Below, one piece after another: positions 1-64,000 of a stretch of 64,000 bases of DNA. The notes below the pieces were generated by a model. The model was given only the letters and a program-made list of their open reading frames with translations, had not been told where the DNA came from and ran no database searches. The DNA is from Saururus chinensis (Eukaryota > Streptophyta > Magnoliopsida > Piperales > Saururaceae), in NCBI GenBank assembly GCA_035235625.1, contig CP141143.1, positions 19,017,092 through 19,081,091 on the forward strand. The letters run 5' to 3'. The first letter of the stretch is position 1. The number at the start of each line of letters is the position of its first letter. Made by a program: the position numbers and the translations under genes.

Positions 1-710
1 GTAGCCTGAGCAGAGGCTAGGTGTTTGCACCCGGAAGGCGATTCCAGCGTCTTTTTCAGAGCCGGCAAAGGACAAGGAGACCGGCATTTGAGTTGACGGG
101 GACAGGGCAGTCAACCAGTGTGGAGGGGATACAAGGCAGATCTTTGAGGATTTTCAAGATGATGAAAAAATGCGCAGCTGTTTTAACCATGATCTATGCG
201 CCGATGTTCCAATTGCTGAAACTATTTCGCTCATGATTACAGGACTATGATCCTAGAAGAGTAAGATGTACAAAGGCAAATGTGCACCAAAATTGCACTC
301 CACAAGAAGAAAACCAAACACACAAGACCATTTGGCATGCTTGCACTGTGAATAAAATAAATAAAATAATATTTCTTTTAGTCAAACCCCTAATGTTGTC
401 AGGTGTGACAACCTTTTCTATCCAACTAGTTAGTGTGGAGAAAAGGGAGTAAGAATATCGAAGAACCGATGACTAAAAGGTCACACACAAACAGCAAAAG
501 GACCAAAAATTAAATAGATAGACACGCCCCACCAAGAACATATATTAACATTGGAATCCGAAAGTCAAACTACCAAAAGGGAGTGAGTGCAGCTCAGGCA
601 ACACTTGTATCACGAGGATAATTATAGCATTAATAAGGGCAAATATACAATTTTTTTACTATTGTACATATTAAATTCAATGTTACACGTAATTGTGTCT
701 GTCTAAGATT
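1..710. other. Downstream flank and 3' UTR of the H+-ATPase gene; no gene seen
   Basis: I see no supported coding sequence here. The stretch adjoining position 710 is expected to hold the 3' UTR of the minus-strand H+-ATPase gene. A 71-codon plus-strand ORF at 21-236 has no recognisable motif and I do not call it. The rest is AT-rich, unremarkable sequence. Confidence 0.5.
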
Positions 711-846
711 TTCACCTCATACAGTGTACGCTTGTTGAATGGTGTCTATGTCTAGACCCTTCAACCTCACCACGGATCCTCATCTCAGACTGTGTAAGCT
801 TGTTGAATGGTGTCTATGTCAAGACCCTTCAACCTCACCACGGACT
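711..846 (-). repeat. 68-bp tandem duplication of the H+-ATPase C-terminal coding end
   Basis: Two direct copies with a 68-bp offset lie at about 779-846 (inside the last coding exon) and 711-778 (just downstream in gene orientation). Each copy, read on the minus strand, encodes the final residues [18 protein letters not shown] followed by TGA. The 19 codons differ at four positions (CTT/CTA, GCT/GCG, ACA/ACT, GTC/GTA), all synonymous third positions. The downstream copy lies after the first stop codon and is shifted in frame relative to it. Confidence 0.9.
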
Positions 847-3800
847 CCACATGCCCCTTCAGGGTGGTGAGTTCTCTCAACCTGCCGATGAAACAATAAT
901 CCGAATCAGTTGTCCCATCCTTAACCGGGTTCAGTGATGGAATTAAAGCTTGGCATTTCAGAAGAGCACGTCTACTCAGTTAACATCAATTTGATAATAT
1001 CAACCAAAGTTTTCAATTCCACAATTTGATAATATCAATCATGGCTCACACGCCTTTGACATACTTGTTATTTTAGACTAATTGACAAAGATAATTAGAG
1101 GAGCATCAACGTTAAAAAGAAAATTAGTCAACTAGCAAAGTATTAACCTTGCAATCTCAGCACGTCTTCGGGCTTCTTCGGCCATTTGATTAAGATCTGT
1201 GAAGTTCGTTCTTTCACTGAACATCTTGGTATCTGGAGGTTGCAAGCCATGCAAAGTCCTCTGGGCGTGTGCCCACTTTAGTTCCCTGGCTTCTTTCCCG
1301 AAGTCTTTCTGTCTTGTAAATGCAATCTGTGGACGCAAGACAGAATCATGATAAAATAAAAAAGTAAAATAATCGAAGGTGGGGACACACAACATACACC
1401 TAAAAGAATACTAACCCTTTGCTCAATAACAAGATCCCAAGCTTTTCCACTAAGGGCATAGCGAATCATGAACTTGATTATATCTAGCGGGAAGTAGAAA
1501 ATAAAATTGTACAGCCAAACAATGCCAGCCCATCCCCAACCAATGCCTTCAATTGCAGCAAATCCCCAGTTTGCATATACTGCTATGAGAGTTGCTACCT
1601 ATATTACGAACAAAATGCATCATAGATCAGAACCAATTATATTAGTCAGAAAAATGTTCAGGGAACACATCATCAACTACCTGGATTTTGCATTCAGAGT
1701 AGGCTTACCAGCTGAGCAATCACAAAAGCTGATACAAGTAGCATGCCTGGACGCTCCACAAAAGACCAATTTCGTGATCGTGTCACAAAAATTAGAGCTT
1801 GGCTTATTGTGCTCACTTGAAGGTAAATTGCTGATGCCAGTTTCTTAAAGTCATCCCGAGCTGTTTTTTCAAGGCTTGAAACCCCAAAGGTCCGCTGTCC
1901 ATTTGCCAAAAACCAAAACAGCTCATACGGTCAATAGCTAACTAGCACCTAAAGATGAGAAGTTCATATATCCTATAGGCATGAAGAACAATATAAATAA
2001 TGAAGCAAAAAAATCAACAAATATGGAAAAAGCACGCATCAACTCAAAATAGCAAAGGCAAGTCTCAAAGCATCTGTGTGTTTCTGTCAGATGATTAAAC
2101 AAAAGGCACAAAATTCTATTATGATCTAAATATGTCATCCAATAGAGCCAACATACAGGAAAAAAATCTGTCTTATAGGCCGCCCAGAAGAAAATGACTG
2201 TCATCATAGCCAAGTAACTCCCAAGAATGATGCCTGTTGCGAAGATCTCTGACAACTTCCAGCTATCTGGTACTGGTGATGGTTTCACCCTGTCCTTTGA
2301 TATCGTCATTATAGTACCTAGCCATGTGTTAGAAATCAGTCAGAAGACACAAACAACACTAAGTAACAGATAAATGTTAAAGCTTTTCAAGTGAATAGAA
2401 CATACCATCATTTAGAATAGCAATGATAAGAACCATGAAAGGAGGAAAATCAAAATTCCAGATGAGGGCCAGTAGCATGAAACCAAGCTGCCAAATTTCA
2501 ACCAAAATTAAAAGAAAAACACAGTTGGTTTTCCACATAATAATCTTAACAGAATGATAAACAACTAATGGCCACTCAAATGCTATCAAGCTACTTATTA
2601 TAGTCGGATGATCAAAGGAAAGAAACATTGTCCATAGAGAACTCACCACAATACGAATTGTAATAGAGACAGCATAAATCTGCAACACATACCAACAACA
2701 TCCAAATTTATTTAAACTCCAGAAGGAGGAACAGTTTCTGATATACATAAAAAAGGGAGAAAAAGCTTTTATATTTTGTTTATCGGTAAAAAGCTTTTAT
2801 GCAATATCTATTATCAGGGAGAAAATGAAGAAAAGCTCACAGTATAGTTCTTCATCCTCTGAAAGATTGCACGACTTGTCAGCACAGCACTGATGATGAC
2901 ACTAAGACCAGGCTCTGTCAGCACAATGTCAGATGCACTGCGAGCTGCATCTGTAGCATCTGCAACTGCTATTCCTATATCAGCTTTCTTCAGTGCTGGA
3001 GCATCATTAACTCCATCACCAGTCATTCCACAAATGTGTTTCCTTGCTTGCAAACGTTTCACTATTTCGTATTTATGCTCTGACAAAAAATTACAATAAT
3101 AAAAACACAGAAAATTAATGGCCAAGAAATTGAAGGGCTTCTTTTGTTGAATGATATACCGGGAAAAACGCCAGCAAAGCCATCAGCCTTTTCAATCAGG
3201 TCATCAATAGGTAGAGCAGCTATCGACTCATCTTTGTTTTGGCCCAGTAAAGCAGAAGAAGGATACATGTTGGTTCCCATTCCCAAGCGGCGGCCAGTTT
3301 CCTTACCAATTGCAAGTTGATCACCTTATTCAACAAAACTCAATGTCAGGTATTTTTGTCCATAAAGCATAATAACAATACTCGTAAACGGGATTGTCCT
3401 AAATGCTTAAGATAGACTTAAGAATGCAGTAACGTCCATGAAGCTCACATTGGCCTTCATAGTATTAAAGTTCAGTGGCTAGTTGTATGGTGAGTAGAAC
3501 TTAGGAGTTAACAATATGGTTTTCTTAATTTGGATGCAAATTTTAAAAAATAACACTTTATATAGAAGAGCATCCTCGTGTAAGATTTCATGGTTTAACA
3601 AGTCAATCATTCAAACCCATTTGGCGGTACATACTCCCTGGTTTTCTTTGAATCAAGAGTCTTATTGACTGCTAACTGTTTGTTGATCTGTATATGTAAA
3701 TCAAGCAATAGCAATAAATAAAACACACCTGTTATCATTTTGACATTCACCCCAAGGTTGAGAGCTCTCCTGATTGTTTCAGCACTGTCATGTCGAGGAG

Positions 3801-6414
3801 GATCGAAGAGAGGCATCAAACCAATGAACTGCCATGGACCTCCTGGACTTTCCTTCGTCCCTTCAGGAACCTCCTGCATTGTTTTAAATAAAGGATTGAC
3901 AAAATTACTACCAACAAATAATAAACAAGGAGATTAAATCTTCATTAACAATTATAATTCTAAAGACAAGCAAATGGCACTTTACTTGGTATGCAACAGC
4001 AAGAGACCTAAGACCTCGCTCAGCAAACTTGTCAATCACAGCATGAACTCTGCGTTCTATGTCAGACTTATTGTGGGCAAGATTAAGTATCTGTCATTTA
4101 CAACAAAGTAGGATAGAAAAAAAAACAAGGATTCCAAATAGGATCTTCCAATTATAAAGCATTCTTAATTAAAAAGCATAGTGAATGAAGAATTTGTACC
4201 TGCTCTGGTGCACCTTTGCTTACACGGTGCATTTTCCCATCAGTATCAATATAGGTCAATGCCGTTCTCTTGTCAGTTGGGTTAAAAGGAAGAAAATGCA
4301 CTTCCTGAATGCTAGCCCGAGCCTTTTGATAGAATTAAGGAGAAAAATTAAAGAAGAATTAAAGTGGGAAAGTTTAATTTCCTTCGTAATGGTAGCTGTA
4401 TGAATCCCCTGAAAAATATCCTACCTCTTTCGGGTCAGCCAGCATGCCCACGATGGCAGTATCAATGGCGTCTTGATTTTCCACTCGGGAGGCTCTAGCA
4501 GCCATCAAAATCACTGTATCTTGGTCTACACCTTTAGTGAAAACCTGAATCAACAAGCACTATTCATACACGCACACATAGATAGATAGAGAGAGAGAAT
4601 TGTCTGTCTCACCTCAACAAGATTCTTGTCGACTGTTAACTTATTCAGGGTTAAAGTGCCTGTTTTATCACTACACAAGACATCCATACCCGCCATTTCT
4701 TCAATAGCCGTCATTCTTTTAGTAATGGCTCCCTGCAGCACGAACCACAAACTAAAAAGTTAGCTTCTTTATGCCACATAAAGTAACCGATATCCACACA
4801 AAAATTTCTTCCACGCACCTGCTGTGCTAACCGATGAGATCCAATCGCCATTGTGACGGAGAGAACTGTTGGCATAGCAATTGGAATCCCACCAATAAGA
4901 AGAACTAAGAGATTATCAATTCCAGGTCGATAATCTCGATGTTGGATAGGATACATGACAATAATCTCAATTATCATCCCAATAGCAATGGAGCATATAC
5001 AAAAGTTTCCAATGGCGGTCAAGACCTGTGCAGCATAAAAAGCATGAGCATAAAAGTCGATGCTTCATAGCAGATCCAAATATTGCTATCTCTCACCTTC
5101 TGGAAGTGGCCAACTTGGTTAGTGGAGTCAACTAGGTGAGCAGCTTTTCCAAAGAACGTGTGCACGCCAGTGGCAATGACAACAGCTTCAATTTCTCCTT
5201 GCTTGCAGGTGGATCCAGAGTAAACACCATCTCCAGGCCCTTTTGTCACAGGCAGAGACTCACCTGTAAGTGCAGACTGCAAAATATGCGGATAGGATCA
5301 GTCGTTAAAAACTATTTTTGCAAGTCAATCTTATAACCAAAAATTAAATACCTGATCGATTTTTAGAGGATCACCACTAAGGAGGCGAGAATCTGCAGGA
5401 ACGATATCCCCAAGCTTGATACTAATGATATCACCAGGAACAAGGACCGAAGCATCTTGCTCACTCCACCTACCATCTCTTAGTACCTATATTGCGAACA
5501 GAAGAACCATAATTCACCAACAGGTAACGCAGACCAAACTCAATTTTCGAAGAAAATAAAAAATAACTACTAAAATTAACTTAGGATGTACTTTATTTTA
5601 CAGTGGATACAAGGGAAAGACAGAACTATCAGCCACTCAGTTGGAGAAGTTTTCAAGAGAATGCTCACACTATCGTTCCCAGGGAAAGATAAGGCAGCGG
5701 ATGGGGTACCTTAGCTTTTGGTGCAAGGCGGGCCATAAGTGCCGCAGCAGCATTGCCCGCATTATTCTCCTCAATGAAGCTAATAGTTGAATTAATCACG
5801 AGCAGGGTTATAATCCCAACAAAGTCCTGCCAGTCCGGCGCCTTTCCCTGCAGATAATTATACATCATTAAAATCACCCAAAGTTGCCCTAAAAAATAAG
5901 CACACGGAACAAAGGAGAAGGTCGGGAATCTAACTCCTCCGTTGGCAAGAGCAATGGCCATGATGGCAGCAGCTTCCATGACCCATGACAGCGGATTCCA
6001 CATAAATCCCAAAAACTTCAAGAACTTGCTCTCCTGAAATATTCAGAAAACAAACCAAATTCAGATGAAATACATAGAACAATAAAAAAAAATATCAACG
6101 CTGATCATACAAAAGGAAAGAAGGAGGACCTTCTTTTCCTCGAGCTTATTATGGCCGAAAATTTGGAGCCTCCTCTCAGCATCCTCAGTAGTTAAACCCC
6201 CCGTAAAGCATCTAAGCGTCTGGAAAACCTCCTCGATGGGAATGTTCTCCTGCAGAGGGCCGCCAACACAGCACACATACAGATCAAACCCTCAGCACAG
6301 TCACATCAGTCATGAAACACCAAAGCAAACAATTTCAAACAACTGATACAAATTCATTACCAAATCGACAGCTTCGTGCAACACCGCATCCAGACCTTCC
6401 TGATTCCCGTCCAT
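785..6414 (-). CDS. Plasma-membrane H+-ATPase (P3A-type), subfamily II-like, complete, 21 coding exons
   Basis: ATP-driven proton pump of the plasma membrane; it sets the proton gradient used for nutrient uptake and cell expansion. I could splice 21 coding exons with consistent phases: 6414-6361, 6249-6130, 6033-5935, 5847-5710, 5486-5352, 5276-5097, 5025-4819, 4732-4613, 4544-4425, 4322-4200, 4090-3986, 3873-3729, 3324-3160, 3079-2841, 2679-2647, 2487-2406, 2317-2157, 1894-1709, 1598-1416, 1326-1148 and 881-785. They give 956 residues, the usual length. Visible motifs are TGES (Glu188), CSDKTGT with the phosphorylated Asp333, TGDGVNDAP (Asp592, Asp596), the membrane Asp688 in ILND, and the C-terminal AYTV whose penultimate Thr955 is the known 14-3-3 site. 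The start at 6414 gives MDGNQEGL; many relatives are equally short there. Similarity to PMA4/AHA11-type pumps suggests subfamily II; this assignment is from memory of the family. No lesion was seen in the reading frame. Confidence 0.97.
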
Positions 6415-7250
6415 TCCTCCCTCCTCCTCCGCAACCACTCACCACCTGCATCCCCACAGCACACAACACAAAAGTTTTTTTAAAAACAAAAACAAAAAAG
6501 ACAGAAGCTTTACAAAAGAATTAGCTCAGAAAGCCAGACTGCAATGCAAATTGCAAATAAAAACCCAGAATTTTTAACAGAAGAAAACGGAGGAAACGAA
6601 CTTGAACCCAAATGAGGAATCAGAGCCGTGAAACCGAAAAGAGTGTCCCCGACGGGAGAAGGAGATGGGACTAACGGCCGCAGTTGAGGCCCGTTTCCTA
6701 GATATTCGCCTGTCACTCACCGTGTGTGCTGCATATGGCATAGATGGGGTGAGTAAGAAGAAGCACCCCGTACTTCGCGAGTACAAACTCAATGAAAAGT
6801 GAGATAGATGACGATGATGAGCAAAATCCCACACCTTCAACGAATTACTTGTGATATGAATTGAGTAGCTGTTAATCCGTGGGAAGAACTCGATGGGAAC
6901 ACAAGTACTTTTCACAAGAACATGATAAAAGTAGAAAACGAAGATGAAAAGGTGGAACACGTCGCAGTCAATACACGAGATCTGGACTCTCAAGTAATAC
7001 GCTTCAGTGAAGTGGCGGAGAAGAAGAGTCTGCGGGTCTTCCTGCTCCACTCGTCCTGCCCAGTCACTCGGATTTTTGTCATTTCCTGCCATGACACTCC
7101 ACGTGAAGCGTCGAGCTCGATACGTTTTCCCGGTATCGACTATCGAGTGTACTTCGTCAACTCAACCCGATCCAACGAACCGGGATTGATTCCCCTCCTT
7201 CGAAATGGGCTCCCATGGCTCATTTCATTGTGGAGCAAGAAAAATTGTTC
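6415..7250 (-). promoter_or_regulatory. 5' leader and promoter region of the H+-ATPase gene, with a probable leader intron
   Basis: A strong donor (CACACG then GTGAGT, boundary 6721/6720) and an acceptor (GATGCAG, boundary 6446/6445) suggest a leader intron at 6446-6720, as occurs in many plant H+-ATPase genes. A CACGTG G-box core lies at 7100-7105. A long minus-strand ORF (6574-7092, starting MAGNDKNPSDW) covers this leader. Spliced, it runs out of frame with the main ATG, so I treat it as fortuitous or an upstream ORF. The transcription start was not located. Confidence 0.5.
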
Positions 7251-7404
7251 TTTATACTGAAGAGGGGCCAATTTATTTATGGAATAAATATAATAATACC
7301 ACATTGACCATATGAGCTAAATATTTACAATCGACCTATTTATCAAAAAAAATCCATTAATCTATTCTTTTTATTTTATATTAATAATTTTATTTAAAAG
7401 ATTA

Positions 7405-7620
7405 ATACTCTTTCGGTCTTAAATTAATAGTTTTATTTGACAAAAACATTTATTCCATATTAATAATTTTATTTTGTTTTAAGTTAAGTGGTTGAGTACT
7501 TAAAAAAGAGTGTCATAAGTTTATTTTCATTTTTTTAGATGTAGGTTTCACCATTCAATAAGTTTTTTTATTTTTTTAAATATAACTATTAATCTGGGCC
7601 AAAGAGAATACTAGTTATTA
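7405..7620. mobile_element. Stowaway/mariner-like MITE, copy 1
   Basis: The left end begins near CTCTTTCGGTCTTAAATTAA and the right end, read in reverse, gives a matching CTCTTTGGCCCAGATTAA, both next to TA. That fits Tc1/mariner-type MITEs. The interior is AT-rich with no ORF. A clearly related copy in opposite orientation lies at 59718-59890: both share the block AAAAAAGAGTG, then AAGTTTATTTTC, then TTTAAATATAACTATTA in the same order. Confidence 0.6.
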
Positions 7621-8039
7621 TTGAATAGTGTTAACTACATGTAAAAGAACAAAGAATAGTTTATGAAATATTTTTTTAAGTACTCACCACCTAAAATTAG
7701 GTAATGTAGAGCTATTAATATTGGATAAAGATTTTTTTCGAAATAGAATTATTTATATAGGACAAATAGATTACATGGCATTGGCTATGGAAATTTATAT
7801 GTTTTACTTTTTGTATTTGATAATCTCTCACTTATCATTTTTCTTTGAATTCCTTTTTTGATGGAAAATTTCCACTTCTTTTTTGTGATCTCTAGTATCT
7901 GTATCTTTTCATCATTGACATCGGGCCTCAATTAGTATGAATTTACCTACTAAGGGTGTGAGTGTAATATAATAGATAGCTAGGTACAAAATATAGCCTA
8001 TTATGTTGAAAAACAAAAGTACTTGGGCTGCATCAAAAA
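7621..8039. other. AT-rich intergenic sequence, nothing recognised
   Basis: Homopolymer-rich, low-GC sequence without an ORF or repeat unit that I could support. Confidence 0.5.
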
Positions 8040-8475
8040 ATTGGAACCGAATTGAATTAGGTGAAATCGAACCGAAATTTAGTGGTTCGGTTCGATTTGG
8101 TTCCTGATCCGATTTCAGTTCGGTTCTTATAAAAAAAACTGAATGAATTTCAATTCGTTTAGTTTTAAGAAAAAAAAAACCAAAATTAGAACCGAACTGA
8201 AACCGAATCAATTTAATTAAAATAATTTCGGTTCGGTTCGGTTTTAAGAAAAAAAATCAATTTTTTATATAAAAATATATAATTTTATATTATATCTACC
8301 TAAATTTAATTTATTAATATAATTTAATTAAAATATTTGATTTTTATTCGGTTTCGGTTCTTATATCGGTTCGGTTTGATTTTTATATTTAAGTTTTAAA
8401 TATCGGTTCGGTTCTTGAGATTCGGTTCTTGAATTCGGTTAGGTTCGGTTCCTACAAGAACCGAACCGATATGCA
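8040..8475. repeat. CGGTTCGGTT-rich degenerate repeat with inverted ends
   Basis: The block is dense in GGTTCGGTT and its complement AACCGAACC. It opens with GGAACCGAATTG in one orientation and closes with AGAACCGAACCGATATG. Between them is an AT-rich core around 8220-8340. This short-period repeat type is common in plant intergenic DNA. It could be a decayed non-autonomous element; no target-site duplication was found. Confidence 0.6.
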
Positions 8476-9650
8476 ACCATAAAAACTACCATCCTTGTAC
8501 TACAATACAGAGGGGTCCTATTTTTAGGCTCATCATCAAGGAGGGCATGTGACATGAGAAGAAGACTATCAAACCACATGGGTAGGACCTATGTGAATTT
8601 GAACCTTTTTTGATGAGGAGGACCATTCACTATGGTCAGTCAAATAATTTAACTCTAAATTAATAAATTTAATTTTGAATCAATATTGTTGAAAATCTAT
8701 AACATTAGATGAATAGGTCCAATATTTTAAAAAATCCTAATCAACAAGTACGAATTTAAAATTTCAATTGGTTTTAGATTTATTTAACTTCTCTTCAGGT
8801 ATCCATAAAATATATTCAGCAACACTTAATGTATAAGGAGTTATAATGATGCACAAAAATAGACCACATATCTACATAAGATTGAAATTTGTGAACCTTT
8901 ATTTTTTTGGGGTGGCAATCAAGTAGTCAATTAATCATTTGGACATATTAGACACTTGGGAATGTCCAAGACTCTGTAATTGCCTATTTGTTTAACTGTG
9001 TCAATTTAATTGATAGTTTGTCTGCCCAAGTCCCATTGTCCAATAGTTTAAATGTTCAATTGCCTACTGATCCAAATGTTGAACTAATTGAATGATGGAT
9101 TGGCCAATTAGCCGACTAACAAGATCGATTGATGCCAAATTTTTTGATAGAATTTATCCACTAAACCTATTTTAGAAAATTTGTTCCTTTCAAAGCCTAG
9201 ACACTAAGTTGGAAGCCTCATTTCCTTGAAAGTTAAGTTTTGAATCTACTTCATATTTTTTACTAGTTCGTCATCAATATTAATAAGATGACAATATTAC
9301 CCTAAGGTTCGTTAATTTTAAATTATATTTAAATTTTTATTTTTTAAAAAATAAAAAAAATAAGTCACAACTAAGATGCAGTCGATGACACAACCCGAGG
9401 GTTCACTCATCCCCCCTAGGCTTTGTCTTTTGATATTTTGTTAAAACATTGGCGCTTGAAGCCACATGGTACTGGCAACAAAAACATGTTACTAGTGGCA
9501 TCAAACTATTTCCATAGTTTGGCCCACGGCGACCATAGCTAGTGTCACGATGGCTCCTACAAAATAGAAAAGAGAGAGGTGAGGATATAAATGTCATCTA
9601 TTTTTAGATTTAAATTAAAATAAATATTAATTTTAGTCCCATTTAAGTGC
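8476..9650. other. Intergenic AT-rich DNA, nothing recognised
   Basis: No ORF with a family signature, RNA gene or repeat unit could be supported. The density of stop codons is high in all frames. Confidence 0.5.
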
Positions 9651-9820
9651 GCCCTGGCTCACGTGCAATTGCATGCATAGGGGCATTGTGAGCCATTAGA
9701 TATAAATCTAATGGCTCACATTACTCAAAGGGCATTTTATACCCGGAGTTATATAAGCCATTAGATATAACTTCGACGACTCACAATGCCCCGATGCATA
9801 TAATTACACATGAGCCGGGG
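9651..9820. mobile_element. Small fold-back (inverted-repeat) element
   Basis: About 55 bp at the left (GCCCTGGCTCAC... to GGGGCATTGTGAG) is repeated in inverted orientation at the right (CTCACAATGCCCC ... to TGAGCCGGGG). A second short inverted pair lies inside (GAGCCATTAGATATA / TATCTAATGGCTC). About 170 bp overall, with no coding capacity. The superfamily is uncertain because no clean target-site duplication is visible. Confidence 0.6.
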
Positions 9821-12800
9821 TAATTTTAAAAATTTCCCTTAATTTCATCTTTTTTAAATATATGATATAATTGTTTTTAACTTTTTTACCTTCTTAGGCA
9901 TATTATTTAGTTGCTTAATTTGCTATGGTCTACTCTTCTCCTTAATCCGCCTTCTGACATTAGGAGAACCAAGGAGATGGACACAAGTCACAGCAGGGAA
10001 AAGACTCGACCCAAACCGGACCCTGTGCCGTACCAGGTGATTCTGTACGAGTCGATAGACATGGAAACCGCAGTCAGTCAAACGCGCAGCCAGTAGATCG
10101 ACCTGGAAACCGCCGCAGTCAAACGGGCAGGCAGAGCTCGATTATTTTCCTGTTTTTCAATGTTTTCAGTCTCCGTGATTGAAACCTGTTCTTCTTAAAG
10201 ATTCCCCAATTTATCGCCTTCTTATTCTCCCAATTGCCTCTTTCACGTGATAAGCTCTTCTATCCTTTTCGGGGTTGTATCATTTATGTGATTTGGCCAC
10301 TCCTCGCTTGAGAAGGTTCCCAGCTTGGGGCGTGCTGCTGAAAAAGGCGAGCGGCCGAATCTCATCTTCTTATCCTTTCTATCAGCTTTTTATTCACATT
10401 CTGTATAAGTTAATATATATTAAAATATATACGGTCGATCTTAGTCTAATGGCTTCTACACTCTACTCACTGTGAGTAGGAAGTAGGAACATGAAAACCT
10501 CTTCTGATTTACTGATTGGGTTTCCTTCTTTGCTGCTGACCAGTGAAATGTGGGGCCTACAAACGTCTGTATTTTGTACCGGGGTGAAGTTTGGGCCCGC
10601 GGTTACCTGGCACGGCTAAAAGGATACGGATCTGTTGTGGGGCCATCGGATCTAGACCGGATGTGGACTTATTTAGGAGTTAGGACACACCAAATGGCTC
10701 TACCGTGCCACTAATCTGCCAGTGCTCATGTTGCTTGATGCGTTCATCAAAGTGGCAACTATGGTGCATTGTGCGAAAGCGCCCCTTTGGGAAATCAAGG
10801 AGGAAAAAAATGCTCCAAAAAGTTACACCAAAAAAGCTCGTCCGACTAAAAAGGGTCCAAATCCGTAGTCACTACTTTTCTAAGACCGAATCACCGTTAA
10901 GGTGGCTTTTAGAAGAGCTTGTTAACCCGTTTGTTATGTTTAACCGCCGTTGACACCGCAAAACAGCCATCCCGCCTGTGAATGGCGGCCGGCACCGGAG
11001 TAGACTGGCTGCTGGACAGGGTGAAAAGCCTGGCCTGTTTTGTGTTCTTCCCCGATTCATTGTAGGAGAAAAAGTGGGTGGGACAGAAAAATTGGCCACC
11101 GTCTGATCATCAAATTTGAGTAACTACAACTAGCCAAGTGACATCCAAGCTTTAGTAGGTTTGCACTCAATTAGAGGCCGAAACTTTTAATTGGAAGAGG
11201 CAGAAGCATCAGATATGGCTAAAGAAATATCACCCAACACATCTAAGCAAGTGCTATTCTGTCTTAAAGAAATTAGAAAAAAAAGGTGCTATCTGCAAAC
11301 GTGTATCCTTCTTCAGCTGCCATGTTAATTTGACCTTAGTGGGAGAAGGTGGCGATGTTATGAACTTAGAATATTGGAGTTATAAAAGTTGCTCAGTGGG
11401 TGAACATTCTGCAATTCTTCACTCTCACTTTCTATTCATTAGTACTCCTTTGCATCTTAAGGTGACCACATGAAATGACTTTATATAGTAACGTAGGTGT
11501 CAGGTGCATCAACTTTTTTGTGTGGCAGTGGTCCATTTCGTACGCTTTATAGAGTACCCTTTTACTTTTGCTCATTACTATTATTATTAAAGAGGACAAA
11601 TGGATCTACATGTTTTGCCATGACCCACCTCGGCGCCTTGCCTTTGCGTACAAAAAGCTTTGGATTTGCAAACCAGGCCTATTTGTAGTTCAGTGGGCGA
11701 TGAGATGAAACAAAGGTGGGAAACTTCAAAGTTCACATACGTGATTTGGAAGAGCATCTGATTCCCGAGGGCAAGTCTGGCCGGCCATATCCGTGGTATC
11801 TTGGAGCATCGAATAAGCCTACTTGATAGCCCTTGTCATGCTTTTCAAGTTCTTATCCAGCTCTCACATCGATAAATCATCGAAGCTGCATGGGTTCGTA
11901 AGTCGCCATCAACTGCGCCAAACTGCAATCTTATGCAAATTATTAGTTTTGCAAAAATAGAGAGAGAGAGCGACTCTAATCAGTGAGTAGCAATGCTTAT
12001 TATTTTGGAACTTTAAATGTGTAGATAAACTACATGGATATCCCCATTGCAGTGCCATTATGGGTTAGTGTTTGCAATTTGTATTGTGAATATTGTATTA
12101 CAATAGGGTAAAAAAAAAACTCTATTAGTTCTCTAGATTTATGTTGGTATGTGCCCCGAGTATTTCACTGTCAATGTAGTTTTTTACCTCGCTAAATCAC
12201 TATCAACGTTGTTTTCTACTGCTGGAAAGACAAGCCACGATTCAATTGAAGCCTGTTTGGCGAGGGATCCACTAGATAGTGGACAAGATCCTCAGCTCCA
12301 ACAGCTGGTAGATAACTTGACGGGCCCCATGTCTGAGACATGCACTTGCTTTGTACCCTCACGCCGTAACAACTAACATCACGGACTTGTACGGTGCCTC
12401 ATTCGCAATCTACAAATGATAATTGAGGTAGTAGTTACATTTAACGGAAAGAGAAAGATTACCAGTAGCACTACAAGGTTGAAAAATAAAAAAGACATCG
12501 TACGTACGTCTGGTTTTGTTTCTGCTGTCATGTTTCAGTGTCTCGAGGATCTGTTCTTCGAATCCCTTTTGTATACGTCAACATACAATCAGTTTCACAT
12601 CAAACAAACAAAATTTCAAAGTTTAAGCCCGGATTTTGATCAAATCTATTAAGATAACAAACTGACAAGGTTTCAAGTAGCAAAAACTCGCCAGGATCAA
12701 GTCCAGGGGACTGGGTGCATTTACCGTCCACAGAACTGGCATTCAAGCAGTGACGATATGAAGATATCAGAAAGCTAGTGAGGGGCATTAAGTGTACATG

Positions 12801-15272
12801 TGCTCTTGCCGGGTACTTATTATTGTTGTCATCCCCCCAGCGCCTGGTCAGAAATAGGTTAGACATGAAGACCATGTGACTAGTTGTTTCATACGACAGA
12901 ATCAGTCTTTCTTCCTTTTTTTTTTATTGAAGTAACTGCGCGCATAAAATTGAGAATGGTGCTAAAGAGATGATTGGAACTCAACTACCAGAAGCTTTAC
13001 AGCTAAAGATCTGAAAAACTTTTTCTGTCTACAATTTTAAAACAATTTGTATTTGTCAATTGTAAAATGACTTGCTCAAATTGAGCTAAGATTGAGTCCC
13101 TTCCACGAGTGTCAAACTGTCGAACTGATACAATCCCAGCCATCTGTTGATAGGTAATGAAAACGAAGTAATTCCATTTTATGCCTACTTGTAATTTAGA
13201 AGTTCACAACAGTATTCTCAGACTGACTACTCAGCAAACATAATGCTCTTAACAGTTTTCATTAGACTAAAAAAGATGTCTTCTTTTCAAACTCCAACTT
13301 CATTCTATATATGACTCCTTATGATGCAGCGCAAAAATTGAACAAACACAATTGAAGGAATACTTTCGAATTTCACTATTCAGAAATTGAAATTATAAAG
13401 GAAACAGAGCTATGATTCAACCTCCCGTTGAATTCACAGTTCTCAGCTCTGACAGAGCTCGAGGAAAACCTCTCTGGACAACCAGAAATACATTTCGTAT
13501 TTTATCCCAAAAGTATCCTTACAAACATCAAATTTCCTATTTATACTCTAAGATTTGAATAGGAAAACATCTGGCGATTAACAGTATTAATTTTGCTTCA
13601 GATTTCATTACACTGTTTAACCGCACAGCTGAGGCAGACGAATAACAGAATTAACGGTTTTATTAAGTAAACCGTAATGTCCCAATTGCCCCTAACAGTT
13701 TCACAAAACTACTCGTTTGTCTACACAACTGAAGTCGTCCCATTAGTGAATACCGATAATAGCCTTGCATTGTTTTATAACCTCTACAAGTGTTTGATGA
13801 AATTCCTCAATCACTTGATTTCAGTGTGGAGTTCCTGTGTTTCCTATGTTTAGTCTGCTCTTGCATCACCTTATGCATGCAAAGTTAATATGAAATGGAA
13901 AAGAAATAGATATACCTGGTAAGGAATAGAACAAAAGTGGTAAATACGACATTAATGGAACCTTTTTCAGTCTAGATTATGAAGAATTACAATGAGAAAC
14001 AAATAAAATGAACAACAAAGTAAATAAAATTATAACGAGAAACAAGTAGAAAGAAAAACAAAGCAAAGAAAGTACTCTCAATCCAGTAGCATCAGATAAA
14101 GGCTGAACCACATCACCCACATAAAAAATAGTCCAGAGGTCTTTGTCCTTATTGCAGCAGCAGGATGTCGGGAGAAGACAAATACTTGATTCAACTAGTA
14201 TCCTGGTTTTACAATTTATAAGGAAGAAAATATAATAAGTAGACAACTTCACACTACATGGCATTAATTGATTTGCAAATAAATTAAAAGATCCCCTACA
14301 ATATAATGAAGACATTACAACTTTCGGTTGAGAAACATGTGGCCAAATGTGTGGGATAGTAAACAGCAATCAAATGCTATACTCCAGCCTTTAGCTTCAA
14401 TTGACCCTCAAAATTACCCCTTCGAAACATTGGCCAATGTCCATTGCTCTCACAGGGTATCTTGGAAGATAACTTAATGTAAAACCATCACAACTGTTGC
14501 ACTTGAATTATTGCAAGTGCTGCATGCTGCAACCACAAAACTAATGTTTAATTATCTCATATTCCCAATCAACCAACTACCAAATGAAGACAACAGACTC
14601 ATGTAAATATATTTTGTTATTCTATAACAGAAGCAACACCAAAGTTTTAAACAGTTACTGTTCTTTTCAAGCTTCCAACCTCCTATAAGTTTCCACACTT
14701 AAGCATACAATCAAGCTTCTAAACCCCTAACTCCAGCAATACAATGAGCAAATAAGCTATATCACCAGAGAAAAGATGTAAAAACCATAAAGAGATGTTG
14801 GGCGAGTTCAACCAAACATACACATGTTTCCTTCCATAATTATCCAAAAATGTCACCCTAAAAATACTTGGCATTCCGCTGCACTTTTATATCACTAAGG
14901 GCTCAACTGCATAAGCATCACACTAACAAGGCGTTCAAACTAATTTCAGTCATATGGAACATCAAACAATCAGATATCTACCATCCATTATCTTGCAATA
15001 AGCCTGAAAGCCATGCTTTATAGCTACTGCAAATGAACTGCAGTGAGCATGAACACCCCAATAACCATTCAGATCATATTTCTTCTCATTCATTGAGAGG
15101 GTGAACAACATCTTAAACATAGAAATGAACAAATTAGCATTAAGCAACTACATTAAGTCACAAGTGGTATAAAAACCATTAAACCCAACCCAAAGAACAA
15201 TTTTCCAACATTTTTTGGTAAAAAGAAAAAGAAAATAAAAAACAGTATAGCTACAATGCCGAACCCAGGATT
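9821..15272. other. Long intergenic stretch without a supported gene
   Basis: I read both strands and found only short ORFs without family signatures. A GC-richer patch at about 9970-10140 holds a 48-codon stretch starting MDTSHSREKTRPKPDP that I cannot assign. Another GC-richer patch is at 10560-11080. The part nearest 15270 should contain the 3' UTR of the ribonucleotide reductase gene. A minus-strand ORF at 13977-14369 has no family match that I recognise. Confidence 0.45.
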
Positions 15273-16262
15273 TCAGAAATCCTCGTCGAGCTTAAACACA
15301 TGGTTCCCTCCATCCCCATTCAAACTGGACATGACCGACGCCTTCTGGTACTCGCCCACCCTCTTCTCAAAGAAGTTGGTCTTTCCCTGCAAAGAGATCA
15401 GCTCCATCCAATCGAATGGGTTCTGCACATTGTACAACTTCGCATAACCCAGGGCCGCCAGCAGCCGGTCGGCCACAAACTCAATGTACTGGCTCATCAG
15501 TTCCGCGTTCATCCCCACCAGCGCGCAGGGTAGAGCGTCGCAGACAAACTCCCTCTCGATGTCCACTGCGTCAGCGATGATCCCATAGACCCGTTCAGAG
15601 CTGAGTTTATGCTTTAGGAGGCTATAGAGGAGGCAGGCGAAATCGCAATGCAGACCCTCGTCGCGGGAGATAAGCTCGTTGGAAAAGGTGAGTCCAGGCA
15701 TGAGGCCGCGCTTCTTCAGCCAGAAGATGGAGCAGAAACTGCCGGAGAAGAAGATGCCCTCGACACAGGCGAAGGCGACGAGGCGCTCGGCAAAGGACTC
15801 AGAGCCGTCGATCCAGCGGAGGGCCCAGTCGGCCTTCTTGCCGACGCAGGGGACGGTATCGATGGCGTGGAAGAGGCGGTTCTTCTCGACAGGGTCCTTG
15901 ATATAGGACTCGAGCAAGAGGCTGTACATCTCAGAGTGGATGTTCTCGATGGCAATCTGGAAGCCGTAGAAGGCACGAGCCTCGGGGAGCTGGACCTCCT
16001 TCATGAATCGGCAGGCGAGGTTCTCAAGGACGATGCCGTCCGAGGCAGCGAAGAAAGCGAGCACGTGGGAGACGAAGTGGTGCTCGTCCCCGGAGAGGGA
16101 GTCCCAGTGGCGGCCGTCCTGGGAAAGATCCACCTCCTCGGCGGTCCAGAAGGAGGCCTCGGCCTTCTTGTACATCTCCCAAATCTGGGGTTACCGGATG
16201 GGGAACATGCAGAACCGGTCCGGATTGGCCGCGAGCAGCGGCTCCTCTGGGAACGCCGGCAT
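15273..16262 (-). CDS. Ribonucleotide reductase small subunit (R2), intronless, with a nonsense codon at position 24
   Basis: Small subunit of class Ia ribonucleotide reductase, which holds the di-iron/tyrosyl radical used to make dNTPs from NDPs. The family start [20 protein letters not shown] begins at 16262, but codon 24 (16193-16191) is TAA where relatives have Tyr (FPI[13 protein letters not shown]). Reading remains open from there, and an internal Met at 16175 starts a clean 300-residue ORF. Numbering from that Met, all metal ligands are present (Asp46, Glu77, His80, Glu139, Glu173, His176), as are the radical Tyr84 and the C-terminal tail [10 protein letters not shown] that contacts the large subunit. 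The gene is single-exon and GC-rich, as plant R2 genes are. It may be a functional gene started at the internal Met, a very young pseudogene, or carry a one-base sequence error. Confidence 0.9.
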
Positions 16263-16863
16263 CCTCCGCCTAGGGTTTCTTCGGCAAAACAGATTCGAAC
16301 GATGCGAGGCTGAAAGATTGGGGATTTGGGAATTTTGAGGCGGGTGGAGATGGACTGGCCGTGAATTGTATAAATAGGGAGGGGGGGAGAGCGGGGAATT
16401 TGAAAATTTGGGGAGGAGAGGAGCCGGGGGCGGAAGCTTGCGAGGGAAGGGACGAAGAGTACTGTGGCAGAGAAGTTAGAAATGAGCGGCTTTTTGAAAT
16501 CCGGAGGGAACGAATAAAATTGGGCTGTGAAAATTGAATTGAATTTTGAACGGGGGAGCTTGTGGGAGAAGGGTCTCGGGAAGGAGGGGACCAGGGCTCT
16601 CCGAACTCCCCCGCTTTTCGAAAAAATTGGGGCACGTGCGGCCGGCGGAACTGGCGGATTGAATTGTGAAAAGTGGGGTGGGTCACATGGTGGATTGGTT
16701 GACATAAAGTGGGGTGGAATTCAGTGCAAAAAGGTTAAAATGCATTATAAATAGACATTGGAGGGACATTTATTATTTGATTTCAGTTTTCCCATTTTTT
16801 GGCGGTTTAGTTTTTAGTTTGTCTCTGCTTTAATATTGGAAGGTCGTGAAAAGTTATTTTTAG
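16263..16863. promoter_or_regulatory. Upstream region of the R2 gene
   Basis: GC-rich sequence directly upstream of the R2 start. A CACGTG G-box core lies at 16633-16638. TATAAATA elements lie near 16369 and at 16746-16753, both read on the plus strand; the first also reads TATTTATA on the minus strand, about 110 bp upstream of the R2 ATG. No E2F-type TTTCCCGC site was recognised. A 75-codon plus-strand ORF here is not supported. Confidence 0.4.
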
Positions 16864-19349
16864 GAGTCAACTTGTCCGGTGGGCAGAAAGTGCGTCTTGC
16901 ACTGGCGAGGTAAATTTTCCTTGAACTTCTTTATGATTAAGGTCGAGGTGGCTGACTTAGTGATGAATATAATTGAATTGCAGGGCAGTTTATAAGGAGT
17001 CAGATATACGGGTCCTCTAATGCACAAAAAAACCCTTGTTCTATGTACCCACAACACACAGGTATACTTCTAATTGCTCATTTGAAAAAATTACATTCAC
17101 TTGAAACCGTATGACATTATCTTATAAAGAGCTAGTCATTATTGAGATCTTTCTTTTTGCATTCGTTCAATGCAACACTGATGATTCCTTCATATGTTTA
17201 ACTCTTAGTGAAACTGAAGTCATAAACACTGATGATTACTGATGTACTGCATAATCATATAAGGATGAAATTTCGTTACAGGAAGGGTATTTTGTAATTT
17301 CACCACCAGGAGGCTGTTTCTTCATTTTCCAAAATCATCAGAAGTTTCCAGGAACGTTAAAATTTATTTTCTCTAATTTAAAATAGCTAGCTCTGCTTTA
17401 CTTTATGTAGAGAAGACTTTTAATGTTTATGTATAAGCTTACCTAGAAATAGAAAAGCTTCCCTCAAATAAAGACATACTAAGAAACCTCCTATACTGTT
17501 CTAAACTTAAAATTTCCTGATAGATTAAAGCAAAGCTATATATTTTGAATTGAAGGAAATAAATCAAATGTCCCTGGAAACTTCTAGCCATGCCTAAGCT
17601 GCCCTAGTAGTGAAATTACAAAAAAAAAACCACGCAAAAAAAATTCTGAATCTGTATCTCTCTTCTTTTGTTTCCTTCTTCTAGGTTCTTCTTAATATGA
17701 TTATGTACTACATCAGTTTCTTCATATGGTTAATGTTTGGTTGATATCAATGAACTTTCCATTCTATTTATGTCGTCACATACATCTTAGAGTGAGGTGT
17801 CTTAATTTATTCTCAATTACGGAATGTTGGTAGATGTTGATTAAAGTGATATACATGTATAAGACTTGCTTCTGTAGAAAAGGGGTTAACATGATTGTTT
17901 CTTTACTTGTAATTTCTCCAAAGATATGGAGAGTGAATATGAACAGATGTTCACAGTACTACTTCCTATTACAGACAATATCCAGCGCTGACATGATTGT
18001 AGTTATGGATAAAGGAAATGTGAAATGGGCTGGTAGAAGAGGTGAATTTTTAATTTCATCACGTCTGGAAAATCTGATGATTGATCATTCTCAAGATTTA
18101 AAACAGAATTCAAAAGTTTCCTCCTATGATAAGTTCGATCTACTGGAGGAGAAGGAAGCAACAACTGTCTCAGAGAAAGCTCACGACATCATTGAACTAG
18201 AACAACGATCAGAGGGCAAATTTGACTTTAAAGTGTATAAGTGAGTAAAAATCCTTGTACTCGATAAATGACTTAATTCTGTGCTTGTCTGGTTCATTTA
18301 TATCAATAGCGGTTTTTTGGTATCTAACTATCTATATTTTATGCAAGATGTATTCAGAAGTCACGCCACATTTTCTGGATGGAAACTTGTACTATTGATA
18401 TTGCTATCAGCAGCCTTAATGCAATCTTCACGTAATGGAAATGACTTGTGGCTATCTCATTGGGTTGACAGCAATTCTAGAAGCCACGAAAATAAATATT
18501 CAACTCAATTTTATCTGGTACTTATGTATTTATTTAGATAATTTATGACTGCCAATTTCATCATTGCCATATATTATAAGCATGTTGATTTTTTTTATCA
18601 AAAAGGAAAAAGAAGGCCGAGAAGGGGAGGGGCAGCATTTATTATGATACAATAAAAATTTTTGTCGGGCTGTCCATGCATGTGCCTAGAGGTTTAAACG
18701 GAGGGAAGAGGATGCGGACAGCGGTACATAGAAGTTCATCTCCCAAAAACTGTTTGTGTCCTTCTGGATTTAAAACTCCAACTAAGTATTTTAGACATAA
18801 AACATTTCTGTGAAATTGGCGTACTGAACAAAATTACAAAAAAGATGGAATATCGGTGAAAATGCTTGAGGTATATGATTGTATATAAGAATATATATTC
18901 AGTTACAATAAAACAATTTGTTTCAGTTACTATAAAACAATCTGTTAAGCGAATTATCAGATGGCTGAGTAGATGTTTTCTTCCAGGCACAAGTAAAGGC
19001 AGATGGACAATACATCTCTATTCGGCTAAACAGATGCATATACAAACGGAAAGTTGGGCAAACAACATCTGTTTACACACTCATGTGCCTGGACCCTGCC
19101 AGGGTTCCTCGCTTTGCCTCATATGCATTAAAAACAACATGCTAGGGATAATATGGCAAAGAAATGGGTAGCAGCTGTGATGTTAGTGTTTTCCGTCATT
19201 TCTGATTAAGTGTTCTATTTCGTAGGCGATACTCTGCATTTTCTCTGTTGTAAATTCTTTTCTGACTCTTGCAAGGGCATTCTCATTTTCATACAGTGGC
19301 CTCCGGGCTGCAGTAGAAGTGCATAATAAACTGCTGAATAAGCTTATAA
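16864..19349 (+). pseudogene. ABCC13: ABCC13-type ABC transporter, 3' half fragment (NBD1 signature to second membrane domain), inverted relative to the other half
   Basis: Five exon remnants of a multidrug-resistance-type ABC transporter are seen: 16864-16909 (GVNLSGGQKVRLALAR, the ABC signature), 16984-17061 (AVYKESDI joined to GPLMHKKTLVLCTHNTQ), 17975-18240 (TISSADMIVVMDKGNVKW and linker), 18358-18517 (KSHATFSGW ... SSRNGNDLWLSHWVD) and 19226-19349 (AILCIFSVVNSFLTLARAF ... EVHNKLLNKLI). Splice sites are still good. The second exon has lost the segment with the Walker B LLDDVxSAVD, with a frame change across the junction, so nucleotide-binding domain 1 is dead. Homology ends abruptly at about 19349, in the second membrane domain; the rest of that domain and NBD2 are absent. 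ABCC13 is inferred from the MDKGxVKW and RNGNDLWLS wording. Confidence 0.85.
18541..19225. other. Intron of the ABCC13 fragment, no gene
   Basis: Sequence between the fourth and fifth exon remnants of the plus-strand ABCC13 piece. It contains short ORFs only and nothing that I recognise. Confidence 0.5.
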
Positions 19350-20385
19350 TTCCATAACATACATAGTACTTTTTATATAATCTATAACATACTTAGACAG
19401 TACTCAAGAAAAAACTCATAATAAATCAATTACTAGAGAGTAACTAAAACTAATGAACTGATGCTACTAACCTCTCCCATAATTACAATGACAGCACCCT
19501 TCGGAAGGTTAAGGGTGATGTGTTTCAAGACTGAAACATCACCATATAGCCATACTCTCATCTGAAGGACAAGTCAGTTCTGAACAATGCTCAGAGCAAG
19601 CTAAGAAACCGCTCAATCGCCTGATAGATATAATAGCCTGGCACGTGTTTTAATTATACATACTTAGGGGTCGTTTGGGTACGGAATCAATTCGGTAGCG
19701 AATTGGAATTTTTTGGAATTAATTTCGCCGATTTAATATAAAATCGGAATTTCGTTTGGGTATGAAATTTTTAATATGGAATCGTGTTTGGATAGCGAAT
19801 TGTGTTTAAGGTTAGATTCTTTAGAATTTTAAGTAAATTAACAAATATACCCTTTGAATAGAATTGTTTTAATAGAATCATTTTTGGGTAAGAAATTTAT
19901 GTATTTATTTAAAATTGTTAAATTTATGAAAAAAAAATAACCTTCATTTAAGCATTGTACGCGGTTAGTGTGCACTACTAACAATATGCCCGACCTAATG
20001 TATTTGGCTTTGGGCCATATAGAACAGTTTACGATCACGCTAAAAAAGTTATTTTATTTTAAAAATTAATTATAAAAGTACAAAAGGCCTCATATTTTTC
20101 CTCAAACATTCTTTTATGGCTTGACGGGCCAATGGAAGTTCGTACCGGCCAATATTGAGTATCGTACATACTTGTATTGGTGAAGAGGCCTTATGCTCCT
20201 CAAAAATTCTTTTATGGCTTGATGGGCCCATAGAAGTTCGTACCAGCCGATACTGAATATCGTACGTACCTATATCGGTTGAGACCGATATGGTAAGATT
20301 CAAGGTGATACGCCCCACGTAAATTGATTGTAAATGCATGAAATGAAATCTATTTTTAAAATAAACTTGTGAGGTTCCAGTCATA

Positions 20386-21169
20386 CTACATGAGGGCTAT
20401 GGTAAATGGGTACATTTGGGCCCCTTTCTCCTTTAAGATGTTCATCAGCTTCTCAGTCCCCGCTACAAGAGCAGCAGTTATCCCTCGTTCACTTGCAGAG
20501 TGAACTGCGTCTCGCACTACCGCACACAAAGAATGCATTAGGTCATCCAATAGAAGGCAAATTAGCAGCAATTTCAGTTAAAAATTAGTAACAGCTAATA
20601 CTTTCTCCGATGCAATCCTAGTAGACTGTTAATAGTTTATGGCAACGTCTTTGATAAACTGCACACGATTTCTAGCATATTTTATTCAATCACTGCCTCT
20701 ATTCACGGTAATGCGAGGCTAATATTACATATAATAGCAGCCAAGGTTAGAAAGCATATTTATCAACTTGAATGAGCACCAGCATGCGAAATGCAAAACC
20801 TTTGATGGGGAATGATAACTGATGTTTGCATCTGATGGCCAACCCATTGTCATTCTCAGCATGATTGTTATCATTGTAGACTTTATCCTACCATTCTGAA
20901 TGGGCTCTGCCATCTAGTACAAGCCTAACCAAGCAGCAGTATCACGAGCTTTGGATGGTCAAAATAAATTCTTCCTGGTCTTACATCCCTGCAATTCCTA
21001 TTTTACGAAAGGTCCAATTACAGGAATTGGCTAAGGGTTGCTTGTACCATCCCACTCCTAATGACATACTAGCAACTAATGTTATTCGTAGAACCTTAAA
21101 TTTTGCTTCTGGCCATGCTTTGTGAAGATCCCAAGCTGACATCATTGGGCAGCACATGTCATACCTTCC
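20386..21169 (-). pseudogene. Proline iminopeptidase C-terminal fragment inside the PIF-like element
   Basis: Two exons match the end of plant proline iminopeptidase (alpha/beta-hydrolase, S33), which removes N-terminal proline from peptides. Exon 21169-21095 reads GRYDMCCPMMSAWDLHKAWP then EAKFK and ends at a GT. The exon from 20520 reads VVRDAVHSASERGITAALVA then GTEKLMNILKEKG. The family has GRYDVCCPMMSAWDLHKAWP and DAGHSANEPG. The catalytic Asp and His positions are present, but Gly, Asn and Pro around the His are changed to Val, Ser and Arg, and the acceptor before the last exon is no longer AG. The nucleophile-serine part (GGSWG) is not in the window. It is a captured, truncated copy rather than a working gene. 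Confidence 0.85.
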
Positions 21170-21568
21170 CTGAAAATATGTGTCATATGTCAAATGAATT
21201 ACCATGCACATAAATATTTCTGCTAGTGTAACATTTCAGTTTATTGAGTGAATTAGCTTACTACATTATTGTTCTTATACATGCCAGACATCATCATCAA
21301 GCTCATAGTAGAGGTAAGGAAACATTGAGGAGCTTTAAGGGGAACTACCGAACAACAAATAATGAGTCATGACATTTTAAGTAATATCACAGCTTCTTTG
21401 GCAGTGTCCAATCAGAGAAATCATCTTCGTTACAAAACAAAATTTTACCTTCGGACATCGTCTGGGTCTTCAAAAGATAGCATTGTAAAACTGCAGTAAC
21501 TGGCCTAGAGATGGACAGAGTAGGCAGCCGACTGAACTCCTCGCTCATAGAATGAGAGTAAAGTTTAC

Positions 21569-21698
21569 CGAATGTTATCTGTGGTAACTTTTGGTCCAGG
21601 TGCAAATTTCATATTTTCATCTACAGGTAAATGCCCTTCTACCTCATTGGCAGCTTTATTTTCTGTTGAGCTGTGAACAATAACAGTCCCAAAATCAC
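21569..21698 (-). pseudogene. Captured exon of a second gene (GTVIVH motif, possibly Ste20/Hippo-type kinase tail)
   Basis: An exon-like segment bounded by an AG acceptor (after TTGTGCAG) and a GTAAAC donor. It encodes DFGTVIVHSSTENKAANEVE then GHLPVDENMKFAPG and TTDNIR. The DFGTVIVH wording resembles the region after the kinase domain in plant Ste20/MST-type kinases; I recall this only loosely. A further downstream segment ends in FEDPDDVRR directly before GTAAAA (about 21440-21470). Both lie inside the PIF-like element in the same orientation as the iminopeptidase exons. Confidence 0.4.
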
Positions 21699-22287
21699 CT
21701 GCACAACACAGATGTAATACACCTGAGGAACATTGCTCCCAGTTTTCAATTTGCTTACCTTGTTCCTAACTTTGACAAATCCAAAAGGCAGTCAATCTAC
21801 ATTTAATAAATAACAAGCACAATATATACCAACTGTAATCTTGTTTTATAACTTCAAATGCAAAAAACTAAGCTAGTAAACTTCCATATTAAATGTTCCA
21901 GACCATCATGAACACATTTTTATGGGGAAAAATCATTAGTTACTTATGCCAAGTATTTTGTACGGCCATCACCAATTTAGTGTACTTCGGAACTGCTCCA
22001 AAATGTTAGAAAACATGGCATTGGTACAAAAACCATGATAAAACAATTATATAAAAGAAGAAAACTTGAACAAATACCACAACAGATCAGTCCAAGAGTC
22101 AACTAGATACAAACTAATGGGAACTCCAACAAGAACAAGTCATACACCTCCGATGTGCTGCCAATGTCATCCTGCAAAACAAGAATAAAGCAAATATAGA
22201 AACGAATTATAGGATGGGAGGGATAACCTGTAAAGCAGAAACCTTTATGTACAAACATAAACTGTGAAACCAAAACATATGTGATGA

Positions 22288-22800
22288 TTAGTGGTGACGA
22301 TTATAGGCGATGCTTTCTCGACTTCGGAAATGAGTGAGATCCAGGCGCCGAAGTCGCCCCGGTCCACCGCCACCTTCGCTCGAAGCTCGGAGAGGACTAG
22401 ATTGAATGACATTCATGGATTGTATTTCTGGGGGAAACAATAGCTCATTGTAAAAGAAAGCACCAGGTGAAGAGCGAAGCTGCAGACATTGCTCAGATTC
22501 TTCCATCGCTAGCCGGACTTCAGGCAACGAAAACTGCTCGCGCACCGGTGGTCCGCAGGCAGGCTTCAGTCTTTATGGCTACGATGGGGCTGTCGTCCGT
22601 CCGCCATTGGAGCAGAGACCGCCGACCGCCAGAAGGAGATTGGCAGAGGAGGTCGGAGGCCCACTTCAGACGGCAGCAGCTTCCTTCGACGGCAACACTG
22701 GCTCCGATGGAATGCAAGGGGAGGGAGACGAGACAGACGAGGGAAATAGTGAGAGAGAAGATCGGGTTGAAGAGGAGAGGGCGAATCATTTATGAGGGGT
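22288..22800 (-). other. GC-rich leader-like cargo block in the PIF-like element
   Basis: This is the only strongly GC-rich part of the element interior. Minus-strand ORFs (one beginning MEESEQCLQLRSSPGAFF, another with a serine/arginine-rich start) overlap, and none matches a family that I know. Its position upstream of the captured exons suggests a captured promoter/first exon. That is inference only. Confidence 0.35.
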
Positions 22801-23061
22801 AAGGGCTGGAAATACGCGATAACGCGTGTTTCCGTTTTAACGCGTTTTCTGGAATCGACCGAATCTCCTCGCGAGGAGATTCGGTGATTCAGGACGGAAA
22901 CGCGACTGAATCGTGTTTCCGACGGAATTTTTAATTCCGTTTACATTCTATATCCAAATAAGATTTTAGTAATTCCATGCTGAATTATGACGGAATCGTC
23001 GGAATTTTCTCTCGATTCCGTACCCAAACATCACCTTAATCACACAAGATCCACACAGTAA

Positions 23062-23371
23062 GGGGCAGTTTGGATACAGATTTGTCGAAAAAATTAATTG
23101 GGAAATCTGCTTCATGGCGAAGTTAAATAGTGAGTTGTCAGTGCATTTATTGTGCCTGGGAATTTAAAAAAGTGAATGAATTTGATTCATCTCTCTAAAA
23201 TCTCCTCTGGAGGAGATTTCACAAGAAAGCTGATTAAGGCCCTTTTCAACACAGCTCTGGACTTCGTGGCACTTCTTGACAGATTTGTGGGAGATTCATT
23301 ACTAATAAAATTTGTGGCATTCCCAAACACGATTTGGCTTCATCTCCAGAAATCTGTATTCAAACAGCCCC
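23062..23371. mobile_element. 310-bp Tourist-like (PIF/Harbinger) MITE
   Basis: Terminal inverted repeats GGGGCAGTTTGGATACAG (left) and GGGGCTGTTTGAATACAG (right, reversed) are flanked by TAA on both sides (23059-23061 and 23372-23374). There is no coding capacity. It lies 27 bp from the right end of the 3.4-kb PIF-like element, in the same ABCC13 intron, and its ends are clearly related to that element's ends. Confidence 0.85.
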
Positions 23372-24358
23372 TAAGGAATGCTACAACTGTGTCAAATATA
23401 GACAACTCACATCTATCATGCCATTGATCACCCAAGGGAATGAATTTAGCGGAGAAACTAGGGTATTAAACAAAGCAACACATGTGAACACCTGAAAATA
23501 AGGTCCAGAATCAGGTATAATTTGTCATACAATGCATACAAAACACTACAAATCATTATAGAAAATAAAAACTGGTTACCGTGGCAGAATCTAGATTGTT
23601 ACCCATCAACATAAAAAGTCCAAATGTAAAGAAAGAAAAAAGGGTTGGTGTCGTCGCCCAAAAGAATACACACCATGCATCCAAATATTTCCGAGTCTGA
23701 AAATCACAAGTTAGTTACTGATATAATTTTCATATCTAGAATGATTGGGAAACAAATGAAGAATAAGATGAACAAATTGAATTTCATACTGAGAGGTGTT
23801 TCACTTCCAACTTTCTTGTTTTCATCAACCTACTTGCAAATAGTGCCTCCCAGCTATACATCTTCAACGTCCGAATATAAGTCAGAAGTTCACTGGTCTT
23901 TCGGATTCTGATATGACAGGAAGTTTCCACTTACTGAAATGATTAAGAACATATCCTCATTGAATTGGGCAGTTCCCTAGTGCAGGCTATGCATAGATAT
24001 GGGTGTGTGTGTGTGTAAAAAGAGAGAGGGAGAGTAGATTTACTTGCATTGGAGACTCTATACACATTGGCATATTTTGATAGTCAGAATAACTTTTATT
24101 CACAAGGGATCTACTATAAATGGCATTACATACCAAAACTGTGCGTACAAATGGTCCAAGAACTACTTCAGTATGTTACATTTTCTTCCTATTGAATAGC
24201 TTTTTATAAGAAAAAAACATGGATACTTGCGGAAATTTACCTCATTTTTTGCTTCATCATTTTCTCCGTCGCATTGGCAATTTGTGAAGAGATCCATTTG
24301 TTTACTACATAAAGAGATCTACGCATCACCATGTGTACAATGACAGTTGATAGTAACA

Positions 24359-24470
24359 TATAGAAAGCTGCTTACTGTCATTGTGGTAGAAAATAATGGA
24401 AAACTTGATTATATATAGAAAGCTGCTTACTGTCATTGTGGTAGAAAATAATGGAAAACTTGATTAAATA
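24359..24470. repeat. 55-bp tandem duplication in an ABCC13 intron
   Basis: The block TAGAAAGCTGCTTACTGTCA ... AAACTTGATTA occurs twice with a 55-bp offset (24361 and 24416) and almost no divergence, so it is a recent local duplication. It is noncoding. Confidence 0.85.
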
Positions 24471-25284
24471 TAAATTTTGCTAATCAACAGTCATTTCATA
24501 TTATTTTTACCTGGAATCAACAAGACAGTTATTGTACGTCCTGAAACAAAGGCAAACTTAACTTGTGTATACAAAAGATACAATGCAACTCCAATTTGAA
24601 GTGGCAGGCTGAAAGAAAGACAATAAATTCGAACCATAACTACTTTGAGCATCATCAATAAGTGGAAACTGGGATTCAACATATGACCCCTAAATAAATT
24701 TGAAGTAAATCCACCAATTGAACAAGCATTAGTAAATCTCTCAAATGAAAACAAGCTTGTCAAACTAAGAGACCTAATATTCAATACTAATGCAATTAAC
24801 ATTGTTATGCAAGATTTTAGCACATACATCCAATGAAAAGGCAAAGGGCATAATAAAGCCTGAAGATCCTTTTCCTTGTAGCAATCATAACAGCAAACTA
24901 TTGCTTTAAAGTTAGAAGCCAGATGTTAAAACACAGCCATTGCATTTTGAATAGAATGCATAGGGTCTACAACAAAACAAATGCGGAAAATAAGAAGCGA
25001 TGTTAAAAGCATGAAGAAGTAATGAGAAGCTGCTCCCGAGCAACAAATGCAATAAGAATCTTACTTGCAAGATTACAGTTTTCCCCCATTTGCGGCATGT
25101 TATCTTAAAGATGTCACAAGCTGCAAACTGCATGTTACCTTTAAATGCCACAAGCAGCAAATCTGGGATGTCTTTGATGAGCACAAAGGACACAAATAAT
25201 TCAACAAGAAAATAGTCTGACTGATGATTACCTTTCTAATCAATCAGTACAAGTTTATTCTTTTATCGCGTCCTCATTGTCTTA

Positions 25285-25600
25285 GGGGCCGTTCGGATAC
25301 AGAATCGACCATGGGATTCAGGAGGATTCAGGTCGATTCTAGCAATCTGTCTATTTTTTGTGTTTGGATGGTTAGATTTAGCCGAATGAAAAATTTTGCC
25401 AAATGATGATTCAGGCCGATTCTGACAATCTGTTTATTTTTTGTGTTTGGATGGTTAGATTCAGCCGAATGAAAATTTTTGCCAAATGATGATTCAGGCC
25501 GATTTTGGCAATTTGTCTATTTTTTGTGTTTGGATGGTTAGATTCAGCTGAATGAAAAATTCTGCCAAAAGACGATTCAGGCTCAATTCCACCAACATCA
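25285..25600 (+). mobile_element. PIF/Harbinger-type left end with three 84-bp tandem repeats, right end missing
   Basis: TTA (25282-25284) is followed by GGGGCCGTTCGGATACAG, the same terminus type as the two elements at 19667 and 23062. The interior repeats a unit of 83-85 bp three times; TGTGTTTGGATGGTTAGATT recurs at 25357, 25442 and 25525. No matching right terminus was found before the copia LTR at 25671 or after 29005, so the element is truncated or its other end has been lost. Confidence 0.7.
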
Positions 25601-25670
25601 TCAAATCTCTCAATTCTGACAATTTTGTGGAATGGCTGCAACTTTTTCAGCGCAATAAGAAGCTGCTATA

Positions 25671-25938
25671 TGTTAGAATATATTTGCTCTCTGTTTTTGT
25701 CTTAAGTGTTTATATTAGTCTCCATACTATAGAGGTTAGTTTAGTCATTCTTTTCTATTTTCTTCTTTGTAAACCCTCACTTAAGTGAAGGGCAATTAGG
25801 ACTTTTCTTTCTTTAGTTTTATGGATCGATCTCTCTTAATGTGAGGATCGTTCCCCTTTTTGTGTATGATTCCATCCTAAGAAATAGAGTGCTCTTCATT
25901 TTTTATTGTCCAAAACCCTAGTTCTGATTTTGCTATCA
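25671..25938 (+). repeat. 5' LTR of a Ty1/copia element
   Basis: It starts TGTTAGAATA and ends CTATCA. Directly after it comes TAGTATAAGAGC, a decayed form of the initiator-Met tRNA primer site TGGTATCAGAGC. The length of 268 bp is usual for small copia LTRs. No matching 3' LTR occurs in the window. Confidence 0.8.
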
Positions 25939-26065
25939 TAGTATAAGAGCTTAGGTTTCAATCCTTTGTAACCCGAACCTGTTTTGCGGTGGCACTGTTT
26001 ATTACACTGTTCACAATACTGTTCATCAACCATGTTCATCAGTATTGTTCATCAACTTTGTTACT

Positions 26066-26870
26066 ATGGATTTGTTGGACAAGCATGACAATCTTCAAGC
26101 AGTCAGTGTATACCTGAACAATAATAACTATTCTTATTGGAGTTATGTTGAGTAATTTTATAATGGGCAAAGTGTTGTGGAACTATATTGATGGTTCTAC
26201 TATGGAACCTGTTATGCAAGTGTATGTCAAAGTAGAGGAATTTTCACAACATTGTTATGAATGGTGTATGTATAATGCCAAAATATTCTTAGATAAATAA
26301 TTCAGTAGATCTCACTATTGGTCTACAATTAGCCAAGTTCAAGACCGCTAAGGCTGCAAGGGATTATTTGGCTTCATTATATGTGCAGTCTAATTATGCC
26401 AAGCTTTATCAGCTTGAATTGGATCTTTGCTCTACTCGACAAGGAGATAGATCTATTCAGGATTTCTATGTTAAAATGACCACTATCTGGGATCAGCTTG
26501 CCCTTATGGAATCGGTTGAAATTTTTGCTTTTGCTACCTTACTTCAGTATCGTGAGGTCCGTGGGTTGTTCAGCTTCTCATGGCTTTACTAGATGAATAT
26601 GAGGTCATTCGTGGTTCTATTTTACATCGATCTCTATTGCCTACTGTTGCTACTACAATCAATGAATTAATTGTAGAGGAAACCAGATTGAAGATTTTTA
26701 GTGGCTCGCCCTCCCCTAGTCCGACTATTTTGGTTGCTCCATCTAATGCACCTATTCAGGTATCCAGTAAGCCTAAACCTTGTACTGCTATAGATGAATG
26801 CAATTATTGTCATAAAAAAGGCCATTGGAAAAAGGATTGTCCACAATGCCCACAACAAATTGGCCTTTAG
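26066..26870 (+). pseudogene. Copia Gag remnant with CCHC zinc knuckle
   Basis: It opens MDLLDKHDNLQAVSVYLNNN and is broken by stops within 100 bp. It then continues with the UBN2/Gag-like stretch AARDYLASLYVQSNYAKLYQ and ends in the nucleic-acid-binding knuckle CNYCHKKGHWKKDC (CX2CX4HX4C) at about 26800-26845. Several frame changes are needed to read it through. Confidence 0.82.
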
Positions 26871-27557
26871 TCTACTAGTTTACAACCATATGGTCGTCCC
26901 TTTTTTGGACAGTTTGCAGCTTCTTAGCTAGCCCATATCTTTCAGCAAAATCATAGACAATGGTTCACTGGGGGTCGACCCACCGTTGCCAATACATTCT
27001 CTGATATACCAACTGAAGCCTCTTGCGCATCCTCACTATCGGTTGCCTCCACTCCTGAACTCCAGTCTCTCCTAGTAGATTTGACTTGTCTACTTGGTAA
27101 TTCTGCCACTCCCTTTGCTTTGTCTGTCTTAGACTCAGGTTTGTCTCTTCTATGTAACTATGTTCATTTTACCCGTTCTGATTGGATATTTGACTCGGCG
27201 CTACACATCATATGATGCTAGATGATTCCTTTTTTGTCGATGTGAAGATTCTTCTCACTTTAGTGTTGTCTGTGCAACCAATGGCACAACCATGCCATTG
27301 TTTGGCTTGGGCTCTATTCGATCTCCCTCACTTGCAGTTTCTGATGTCTTACATGTTCCACAATTAGCTGTGGTCTTTTATCATTTAGTCAACTTACAAA
27401 GCTTGGTTACACTGTTTTATTTTCCTCATCTAGTTATATTGTGCAGGACTTGAAGATAGGCAAGCAGATTGGGATAGGCCGTAGTGTCGGGGGTCTCTAC
27501 ACATTGGATTAACTGCATGCACTTACCTCTGTTGCTGCTCATTCTACTCTGGGTGAC

Positions 27558-28260
27558 TTGCATCTTCGTTCTGATTCTTCTTTGTTTTACTTGTGGCACT
27601 TGCGGTTGGGACATGTTTCTAAGTCTAGGCTACAATATTTAATTTCTTTTGGTGCTTTAGGAACTTTGCCAATTAGTGATACTTCCTTTTGTAGTAGTTG
27701 TAAACTTTCTAAATTATCCACACTTCCATTCACATTAAGTGATTCACTTTCTGCTAATCCATTTGATCTGGTTCATTATAATGTGTGGGGACCTGCCCCA
27801 GTTTCTACGAAGGGTGGTTCCAAATATTATGTTATGTTTGTACTCGCTATTCTTGGGTTTATTTTATGCGTCATAGATTTGATTTTCTTTTGATTTATCG
27901 TGACTTTATTGCTATGGTGCATACTCAGTTCAATGCAGTTGTTAAGTGCTTCTGCTCTAACTCGGGTGGTGAGTATTTATCTTCTGAGTTTAAGGCTCTT
28001 CTAACAAATAAAGGGACAACACATCAATTATCTTGCCCTCACGCACCACAATAGAATGGTGTCGCTGAAAGGAAGCATCACCACATTTTGGAGACTGCAC
28101 GCTCACTGTTACTCTCTACTTTTGTTCCTTCTATTTTTTGGGATGAAGCTGTTCTTACTATTGCTTACTTGATCAACTGCATTCCTTCATCCTTGATAGT
28201 TGGTAAGTCCCCTTTCAAATGCTTATACAATACCAAACCCGATTATCAGTCTATGTGTGT
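27558..28260 (+). pseudogene. Copia integrase remnant
   Basis: It begins with the HLRLGHVSKSRL ... FCSSCKLSK zinc-binding segment and continues into the integrase core, with CSNSGGEYLSSEF (normally SDNGGEY) and QNGVAERKHHHILETARSLL, then FWDEAVLTIAYLINCIPS. The catalytic Asp before NGGEY reads Asn, and a stop precedes NGVAERKH. The retained Glu of the core is still visible. Confidence 0.85.
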
Positions 28261-28853
28261 GGTTGTGCTTGTTATGTTTTACTTCTTGCTATTAAATGTT
28301 CAAAACTACCTACACAATCTAGGTTATACGTATTTTTAGGATATGGTGTTGGTCAAAAAGGGTATTGATGTTATGATCCGTTGTGCAACAAGTTGTATAT
28401 TTCTCGGCATGTTGTGTTTGTTGAACGTCTATTTTATTATGCGGTCCCTCATTGGGATTCTCTTGTTGATCGCTCGGATTTGCTTTACATTGATCTTTTT
28501 CCTCCATGTATTTCTGATGATTGCAATAAGTTTGTTGATGTGTCTGCTCTTGTTCCTTCTCGTCCAACTATTACACAAGTTTACTAATGTAGAATGCAAA
28601 GCTCCATGGCCCCATTGGTGTTGCCTCCTCCAGTTGCCCCCGATGCAGATCAAAATAGTGCCCTTGTACCTGTTCAAGAGCCTAGATGCAGTCTATGTTT
28701 GGCTAGGCTTCCTCTGGCTCTGCCTGCTCCCCTTGCTACCTCTCTGCCTTTGGATTCTATTGGTCCCCTTGTGTGTTGTGATGCTCGATATGCATGTTCC
28801 TCTTCTTTCTATACTTTTCATTTCCTTAATATTTTGTCTATCATTCACTCTCT

Positions 28854-29006
28854 TCATGAGCCTCAGTCCTACAAAGAGGCTTCTGGTGATCGCAGTTGGC
28901 AGAGGACTATGCAGAATGAGTTATCTACTTTGCACAAGACTGGAACATGGGAGTTAGTTTCTCTTCCACCTAGTAAGCATGTCATTGGGTTGAATCAAAG
29001 CTTTTG
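28854..29006 (+). pseudogene. Copia reverse transcriptase, N-terminal stub
   Basis: It encodes EPQSYKEASGDRSWQRTMQN then ELSTLHKTGTWELVSLPPSK, the conserved lead-in to copia reverse transcriptase, and ends at HVIGLNQSF. The polymerase motifs themselves are missing. The serine-, leucine- and phenylalanine-rich ORFs between 28343 and 28957 in other frames are by-products of this element. Confidence 0.8.
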
Positions 29007-32000
29007 AGATTTCAGCTCTTGCTGGTGCCTAAACCGTAAGTATGTTTTGCAAGTCTAATTTTGTTAGGTGTTTTGTATCTCATTGTGCAACATTGAAGCA
29101 GCAAAGAAACTGGGGAGTTAACATTAATTTTTTTAGTTCTATTTTGAGTTCAAGTATGGGACATTGTTTGAGAAGAAATAGATCTGGTTTCATCTGATTT
29201 TGGTGTTGAAAGGTGGGTGGATTTTGCTTGGTTTAGCCATTTCTGTTTTTGTTGAACGAAGCTTGAAAAGTTTTTTTGGGTAAAAGTTTAAAAGCTGGCC
29301 ATGGTTGCCTAATTGGTAAAGTTGCTTTTTGGATATCGGTTAGGGAATAAATTCTGCATTTGCGTGAATGGGGTTTTTTGCTCTTCATCTTGATAATATA
29401 TGTCTAATTTTTACTCCATTATAGAGCATTGTTGTACTATTCACATGAAAAGTTTTAAATTTAATGGTTTTTATAGTCCTTAGTATTCTTTTATCTTGTT
29501 CCAAATTTTTGGTAATTAGGTGTTTTACATATGAACTTCTCAACGTGTTAAATGGGGATCATGTTATTTTCTAGCGGCTGGAAGGTTTCACTCTGGTGGA
29601 CATGCTAGGAACAATTGATGCACTGGTTTTTCACTGTTTTCTTCTCGCTTTTGCTTAAAAAACTTGCTAGCGCTGGCTCTGCACTCTTCATTTTACAGTC
29701 CTAAGTCCACACCAACTCCAGAAGTAGGATTTTTTTGAAAAAAATGCAGCGTTCCCATTTGTGAATCTCACCGGTTAGCCGATTTGATAATATATGTTCC
29801 CATTTGTGCAATATAATTACCTTAACCCCTTGATTTAGGCATAATGAGAACACGAGGTGTTACAACCAACATGAAAAATCCATTCCAATTTAGCCATTTT
29901 GTGCATACATATGATTCAATTGATATCCAATTACATGCAATCAATATGGAATCAGCTTCTCCATAAAGCAATTATAACCCTTTTGCCAAGAATTATGCAT
30001 ATGTCATTTCTAGGAACAATTGATAGTGTTATTAAACGTACATATATCATATATGTGAATCGTGCTAATGCAGTTTCTTTTCAATAATCTAAAATTCAAG
30101 TATACTTCTTTTTCCTCTTGATTTGTAGTATTTTGCTTGTTTTGTAACTTAATATGGATTAAAAAAATATGATTTCTTTGTTGCGTTTATGTCGTAGGGA
30201 TCCAAAACTCCGTTGATTTTGAGAGTGCTTTTCTAGTATAGATGCATTATTTTCCTAATTTTAGTGATTAAGCAAAGTTGACTTGGATTGAGGATCTCCT
30301 TAATCACCCACCTCATCAAGCTTAGAAAGTCTTGTGTGTTGAACTTATAGTTTGTATTTAAGTTTGTGTGTTGAAGTTTTGTTACTTGAGCTTTTATTTG
30401 CTTATAGAAGGTTTATAGACCATATTAGTTTCTATGAGTATGTATGATGAGGGTAAGTTTAGCATAACCAACTTCTTCCCTCTGTCATACTACACTATAA
30501 ATGGATGATTGGGAGTTTTAATATAATGGACTGTTGCAAGTTTTTCATTCCCTTTTGCTGTTCCAGCCAGAGTTTGAAAGGTAGTCCATGTTCCTTCATT
30601 TTCCTCCATTTGTGAATAGTAAAAGTAAGGGAATTTTCTACCGATAAGTGTGCAATTTAGACAAACAGGGGTGAAGACATCAGGTAAGATGCATTTTACA
30701 ACTTATATGTTGGTCAAAATCTTATAAAGAAGTTACTTTTCATGTCTTCGTGTTGCCCCTTTTACTCTGTCATAATAAATTATGACCTTGTTGGTGAATT
30801 ATGCAATAACGTGTTTGCAACTTGTGTTTGCAAGTTTACCTCAGAGACGCCTTCTATAAATTATGACAATATATTGTAATTTATTGTTCCTTCTAAGGGT
30901 CCATTTGTTTTGTCTAAATCTGAATCTGAAAAGCCAACTGAAAATTCTAAAAAGCCTACCATCTGAATTTCACACTAAATTTGAATCTAAATCAGATCTG
31001 AATCTAAATCTAAATTTGAATCTTAATACATTGAATTTTTTAAAATTTTAAATAAACTATTTTTTAATTTGTACTAAAAAATTTTATTGCAATGAAGATC
31101 ATATGTATAGAAAAAGTTTATATTAACTATTTTATTGAGTCACATCCACATTACTGTAGTGTTCGTGCTTGACACTCACCATAAATAAAAAGTTACTTTC
31201 ATTATTTATTTCATTGAATATTTAGCTACTATTTAAGCAATTTACACTATCGAAATCAAGCTTTTCTAGGGGACTATGTGGCAAAAGGTCCAAAAGGAAA
31301 GCTACTAAACTCTATTAAGAAAAACCACAAAAATGCAAAACTAGATTTAATTACAAAGCTACCAACCACAATAAGTTTTATACAATTTTGATACATTAAA
31401 AAACACATACAAACCACCTACAAATAAACTTCATAGGGTATCCACATCAAATCAAAACATTATCTAGGGCTGTCAGTCAACAACTCATGCATATACATTC
31501 CACAAGTGAGTAATGAAGTATTGTCTCTTATGTGGAGCTTCTTTTTACGTAATTGAAGTTATTTCCAAACAAGGCCAATAAATACAATCTCCATTATCTT
31601 CCTATCTTTTCCCATGTCTTATAAAAAAATAAAAAATAAAAACATGCAAACAAAATGATTTCCAAAAAATATGACGAAGGCCCAATATTTGAATATTTGC
31701 AATGTAGATGGTACTGATATTAGGCAATTAAATGCACAACACACTATTCTGTTCACCACATATTGAAGGCTTCTAAAGCACACCCTGACATATTTGAGTA
31801 TTTCACATGGGATAAACATAATTTATAAGAACAATTTTCAGATAATTCGTGTCTGCATACCTTGCAAATTAGAAACCAAAAGTCCTGAGTGAGAAATTTT
31901 CCTCTTTTTGTAGCAAATTCCTGGGTTTTATGTAACTGACAAAAGGTTGATAGCCAACAAGTGAAGTTCTCTGCCGCCATCCAGTTCATCTATTCCAAAA

Positions 32001-33359
32001 AAGTGTTCCCTCGCATTTCTCCAAAGCTTACATTGTAGTACCAAATATTATGATCATTGTTGTGATGTATAAAATCCAATATCTAAAGTTCGGTCACTTC
32101 TAAACTAATCAAGCACTAAATAGGTTCATATAGTCAATGAACTAGGAATATCTAAATAGGTTCCTCTATCACGTTCCTTGATTGGCTTTAATGCAATATG
32201 CTACACTGAGGACAAGATATGAATTTCAAAGAACAAGTTTGAATGTAGAAATTGGGATCCTAGTTGTTTGAAACAAAAAACCAAAGTACACACCTGAACA
32301 AAATTACAAAACCAGACCAATTCCTTCTCGGGTTTTGTTGCAAGCAGCTGCTGAATTCCAACCAGTCCCCTAGTTCCTACCAAAAATCTAAAAGAGCAGC
32401 AATTAGTACATTATGCAATAACTGGACAGCATAGGGCCAAACAGGATATGTACACACATTGTCCAGTCAAATTAAGAGGCCGAATTAACCTGCAATCCAA
32501 CATTGTCTGATGAAAAAATTTCTAGAAGAACTCTTACAAGAAACTGACGTAGAATCATATAACAAGTCCTATAGAGAATTTTAGTTGTTTCTAGTAGTTT
32601 TTTTTACTTGTAACCATTTGATGTCAATGATTGCAGTTCCTTGAAAAAAATAATTTCTTCTGGAGTTAATAAGTGAAAATATTTTGTTAGGTTAGAAAAC
32701 ATGGCGTCATGACTGAAGCAACCCTTATAGCTAATTTAAACTGGGCATGGTCGAAGGTAGACTGCGGAGTGCTGCAAAATGGCTACCCCTGCTGCTAGCC
32801 GAATAGTCTATCTAATATCACATGCTTATGTGGCGATGAACCTCTACTACTAAACCAGACGTAGGAATTCATGGAACCGTGTCTTGAAGGATTCAGCTCT
32901 TGTCATTATGACTGACCCAGTAAGTGTTGTGTAATAGAATGCTTTGTGGCCATCACTGAACAAGCCACCCCTTTAAATGAATAACAAGAGCATGAGGATT
33001 ATCAACTCTAAGAACTGAATACCCAGCTCATATGACAAAGGATTTTGGCCACTGCTGCTGCTTTCGCCATCAATAGCTGGAAACCAGTTCATCCAATTCG
33101 GTAAGCCAGACGGACTAACAAACTCAAATAAGACCTGCCTGTCCACCCACCCACCCAAGTGAACCAACCACCCCAAAAAAGAAAAGCAGGCAGACATGGA
33201 TACACATCACAAATGCCACACACACACATCGAAGGAAGTGTGAGAGCACAAATAACACGAAATCCTTATGTAAAACATCAAAACAAGTAACGCAGATGGA
33301 AATGAAGTAGATTTAGATGAGAGCCTTAATTTTGCGTGCAATAGAAAGGATAACGTATC
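29007..33359. other. Intergenic stretch without a supported gene
   Basis: AT-rich and repeat-poor. A patch of AATCTGA/AATCTAA simple repeat lies at about 30915-31030, preceded by TAAGGGTCCATTTGTTTTG, which resembles a PIF-type terminus but has no partner. Minus-strand segments with exon-like borders occur at about 31861-31990 (ends FLICK then GTATGC) and 32300-32370 (ends before GTGTGT). I cannot match them to a family, so they are not called as a gene. Confidence 0.45.
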
Positions 33360-33715
33360 ATAGAAGCGAAATTTTAGTTAAATTTTAAGGGGTTTTAAGG
33401 CATAAAATTCTAGTATATGAGTAGAGCTCGAAGTAACGAGCATAATGAATAAAGGAACATGTGAAATAGAGGTCTGAAGCGAAAGTTATGACCTTGGAAA
33501 ATGTACCACATGGGTGGGACCTATGTAATAAGTGCGGAATAACCTACCCATGTGGGGTCTAATTTCGAAGACCTCGTTGATATGAGTCCACGGTACCAAG
33601 AGCGAGCAATCCCGACATCGAGATAAGAAGTTATTGCGTTTTGAAGTTGGAATGTATTTGAGTAAAATAATTATAAAATATTAAGAAAAGGATGGAATAG
33701 ACGACGTTAGTGGCA
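33360..33715 (+). repeat. Gypsy-type LTR fragment, copy 1 of the dispersed family
   Basis: It shares an ordered series of short blocks with three other places in the window (49140-49420, 51580-51860 reversed, 62190-62440): AAAGTTATG, GGTGGGACC, TGTGGGGTCT, TCGAAG...CTCGTTGATA, GGTACCAAGA, and GAGATAAGAAGTTATTGCGT. The family is inferred as a Ty3/gypsy LTR because the copy at 49071 has full LTR borders. This copy lacks recognisable ends. Confidence 0.65.
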
Positions 33716-33959
33716 CAACCCGCGCCGTGAGAGGTGCGGCCGCATGATTGCTACATTGGCTCCTCCCATCGAGTAGACAAGAAAAATATATTCTAAAAAG
33801 GTTATTTGGGATAAGCCACTAGACAATATATTTTTGAGGCATAGGCTCATGCAATTAATAAGGGATATCGAAAAAGGAGTTCTCTAGATGTTGAAGGGTG
33901 GGCATTAGTTTTTGACCTCTTTAAGAAATAGAACCGTTAGGTTGATAGGACTGGGTTAA

Positions 33960-34565
33960 AATCATTATGTCAACTCTAGGAAATTTTATTAATGATGGAT
34001 AGAGTTGAGGAGCATGACTAGTGCTGGTTGGAACCCAATAGCTCACACATTTATTCTCCCCAATGATGCATGGATCAATTTTTTTAAGGTAAGTAATGGT
34101 ACATTTTTATACATTATGCATTATTTAGAAGTTAAAAACATGACAATTATATATATGGTTTGTGGTGCAGAGAAATAAATATTTCCATTAATAACTAATG
34201 AGTTGGGGGACGAGGAGGCAAAAACCAACCTATATATCGTATTTGGAAAGAACTATGCCACAAGGAAGTATAAGCTTTATAGTGATTTGGGTAATAGCCC
34301 TATGATAGAAATGAAAAAGAATAATGCTAATGTGGTATTTAAAGGTGTTGAGGATGCATTCACACACTCGGATGACCTAAAAGATGTGACACCTGTAAAT
34401 TTTGTGAGAAATTTATATATACATGATCTTCCTCATTGTTATTTTTTGACCTTACGTGGGAGGTTCTTATGTCTTTTAAGCCAACAAATATCTTTAATAA
34501 ACATAGAATTTTTGAGTGATGAACTCATGGAAGTAGTAAGGATGCTAAGTATGAAGTTTGTTTAA
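33960..34565 (+). pseudogene. PIF/Harbinger ORF1 (Myb/SANT-like protein) remnant, first part
   Basis: The segment TSAGWNPIAHTFILPNDAWINFFK ending at GTAAGT (about 34018-34089) matches the stretch after the SANT domain in plant PIF-element ORF1 proteins. The next exon-like piece contains RNK ... FPLITNEL and FGKNYATRKYKLY. Stops and a short frame change interrupt it. ORF1 proteins act with the transposase at the element ends. The C-terminal part is found after about 2.1 kb of unrelated sequence, at 36690-37139. Confidence 0.6.
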
Positions 34566-34589
34566 TCTTAATTTTAAAAAAAAGTTTTG

Positions 34590-36689
34590 TCAGTGAACAT
34601 CGATGCACCGATGAAACAACGTCTTACTCTTGGTAAGGTTCAATGCGTCAGTCAATTCATTGATGGAGTACTAAAGACACCATTTGCAGCTTTTGACGTG
34701 TCGACGATTGTGAAATGGTTTTGTTGATGGGTTTAAAACTTCACAAAAGAGCAGTTCTAAGTAGTTTTGGGGATGGTTATGCACTGAAATTCGGTTATTT
34801 GATTCACATATAAATACCTTTGACAAACCTTGACCATAATCCTACAAATTCTCTGACTTTGGGGAGAAAATGGTGGGCTGAGGGTGTGTCAGAGTTGGAA
34901 GGGAAGAAGAACCGGATTTCGTGGAGATCTCATTTGTTTGTGGAAAGAGGTCGGATTGCCAACCTCATATTGTGATTTAACATCATATGTATACATGATG
35001 GAATTGAAATACAATGTTATAGTGGTTGAATGCATTAAAGCATGACTTTTTATAATGCTCTGTTATGATTATGATCATGACTCCTGTGTTTAATGAATAT
35101 TTCATTCCATGACATCATGTTATAGCCTTGATTATGGAGTTGTAAATGTAAAATATCATTTTACATCTTGTTTCTAGATGATTTTGAAATAAAAGTGATA
35201 GACATGTTACTATTCCTATTCATCAGTAAGTTTACTGACACGTAGGTGATGCCGCCAATGGAATGGAGAAGATGAAGGTATGAGTTATTAACATGCATCG
35301 GCACATCGGTGTGCTATCGACGGGTTACCAATAGTAAGGTCGACTCGTGGTGAAGTGTCAATAATGATGGTTGTTCTTGTCATCCCACTATTGGTAAGGG
35401 TTCAACATGTCGATGAGTTATCGGTGGTCATTGGTGACTTGGTAAACACGTCGATGAGTCTATTGATAGTAAGTGAGTTTTAAGGTAAATGTTAGTGATG
35501 AATACTATAAATGTTAGGTTATTATTATGAGATATAATAACATGATATTGAATATAGGAAATGCAATTACATGTGATTTTGTTATTGATGATCATGTTTG
35601 GGTATAAATGTGCTTGTGTATGTGTAAATCCTTTTAATGGATCACACTCAAGACTATAAAATGAAGGCACTTAAGGACAAGAGTTTCCTTGTGTCTAAAT
35701 GATGCATTAAGTGAGTTTTTAGATACGTACGGAAAGAGTTTGGTATGAAATAGGATAAAGGTCTTTCGATCTAACTCTCTAAGGATGGGAGTTATGTAGA
35801 ACTACTTCTCTGGCTCGACAGATGTGTTCGAATGGATTAGAGCATTAAAAGATGATTGGTCTCATGCATCGTAATAAAAGAGGTTTTGATAATCATGGAA
35901 GTTAAGACTTAAACCTCTTGGGTCCATAATCCCTTGTAGGCCTTAGCTTCATGACGTCAATGGAATGGGCAGGCCTCAAAATATTTAAGGTATTTGGTGA
36001 GTAGTTTATAGTCTAGTGAGGTGAAGTTTTACTCCTAGACATGGCTACCTTGTCATAGAAAACCTTATGACTTATACTTATGGAGCAAGATACTCCTTAG
36101 TGAAGTCATTCTCCAATTGATTAAAATCATAAGGAAGTAATTATAATTATCTTATTTATTTTCATTTATGTGCAATGATGATAAAATTTACTAATGGATG
36201 TTAGTATTCTTGTTGTGATGATATAATAAGAACATGTATATTGTTATTACAAAGTACTTGATTAACCATCCCATCAGGTATATTCGTATACCCAACATCC
36301 TTGTGATACAGCTTCACCAAAATAGTAGCCGGGTTGAGAACGGGAGTATAGAAAGGGCAATAAGCTTTAGAAGAAATGTAGGATTTCTTATCTTGTTTAG
36401 TTAGACTTTTGGTGTGGTGTGTAATTTTAAACATAGGCATGTGAGTGCCTATTACTTATGATTGTATGTGTCTGGTGAATGCTTGGTATGTACTCCGGTT
36501 AGATCCTATGAGATTTATGTAAATTTTGACCTTATCCTAAGTATGGATATGATGGTTTGAATATTCTTATATTAAAAATAAGTAAGTCACTACAAAGATA
36601 ATTTTGTCGTTGATTGACAAAAAAAGTTTAAATTTTTTTTTGTTTCTGCTAATTTTATGGTGATGAAATAGTTTTAAAAATCCTAGGGT
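34590..36689. repeat. Noncoding block between the two ORF1 parts, probably an LTR insertion
   Basis: No coding sequence is visible across 2.1 kb. The block ends in TAGGGTGTAACA, resembling the AGGGCGTTACA end of the LTR at 49071. Recurrent ATCGATG...GGTAAGG phrases occur at about 34600-34660, 35290-35350 and 35400-35470. I could not find a matching left border or a target-site duplication, so the assignment is tentative. Confidence 0.35.
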
Positions 36690-37139
36690 GTAACAGAGGA
36701 TCCTTATTGGGGAGATGAGGTTGAGGAAGAAGAAGACATCAATGCTAATGAGGTTTTTGGGACTACTACTGTACCATTTATGTCACAAAATGCATGGGCC
36801 CCTAAACCAACATAACTACATCACAAGGACCCATTGATAACACAAGACCTACCATCCCCCAGTAGGAGAGTCCATTGTCAAGGCCATGATAGAGAGGAAT
36901 GTGATTGCATGTGAGGGTTCTCACTCGGCCAAAGAGATGTTTGAAATGAACCAATACAAAAAAGTCATTGATCTATTGAAGACCCTTCTTGGATACAATG
37001 CCTCTCACCCAATATATTCTGATGCATTTTCTTTCTTCTTGGATCCTAGGGTTCGACAACTTTGGATGACATTAAGAGATGACTTGGAGCTAAGAGATGA
37101 GTGGTTGCGTGGCTCTTGGAATGCTCACAATGGATATTA
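36690..37139 (+). pseudogene. PIF/Harbinger ORF1 remnant, C-terminal part
   Basis: An acidic stretch EDPYWGDEVEEEEDINANEV leads, after one stop, to MIERNVIACEG and then to LGYNASHPIYSDAFSFFLDP, RVRQLWMTL, DDLELRDEWLRGSW. These are typical of the end of ORF1 (L10-interacting MYB-like) proteins of plant PIF elements. The last 84 codons remain open and end with TAG. Confidence 0.65.
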
Positions 37140-37849
37140 GTTTTATTGTACTTGTTTTTATTTTATGATGAATTTAGGGGATATTTCATTTTTATATAAT
37201 GTATGCTTTGTATTTTTGTGCGACAACTAATAGTATTATTATTTCAGTAGGTTTGATGATTGTGTGTGACTTATTTCATAAATAAGACTACTTTTGGTAA
37301 TCTTCAATTACGTTATTTGTGACATGTTTGTGATTCTCATATTTGATTATAGTAGTTACTATGTTTTGCATTATGTTGAATATATATTTTATTGTCTTGT
37401 TTGTTTGGTATTGGTAATGTTTATTATTTACTACTTTAATTTGTATAGTTAATGTTGTGTGTGCACATATTCTTATTCATATAATCGATAACATTTGAAT
37501 GAGATGAACTAGTATTTGACCCTCAAGAAAATGATGCTTTAATTTTTTATCTTCTTGAAGAAGATAAAATTCTCTCTCCATGTCCAAAGATAAATATTGT
37601 CCACATGCATAGAGACAAATGAATGAAAATTGTGAATGATATGTTAACTTGCCCTGATATAATTTTTAATGACGTGTCGTATGAACAAGAAGACATTCAT
37701 GGGGTTGTGTTCAGAAATGGAAGGTAATAGACTTAGAGAAGCAAGAGATGTTGCAGTGGAGGAGCAATTATGCTATTTTTTTGAACTCATTAGACAGAAG
37801 CAAGGGCAAGATGTAATGGACTATCATAAGTCACACTCACCATAAACAA

Positions 37850-38580
37850 TAAATAAACACTTTCATAATGTATTTAGATGCATTATACAAGTGGTTTGCA
37901 AACAAGATCAAGCCAATTATGATCCTAGACCAAACACCAACTTACATTAGGACTGAGGACAAATATTATATTTGGCTTAAAGACCACATTTGAGCTCTTG
38001 ATGGTACACATGTGATTGCTTGTGTTAGTTAGGAAGAGGAACAAGTTTCTAAGGGTAAACTAAGAAGGTTACACAAAATATATTGGTTATTTGTGATTTG
38101 AGCATATGTTTCACTTTTTTTTTGGTGGGTTGGGAGGGAATGCACACGATTCAAAGGTATTTTAATATGCCATAATTGGTAAAAAAAGAAGACTTCAAAG
38201 TACCTCCTTAAGGTAAATATTATGTGGTAGATGTAGGTTATCCGAATATGAAAGGGTTCCTAACTCCTCACAAAAAAACTAGATATCATATCGATGATGC
38301 AGACCTAGAGGAAGAAATAAGATATTCAACTTTCTACATTAATCACTGCACAATATCATGCAGAGGACATATGGAGTGTTGAAGGAGTGTTAGCTTATTT
38401 TGGAAAAAAAATTCTAGATATAGTTTTGAAAAATAATGTCAAATAGTACTAGTTTCCATTACATTATATAATTTTATTAAGGAGCAATAAGGGTTTGGTG
38501 ATGACCAAAATCTTGTAGATGCATTGTTCAAGTGGTGGTTGAATGATAACTTAGTTTTAAATGTCCAAGTGCAAGCCATT
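37850..38580 (+). pseudogene. PIF/Harbinger transposase remnant
   Basis: Pieces match the DDE domain of PIF/Harbinger transposases. ALDGTHV (first catalytic Asp, 37993-38013) follows YIRTEDKYYIWLKDH. Then come GKYYVVDVGYPNMKGFLTPH and KKTRYHID (second Asp region, about 38213-38300), and HCTISCRGHM...VEGVLAYFGKK (third region, normally RNVIERAFGVLK). Many stops and frame changes are present, so the protein is dead. The order ORF1 then transposase on the same strand fits a once-autonomous element. Confidence 0.75.
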
Positions 38581-39616
38581 GAACAACCCATAATCAGTGA
38601 TGAAATTACTTATAGGTCGTACTCATTATGATAATAATGATGCCACTAGGTGTGCACTATGCAATTCTTCCTTAACTATTTTTGGGGAACATGATACTCT
38701 TATTATTCTCATAAGTGTGTGATTTATTTTGATAGGTGATTTTATTTTGATAGGCGCATTATATTTATATATTTTGGCACGATGTTGATAGATTTTTTTA
38801 AACATAAATTTATATTAACTGAGAGATGTTAATCAATTTGATAGATATGCTATACGTATGCATTATTTGTCATGCTATATGCATTATCATGATTTTTGGG
38901 TTAAATTCACTCAGGCAAAAACAACAAATTAAGCTACAAATTTATTCTATTTTTCACAAAAAGTGGGCAAGTTCATTAATTGGAGATCATCAACATTAAC
39001 TATACTAATGACCTTTTGGCATACACCTCTCAATTCGAGATTTTATTGAAATCTCAAATTATTTTATTATTTATTATAATCCCTAAATTTTAATTTTTCG
39101 AGAAGTCAATTCTCAATAAAAGTTCAAAGCCTACATAATAATTTATAACTTATCATATGGGTGGTTCGATATGGATAAATGTTTTGCTGACAATTCTCTC
39201 TTACCAGTTTTTTCACTAGCCCATGTAGGGCTTTGAATAGACTACGAGTACTATCTCGCTATACATAGAATTAAGTGCCCTTATGTACCATGTTTGAAGC
39301 CCTTGTGGGGGAGTCCAAACTTTAAATTAGTAGGTATTGAAAAAACAACTAGCGTAAGTTAATTCTTTCGGTCCTCTATTGTTGAAATCTTGCCAAAACA
39401 AAAGGGGTGGAACGAACATCCCATGTTAATGAAAAGTGAAATTTCAACATGCAAAAGTTTATTATAGTCCCGTAGTAGTAGTAGTAAGCATTAAGCAAGC
39501 ACATCCATGCGCCAACAACTAGTGGTCGAAATAACTACGTTTACATAAAGAAGAGGAGACTTTTTCTTGATCGGCTCATTGAAGGGGCAGGAACCAATCA
39601 AGTCCGTCCTGATTGA
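38581..39616. other. Decayed transposon flank and intergenic DNA
   Basis: No ORF or RNA gene supported. The first part is probably the 3' end of the PIF/Harbinger remnant. The part next to 39616 should hold the 3' UTR of the thioredoxin gene. Confidence 0.45.
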
Positions 39617-40221
39617 TCAGGACTTGTGGAGCTTGATCTTCTTCTGGAGGTCCTCCTTCTTGGCTCCCACCAGCCTATCCACCTCCTTCCCCTTCTTTAC
39701 CAGCACAAACGTCGGCATCGCCTCCACCCCCCACTCTTGCGCCACCGCCTGTACACACCCCAAAAACAAACCAATTAAAAACAAAAATTTCCATCCTTGA
39801 GCGTTTTCTGCATCAGATAATTGGAGACGTAATTACATTTTCAGTTCAACTTACATGGAGCTCGTCGACATCGATCTTCACGAAGACCACCTCCGGGAAC
39901 TTGGCCGCCAGGTCCTTGAGGACGGGCTCCATGTACTGGCATGGCCCGCACCAGCTCGCCGAAAAGTCAATCACCATCTACCCCATTTACACCACCATCA
40001 TAACAAAGGAATGGAGTCAACACACAGCAGATTTATACATTAGAAGATCCACAAGGAAAAATAATAGGATGAAACGGACTAAAAGATCGAAATACCAGCT
40101 GGTCCGTGTTCTTGACGGTCTCCAAGTGGGACCTCCACCGATCCGTGGAGTGGAAGGAGATCACGCGCGACGGCTCCGAAGAGGAATCGGCCTGGGGGGC
40201 GGATGATAGAACGCTTCCCAT
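39617..40221 (-). CDS. Thioredoxin h-type, complete, three exons
   Basis: Cytosolic/membrane-associated disulfide reductase. Exons are 40221-40096, 39977-39855 and 39748-39617, with GT..AG introns and matching phases, giving 126 residues. Exon 1 carries an N-terminal extension [20 protein letters not shown] then [13 protein letters not shown]; Gly2 in MGS fits the N-myristoylated subgroup (TRXh2-like). Exon 2 has the active site WCGPC in [14 protein letters not shown] and KIDVDELH. Exon 3 has the cis-proline MPTF and ends [10 protein letters not shown]. An upstream in-frame GTG is not used as start because ATG at 40221 gives the expected myristoylation context. Absence of a plastid transit peptide argues against m/x/y types. 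Confidence 0.95.
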
Positions 40222-40529
40222 CACGACTAATCGGAGATCTGTATGCTCCCTCGCCGTCTCGCCTCAGTCTCTCTTAAATACGCAGCAGGCGGGGACGATC
40301 AAGAAAAGGACAAGAGCAAAAAAGAACGGAGCTAGGAGAGAACAAAGCAGGATCCGATTCCTGAGTGGGAACTCAACGGTGTTCTGACCGCGCGCGGGTC
40401 TTTTTTGTGGAAATTATGGCTGGACTCACTTATTAATATTGTGGAAATATTCCTCATCCCTTAAACAAAAGAGGACACGAGCATCCGATCCTTCCGAGTT
40501 AAAGAAGTAAGAGGTAAGAAGTAGGAGGT
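40222..40529 (-). promoter_or_regulatory. Thioredoxin h upstream region
   Basis: GC-rich sequence upstream of the thioredoxin start with a minus-strand TATTTAAGAGAG at about 40270-40281 that could serve as a TATA-like element roughly 50 bp before the ATG. No other element could be supported. Confidence 0.35.
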
Positions 40530-41470
40530 ATGGCCGGGATAAATTGGGTCGGGTTGACCTTGGCTCGCGTTGGGTTATGAATTGACCTTATTTTTAAATC
40601 AGTCAAAAATTTAAACCCTAACTTTACTTAAGTCGTGTTGGGTATGTAGATAATTTTATTTTTTTAAAAAAAAATATTTTTGTTAAACTTGTATTTTATA
40701 TCTTATCTTTGCAAAGGCCAAATACAAAAAAAATTTAAATACATTACAACATTAATTTGTAATATTTAATTCTTTGGCTGATTTGTGACTAACACATTTT
40801 TATAGTAGTCATCAACGTAAACCTTAGAGGTATAGTGTTATCTTTTTTTCATTATGAGAGAAGGATAACAAAATAGACCTTCAATTTTTGTTTCTTAAGA
40901 TCAACCCACTTGGCTTTCGATAACTCACATATAAATGCAAAACAAATTAAACATCATTTTTTTATGGCCAAAGAGGATCATGTGATTCACCACGTCTTAA
41001 TTCTAAAATTTCTATAACTGCTCCTTTATAGCTGCTCCTAGCCCTACCCTCCTCAGCAGCCAGCGACACTTATTTACAATTTTCCTCCTTCGAAAATTGT
41101 CCCTCATCGAGTTTTGTTATCTGCCTCTCTGGTTGCATGTTCCTAACTGTCTCTCTATTATGAGTGTCAAGCCTTTCACATAGAGATGAGTCTAGTGTGT
41201 AATGTGTCCTACCGAAGAAGAGAGGATCAGTAATGAAGTCATCGGTTTTTTATTATTATTTGTAGTTGAGTAAAAGTCAGGTTGGCAGGGTTGTTCGGGT
41301 AGGGTTCAACCCGACCTTAAATCCAAAACGGGTCAAGAGCCTAAACTTGCACCCTGAGCCTACTTGTAGTCAGATCAGGTTGGGTGCATGGTTAGGTGGG
41401 TCGAGTTTGGGTTAGGTAAATGGGTCGGGTTAGATTTTCCCCACCCTACAAGGACCCTTTGTCAAAGGCT
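40530..41470. repeat. GGGTCGGGTT-rich degenerate repeat region
   Basis: GGGTCGGGTTGACC at the left and a dense series at 41270-41440 (TTCGGGTAGGGTTCAACCCGACC, GGGTCGAGTTTGGGTTAGG, GGGTCGGGTTAG) flank an AT-rich centre. Such phrases are typical of non-autonomous plant hAT-like or low-complexity repeats. No clean inverted ends or target duplication were found. A 21-22-bp duplication (ATAGGTGGGGGATAGTCC) follows at about 41480-41520. Confidence 0.4.
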
Positions 41471-42263
41471 GTGGACCATGGGTGGGGGATAGTCCGACCA
41501 TAGGTGGGGGATAGTCCCTTCCAAATTTATTAGTGTAACATCTATTAGTCTTCTTTAAACATATTCATTCTTATTTTAATTACCTTTAATTTGTTTATAT
41601 AATTTTTTTACAAGTTTAATATTCTACTATATAGTATTAAAGTTCGATGAGTCATCTAAAACTTGCCTATAAGTCTATTTGAAAAAATGCTTATCACACT
41701 ATACTCTTGATGATGCCCTTTATTTTACCTTGCCTATATTTATCTTATATAGCACATCACTAGTATTACCTCCTATTTGTAAAACATAAAACATAGATAT
41801 TAAAATTATTCATATCTTAGCACTTTTTATCTGTCTATTCTAACTAAAGTTATGGATTATCAATATGCATAATTTTTTTGGTTTAGTATAATTTTTTTGT
41901 TTGGTAGAATTGTCAATATATTTGTATCACACTTCAACTGTAAATACTCTCATCTTAAACCGGTTTACATTTAATTTTATGTGTTGTTTAAACGGTTATC
42001 GTGTGGTTTAAGCCTTTTCTGATTAAATTTAGTGGTTTTTGAAAATAAATGGGGTTTTTGAACATTTTAATCAAAATCAACTCCGTATTTATAAGTTTTA
42101 AGTGAATTTGGGTCAAACTTAAATTTTTAAAATTTTCTCATTTTTTCTGAAAATTAGGGTTTGGCGGGACCTCCAATGGGCCCCACCAACAAAATTTGGG
42201 TTTTTGGTCCAAAACCTTCTAGAAATCAAAGGAAGTCATTATAAAAATTTTTAAAATTTTTCT

Positions 42264-42437
42264 TGTCCTAATTTTGGGTTAGATTGTAAAATCTTCTAAT
42301 TCTAATTAAAAATTCTTTACACATCCCAAGTTTTAGTTAGGTTTACCTATTCCTTTCCTAATTTTGGGTTAAATTATAAAATTTTCTAATTCTAGTTAAA
42401 TTTTTTTTACACATCCCAAGTTTTAGTTAGGTTTACC
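42264..42437. repeat. 90-bp tandem duplication
   Basis: The phrase CCTAATTTTGGGTTA ... ACACATCCCAAGTTTTAGTT is present twice with a 90-bp offset (ATTTTGGGTT at 42271 and 42361). The copies differ at a few positions. Noncoding; probably part of the 5' flank of the MULE remnant that follows. Confidence 0.8.
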
Positions 42438-42639
42438 AAAAGAATGGGCATAGACATTTCCAAATAGGTTAAATTGGTGTTCTAGAATGTTTGATTGAGT
42501 TTTTATGGTGTATGAGGCTTGGGATGATTTTGAGGTTCTTCAATGGGATGATTGAACATGGCATGTTATTGGCCACACAAGGTTTATACAGTCACATTTT
42601 TTCTAAAACACCACTTGTTTACCTATCATGTTACATGAA

Positions 42640-44240
42640 CATGCTACTTATAAAGTCCAATTTTACAAAAACATGACAGTAATCTTTTTATGTTATTGGG
42701 AAAACGACTTGATAACCTATCGTTTAATCTTTTTGTATGTTAAGTACATAAAATCTAGCCATGCAAGTAAAGCACTGTGTGATTTAATCGATGGGGATCC
42801 AAACGAATCCTATTGCTTACTTCTCGAATATAGAATTTAGATAGAAATGATTAATCTAAATAGTGTAGTAGTTCCAATCAGAGCACGTGATATTCTTGGA
42901 CCTATAGGGGATTCAATTTTAAAATAATATTTTGGATGTTTGGGCTGGTTGTGTGAGCTTTTAGAACAACACTGAGGCCATTGCTAATTGTAAATGCGAC
43001 TTTCTTGAAAGGAAAGTATCCCAGTCAATTATTGACAATTTCACTAGATGAGAACAATAATATATCATGTCTCGCATTTACATTGGTTGAGAATGAGTGT
43101 GAGAAAACTTAGAGTTGGTTTCTTGAATTTCTTAGAAATTATTTATTTTCTGATCTTCCATCCGAGTTGGTTAAAATCGTTTCCAATAAAATAAAAGGCT
43201 TGACAAATGCTATTAAGCAGTATTTTCCCTCTGCACACCCCATATATTACATTCGTCACATGACATCAAATATGTTGGACAGATTCAAAGACAACTACAT
43301 AAAAGAACCAACTCCATGTGGCAACTGAAACTTTTAAACAGAACATGTATGAGGACAAAATGAACATTATTAAAGAACATAACCATAAACTATTTGCTTG
43401 GCAGGACAAGATAGGTGTAGAGCATTAGGCCAATTTTGCAATTCTAGGCAAAAGATGTAGAACACTCGGCTCAAATAAGTATGAAAAGTGCTAATGCAAT
43501 GTTAAAAAAAGCAATGTCGATGCTTATTACTCGATTAATTGTACATACATAGGAGCACACAACTACAATTTTTGAGAAACATCCCAGATGGCCAAAATAT
43601 GACTAAAGATTTAAACTCATTTGCTCGTACACATCAAAAGCATAAGAGAAGAAGTAAGGCATGTGCATGTATTGCCAATATCAATGTATGAATTCCATAT
43701 TAACTCACCGTATCATAACGTAAAATGCAATTAATGTTGTGTGCATGTTCATAAGTCATCCACAATAACATGTATGCTCATGTGTTAAAATAACACAATA
43801 GTTATAAGCATATGTCATGTGTCGATTGGTCATGTTTTCGATAACACTACAATATCACTTATCATATTTTCATTAACACAATATTTATTCAATAGGATGT
43901 AGTGAATCTGGTCGAATGTAGCTACACATGCAAAAAGTTTCAGCATCTCGGGCTACTTAGTAAACATGTAATTACTTCAATGATCACAAGCACTTCTATG
44001 TGTTTGATTACTGCGAAAAATGGTACTCCATAGAAATATATAAAATGACATATCGAGAGCCATTATACCCAATGACGGATAGGCACCAGTAGGCACCAAT
44101 TAGAGCTTTTCCTACATTTAGACCATCAATCCCACTCAAGCAGAGGGAGTGTCTAAGGAAAAACCGAATAGACTCACAACCCAAGGTCAAAGCCCCACAT
44201 AAATGTAGAGCATGCAGGTAGTTGGGTCACAATTGCAACG
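42640..44240 (+). pseudogene. MuDR-type (MULE) transposase remnant with mutated catalytic aspartates
   Basis: Matches the MURA transposase of plant Mutator-like elements. In order: SKALCDLIDGDPNESYCLLL (the usual ESYxLLPAY region), RPLLIVNATFLERKYPSQLL (usually VVDGTFLKGKY), SLDENNNISCLAFTLVENEC, WFLEFLRNYL, VSNKIKGLTNAIKQYFPSAH (usually ISDRHKGL) with YIRHMTSN, and a SWIM-like finger YTCKKFQHLGLLSKH at about 43925-43970 whose second Cys is missing. The tail has PLKQRECLRKNRIDSQPKV and a CX2C...H knuckle near CRAC...LGHNCNA. In-frame stops occur. The two catalytic Asp positions (42993-42995 and 43185-43187) both read AAT, Asn. Confidence 0.83.
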
Positions 44241-47205
44241 CTATTGAAGTGCACAAGATGACCCTCCAAATGTGGTTGTTGGTTCAAGTACACGCCAAAG
44301 GATGACGAACAAAAGAGTAGGAAAACAACATTAGGATGGGGAACATTGATCAAATTTGCCTTATCCACTCGCATTCTTTATTTGAATGGAAGAAATGTCA
44401 TTCCCATAATGTTGTAGTCATATTCTTAGAAACACGTTTTTTGATGCATGTCATTTTATCATATATGATAGATATGCATATCGTGTTATCAATAACACAA
44501 CCTAACTGGTCGGGTTGTCGATAACACGATATGTTGATCAATGTATATTGTTCATATTGTCTTAAGATATATATTGTGTAATCGAAAACAGGATCAAAGG
44601 GATTACATGCTACCAATTACACGATAAAAAAATGATTTACAAAGTATATAACATAATTTTTTTGTAACTACTTGTACATTGTAAGAGAGAAATGGTGTAG
44701 AGATGCCCTCTAGAAAAAATTGCCATATTACATGCTAAAAAAATTATTAATACAAAACTGTCTAAGAAATGACAGATGATAAGTAATGTAAATGACTACA
44801 CAATACTCTAATCCATTATTTGTCTAAGCAACAAAAATATTGCATATTATGTTATATTTAACATAATTCAGAAACACGACCATCATGTGAAGTTACATAG
44901 CATGTTACTTATAACATGATAATTGTATTTTGTGTTATCGATAACACGACTAAAACATTAACTAATTCATACCTAATTTACCCTAATTTCCGTCATAGCA
45001 CTTCACCAATTTTTAATGCAGCACACCAATTTTCGACGCAACACTTCACCTTTGGCTTCCTCTCGGTAAAGATTAAGTTGTAGATCCACGAGCAGTTGAT
45101 GCCTATCTCTTGCCCTCTAAGGAACCAAACCTAAGGTGGGCACCAAACACTCCAAAAACTTAGTTACATATCTAAAAGTGACTGACAACTAACGATAAAT
45201 TTGACTGCCAAAATCAAAAGTGATTGGCTACTAATGATATTTGACTGGCAATGAGCAATTGTCTACTGGTGATTGGAGACTTCTTATATTAGGGAAATAT
45301 ACAAAGAATCACACACCATTTGTCTCCAGGAGCATGGACTCGTTAGCAACCAACAAAAATGCGACTAATAGTGGGACATTAAATAACGTTTGACTATGAC
45401 TCGTCCACCTTCTCGACAGATGAGAAGGATGGTGTCGAAGATTAATAGCAAGTTTTGTCAAATAAATTTGCCAATTCACCCCATTAATCATCCACACCAC
45501 TCTTCTCATCCACCTCAAAGGTGGATGAGTCATAATCGGGTGTTATTTCAATGTCCCAATGTTTAGAAGCATATTTTTGGTGGCTGACGAGGTTGTGCTC
45601 GTGGAGACAAATGGTGTGTGATGATTTACTTTGATTGTTCTATTTTTGAACTTTTGTTGTCTACTTTTGTGCTTTTGTACTTTATATTTTTGACATTATG
45701 TTGTCTACTTTTGTAGTTTTGTTGTTCAAACTATTTACTAATCAACTACCTTTTATGATATTTTTATTTATGAAGTATACTAGTAAAATGGTGTTCATTT
45801 GGATCTACAATTCATATTCTTATACTTCATTATACATGTCCAATTTTCTATGCATGAAAGTAATATACCTCAAAGTCAAAATGCCATGCCCATAATTTTG
45901 TAGTTGTGTTCATATAAATACATTTTTTTTATGAATGTTGTGTTATCATAGACAATAGTCTATGAATATCGTGTTATTGGTAACACGACCTAATTAAAGT
46001 GTGTGTTGTTGATAACACAATCTGTTGATCAATTACATGAACTAATTGTGAGTTCGTGTTATAAATAATATGACCTAACTAGAGTTTGTGTTATCGAAAA
46101 CACGATTAAACAGATTACGTGCCACTAATTACAAGATAAAAAAATGTGTTACAATGAATATAACAAAAAAAATTTGTTACCACTTGTACATTGTAAGAGA
46201 GAAATAGCTTAGAGATACACTGTAGAAATAATGTTTATAGTACATAATGAAAGAAAATATTAATACAAAATTGTCATATTACATCAAAAAAAATTTACAA
46301 CTCATCCTAAGGAGCATCGAACATGGTCAATTTTTCCACAAAGAATTACCATACATATCTATGGCCTGACCAATATAATGACCTCTAATTGTGTAAAATC
46401 TAGTTGAAGGACTCTTGTGGCCAGCTTCGCACCATAGTACATCAGGAAGTCCCCACAGTCTTCATTTGTCTCTTGATAGAGACTTCTTTAGAGCTTCATT
46501 AGTGACCACATGACCCCTTTGTCACACCCTTTATCCTTAGGATCTTCTCTATGGTTGTGGCAACATGGAGTCTAGCTTTGTTGACCTTGGCAAAGTGGTG
46601 ATTGTGGTCACCCATTAGTAGATTATACCACCTGAGCCTCTTCTCCTTGCATCGGGCAATAAAAAGACAAAAATGGCCAGTGACATATATCAAAATGATA
46701 GCACTCTTAGTGTTTACATTCAACCACCTCATCAAGTTGTTGATGATTTTGAGTTGCATCTCCACCTAGTCATGTTGCATCCCTACATTGTAGTACTGCT
46801 GGATGACAAATTTCCCGAGGAACCAGTTCAGATAAACTTTAGGATTCCTCATATTTCATTCATCAAGTAGCTAGCATAAGATGTCTATAACCTAATATCA
46901 ACAAAAAAATAATATTGTGTATGTGGTCATGACATATGATAAGTCGTGTAAATAAAAACACGATACTATAATCCATCATTTGTCTAAGAAAAATAAATTT
47001 TGTCTATCATGTTATCGATAACACGATTCAAAAACACGAGCATTGTGTGAATTCACATATCGTGTTATTTATAACACGATTCATAAACGCAACCGTCACA
47101 TGAATTCACATGTTGTGCTATTTAAAACACAATATGTGAACTTTTGTGTTATCGATAACATGAACAAAAATGTAAACTTATTCTTACCTCATTTGTTAAG
47201 TACTC
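43840..47205. repeat. Cluster of near-palindromic GTGTTATCGATAACAC motifs, with a partly duplicated block
   Basis: Variants of GTGTTATCGATAACACGA in both orientations recur at about 43846, 44484, 44511, 44575, 44936, 45942, 45975, 46001, 46050, 46078, 46950, 47010, 47060, 47112 and 47142. The series continues at 52305-52480 and 53260-53440. A direct duplication is also present: 44395-44760 resembles 45880-46290, and 44775-44975 resembles 46925-47200. The second copy has about 630 bp more in the middle, which holds the Ulp1-like coding piece. Confidence 0.7.
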
Positions 47206-47560
47206 CTAACAAAGTAGAGACACATAATTGGTATGCAAAAGCATCACCATAGGCCATTGCTTGTGTGGGTTGTCCATACCCTTGATTGTCTCTTGATCTT
47301 CACCACATAAGATCTCTATGTGGAACTAGTGTTGGAGGTCAAGGTAGTTCTGCGGCTCCATTGCAATCTCCTCATTTTCCTTTAGCTTCTTCTCATGCTT
47401 CTCAGCATACTCTTTGACATCTATAATGCTTTTGATACTTTGAAGTAGTTCTTCATCAACTCGATTAGGAGTATCTAATATGGTGGTCAAGCTAGAATGG
47501 GCAATTGACTACTCAGCAGCAGGGGTATGAGACTTTGTAGCAGTGTTTTAAAACCCGGCC
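46300..47560 (-). pseudogene. Ulp1-like transposon protein remnant (C-terminal part)
   Basis: Minus-strand coding pieces: RVDEELLQSIKSIIDVKEYA then EKHEKKLKENEEIAMEPQNY and GEDQETIKGMDNPHKQW (about 47560-47230), and GHFCLFIARCKEKRLRWYNL then LMGDHNHHFAKVNKARLHVA and SCGH (about 46680-46499). The second resembles the Ulp1 cysteine-protease core (HW...V...YDSL...DCG) found in Kaonashi-type MULEs, but the expected HW and Gln-X5-Asp-Cys-Gly are degraded. It lies next to a MuDR-type transposase, as in those elements. The assignment is moderate. Confidence 0.45.
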
Positions 47561-47687
47561 CGGCCATCGACCTGGGTTGGTCACCATGCCAGGTTGATTG
47601 GGTTCAACCATGGGTCAACCTGGGTTGACCTAATTTTCACATATATTAAATTAAATATAATATTAAGTACACTGTTAACACAAAAGA

Positions 47688-47740
47688 GCATTGTAACTTA
47701 GTGGGTAGAGCAGCCTGGGTTCAAATCCCGTGGGAAACAA
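47688..47740 (+). other. Truncated tRNA-like segment (A and B box)
   Basis: TTAGTGGGTAGAGCA resembles a tRNA D-arm/A box and is followed almost at once by GGGTTCAAATCCC, a near-perfect T-arm/B box. The anticodon arm is missing, so this cannot be a functional tRNA. It reads like a tRNA-derived (SINE-type) remnant. Confidence 0.55.
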
Positions 47741-47810
47741 CTTTTTACTTGTATTCTAAAGTAGATAAACATTTAAATAAGATAGAAATGGGATAGTATA
47801 CAACAAAAGT

Positions 47811-47880
47811 GTTGTAGCCGAGTGGGTAAGGCTTCATGGTGAGCTTTAACCTGGCGTGAATTCGAGTCCTGCCTACAACA
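47811..47880 (+). tRNA. tRNA-like pseudogene inside the hAT-type element
   Basis: GTTGTAG at 47811 pairs perfectly with CTACAAC at 47873-47879 as an acceptor stem. GCCGAGTGGGTAAGGC matches a D-arm/A box, and GAATTCGAGTCC approximates the B box GGTTCGANTCC. The anticodon and T stems are weak, and the unit is short (69 nt), so I regard it as a decayed tRNA or SINE head. No anticodon is assigned. Confidence 0.45.
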
Positions 47881-48584
47881 AGACATTTTTTCCATACTCA
47901 AAAGACTTAAACCGGTCCGACTGGATCAGTGGTTCGACCGGACAATTTGGTACTAACCCAGCCAGGTTAACTTAACCTGGAAAATAACATAAACCGGCCC
48001 GGTTTATCAATTGGGTCTGTTTGAATCTGGTCCGATCGGTCGGGCTGGGTTTTAAAACACTGCTTTGTAGCATTCTCCTCTTTTGGGTAAGGGACAACAT
48101 ATGTGGTAAGGGCTGGCATGTGGGTGCCGTCATTTCTCATATTAATTTAACTTAATATCCTCATCCGACATGTGTACATTTCTCACAAGTGACCGAACGT
48201 GACAACCGTTATCATTAAATATAATGGAGTTATTACACAACCATAAATACCAACTCAACACTTAAAATTTTTACACATGCCAAGGATCACCGTGTGTAGA
48301 GCCGATAGTTTACACAAAGTTTATAAATCTTAAGGCACATCATGTTGTTAAACATCAACCACATAAATAATTACACACGCTAAAATCATTCAGAAGTCCC
48401 TTCTGCTTCTACGTTTGTCCTTGCTGAAACACCTACAGGATCTAGGGGTGGGTGAGTATATTTATACTCAATAGGTTGAGTTAAAATCTAAAGTGATGCT
48501 GAGTAGCAAAACCTTCAAACACAAACCTTATACTCATTTCACAAAATCTTTTATCCATGATAAATCATCTGAAAAAATCAATTA

Positions 48585-48780
48585 AATCATAAACAAATCA
48601 AATCCAAAAGCTCAATTCTGAATCACATCAAATTCACAAGCTCAATTTCGAATCACATTAAATCCACAAGCTCAAATCCGGAATCACATTAAATCCACCA
48701 GTCAATTCTGAATCAAATCACATATGCAATCCCAAATCCAAGTCACATCACATCCACAACTTTAAATCTGAGTCACATTA
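48585..48780. repeat. 30-bp minisatellite, about six units
   Basis: Unit close to AATCACATTAAATCCACAAG plus CTCAATTCTG, with CTCAATTCTG-like anchors at 48611, 48641, 48671 and 48701, giving a 30-bp period. Units are degenerate and there are no spacers. It is probably internal to the older minus-strand LTR that also includes the 50-bp repeat below. Confidence 0.75.
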
Positions 48781-48917
48781 TAAGCCGTGATACCCAATGG
48801 CCTACCCCTGCACTCATGGGGCAACGAGGGCCACTTAGGAAAGGAGTTTTCCCATGATACTCCACCCCGTGCAAGCCACTTGCCAATTATTTTTCTCAGT
48901 AGGCATCCAAAACAATG

Positions 48918-49070
48918 TCCGTAACCAACATATTAAGTGGCACATACAAAATCAATTAACATAAGTGTACATAACCAAAACACTAAGTGGCACATACGAA
49001 ATCAATTCACATAAGTATATGTAACCAAAACACTAAGTGGCATGTACAAAATCAATTCACGTAAGTGTAC
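48918..49070. repeat. 50-bp tandem repeat, interrupted by the solo LTR
   Basis: The unit GTAACCAAAACACTAAGTGG followed by CACATACAAAATCAATTCAC and ATAAGTGTAC repeats at 50-bp intervals (CTAAGTGG anchor at about 48931, 48981 and 49031). A further partial unit, ATAACCAAAACATTGTATAA, continues at 51048 on the other side of the LTR, so the LTR inserted inside the array. Confidence 0.88.
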
Positions 49071-51042
49071 TGTAATACCCTATTTTTTTTATTATGTCTG
49101 ACCAAGAGGTTAGAGGTAATTAGTTATTTTTTTAATAAAATTTAGAGGGTTTCAGAGGTTAAAACCTTTGTGTATGCATATATCTCGAAGAAACGAGTGT
49201 AACAAATTGAAGAACATGTGAAACGGAGGTCGGAACTAAAAGTTATGACACTAGGAAACATGCAATATAGGCGGGACCCACTTAAAAAGGGTGCAATATA
49301 CTTCTTTAAGCAGCTAGTATCGAAGGGCTCATCGATACGAATCCAACAGTACCAAGAACACGCAAATCTGAATCTAGGGTAGAAAGATACGCGCATTTGA
49401 AGATTAGTATATATATAAAAAAAGGCGTGCGCGATGAACACTCGTGAGTTACGCGCGGGCCAAGTCTATCCAAGACAGAACTTCATTTTTTGTTTCTGAA
49501 TGTTCTGAGTCCGATTTAGCCCATCTAAGAGGCGTTCTTAACTAAATCAAGCATACTCTACGCAATGGATGGGTCCTTTCTTCGAGTTGTAGACCGTATG
49601 AGGAGGAAACATCCCGAGATAAGAAGAGACTTTGCACATCATCTTCAAACACCAAATAACTTCTCTTTCTCTATTTCTAATCGTTCTGACTCTGATTTAG
49701 TCCGTTCAAAAGGCATTCTTGACTAAATTGATCATGCTCTACACAATGGAATGGTTCGTTCTTTGAGTTGACAACCGTATATGAGAGAAACCTCCCGAAG
49801 CAAGAAGAGGCCTTGCCCATTGTCCTCAAGCACCGAAGAAAGAAAAATGGGCCAAGAACAAGAGGGAATTTTGTCTGTAGTTGCTGAGCCACAATGAAAG
49901 AAGTGACCTGGAGTAGAAGAGGCTCCATCCTCCACCGATGACCCACCCAATAAAAAAGGCATCCCCAAGCTAAGGGGAGGCTCCGTCCACAGTTCATCAG
50001 CACAGAAGGAGAAAAACATCTCTGAAAAGCGGATGTTCTGTCCGTCACCTCCGAGCACTGAAAGTAAGGAGTATTTCTAGGTGAAAGGATGTTACGTCTG
50101 CCTATTTCAAAGGAGATTTTGCCCACCATATCCGAACCTAAAAGGATGATGCTTTGAAGAAACAAACAACTCTAAATGTCACCACTTTCGGTGTCTCCTA
50201 TGAGTAAGTATTGTTGATCTTCTGTTTTAATATGAGTATAAGAATACATATGCATCTTAAGTAGTTAACATTGGATGTTAAATGACTCACATGCATGCAC
50301 ATCTTAATTAATGATAATAATATACTAATTAAGATGTATGATTTGCTCTGATCTGATGTATGATGTATGATGTATGCTAAGATATTTTGTTTGAATTGCT
50401 TTGTTATTCTTTATCCAAAATGTTTTGAGATGTCTTGTTATGCTTTGATCCATTGTATTACGATATGCTATGCTTTGATCTATTGTGTTTTGATTTGTTG
50501 TGTTTAGATATTACTAAATGTGACCAGTCTCGCTCTAGGATAGAATGAGACATGTGATGTGTTTGGTCTCGCTATGGGGTAAAGCGAGACGTATAAATGT
50601 GTTATGTTTTGCTCTATAGTAGAGCAAGATATGTGATTTCGTTGATTTATTAACTTCCTCTTGACTCTGATAAATTACAAGTTTCAGTATGACTCCGATT
50701 GAATATCAGTATATGTGTATTTTAATGTATATGATTTTGTGATGTCTGATGTATGTAATAACCATTAGGCAGAATTACATTCGGATCCGATTGTAATGAA
50801 ATAATATTGTAAATGATATTCAATACGTATGTAGGCAACCAACAACAATGCAATGTTGGCCTGATCCAAATTAATTATAATTATAATTTTTATTCTAATT
50901 TACTTGCGACGAAGTATAAAGCTTCGTTGTGTGTAAATGAACGTTACAACTTGAGTCTACGTACAAGGAAGCTTTGTACCTCTCCGTTGTTTGTAGTTTT
51001 ATTAGAGATTTTCTGGACCCTGACTTGGGTCAGGGCGTTACA
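49071..51042 (+). mobile_element. Solo LTR of a Ty3/gypsy-type retrotransposon with intact borders
   Basis: It starts TGTAATACCCT and ends AGGGCGTTACA. TGTAC directly flanks both sides (49066-49070 and 51043-51047), a perfect 5-bp target-site duplication. No primer site, polypurine tract or protein-coding domain lies inside, so it is a solo LTR of 1,972 bp, the usual product of recombination between two LTRs. ORFs at 49677-50165 are shadows in noncoding LTR sequence. The blocks shared with 33360, 51580 (reversed) and 62190 define a family. Confidence 0.88.
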
Positions 51043-51099
51043 TGTACATAACCAAAACATTGTATAACACATGCCAAATCAGTTCACCACATAATATAT

Positions 51100-51870
51100 T
51101 TTCCCAAAATAAGCCTCATAAACATAGTCATGCCAAATCATTCATAAAATTTACAGGAAGCATGCGTTTAGAGTTTCAAACCCCCTAACTCACTTCTCGC
51201 ACGAGAATGAAGATGATGCATCAGACTCTAAGAACTAGGATGTCATGTATCTAGGCCTTAGAGGTTTTGAACTGAAAAAATAACCCCTCCACAACATCCA
51301 ACACGCTTGATTTAGGTATGAACGTCTCTTCAACGGCTTGAATCAGACTTAAAACGACTTAGAATGGAGGAAAAGAAGTTTGAATAATGTGGGAGAAAAT
51401 AAACTAGAAAAATGGAAGCCCACATGCACTTTTATAGGCGCATGAGGTAGTGGAAACAAAAGCCATGCGTCATGTGGGGCCCAGCCCACATGGTGCGCAG
51501 CACGTTGCACTGATGCGCGTCGCCACTGGCCTCAGCACACTAACGCCAGTTGACACAATAAATAATTTTCTTATTATTGATTTTTTTAAATTCTAAAAAC
51601 TTCAAACACACGTAACTTTCTTTCTTGAACTCTGATTCACGCATCTTGGTACCGTTAGGCTCATATCGACAAGCCTACAAAAAGAGACCCCACATAGAGG
51701 ATTTTTTTTATACTTTTGAAGTAGGTCCGGCCTAGGTGGCACATTTCTCAAAGTTGTAACTTTCGGCCCTGATGTCTAGTTTGAGCGGTTCAAGGTCCGT
51801 TACACTCATATTTTAGCGCTCTATCACATAATTACAAAAACTCATCAAATAAAAATATTTAATTAATCAA
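51100..51870 (-). repeat. Older minus-strand gypsy-type LTR fragment
   Basis: Read on the minus strand, it contains the family blocks near 51860-51580 (GTAACGGACC, AAAGTTACAACTTTG, GTGGGGTCTC, GTCGATATGAGCC, GGTACCAAGA). A TATA-like CTATAAAAGTGCATG follows at about 51438-51424, where an LTR promoter would be. The solo LTR at 49071 sits inside or next to it, so this copy is older. Ends were not identified. Confidence 0.55.
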
Positions 51871-53430
51871 AACTCGATAAAAACTCAAATATAAGCATTA
51901 TTAGAGACAGAAAATCACATCCGCAAATTAGGGTTAGTACGTGGCTCCTCCCCCTTGGTTGGCTTTTCCTTAGCCACCTCCACCTTGGTTGCCTCCCCCT
52001 TGGCTTCCTTCACCGGTGGATTAGCCACTATATACCTCATCCTCCTAGGTACAGGTGGTAGCAGGGATGCAATGGGGCCAACATTAGAAGCTTTTTGTTT
52101 CTTAATCTTCAGTTTCACTTGCTTCAATGGCTCCTCATGGGCACGCACCACTTCCTCATTAATTTTTTAAAGGAATTTGGTGATAAGAGTTCATTTTAAC
52201 TTTGGATCCCTTTTAATTGTCTTTGGGGAGTCAGCCCTGGGTTCCCTTTTTTATGCAAAATTTATGTAACAAATCATATTAGTATATATACAAAAATTAG
52301 ACAACACATGTTATTGATGACATAACTATTCCAAAAGTCATTTTGAATATAAGACAATAATAAAATATGTCGTGTTATCAATGACAATATGTACCACCTC
52401 ATTGTTTTCACGATAATATGAAAGGGATATATGTCATGTTATCAATAACGCATCTTTCCACTATAGGTCATATTCATAACACGACATAATAGCATGATGA
52501 TAAAAAAACTTAAGAAACTATTTTTGGAAAATAAAATCTTCATCTCTAGATTGAGGAAGAGATTTTCTTTGCTCTTGAGGAAAAGAATGAAGAACAATTT
52601 CACTTGATTATGAAATTCAAGCCTTCATCCTCACCGACTTCTCTATTGGCGGAGGGGGGTGCTGCTTAACGTTTCACCAATTGAGGGACTTCGTGTGGAG
52701 GCTAAGTTTCTGGATGAGGAATTTTTTCATGTGGAGGCTGCATTTGTTCGATTAACCCCATGGCCACCTTGATTGAGTTTTTAACTCTCTACAACATAAT
52801 TTTCACACTTTTGATGCTCCAACCTCATTGTCCGTACATGGTGGTCTTCTCAAATTTGACATCAACAATCCCAGTCATGACATCCTCTCAATGATGTCTA
52901 TGCCAGGTTGATATTGTCCTAACATCTGGCCATAATGTGTTTGAACAAACACCATTCTCCTCTGTATTGTTGAATGTGTGGTCTTCTTCGCCTTTTGGAC
53001 TGATCGGGGACCTCTTTGGCACTTAAAGCTATTTGTGATACAACTTTAGAATCGACCTTTAGCTACCCAAGCATTTCCTCATACCACTTCCTCATCTTGT
53101 GATGAGCCAACAACTTCTTCCTTGACTTTTCGTTGGTCGGGTCAAATTTAGCAGTCTTCTCCACATCTGTCAGCAATAAGGTAAACCCAGGTCACCTCTT
53201 GCACCTCGGACTACATGAAGGAGAACTTAGCATCCATATAGAAGTGATATGGTAATTTAATGTGTTATTGAAAACACGCTAACCTAGCTAGCTTGTGATC
53301 AATAACATGCAAATCAAGTCTACGCTAAGATAACATGCTAATCACAATAGCATGTTATTGATAATACGATGCACCTAAAATGCTAATATGTGGTCATATT
53401 ATCAAGTCTACACTAATATAATTAATTGTG
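51871..53430. other. Decayed internal part of the MULE/Ulp1-like element
   Basis: It holds a Lys/Glu/Pro-rich minus-strand stretch (52151-51915, EEPLKQVKLKIKKQKASNVG and KVEVAKEKPTKGEEP) typical of the variable middle of Ulp1-type transposon proteins. There are more copies of the TGTTATCAATAACA-like motif (52305-52480 and 53260-53345). The lesser coding pieces around 52550-53250 could not be assigned. Confidence 0.4.
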
Positions 53431-53433
53431 TTA

Positions 53434-53930
53434 TCAATGGGACCTATAGCACGAACGAATCTCCAATGAGAATACTGGCTGTGGTGGAGCGTTTATCTTC
53501 TCTACTTCTGATGTTGAGGTGGGCTGAGGATATGCCGCGACAGAGCATGTCATAAACTGCTTCCGCCTAATTGTACCTCCCAACAACATCCAAGTCATTG
53601 AGGAAATCATACAGAGATGGAGAGACATATTTGTTGCTCTGTGTGAATAATACAAGGGTACTCATGTGCAAGATGGCCAAGAATGTTAAGTCTTCATCGA
53701 AGACAGCATACCTCTTTCTGATGCTTCCTTTAAAATTTCTTCGAAGAGATTCTTCTCTGGCCGCTTCCCCACGAAGAACTTTTTGAAGAATTGTCTTTGC
53801 CTTGGGTAGCCTTCCCGTCGCCACTATCCATCTTCATCGGGTTTCCTTTTGCCCTCAAACCCATGATTAGTGAGACATCTTCCTCCGTGAGGGGTACTAT
53901 TTCTCCCGAATATTGAACACCACTTGTGAG
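53434..53930 (-). pseudogene. DUF1985-like N-terminal part of an Ulp1-type transposon protein
   Basis: Minus-strand pieces GEIVPLTEEDVSLIMGLRAK then GNPMKMDSGDGKAT (about 53911-53810), followed in another frame by DEDLTFLAILHMSTLVLFTQ, SNKYVSPSLYDFLNDLDVVG and RYN, then WGGTI. This series (P-T-x-x-DV-x-L-I-x-GL, a hydrophobic helix, and a DLD-x-x-x-YxWG phrase) is the DUF1985/plant-mobile-domain pattern of MULE-borne Ulp1 proteins. A frame change separates the pieces. It is the upstream end of the gene whose C-terminal remnant is at 46300-47560. Confidence 0.5.
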
Positions 53931-55073
53931 TCATCCCAGCACTTACCTATTAGAATCTGTTTTTTCCCAACCTCGGTCTCCTCCCATAAATTCTCTTTTT
54001 TTTCTTCTCTTCTTAAGCCTTCATTTATTTCATCATTTGAGTATATTCTTATAGCCTTCATGTATATATATATATATATATACCCTAACCCAAGGGTATA
54101 TATATAATATATAAAACCCTATCCTAGGGGTATTTCAATTCAATTTTTCTTGAATATCTTGTAAATCTCGGTTCTATGACATTTAATCTTCAAAACTAGG
54201 AAATATAAAATATTGGCTTTAATCCCTCAGCGTATTGGACAATCCTCTTAAATTAAAGGTGGACTTCGGTAATTATGTTGTTTTAGTGCATCGTGGAAGT
54301 TCTATATGAGAATATATTACAATGTGAATGTTGCCTTCGGAAACTTTTACAAGCTTAAGACCATATTTTAGCACCAAGGATGAAGATGAAACTCGTCAGA
54401 AACACGCACCCTTCCACTTAGACATAAATTGTATCCTTTGGTTTTTTTTGCCACATATCCTGACACCCAAAATTTCACTTTGTTTTGGTAAGTTCGAAAA
54501 AAATAATATCAGTTTTTCCTTCTCAGGGGTACTTATACTCTGAAACCATGTTTTATAGGGACTCCCAATACACAAAAAATTTATACACTAAGAAGCTGTC
54601 TTCCTCGTAACCTAAGTCTTTGGGCCTCAATACCTGGGAAAGCGTCTTTTAAGGTACTCATGAGAGTCATTTATTAGTGAGAGCATGAAAAACTCCTCCC
54701 TTATTGAGATAGAATTTGGCGGAAGTCAGTTAATAATGAGTTGTCACCTCGTCAAGCACACTACTGGAAACAATCCATACACACTCAGACTACATAGGGA
54801 GTGTTGACAACCGCCAGTTCCTTCGCATCATTTACTCCTAACCCGTTCGGACTGGCTCCCACCACATCAATCAGCCTGAACAGAAGTATGTTATCTGTTT
54901 AAATATACAGTTGCATCATAAGCATCTAAAGAACAAAAAATTGATACAAGGTTAGAGTTCGCTTTGTTTTCCTAATAACAACTCGTTTGTTCTTATGATG
55001 TTATAGTAACCTAATCCCATGACGCCGGCAGGGGATATATACATAGAGCCAGCCAATGGGGCACAAATCAGAT
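53931..55073. other. Intergenic, includes a (TA)n microsatellite
   Basis: A run of TA dinucleotides at 54064-54081 lies near repeated CCCTA-containing phrases. No gene is supported. The part next to 55073 should contain the 3' UTR of the IPGA1-like gene. Confidence 0.5.
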
Positions 55074-57876
55074 CTATAGGTTTCCAAACGAATCAAATGA
55101 TACTGATCTGCGATGATGGTGTTTGCCTCCTCTAGAACTCTGCAAGACTTGAGCATATTTTATCAACTCTGACTTCTCTCGGTTATCCTCATCTTCTTCC
55201 ATCTGACTGTCCTCCATAACCAGTTCCATTGCACCACCTCCCCCTAACACCGTCCTTTTATAACCGTAAGGAAATTCCATTTCATTCTGTCTTATCTCTT
55301 GCAAACTCAATTTCCTCTGCCTCTGGATTTCCGAAGAGGATCTTGGAGTAGTGACGATATCAGTCATACTCTTCCTTCGGTTCTCGCCTGTTTTCTCATC
55401 TTCTTTCTTTAATCTACTGATGGAAAATTTTGAACTATTGCAAGATTTTGATCTAGGGTCCATTGTAATACATGAAGATGCAGAATCAAATGAGTACGTC
55501 GCGGTGAATTCATTTGAAGATGGGATAGTCAGTGAAGCTCTTTTATCTGGGACATAGCTTGAAATAGTTCTGTCCATGGATGGTACTCTCTCGTTGTGAT
55601 GATTGTTATGGCTATCCTTTCCTGACACCAATTTTTTAATTTTGCTTAAGAACTTTGATCTTCTGGAGCTACTGTTCTGGTTACTGGCTGAAGTATCAAA
55701 AGAGCTATCGTCACATTCTCCTGCTTCCGTAAGTACGGAATCATGCGAAGAAGTGTAGTAGCCAGAATCAAAGTCCATAAGCCCAATGCTATTTTCATCA
55801 AGTCCTGAATTTGCATATTCAAGTATAAGCGCTTTGGCTTTCTCCTCCGACTTGGGACTTAAGCTCTTATTAAGATCCTTAGCTACAGTTTTTCCAGGAG
55901 AAGGCTGGTAATTCCTTAGTTCATACCTCAAGCAGGCATTGACCCACTTAAGATAAACCAGCTCCTCAGCATCTGCACATCTGTCCACGTGCAGCTGTTC
56001 AATTTCCTTTTCTAAATCATCATTTGCTTCCCTCAAGTGCTTTGCTTCTTCTTCGAAGATTTTGACCTGCAAAAAAAGGAAGGCTTCCACTGTCAGCTAG
56101 TCTAAACCCAAGAAAAAAAGAAAAAGAGCAGAGTTGAATCTCTCTTATAAACATAAAGCACATTAATCTTGATGTTACCCCTCCTCTTTCTACATCACAC
56201 ACAAATACACAGTCAAGTATGGTGGTTTCACCTCTGGATTCTCTACAGTCGATGAGGAAAGTATTTGAGTTGACTCCAGTTTTGCTGACAACTCCAAATT
56301 TTCCTGCTGCAACTTTGAATTAGCACTCTTGAGCTGTGCCAGCTCATCTTCCAGATCCTTCAACCTTTGAAGATTACTCTGAACATCTTCCTCATTTTTG
56401 GGTGTTCGCTGTTCCTCTTCCTGTAATGCTGCAACTTTTTGATGAAGGACAGATAGCAACTCCTTGTTTTGGTCTCCGTCTGATTTTAATTTCCTCTTAA
56501 GATGTTTGATCTTAGCTCTTGCAGATTCAAGCTCGGCCAATATCTTTGGGTGATCGGCCACCTGAGCCTGGAGTCTCCTGTTATCAGCTAGCAAGGATTC
56601 AATTTTCAAAGAGAAAAATTTAGTTTCCATGGTGTATATCTTCAACCGATTTTCTAATTCTCGAACTGCAGATTCTTGTTCTTTAAGGCCATAATATTCA
56701 AGCAGCTGAATCTCTAAGTTCCTTTCCCTCTCACGAAGACAGCGCACGATGTTCCGAAGATTATGGATTTCTTCTTCCATTGAATCACAAAAGGGCTTGG
56801 TTTTTTGGACATAGGATTCCACATCTAGCACTTTTGAGGGGATACCAGTAGCTTCAAACTCTTTCTGTATCAGTTCATTGAACTCAGGTAAAAGGAGATT
56901 TTCCTCTTCGGTAGATGTCTTACTAGTAGGGGAGAATTCAGCTGCAGCTGGAGCAGCAGATTTTTTTGGTAATTCTTCCTGTGAAAAAAAAATCCAATGT
57001 CAAAAGCAACAACTAAAAAGCAGTCGAGTTCTTCATAAGAAAGGTTTATTTGTGCAGCAAGCACATTAAAATCAATTACCGGTCACTAATGAGAAAATAT
57101 AAGGAAGATGTTAAAAAAGAGTTTAAATAAAAGGTAGATACCATCTGAACATTTACGTATATACTGCATCTGATCAAGACAAATTTTAAACAGAATATAT
57201 ATATATTCAAAGGTGTGGCTTAATTCCTGATCTACATAACAAATCATACAAATTAAAAAAAAAAAAAACTGGAGTTAGATGCTGTGATTTTCATAGTGAC
57301 ACGAAAAGTGGGGGGGGGGGGGGGGGGGGGGGAGGAGGGGGGATTCAAGTGAGTATCCAAAGATGAACTAATCAAGTGATTGTGATCTGACAATAAACAA
57401 AAAGGAGAGCAATGGAATAAAATTCAAATTAAACACACTTGTCATCAATTTATTCTACAGTTATAACGCTTTTGATTAATCAAGTTCTAATACATGAGAT
57501 GGATCTTCGACTTCGACTAATCACTAAAAAAGGGGAAAAACGTACGCAAGGGTTATGAGATCATTACATGTACTTTCTCATGGGAAGCCGGCGATTGAAG
57601 CTCCTTAAGCCCGGTTACTCCAGCAGAAAGAACCTTCGGACCTGGCGCAATCATTTTGAGATCAATCTCCATTGACGAAAAAACACATAAAACGAAATCA
57701 CAGAGAGACAGAATCAGGAACGCACCTGGAGGCGGGGGCTGAAGGGAACGGAATTTTTTGTTCTTGAGTTGGGAACAGAGGTAGCCGGCGAAGGTGAGAG
57801 CCAAAGCCACACCCAGCTTCATTAGCACCGGTTTCACGGCATCCCTCTTACTCCTCAACAACACCATCAGCATCAT
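55074..57876 (-). CDS. IPGA1/CHUP1-like coiled-coil protein, complete, four exons
   Basis: Member of the plant CHUP1/IPGA1 family, whose members act at the cortical cytoskeleton (chloroplast positioning for CHUP1, microtubules for IPGA1). Exons are 57876-57726, 57641-57574, 56978-56232 and 56066-55074, with good splice sites and matching phases; about 652 residues. The N-terminus has one membrane-like helix (KLGVALALTFAGYLCSQL) followed by QPPPPG. Exon 3 is mostly coiled coil and has the family phrase QLLEYYGLKEQES. Exon 4 has the family block EELVYLKWVNACLRYELRNY, then KDLNKSLSPKSEEKAK, a Ser-rich region and a basic end RRSVSFDSFGNL. Two adjacent ATGs start the frame (57876 and 57873); further in-frame Mets lie upstream, so the exact start is uncertain. 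No Pro-rich formin-like actin-binding domain as in CHUP1 is seen, so IPGA1-like is the better name. Confidence 0.9.
57310..57343 (+). repeat. Poly-G tract in intron 2 of the IPGA1-like gene
   Basis: About 23 consecutive G residues (57310-57332), then AGGAGGGGGG. The transcript carries the C-rich complement; the template strand carries the G run and could form G-quadruplexes. The exact length is uncertain because homopolymers are prone to sequencing error. Confidence 0.9.
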
Positions 57877-59717
57877 CTTTCTTTCTATATATGCACTTTT
57901 CATATAGCAACACAAAGAAACGTCACGAAGCAATAAAAAACGAGGAAAGAAAGAGACACACGCAGAAGAAAGTCTCCTCCTTTCTAATACGCTTCCACTG
58001 TTCAAAACCAAAATCCCTCTTTCCTTCTCCTCTTCCTACATCTACATTCAAATACCCACCAGTGGCCAAAACCCATATAGACCAAAAATGAAAACTATCA
58101 GAGAACGGAAGGACTAAGGGCAGAGAGCACAGCCGCGGCACAGGAAGAGACCAGAGAAAAGCAACCGGTTCCTAATGAGGACACGTTGAGATCGTCATTG
58201 GATTGGAGGGAAGGGGTTGGTAGGGACTAGGGACTGGTGAGAGAAGGCAGGAAAAAGATTTGCTGTGCCGAATTCATGTGAGAGACAAGGACATGAGTGT
58301 GCTTTTTCCTTGAAAAGGATTGGGTTTTCCATTTGTTTCTCTCTGTCAAACGCTAAGAATAGCAAACTGAAACACAGTTTTGCAACGGATGAGGGAGGGG
58401 TGAAGACGGTTTTCAAAACGCGGACGGCCGAGCCCGGCGCCCTCGTTTCCATGTTGTTTCTTCATCCTCCTCCTCCTCCCTGGGCGGTCGGCAGATCATG
58501 CAACTGGCTACTCCCATGCTCTGCAGTTGGATGGGTCCAGTTGAGATTTGGTAACCGGGCCCATCTTGACTGCCGACCGACGCGCCGTCTTGTTGGCTGG
58601 ATATGAATGATCCATTAAAGACCCACCAAAGATAGCAGCCATTTATGGTTTTAGCTTGAGGAAAACGTAGTCAAGAGGAGGGTAATATATATGTTCTGCC
58701 GACGCAGAGTTTCCAAGCAGAAGAAAGAGTGCACAACAGCACGAGATGAATGACAAGTTGGCGAATCAGCCTTTGTACGCGTCTTGCCTGACCGGGATTC
58801 GATGGCCAAAATCCATGACTATTGGAGCCCTAGTATAGTACATAGAAGTAGACTAAACTTTTATGTACTATGTTAGAACTCATGTCATAGTTATATATTA
58901 TGGTCATAAGATTTGTTTATGAAATTATTTTTTATTTTTTTATTATATACTTTTATTTAAGTGATGTTAGTATGAGTTCGAATTTATGGGTAGTGTTATT
59001 CAAAGGTAAGCAGGTTTAAATCACCAACTTGTTCTTCTATTAACTAACTTAACCGGATCTCAATATGCCCTAGGCTCTTAGTTAACTTTTTATTTTGTTA
59101 AAAAAATTATTTTACTATAATTAGCACAAGGGTTTTGACCGGGTAGCTGGTACTTGGGTTTGGGCCGTTTGGAAATTTGGCTCACACAATCTACAGAATA
59201 AATCAATTATTATTACTGTATTATGTAATTGCAGCATGTTTGATGACGAACTTGAGCCCAATGAGCCAATTAACAATGCCAATCCATGAACTGGAGATCC
59301 TTCATGTGGTGGTGCTAATTGCCGGCTCTGCAAGGAAGTCGAAGGAATATAGAATAAAAGGATAATTCATTAAATTAAATTGGCATTGCTAATGTGTCAC
59401 ATGACATGTGGAAGACCTCATTAATCTGAAATACGCCATTACAGTAAAGTCTTAAGGGCGACGTATGTATAACGTGCGATGCCGAGTTCATCACGCTAAA
59501 GCCCGCTGTGCATCTGCTTTTGGAAGGAATCGGAATGTCAGTGGAAAATCATGATCATGAAAAGCATGCTTTTCTTACGCTCGTCAGCTTAGCCTGCCCA
59601 GTCCACACATGACACACCACAGAAGGGGCCAAGCCGATGAAAGGAGAGAGGCTGTCAATTGTCAAATATCACGTGAGGATGCACGATCAAGTTGTAAAAC
59701 ACGGTATGATGATGATT
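57877..59717. other. IPGA1-like upstream region and intergenic DNA
   Basis: The first 250 bp hold pyrimidine-rich leader sequence of the IPGA1-like gene on the minus strand. A GC-richer patch lies at 58390-58600. From 58850 on, the sequence is AT-rich. Short ORFs on both strands have no family signature. No RNA gene seen. Confidence 0.45.
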
Positions 59718-59890
59718 TTTATACTAATAGTTATATTTAAAAATAATAATTTTTATTGAAAAATAAAACTATTAAGAAGAGAAAATAAACTTCCACACTC
59801 TTTTTTAAATATTTAATTATTTAAATAAAATAAAGCTATTTATATAGAATAAATTTTTTTGTCTAAGTAAAATAAACATACTTCTTAGGT
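59718..59890. mobile_element. Stowaway/mariner-like MITE, copy 2 (opposite orientation)
   Basis: When reversed, the segment reads with the copy at 7405-7620 through TTTATTCTATAT, TTTAAAAAAGAGTG, AAGTTTATTTTC and TTTAAATATAACTATTAG in the same order. Ends are less clear than in copy 1. No coding capacity. Confidence 0.55.
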
Positions 59891-60429
59891 AAATTGCATA
59901 TGCCACGTGTACTTAAAAAAATATATATTGTGGTAGAGTAGTGTTATTGTGACATTAATTTTCACAAGTCAAAAACTTTATCTCATTATTTTAATACCAT
60001 TGATGAGTGGGGGCATCAAAACTTAACTTCATCATTTCAATATCATTGATGAGTGGGGTAGCGTTTTAACTAGAGATGTTAAAGGGCCGGACTCAGCCCT
60101 CTAAAATGCCCGCATGAGGGTCGAGTCAGGTTGGGCCATAGGCCCTTTAATTTCTTTTTTAAATATAAAATAAAAAATATTTAAAATTATAAATTTACAA
60201 AAAATTAAACTTAATTAAGTAAAAATTACATCACTATAATATGGGTACACACCAACTAGGTTGTACCTACTCACCTATATATCATTTATAATTTAACATT
60301 AACACACTCTAACAAATTATAAGTATATTTTAACTAAGATTAAAAAAAATACATTTAAACTTTTTAAGAAATTAAAATTTCATTAGTATTCTTATAGCTC
60401 ATTTTCTAAATTTGGAGCTTCTTCTTTCT

Positions 60430-61760
60430 TCTGTATCTTACCAATCCTTCAAGTAAACGCAACACTCCATAATCATTAGATCTAAGCAACTCTTTCGATC
60501 ATTAAGTACCCTACTTTTTACACTAAAAGCATACTGCGAAGCTAGTATAAACATTAGAGGAGTTAGTGAATCACATGCTAAGGTGGGAAGTACATGATAA
60601 TTTTTTTCATGTGTTTGCCACCAAACTAAAATATCAAATTTAATTACTTCTTTATTTTGGGGTTAAAAAAAGCACAAATTTAATTTGTAAATACATAAGT
60701 AATTCATTATTAGATGTAGTTCTAGTATATATTTTTTTATTTATAGAAGGAGTTGGAGCAATAGACCTTCTATTATCATACATAGATTCATATGTATCAT
60801 ATAAAGTTTATAAAACATTTTTAACTTATTCAAGATATATATTAGATTCTAAACTCATATTAGTATAAATATTATCTACTAATATTTGTACATGACTTAA
60901 CTTAATCTTAGGGTCCATAATTACACCTAAACAAAAAATCATAGGAAGTTCTACTTCTTTCTAATATTTTTTATATTTTATTTTTATTGGTGCCACAATC
61001 ATATTAAATACATCATTATTTTCATATTGCAAAAACATAAGAGTAATATTATAGAGTCGATAAAGAACTAAAAAAGAAGTAGGATAATATATACCAGGTA
61101 ATTGTTTAGTAGCTTGATAAAAAAATATGTAAAAAGTTCATAATAACTATTACACTTTCAAAATCATCATCACATAATGTAGAATCGGGCATCCTATCGT
61201 CACACCATAATATTTTAATTTCTTTTAATTCATAACAAGATTCTAACATTAAATAAGTACTATTCCACCTATGTTTAACATCTAAGACAATTTTTTTATA
61301 TTTCATTCCATATTGTTTACATAAATCTCTGAATTCTTGAGATCTAGGTAGTGAATAACTAATATATACTAAAGCATCTTTAATATTTACTATGTGATTT
61401 TTAACAATATTTAAAATGTCTTCAACAAATAAATTAATAACATGACAATAAGATCTTACATGAATTTTTTTTAATCTAACAAAGGTGGAATTGTAATTTA
61501 AGAAAATCGATAGTAGTTTTATTATTTGAAGTATTATCTAAGGTAATAGAAAGAAATTTATTATTAATATGATAGTCATGTAAAGCGGCCATTATAGACC
61601 TACTAATTACAGCTCTTATACGAGGAGATTCTAATAAATTAAAAGTAACAATTCTTTAACTTAAAAACCAATCATGAAAAATGCAATGTGTTGTAATACA
61701 AGCATATCCTAAAATTTTATTACTAGTCTATATATATGAAGTAACAAAATTTTTACTTGG
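60430..61760 (-). pseudogene. hAT transposase remnant (Ac-like, RICESLEEPER type)
   Basis: Minus-strand pieces in protein order are HDWFLS ... NLLESPRIRAVISRSIM and LSITLDNTSNNKTTIDFLK (61680-61500; LDNxSNN contains a catalytic Asp), CHVINLFVEDILNIVKNHIV and YGMKYKKIVLDVKHRWNSTY then LMLES (61450-61240), and a C-terminal dimerisation domain remnant DILVWWQTHEKNYHVLP ... AFSVKSRVLNDRKSCL (about 60640-60450). Stops and frame changes interrupt it. A possible element end, TAGAGATGTTAAAGGGCCGG, lies at 60073-60092. No matching opposite end was found. Confidence 0.82.
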
Positions 61761-62149
61761 AATCGTAAAAAGAGTTTCAATGAGATTGCATTTGTCTTAG
61801 TTGAAGAGTTTAATACAATATGACTTAGTTTTATCATGCAAAACCTTGTGGAAGCATGGGTTGAGGGCATTCTTCACATACCTTTTAAATATTCTATCAT
61901 CTACAAAAGAGAATAGTTACTTGGTTTACACAATGTATTTGGCTAGCTCACTTCGATTTTTACTTTCGACATATGTGAAAGTGCCTAGAAAGATGGCCCG
62001 TGCCACTTGTGGAAATACTTAGACGTGTTTTGCAATTATTGCAAACTGCTTAGTGTATCATATGCCCTAGTTTTTCTAGGTCTCACACTTATTTCTTTGT
62101 CTAGTTGTAACATTTGTAGTTTTTAAATAAATTTTTATAAAAATTTTAC
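61761..62149. other. hAT flank, nothing further recognised
   Basis: The sequence upstream of the hAT transposase remnant. The N-terminal BED zinc finger expected there was not recognised. A plus-strand ORF (61801-62022) has no family signature. Confidence 0.4.
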
Positions 62150-63900
62150 TATAAAAGTTAGGTGTGTTGATTAAACCACGATGAGACGAGCGTAACGAAC
62201 CTAAGAACACACGAAATGAAGGTTGTGAGCAAAAGTTACGTCCTCGGGAAACATGTTATATTGGTGGGACCCACTTTAAAAGTATGATATAACATACAAT
62301 GTGGAGTCTTGTTTCGAAGGGCTCGTTAATACGAGTCCATCGATACTAAGAACACACAATTCTGACTTCGAGATAAGAAGTTATTGCGTTTTGAAGTTAG
62401 AAAAGTATTTGATTGAAATAATATTAAAAAATTAAGAAATAGACAAAATAGCTAGCAGCAACTTGCGCAGGGCCGAGCCGAGCCACGCCGCGCGGTTCGC
62501 GCATGCTATGTGCGTGTCAAGAGTGGCGGTGCCGCATTTTCTGCCACGATTTTCCCCTATAAATTCCCATTTCTATTCATTTTTTTGGAATAGTTTTTGG
62601 AGTCGTTTTGAGTCCATTTTCCTCCGTTCAAGACACATTTCTACCTAAATCAAGCATGCTGAATGTCGTGGCAAGGTTATTTTTTTGTTTTGAGATCTCT
62701 ACGGCCCATAAATCAAACATCTAATTTCGAGGTACCCTTTCCAGTGTCTCATTTATTGTCTCACGCAGGAAGTAAGGTAGGGGCTTTTATCCTCTCTTAA
62801 GACATAAATACTTACATCGGTTGTCTTTAAAATTATATATATATAATTCTAGTTAAATACTTGAGTAATTTCCCTGTATATTTTGGGATTGCCTCATATA
62901 CCTATTTTATCGAGTGTTTATTTCTTAAATTTAATTATGAATTAGGCTTTTTATGATATATGTGATATAAAGAAAATCTAGCTTCACCATTATTTTAATT
63001 ATACTTGAGTATGGTAAGATTGAAAGATGGTTTTATGGAATTAGTGCTCTATCAAAATGATTTTAGAAATGCATACAACCATGACCACTGAGTTGCTGAG
63101 ATGAGATAGAGAATGACTAACTGTCTCATTGGAACGAGCGACTAATCCTTTTTTTATAATCGTTATCAGTAACACAACCATGACTTGTAGAGGCAAGGCT
63201 AGGATTTTAAAAGGTTGATCTTTGTGGAAGATTGTTTAAAGTAAAGAAAAAGAGAAGAAAATTCCTATTTGAGTCGGGCATATAAGAGATTTAATTGTCT
63301 AGAGCTCAAATTAGTACACATATTGATAGAGTACCATAATTGAGAGTACACAGGTAAATCTGGTATGGAATCGTATACACGGTACACACATTAGCTTGGT
63401 GAGCCCCTAACGAAGGGCAAGACCCCTGATTAGGCCCTAGTGAAGGGCAACTATCAAGGCTATGTGCGCTAGGGTAGAGAGTATCATAGAAAAACTCTAT
63501 GCTATCTAGATCTCGGTGCCCCATGAGCACGGGTGGCTCTTCCTTCTACAAGCACAAAGTGTTTTACGAAAAATCTGTAGAGGAGTAAGAAGTTGTTGCT
63601 TTGTACTTGCAACAAATTCTTTATAATATAATAAGTGTCTAGGACAGTAATAGTAAGTCGTAAGAGCTTACAAACCCTAGAAGTATATTCGATACCTAGG
63701 AAGAAGCCTTGAGAAAGTTTTTGGGTGAGAGACACACTTTTACTGCTTCTTTGAAAAATATTATATATTTACTTGATCATGTGATTTAAAAACTATTAGA
63801 TGTTGTATTTATGTCAGATAGGATAAGTACTCTTACTGAGTATTTTAAAATACTCACCACCCCAAGACCTTGCAGGGCCCTGTGTGGAATAGACATGACT
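62150..63900 (+). repeat. Gypsy-type LTR fragment, copy 4 of the dispersed family
   Basis: It contains the family blocks in order: AAAAGTTACG, GGTGGGACCC, TGTGGAGTCTTG, TTCGAAGGGCTCGTTAATAC, ATACTAAGAACACA and GAGATAAGAAGTTATTGCGT (62225-62395). A TATA-like CCTATAAATTCCC follows at 62556-62568. It closely resembles copy 1 at 33360. The right part (63090-63900) has GAGATGAGATAG-like and GACC-rich phrases as in the solo LTR. Borders were not found. Confidence 0.6.
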
Positions 63901-64000
63901 AGTAAAAGCACTTTTTGGAGCTTCAAGTGGTGATTAAGAAGTCTACGATTGCACCAGTAGTTTCTAAGTACACTTTTATTATTTTGGCTTGAGAAGACTT

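Follow-up and report, generated by a model that had tools for sequence, protein, structure and literature searches.

A non-autonomous Pack-PIF element of Saururus chinensis whose cargo matches three host genes, and relatives that suggest the order of their capture

The window analyzed here, a stretch of 64,000 nucleotides of the Saururus chinensis genome, contains an element of 3369 bp at positions 19667-23035 (C4:19036758-19040126). The left end of the element starts GGGGTCGTTTGGGTACGGAATC, which recurs inverted and imperfectly at the right end; the terminal inverted repeat, 23 nt long and 87% complementary, was located at 19666-19688 and 23014-23036, and TTA target duplications at 19664-19666 and 23036-23038 flank the element. 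A preliminary description of this DNA had proposed a PIF/Harbinger-like element with inverted ends and TTA duplications, and that proposal is borne out. The same description had noted no transposase, and none was found: seven ORFs in the element and one in a neighboring MITE matched no Pfam family, and no DDE_Tnp_4 transposase lies in the window among the 150 places listed (the best 150 of 408 candidates scored). The parts of the element are as follows.

19667-23035, no strand assigned: whole non-autonomous Pack-PIF element, 3369 bp, with inverted ends, target duplications and nine genomic copies
19667-20316, plus strand: native left arm of the PIF family, with at least 42 family matches and an 83-bp direct repeat inside
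20325-21311, minus strand: captured 3' end of proline iminopeptidase, its last two exons with introns; 92.7% to C9:8440793-8441794 (L019)
21320-21551, minus strand: downstream part of the captured PRP39 segment; 94.4% to C6:36837736-36837966 (L024)
21552-22115, minus strand: captured segment of a probable STE20/SIK1-like kinase (GTVIVH exon); 96.5% to C9:30532640-30533199 (L021)
22116-22575, minus strand: captured 5' part of PRP39; 89% to C6:36837171-36837664 (L022)
22580-23035, plus strand: native right arm of the PIF family; the PRP39 join near 22575 is common to the relatives at C2:33.0M and C4:37.06M

The 5' part of PRP39, from 22116 to about 22575, corresponds to what appears to be the first coding exon, the start of the next exon and upstream sequence. 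The surroundings hold a Tourist-like MITE of 310 bp with TAA on both sides (23062-23371, 26 bases from the element), a gene for the ribonucleotide reductase small subunit that forms a single open frame (15273-16190, minus strand; PF00268, E 2.1e-110) and, at 26293-29007 on the plus strand, ORFs resembling a broken Copia-type retrotransposon.

The cargo derives from three host genes with donors elsewhere in the genome: proline iminopeptidase at C9:8.44 Mb, a probable kinase at C9:30.53 Mb and PRP39 at C6:36.84 Mb. Two iminopeptidase exons and a GTVIVH exon, from unrelated host genes, had been recognized previously and are present, and source genes for both exist elsewhere as had been anticipated, both on C9, but the donors number three. 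PRP39 was missed in the first reading and is the source of much of what had been called a GC-rich leader; that block exists, but not as a single leader, being composed of the PRP39 5' part (22116 to about 22575) and the right arm (about 22580-23035). The description of the pieces as lying in one orientation also holds, all three donor genes being sense on the minus strand of the window. Joining four exons of the iminopeptidase donor by eye gave a query of 125 aa that matches TIGR01249 (E 5.5e-49, under the whole-protein cut-off because the query is so short) and the PDB iminopeptidase sequences 1qtr, 5yhp and 1azw, and the PRP39 donor matches HAT_PRP39_N (E 2.3e-25). For the kinase segment, the donor locus is the sole match outside the nine copies with all candidates scored. 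We take this donor to be a SIK1-like STE20 kinase; one of its ORFs contains EPRLRPTAAEMLK and one farther on HKFIEKC, much like the end of a kinase domain. Pfam searches returned nothing for the kinase exon, for one stretch, left unspliced, that includes the first iminopeptidase exon, for two ORFs of the iminopeptidase donor or for one ORF of the kinase donor.

When the three donor loci were compared with the whole window, iminopeptidase, kinase and PRP39 cargo was confined to 20325-22599, so the iminopeptidase exons do not continue into a full local gene; had they done so, this would have refuted the earlier proposal. A further weak match (71%), which is not an exon, joins the flank of the iminopeptidase donor to window positions 7424-7561. 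That donor locus also contains a second piece resembling the last exon, 79% identical and about 1 kb downstream (L019 3407-3481). No arm match longer than 60 bases was seen at the donor loci within flanks of about 1.5 kb, in a locus comparison that shows matches above 60 bases for 37 of 75 loci.

The genome searched comprises 516 Mb in 11 contigs. The interior of the element (20300-22800) gave 31 matches from 28 candidates, all scored, and the kinase and PRP39 parts occur together at nine places, so that further copies sharing both ends and cargo, which the preliminary description had named as a check, do exist. These copies take two forms.

Five short copies, 3365-3373 bp, with both arms and the interior: the C4 copy in the window, C5:46.02M, C1:39.90M, C8:15.19M and C11:19.41M
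Four long copies: C8:19.06M, C2:19.04M and C4:13.63M, about 5.85-5.89 kb, and C7:32.03M, 4.85 kb

Interior identity among the nine is 95-100% (for C7:32.03M over part of the interior), and pairwise distances over element positions 1042-3369 range from 0.6 to 5.6%. Eight of the nine have TTA or TAA on both sides; in the exception, C11:19.41M, TTA precedes the left end and the right end is damaged. Left and right flanks differ among the nine sites, and together with the duplications this indicates that the element moved with its cargo. In a midpoint-rooted tree the long copies form one group (support 100/98), and the window copy is grouped with C5:46.02M and C1:39.90M (100/99). The right arm (22600-23035) differs by 7.9% between copies, against 2.4% for non-exonic cargo, an excess that could reflect sequence exchange within the family or rapid decay of methylated CpG.

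The long copies retain element positions 674-3369 (1042-3369 in the C7 copy), and their left arm is followed by 2.0-2.7 kb of different sequence. This extra part matches C1:14.48M at 98% over 583 bp, a locus that may be either a native gene or another carrier, and C3:47.06M in three matches of 92-97%. It also includes a 940-bp module (L014 561-1500), found at ten further places in the genome (seven full, three partial) at 94-97% identity, four of which fall within loci of family right arms. Capture of the C3:47.06M piece from spliced RNA was considered and rejected, since its 1.4-kb gap has a 4-base overlap and no GT/AG and looks like a deletion.

The arms belong to a large family. The left arm has at least 42 genome matches, which apart from the window's own are 82-93% identical (40 places scored out of 250 candidates), and the right arm was scored at no fewer than 40 places, from 445 candidates. 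Among the end matches listed, at least 26 pairs of family ends lie 3.1-9.7 kb apart, as paired from 40 of 42 left-arm matches (two short side pieces dropped) and 40 of 68 right-arm matches (28 short opposite-strand side matches dropped); six of the 26 belong to copies of the present lineage. Two 9.7-kb relatives, at C4:11.38M and C1:6.07M, have arms about 86% identical and encode DDE_Tnp_4 (E 5.8e-23 in L043 and 3.3e-23 in L044). A 252-aa ORF in L044 resembles the second protein, ORF1 (Myb/SANT-like), but matched no Pfam family. When 51 of the 150 DDE_Tnp_4 places were compared with the ends (the leading 48 of the list plus three chosen by eye because they lay close), 14 of 40 left ends had a place of this kind within 10 kb, at 1.1-1.9 kb in 12 cases, at 5.0 kb in one and, at C1:39.90M, beyond the element. 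The 3-bp TTA/TAA duplications, shared inverted ends and DDE_Tnp_4 in relatives place the element in PIF/Harbinger, and the combination of three host donors with no transposase found makes it a non-autonomous Pack-TYPE element. Since its ends are shared with relatives that encode transposase, it was probably moved in trans by the transposase of full-length relatives in the same genome.

The idea that the pieces were taken up in sequence gains evidence from two older relatives. At C4:37.06M, where the left end was not seen, right arm and PRP39 meet at the join that the window element also has, and PRP39 continues to the end of the stretch examined, beyond the position at which the window element passes into iminopeptidase. 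The relative at C2:33.0M carries PRP39 and iminopeptidase and retains 71 bp of PRP39 lost from the nine copies. An 8-bp deletion is common to both relatives and absent from the PRP39 donor on C6. The C4 relative is deleted around the kinase site and is uninformative on the kinase step, so the state before the kinase was acquired rests on a single relative, C2:33.0M. The C4 relative may be a degraded sister line, because the window PRP39 is nearer to the C6 donor than to it (26 single sites where the element agrees with C6 against 9 where it agrees with C4). Taken together, these few relatives suggest the order PRP39, then iminopeptidase, then kinase. In a separate respect the locus at C4:37058036-37063616 (L031, L023, L035) is a close pair of the kind that neighbor fusion needs, its PRP39-bearing member having no right end.

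The kinase step can be followed most closely. In it 71 bp of PRP39 were lost and 564 bp gained, the joins are blunt with 0 bp of overlap and alike in all nine copies, and no arm remnant is present at either of them. We infer that the kinase piece came by gap-filling repair, in which a break was repaired by copying from elsewhere and ended by end joining; this is favored over fusion because 71 bp were replaced by 564 bp with blunt joins. Gap filling has been described for animal Pack-TIRs, in which, according to that report, 67.6% have microhomology at one or more breakpoints (PMC8277862). The kinase joins here have none, which is a counterpoint to gap filling.

Neighbor fusion, in which two nearby PIF insertions are mobilized as a unit along with the intervening DNA, is the model offered for Pack-TYPE elements (PMC8903248), and as outlined there it does not predict an exchange of 71 bp for 564 bp. 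The C4:37.06M locus, with a complete-looking family member tail to tail with the PRP39-bearing one, shows how the PRP39 step could have started by fusion. The kinase segment, however, lies inside PRP39 cargo, where it replaced those 71 bp with no arm remnant at either join, and no arm match longer than 60 bases was seen in the flanks, about 1.5 kb long, of its donor. Fusion is thus disfavored for the kinase step, and growth of the cargo by fusion only is unlikely. Far less credible is a native local gene flanked by chance by two short MITEs, a case already foreseen as one that would overturn the proposal: another Tourist-like MITE does adjoin the element at 23062-23371, but both arms and the interior recur as one unit of 3365-3373 bp in five copies at different sites, four more copies hold most of it, and exons of the donors are found nowhere else in the window. 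The ends belong to one element, and the chance of a MITE pair is negligible. Segmental duplication of one locus would fit the 95-100% interior identity of the nine copies, but not flanks that differ at all nine sites or the TTA/TAA duplications on both sides in eight of them, and we regard it as scarcely less remote than the MITE pair.

A further alternative is that the cargo works as a gene, with the PRP39 start, the kinase exon and the last iminopeptidase exons spliced together and kept by selection. The three core donors do lie in the same sense, with the 5' end of a gene on one side and the 3' end of a gene on the other, although the chance of such agreement is 1 in 4 and the C1-derived exons of the long form appear to be oppositely oriented. 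The kinase exon retains its AG and GT in all nine copies. In contrast, the putative splice donor of PRP39 exon 1, GT in the C6 donor and at C2:33.0M, is AT in nine of nine, and at the last iminopeptidase exon the acceptor, CAG in the donor, no longer reads AG in seven of the eight copies that have this exon, which C7:32.03M lacks; only C8:19.06M still has AG. The PRP39 frame also meets a stop three codons past the kinase join. With exon limits set by ourselves, the exons together differ between copies by 2.97%, above the 2.43% of the rest of the cargo, which is non-exonic; singly, the kinase exon (1.23%) and the PRP39 exon-2 remnant (1.51%) fall below it, and the last iminopeptidase exon reaches 6.61%. 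These comparisons do not clearly point to selection for a chimeric protein, the kinase exon alone being less changed, and such a protein seems unlikely. The earlier suggestion of a chimeric transcript made from the element's own leader is not upheld, as the "leader" is largely captured PRP39 and two native splice sites that the transcript would need are lost in nine of nine and seven of eight copies. A functional chimeric gene is therefore improbable in our judgment, well below growth by fusion only though above the MITE pair and segmental duplication.

We hold with high confidence that this is a Pack-PIF element, presumably moved in trans, whose cargo grew stepwise and which then spread to nine sites. 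The element and its copies, their target duplications, the donors and the exchange of 71 bp for 564 bp are direct observations, around which the following course may be proposed. A 5' fragment of PRP39 would have come to adjoin the right arm, and a 3' fragment of iminopeptidase would then have been inserted between the left arm and PRP39. Repair of a later break within the PRP39 cargo would have copied 564 bp of the kinase gene into a 71-bp gap, after which the finished element would have spread to nine sites and a sublineage of four copies would have gained more cargo behind the left arm.

Pack-MULEs are characterized by Mutator-type ends and target duplications of about 9 bp. Rice Pack-MULEs resemble the present element in that host gene fragments were captured by an element with inverted ends, but here the ends, the 3-bp TTA/TAA site and the transposase family are those of PIF/Harbinger, and the 3-bp duplications set it outside the Pack-MULE class. 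PIF-type carriers had been thought to be much less described; the accounts in PMC8903248, PMC2528002 and PMC2572040, as far as these go, describe them better than that. Gene capture by maize and rice Pack-PIFs is published (PMC8903248), and the examples set out there, such as Zm-Pack-PIF cluster 18, share with our element PIF-type ends, TTA/TAA, no transposase, pieces of host genes, many copies and a second piece in a subgroup. They differ, in the same account, in size (an average of 535 bp in group B of cluster 18, compared with 3.4 kb for the short and 5.9 kb for the long form here), and our element has three core donors and a kinase piece that replaced earlier cargo. Grapevine Pifvine-3 elements contain as much as 3.5 kb of sequence similar to exons and introns of the host, at times shared by several copies, but are described as also having canonical transposase regions, and the passages on them give no order of capture (PMC2528002). 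Turmoil-1, a Harbinger element of C. elegans, likewise took up parts of rsp-2 and cpg-3, two genes unrelated to each other; unlike those of our element, they are described as lying within inverted repeats of 760 bp, and Turmoil-1 itself encodes a transposase and is present as one full copy and eight fragments (PMC2572040). Animal Pack-TIRs, as presented in PMC8277862, are similar in the internal break, the filler copied from elsewhere and amplification by transposition, and differ in their hosts and from the kinase joins here, which have no microhomology. A limited literature search found no PIF case with three donors and replacement-type capture, which is not proof of absence. The element thus belongs to the known kind of Pack-PIF, and its past can be read unusually well.

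The way in which Pack-type transposons acquire genes is disputed, neighbor fusion being set against gap filling or template switching. In the family described here, the donor of one capture survives along with states that precede and follow it, which allows the event to be read base by base, and the kinase step favors repair-type capture in a superfamily for which neighbor fusion was proposed. We lean, with some reservation, toward the broader reading that a single lineage can act as a growing recorder, in which repeated internal repair overwrites earlier cargo and one family preserves the order of capture: PRP39, iminopeptidase and kinase, then the pieces matching C1 and C3 and the 940-bp module.
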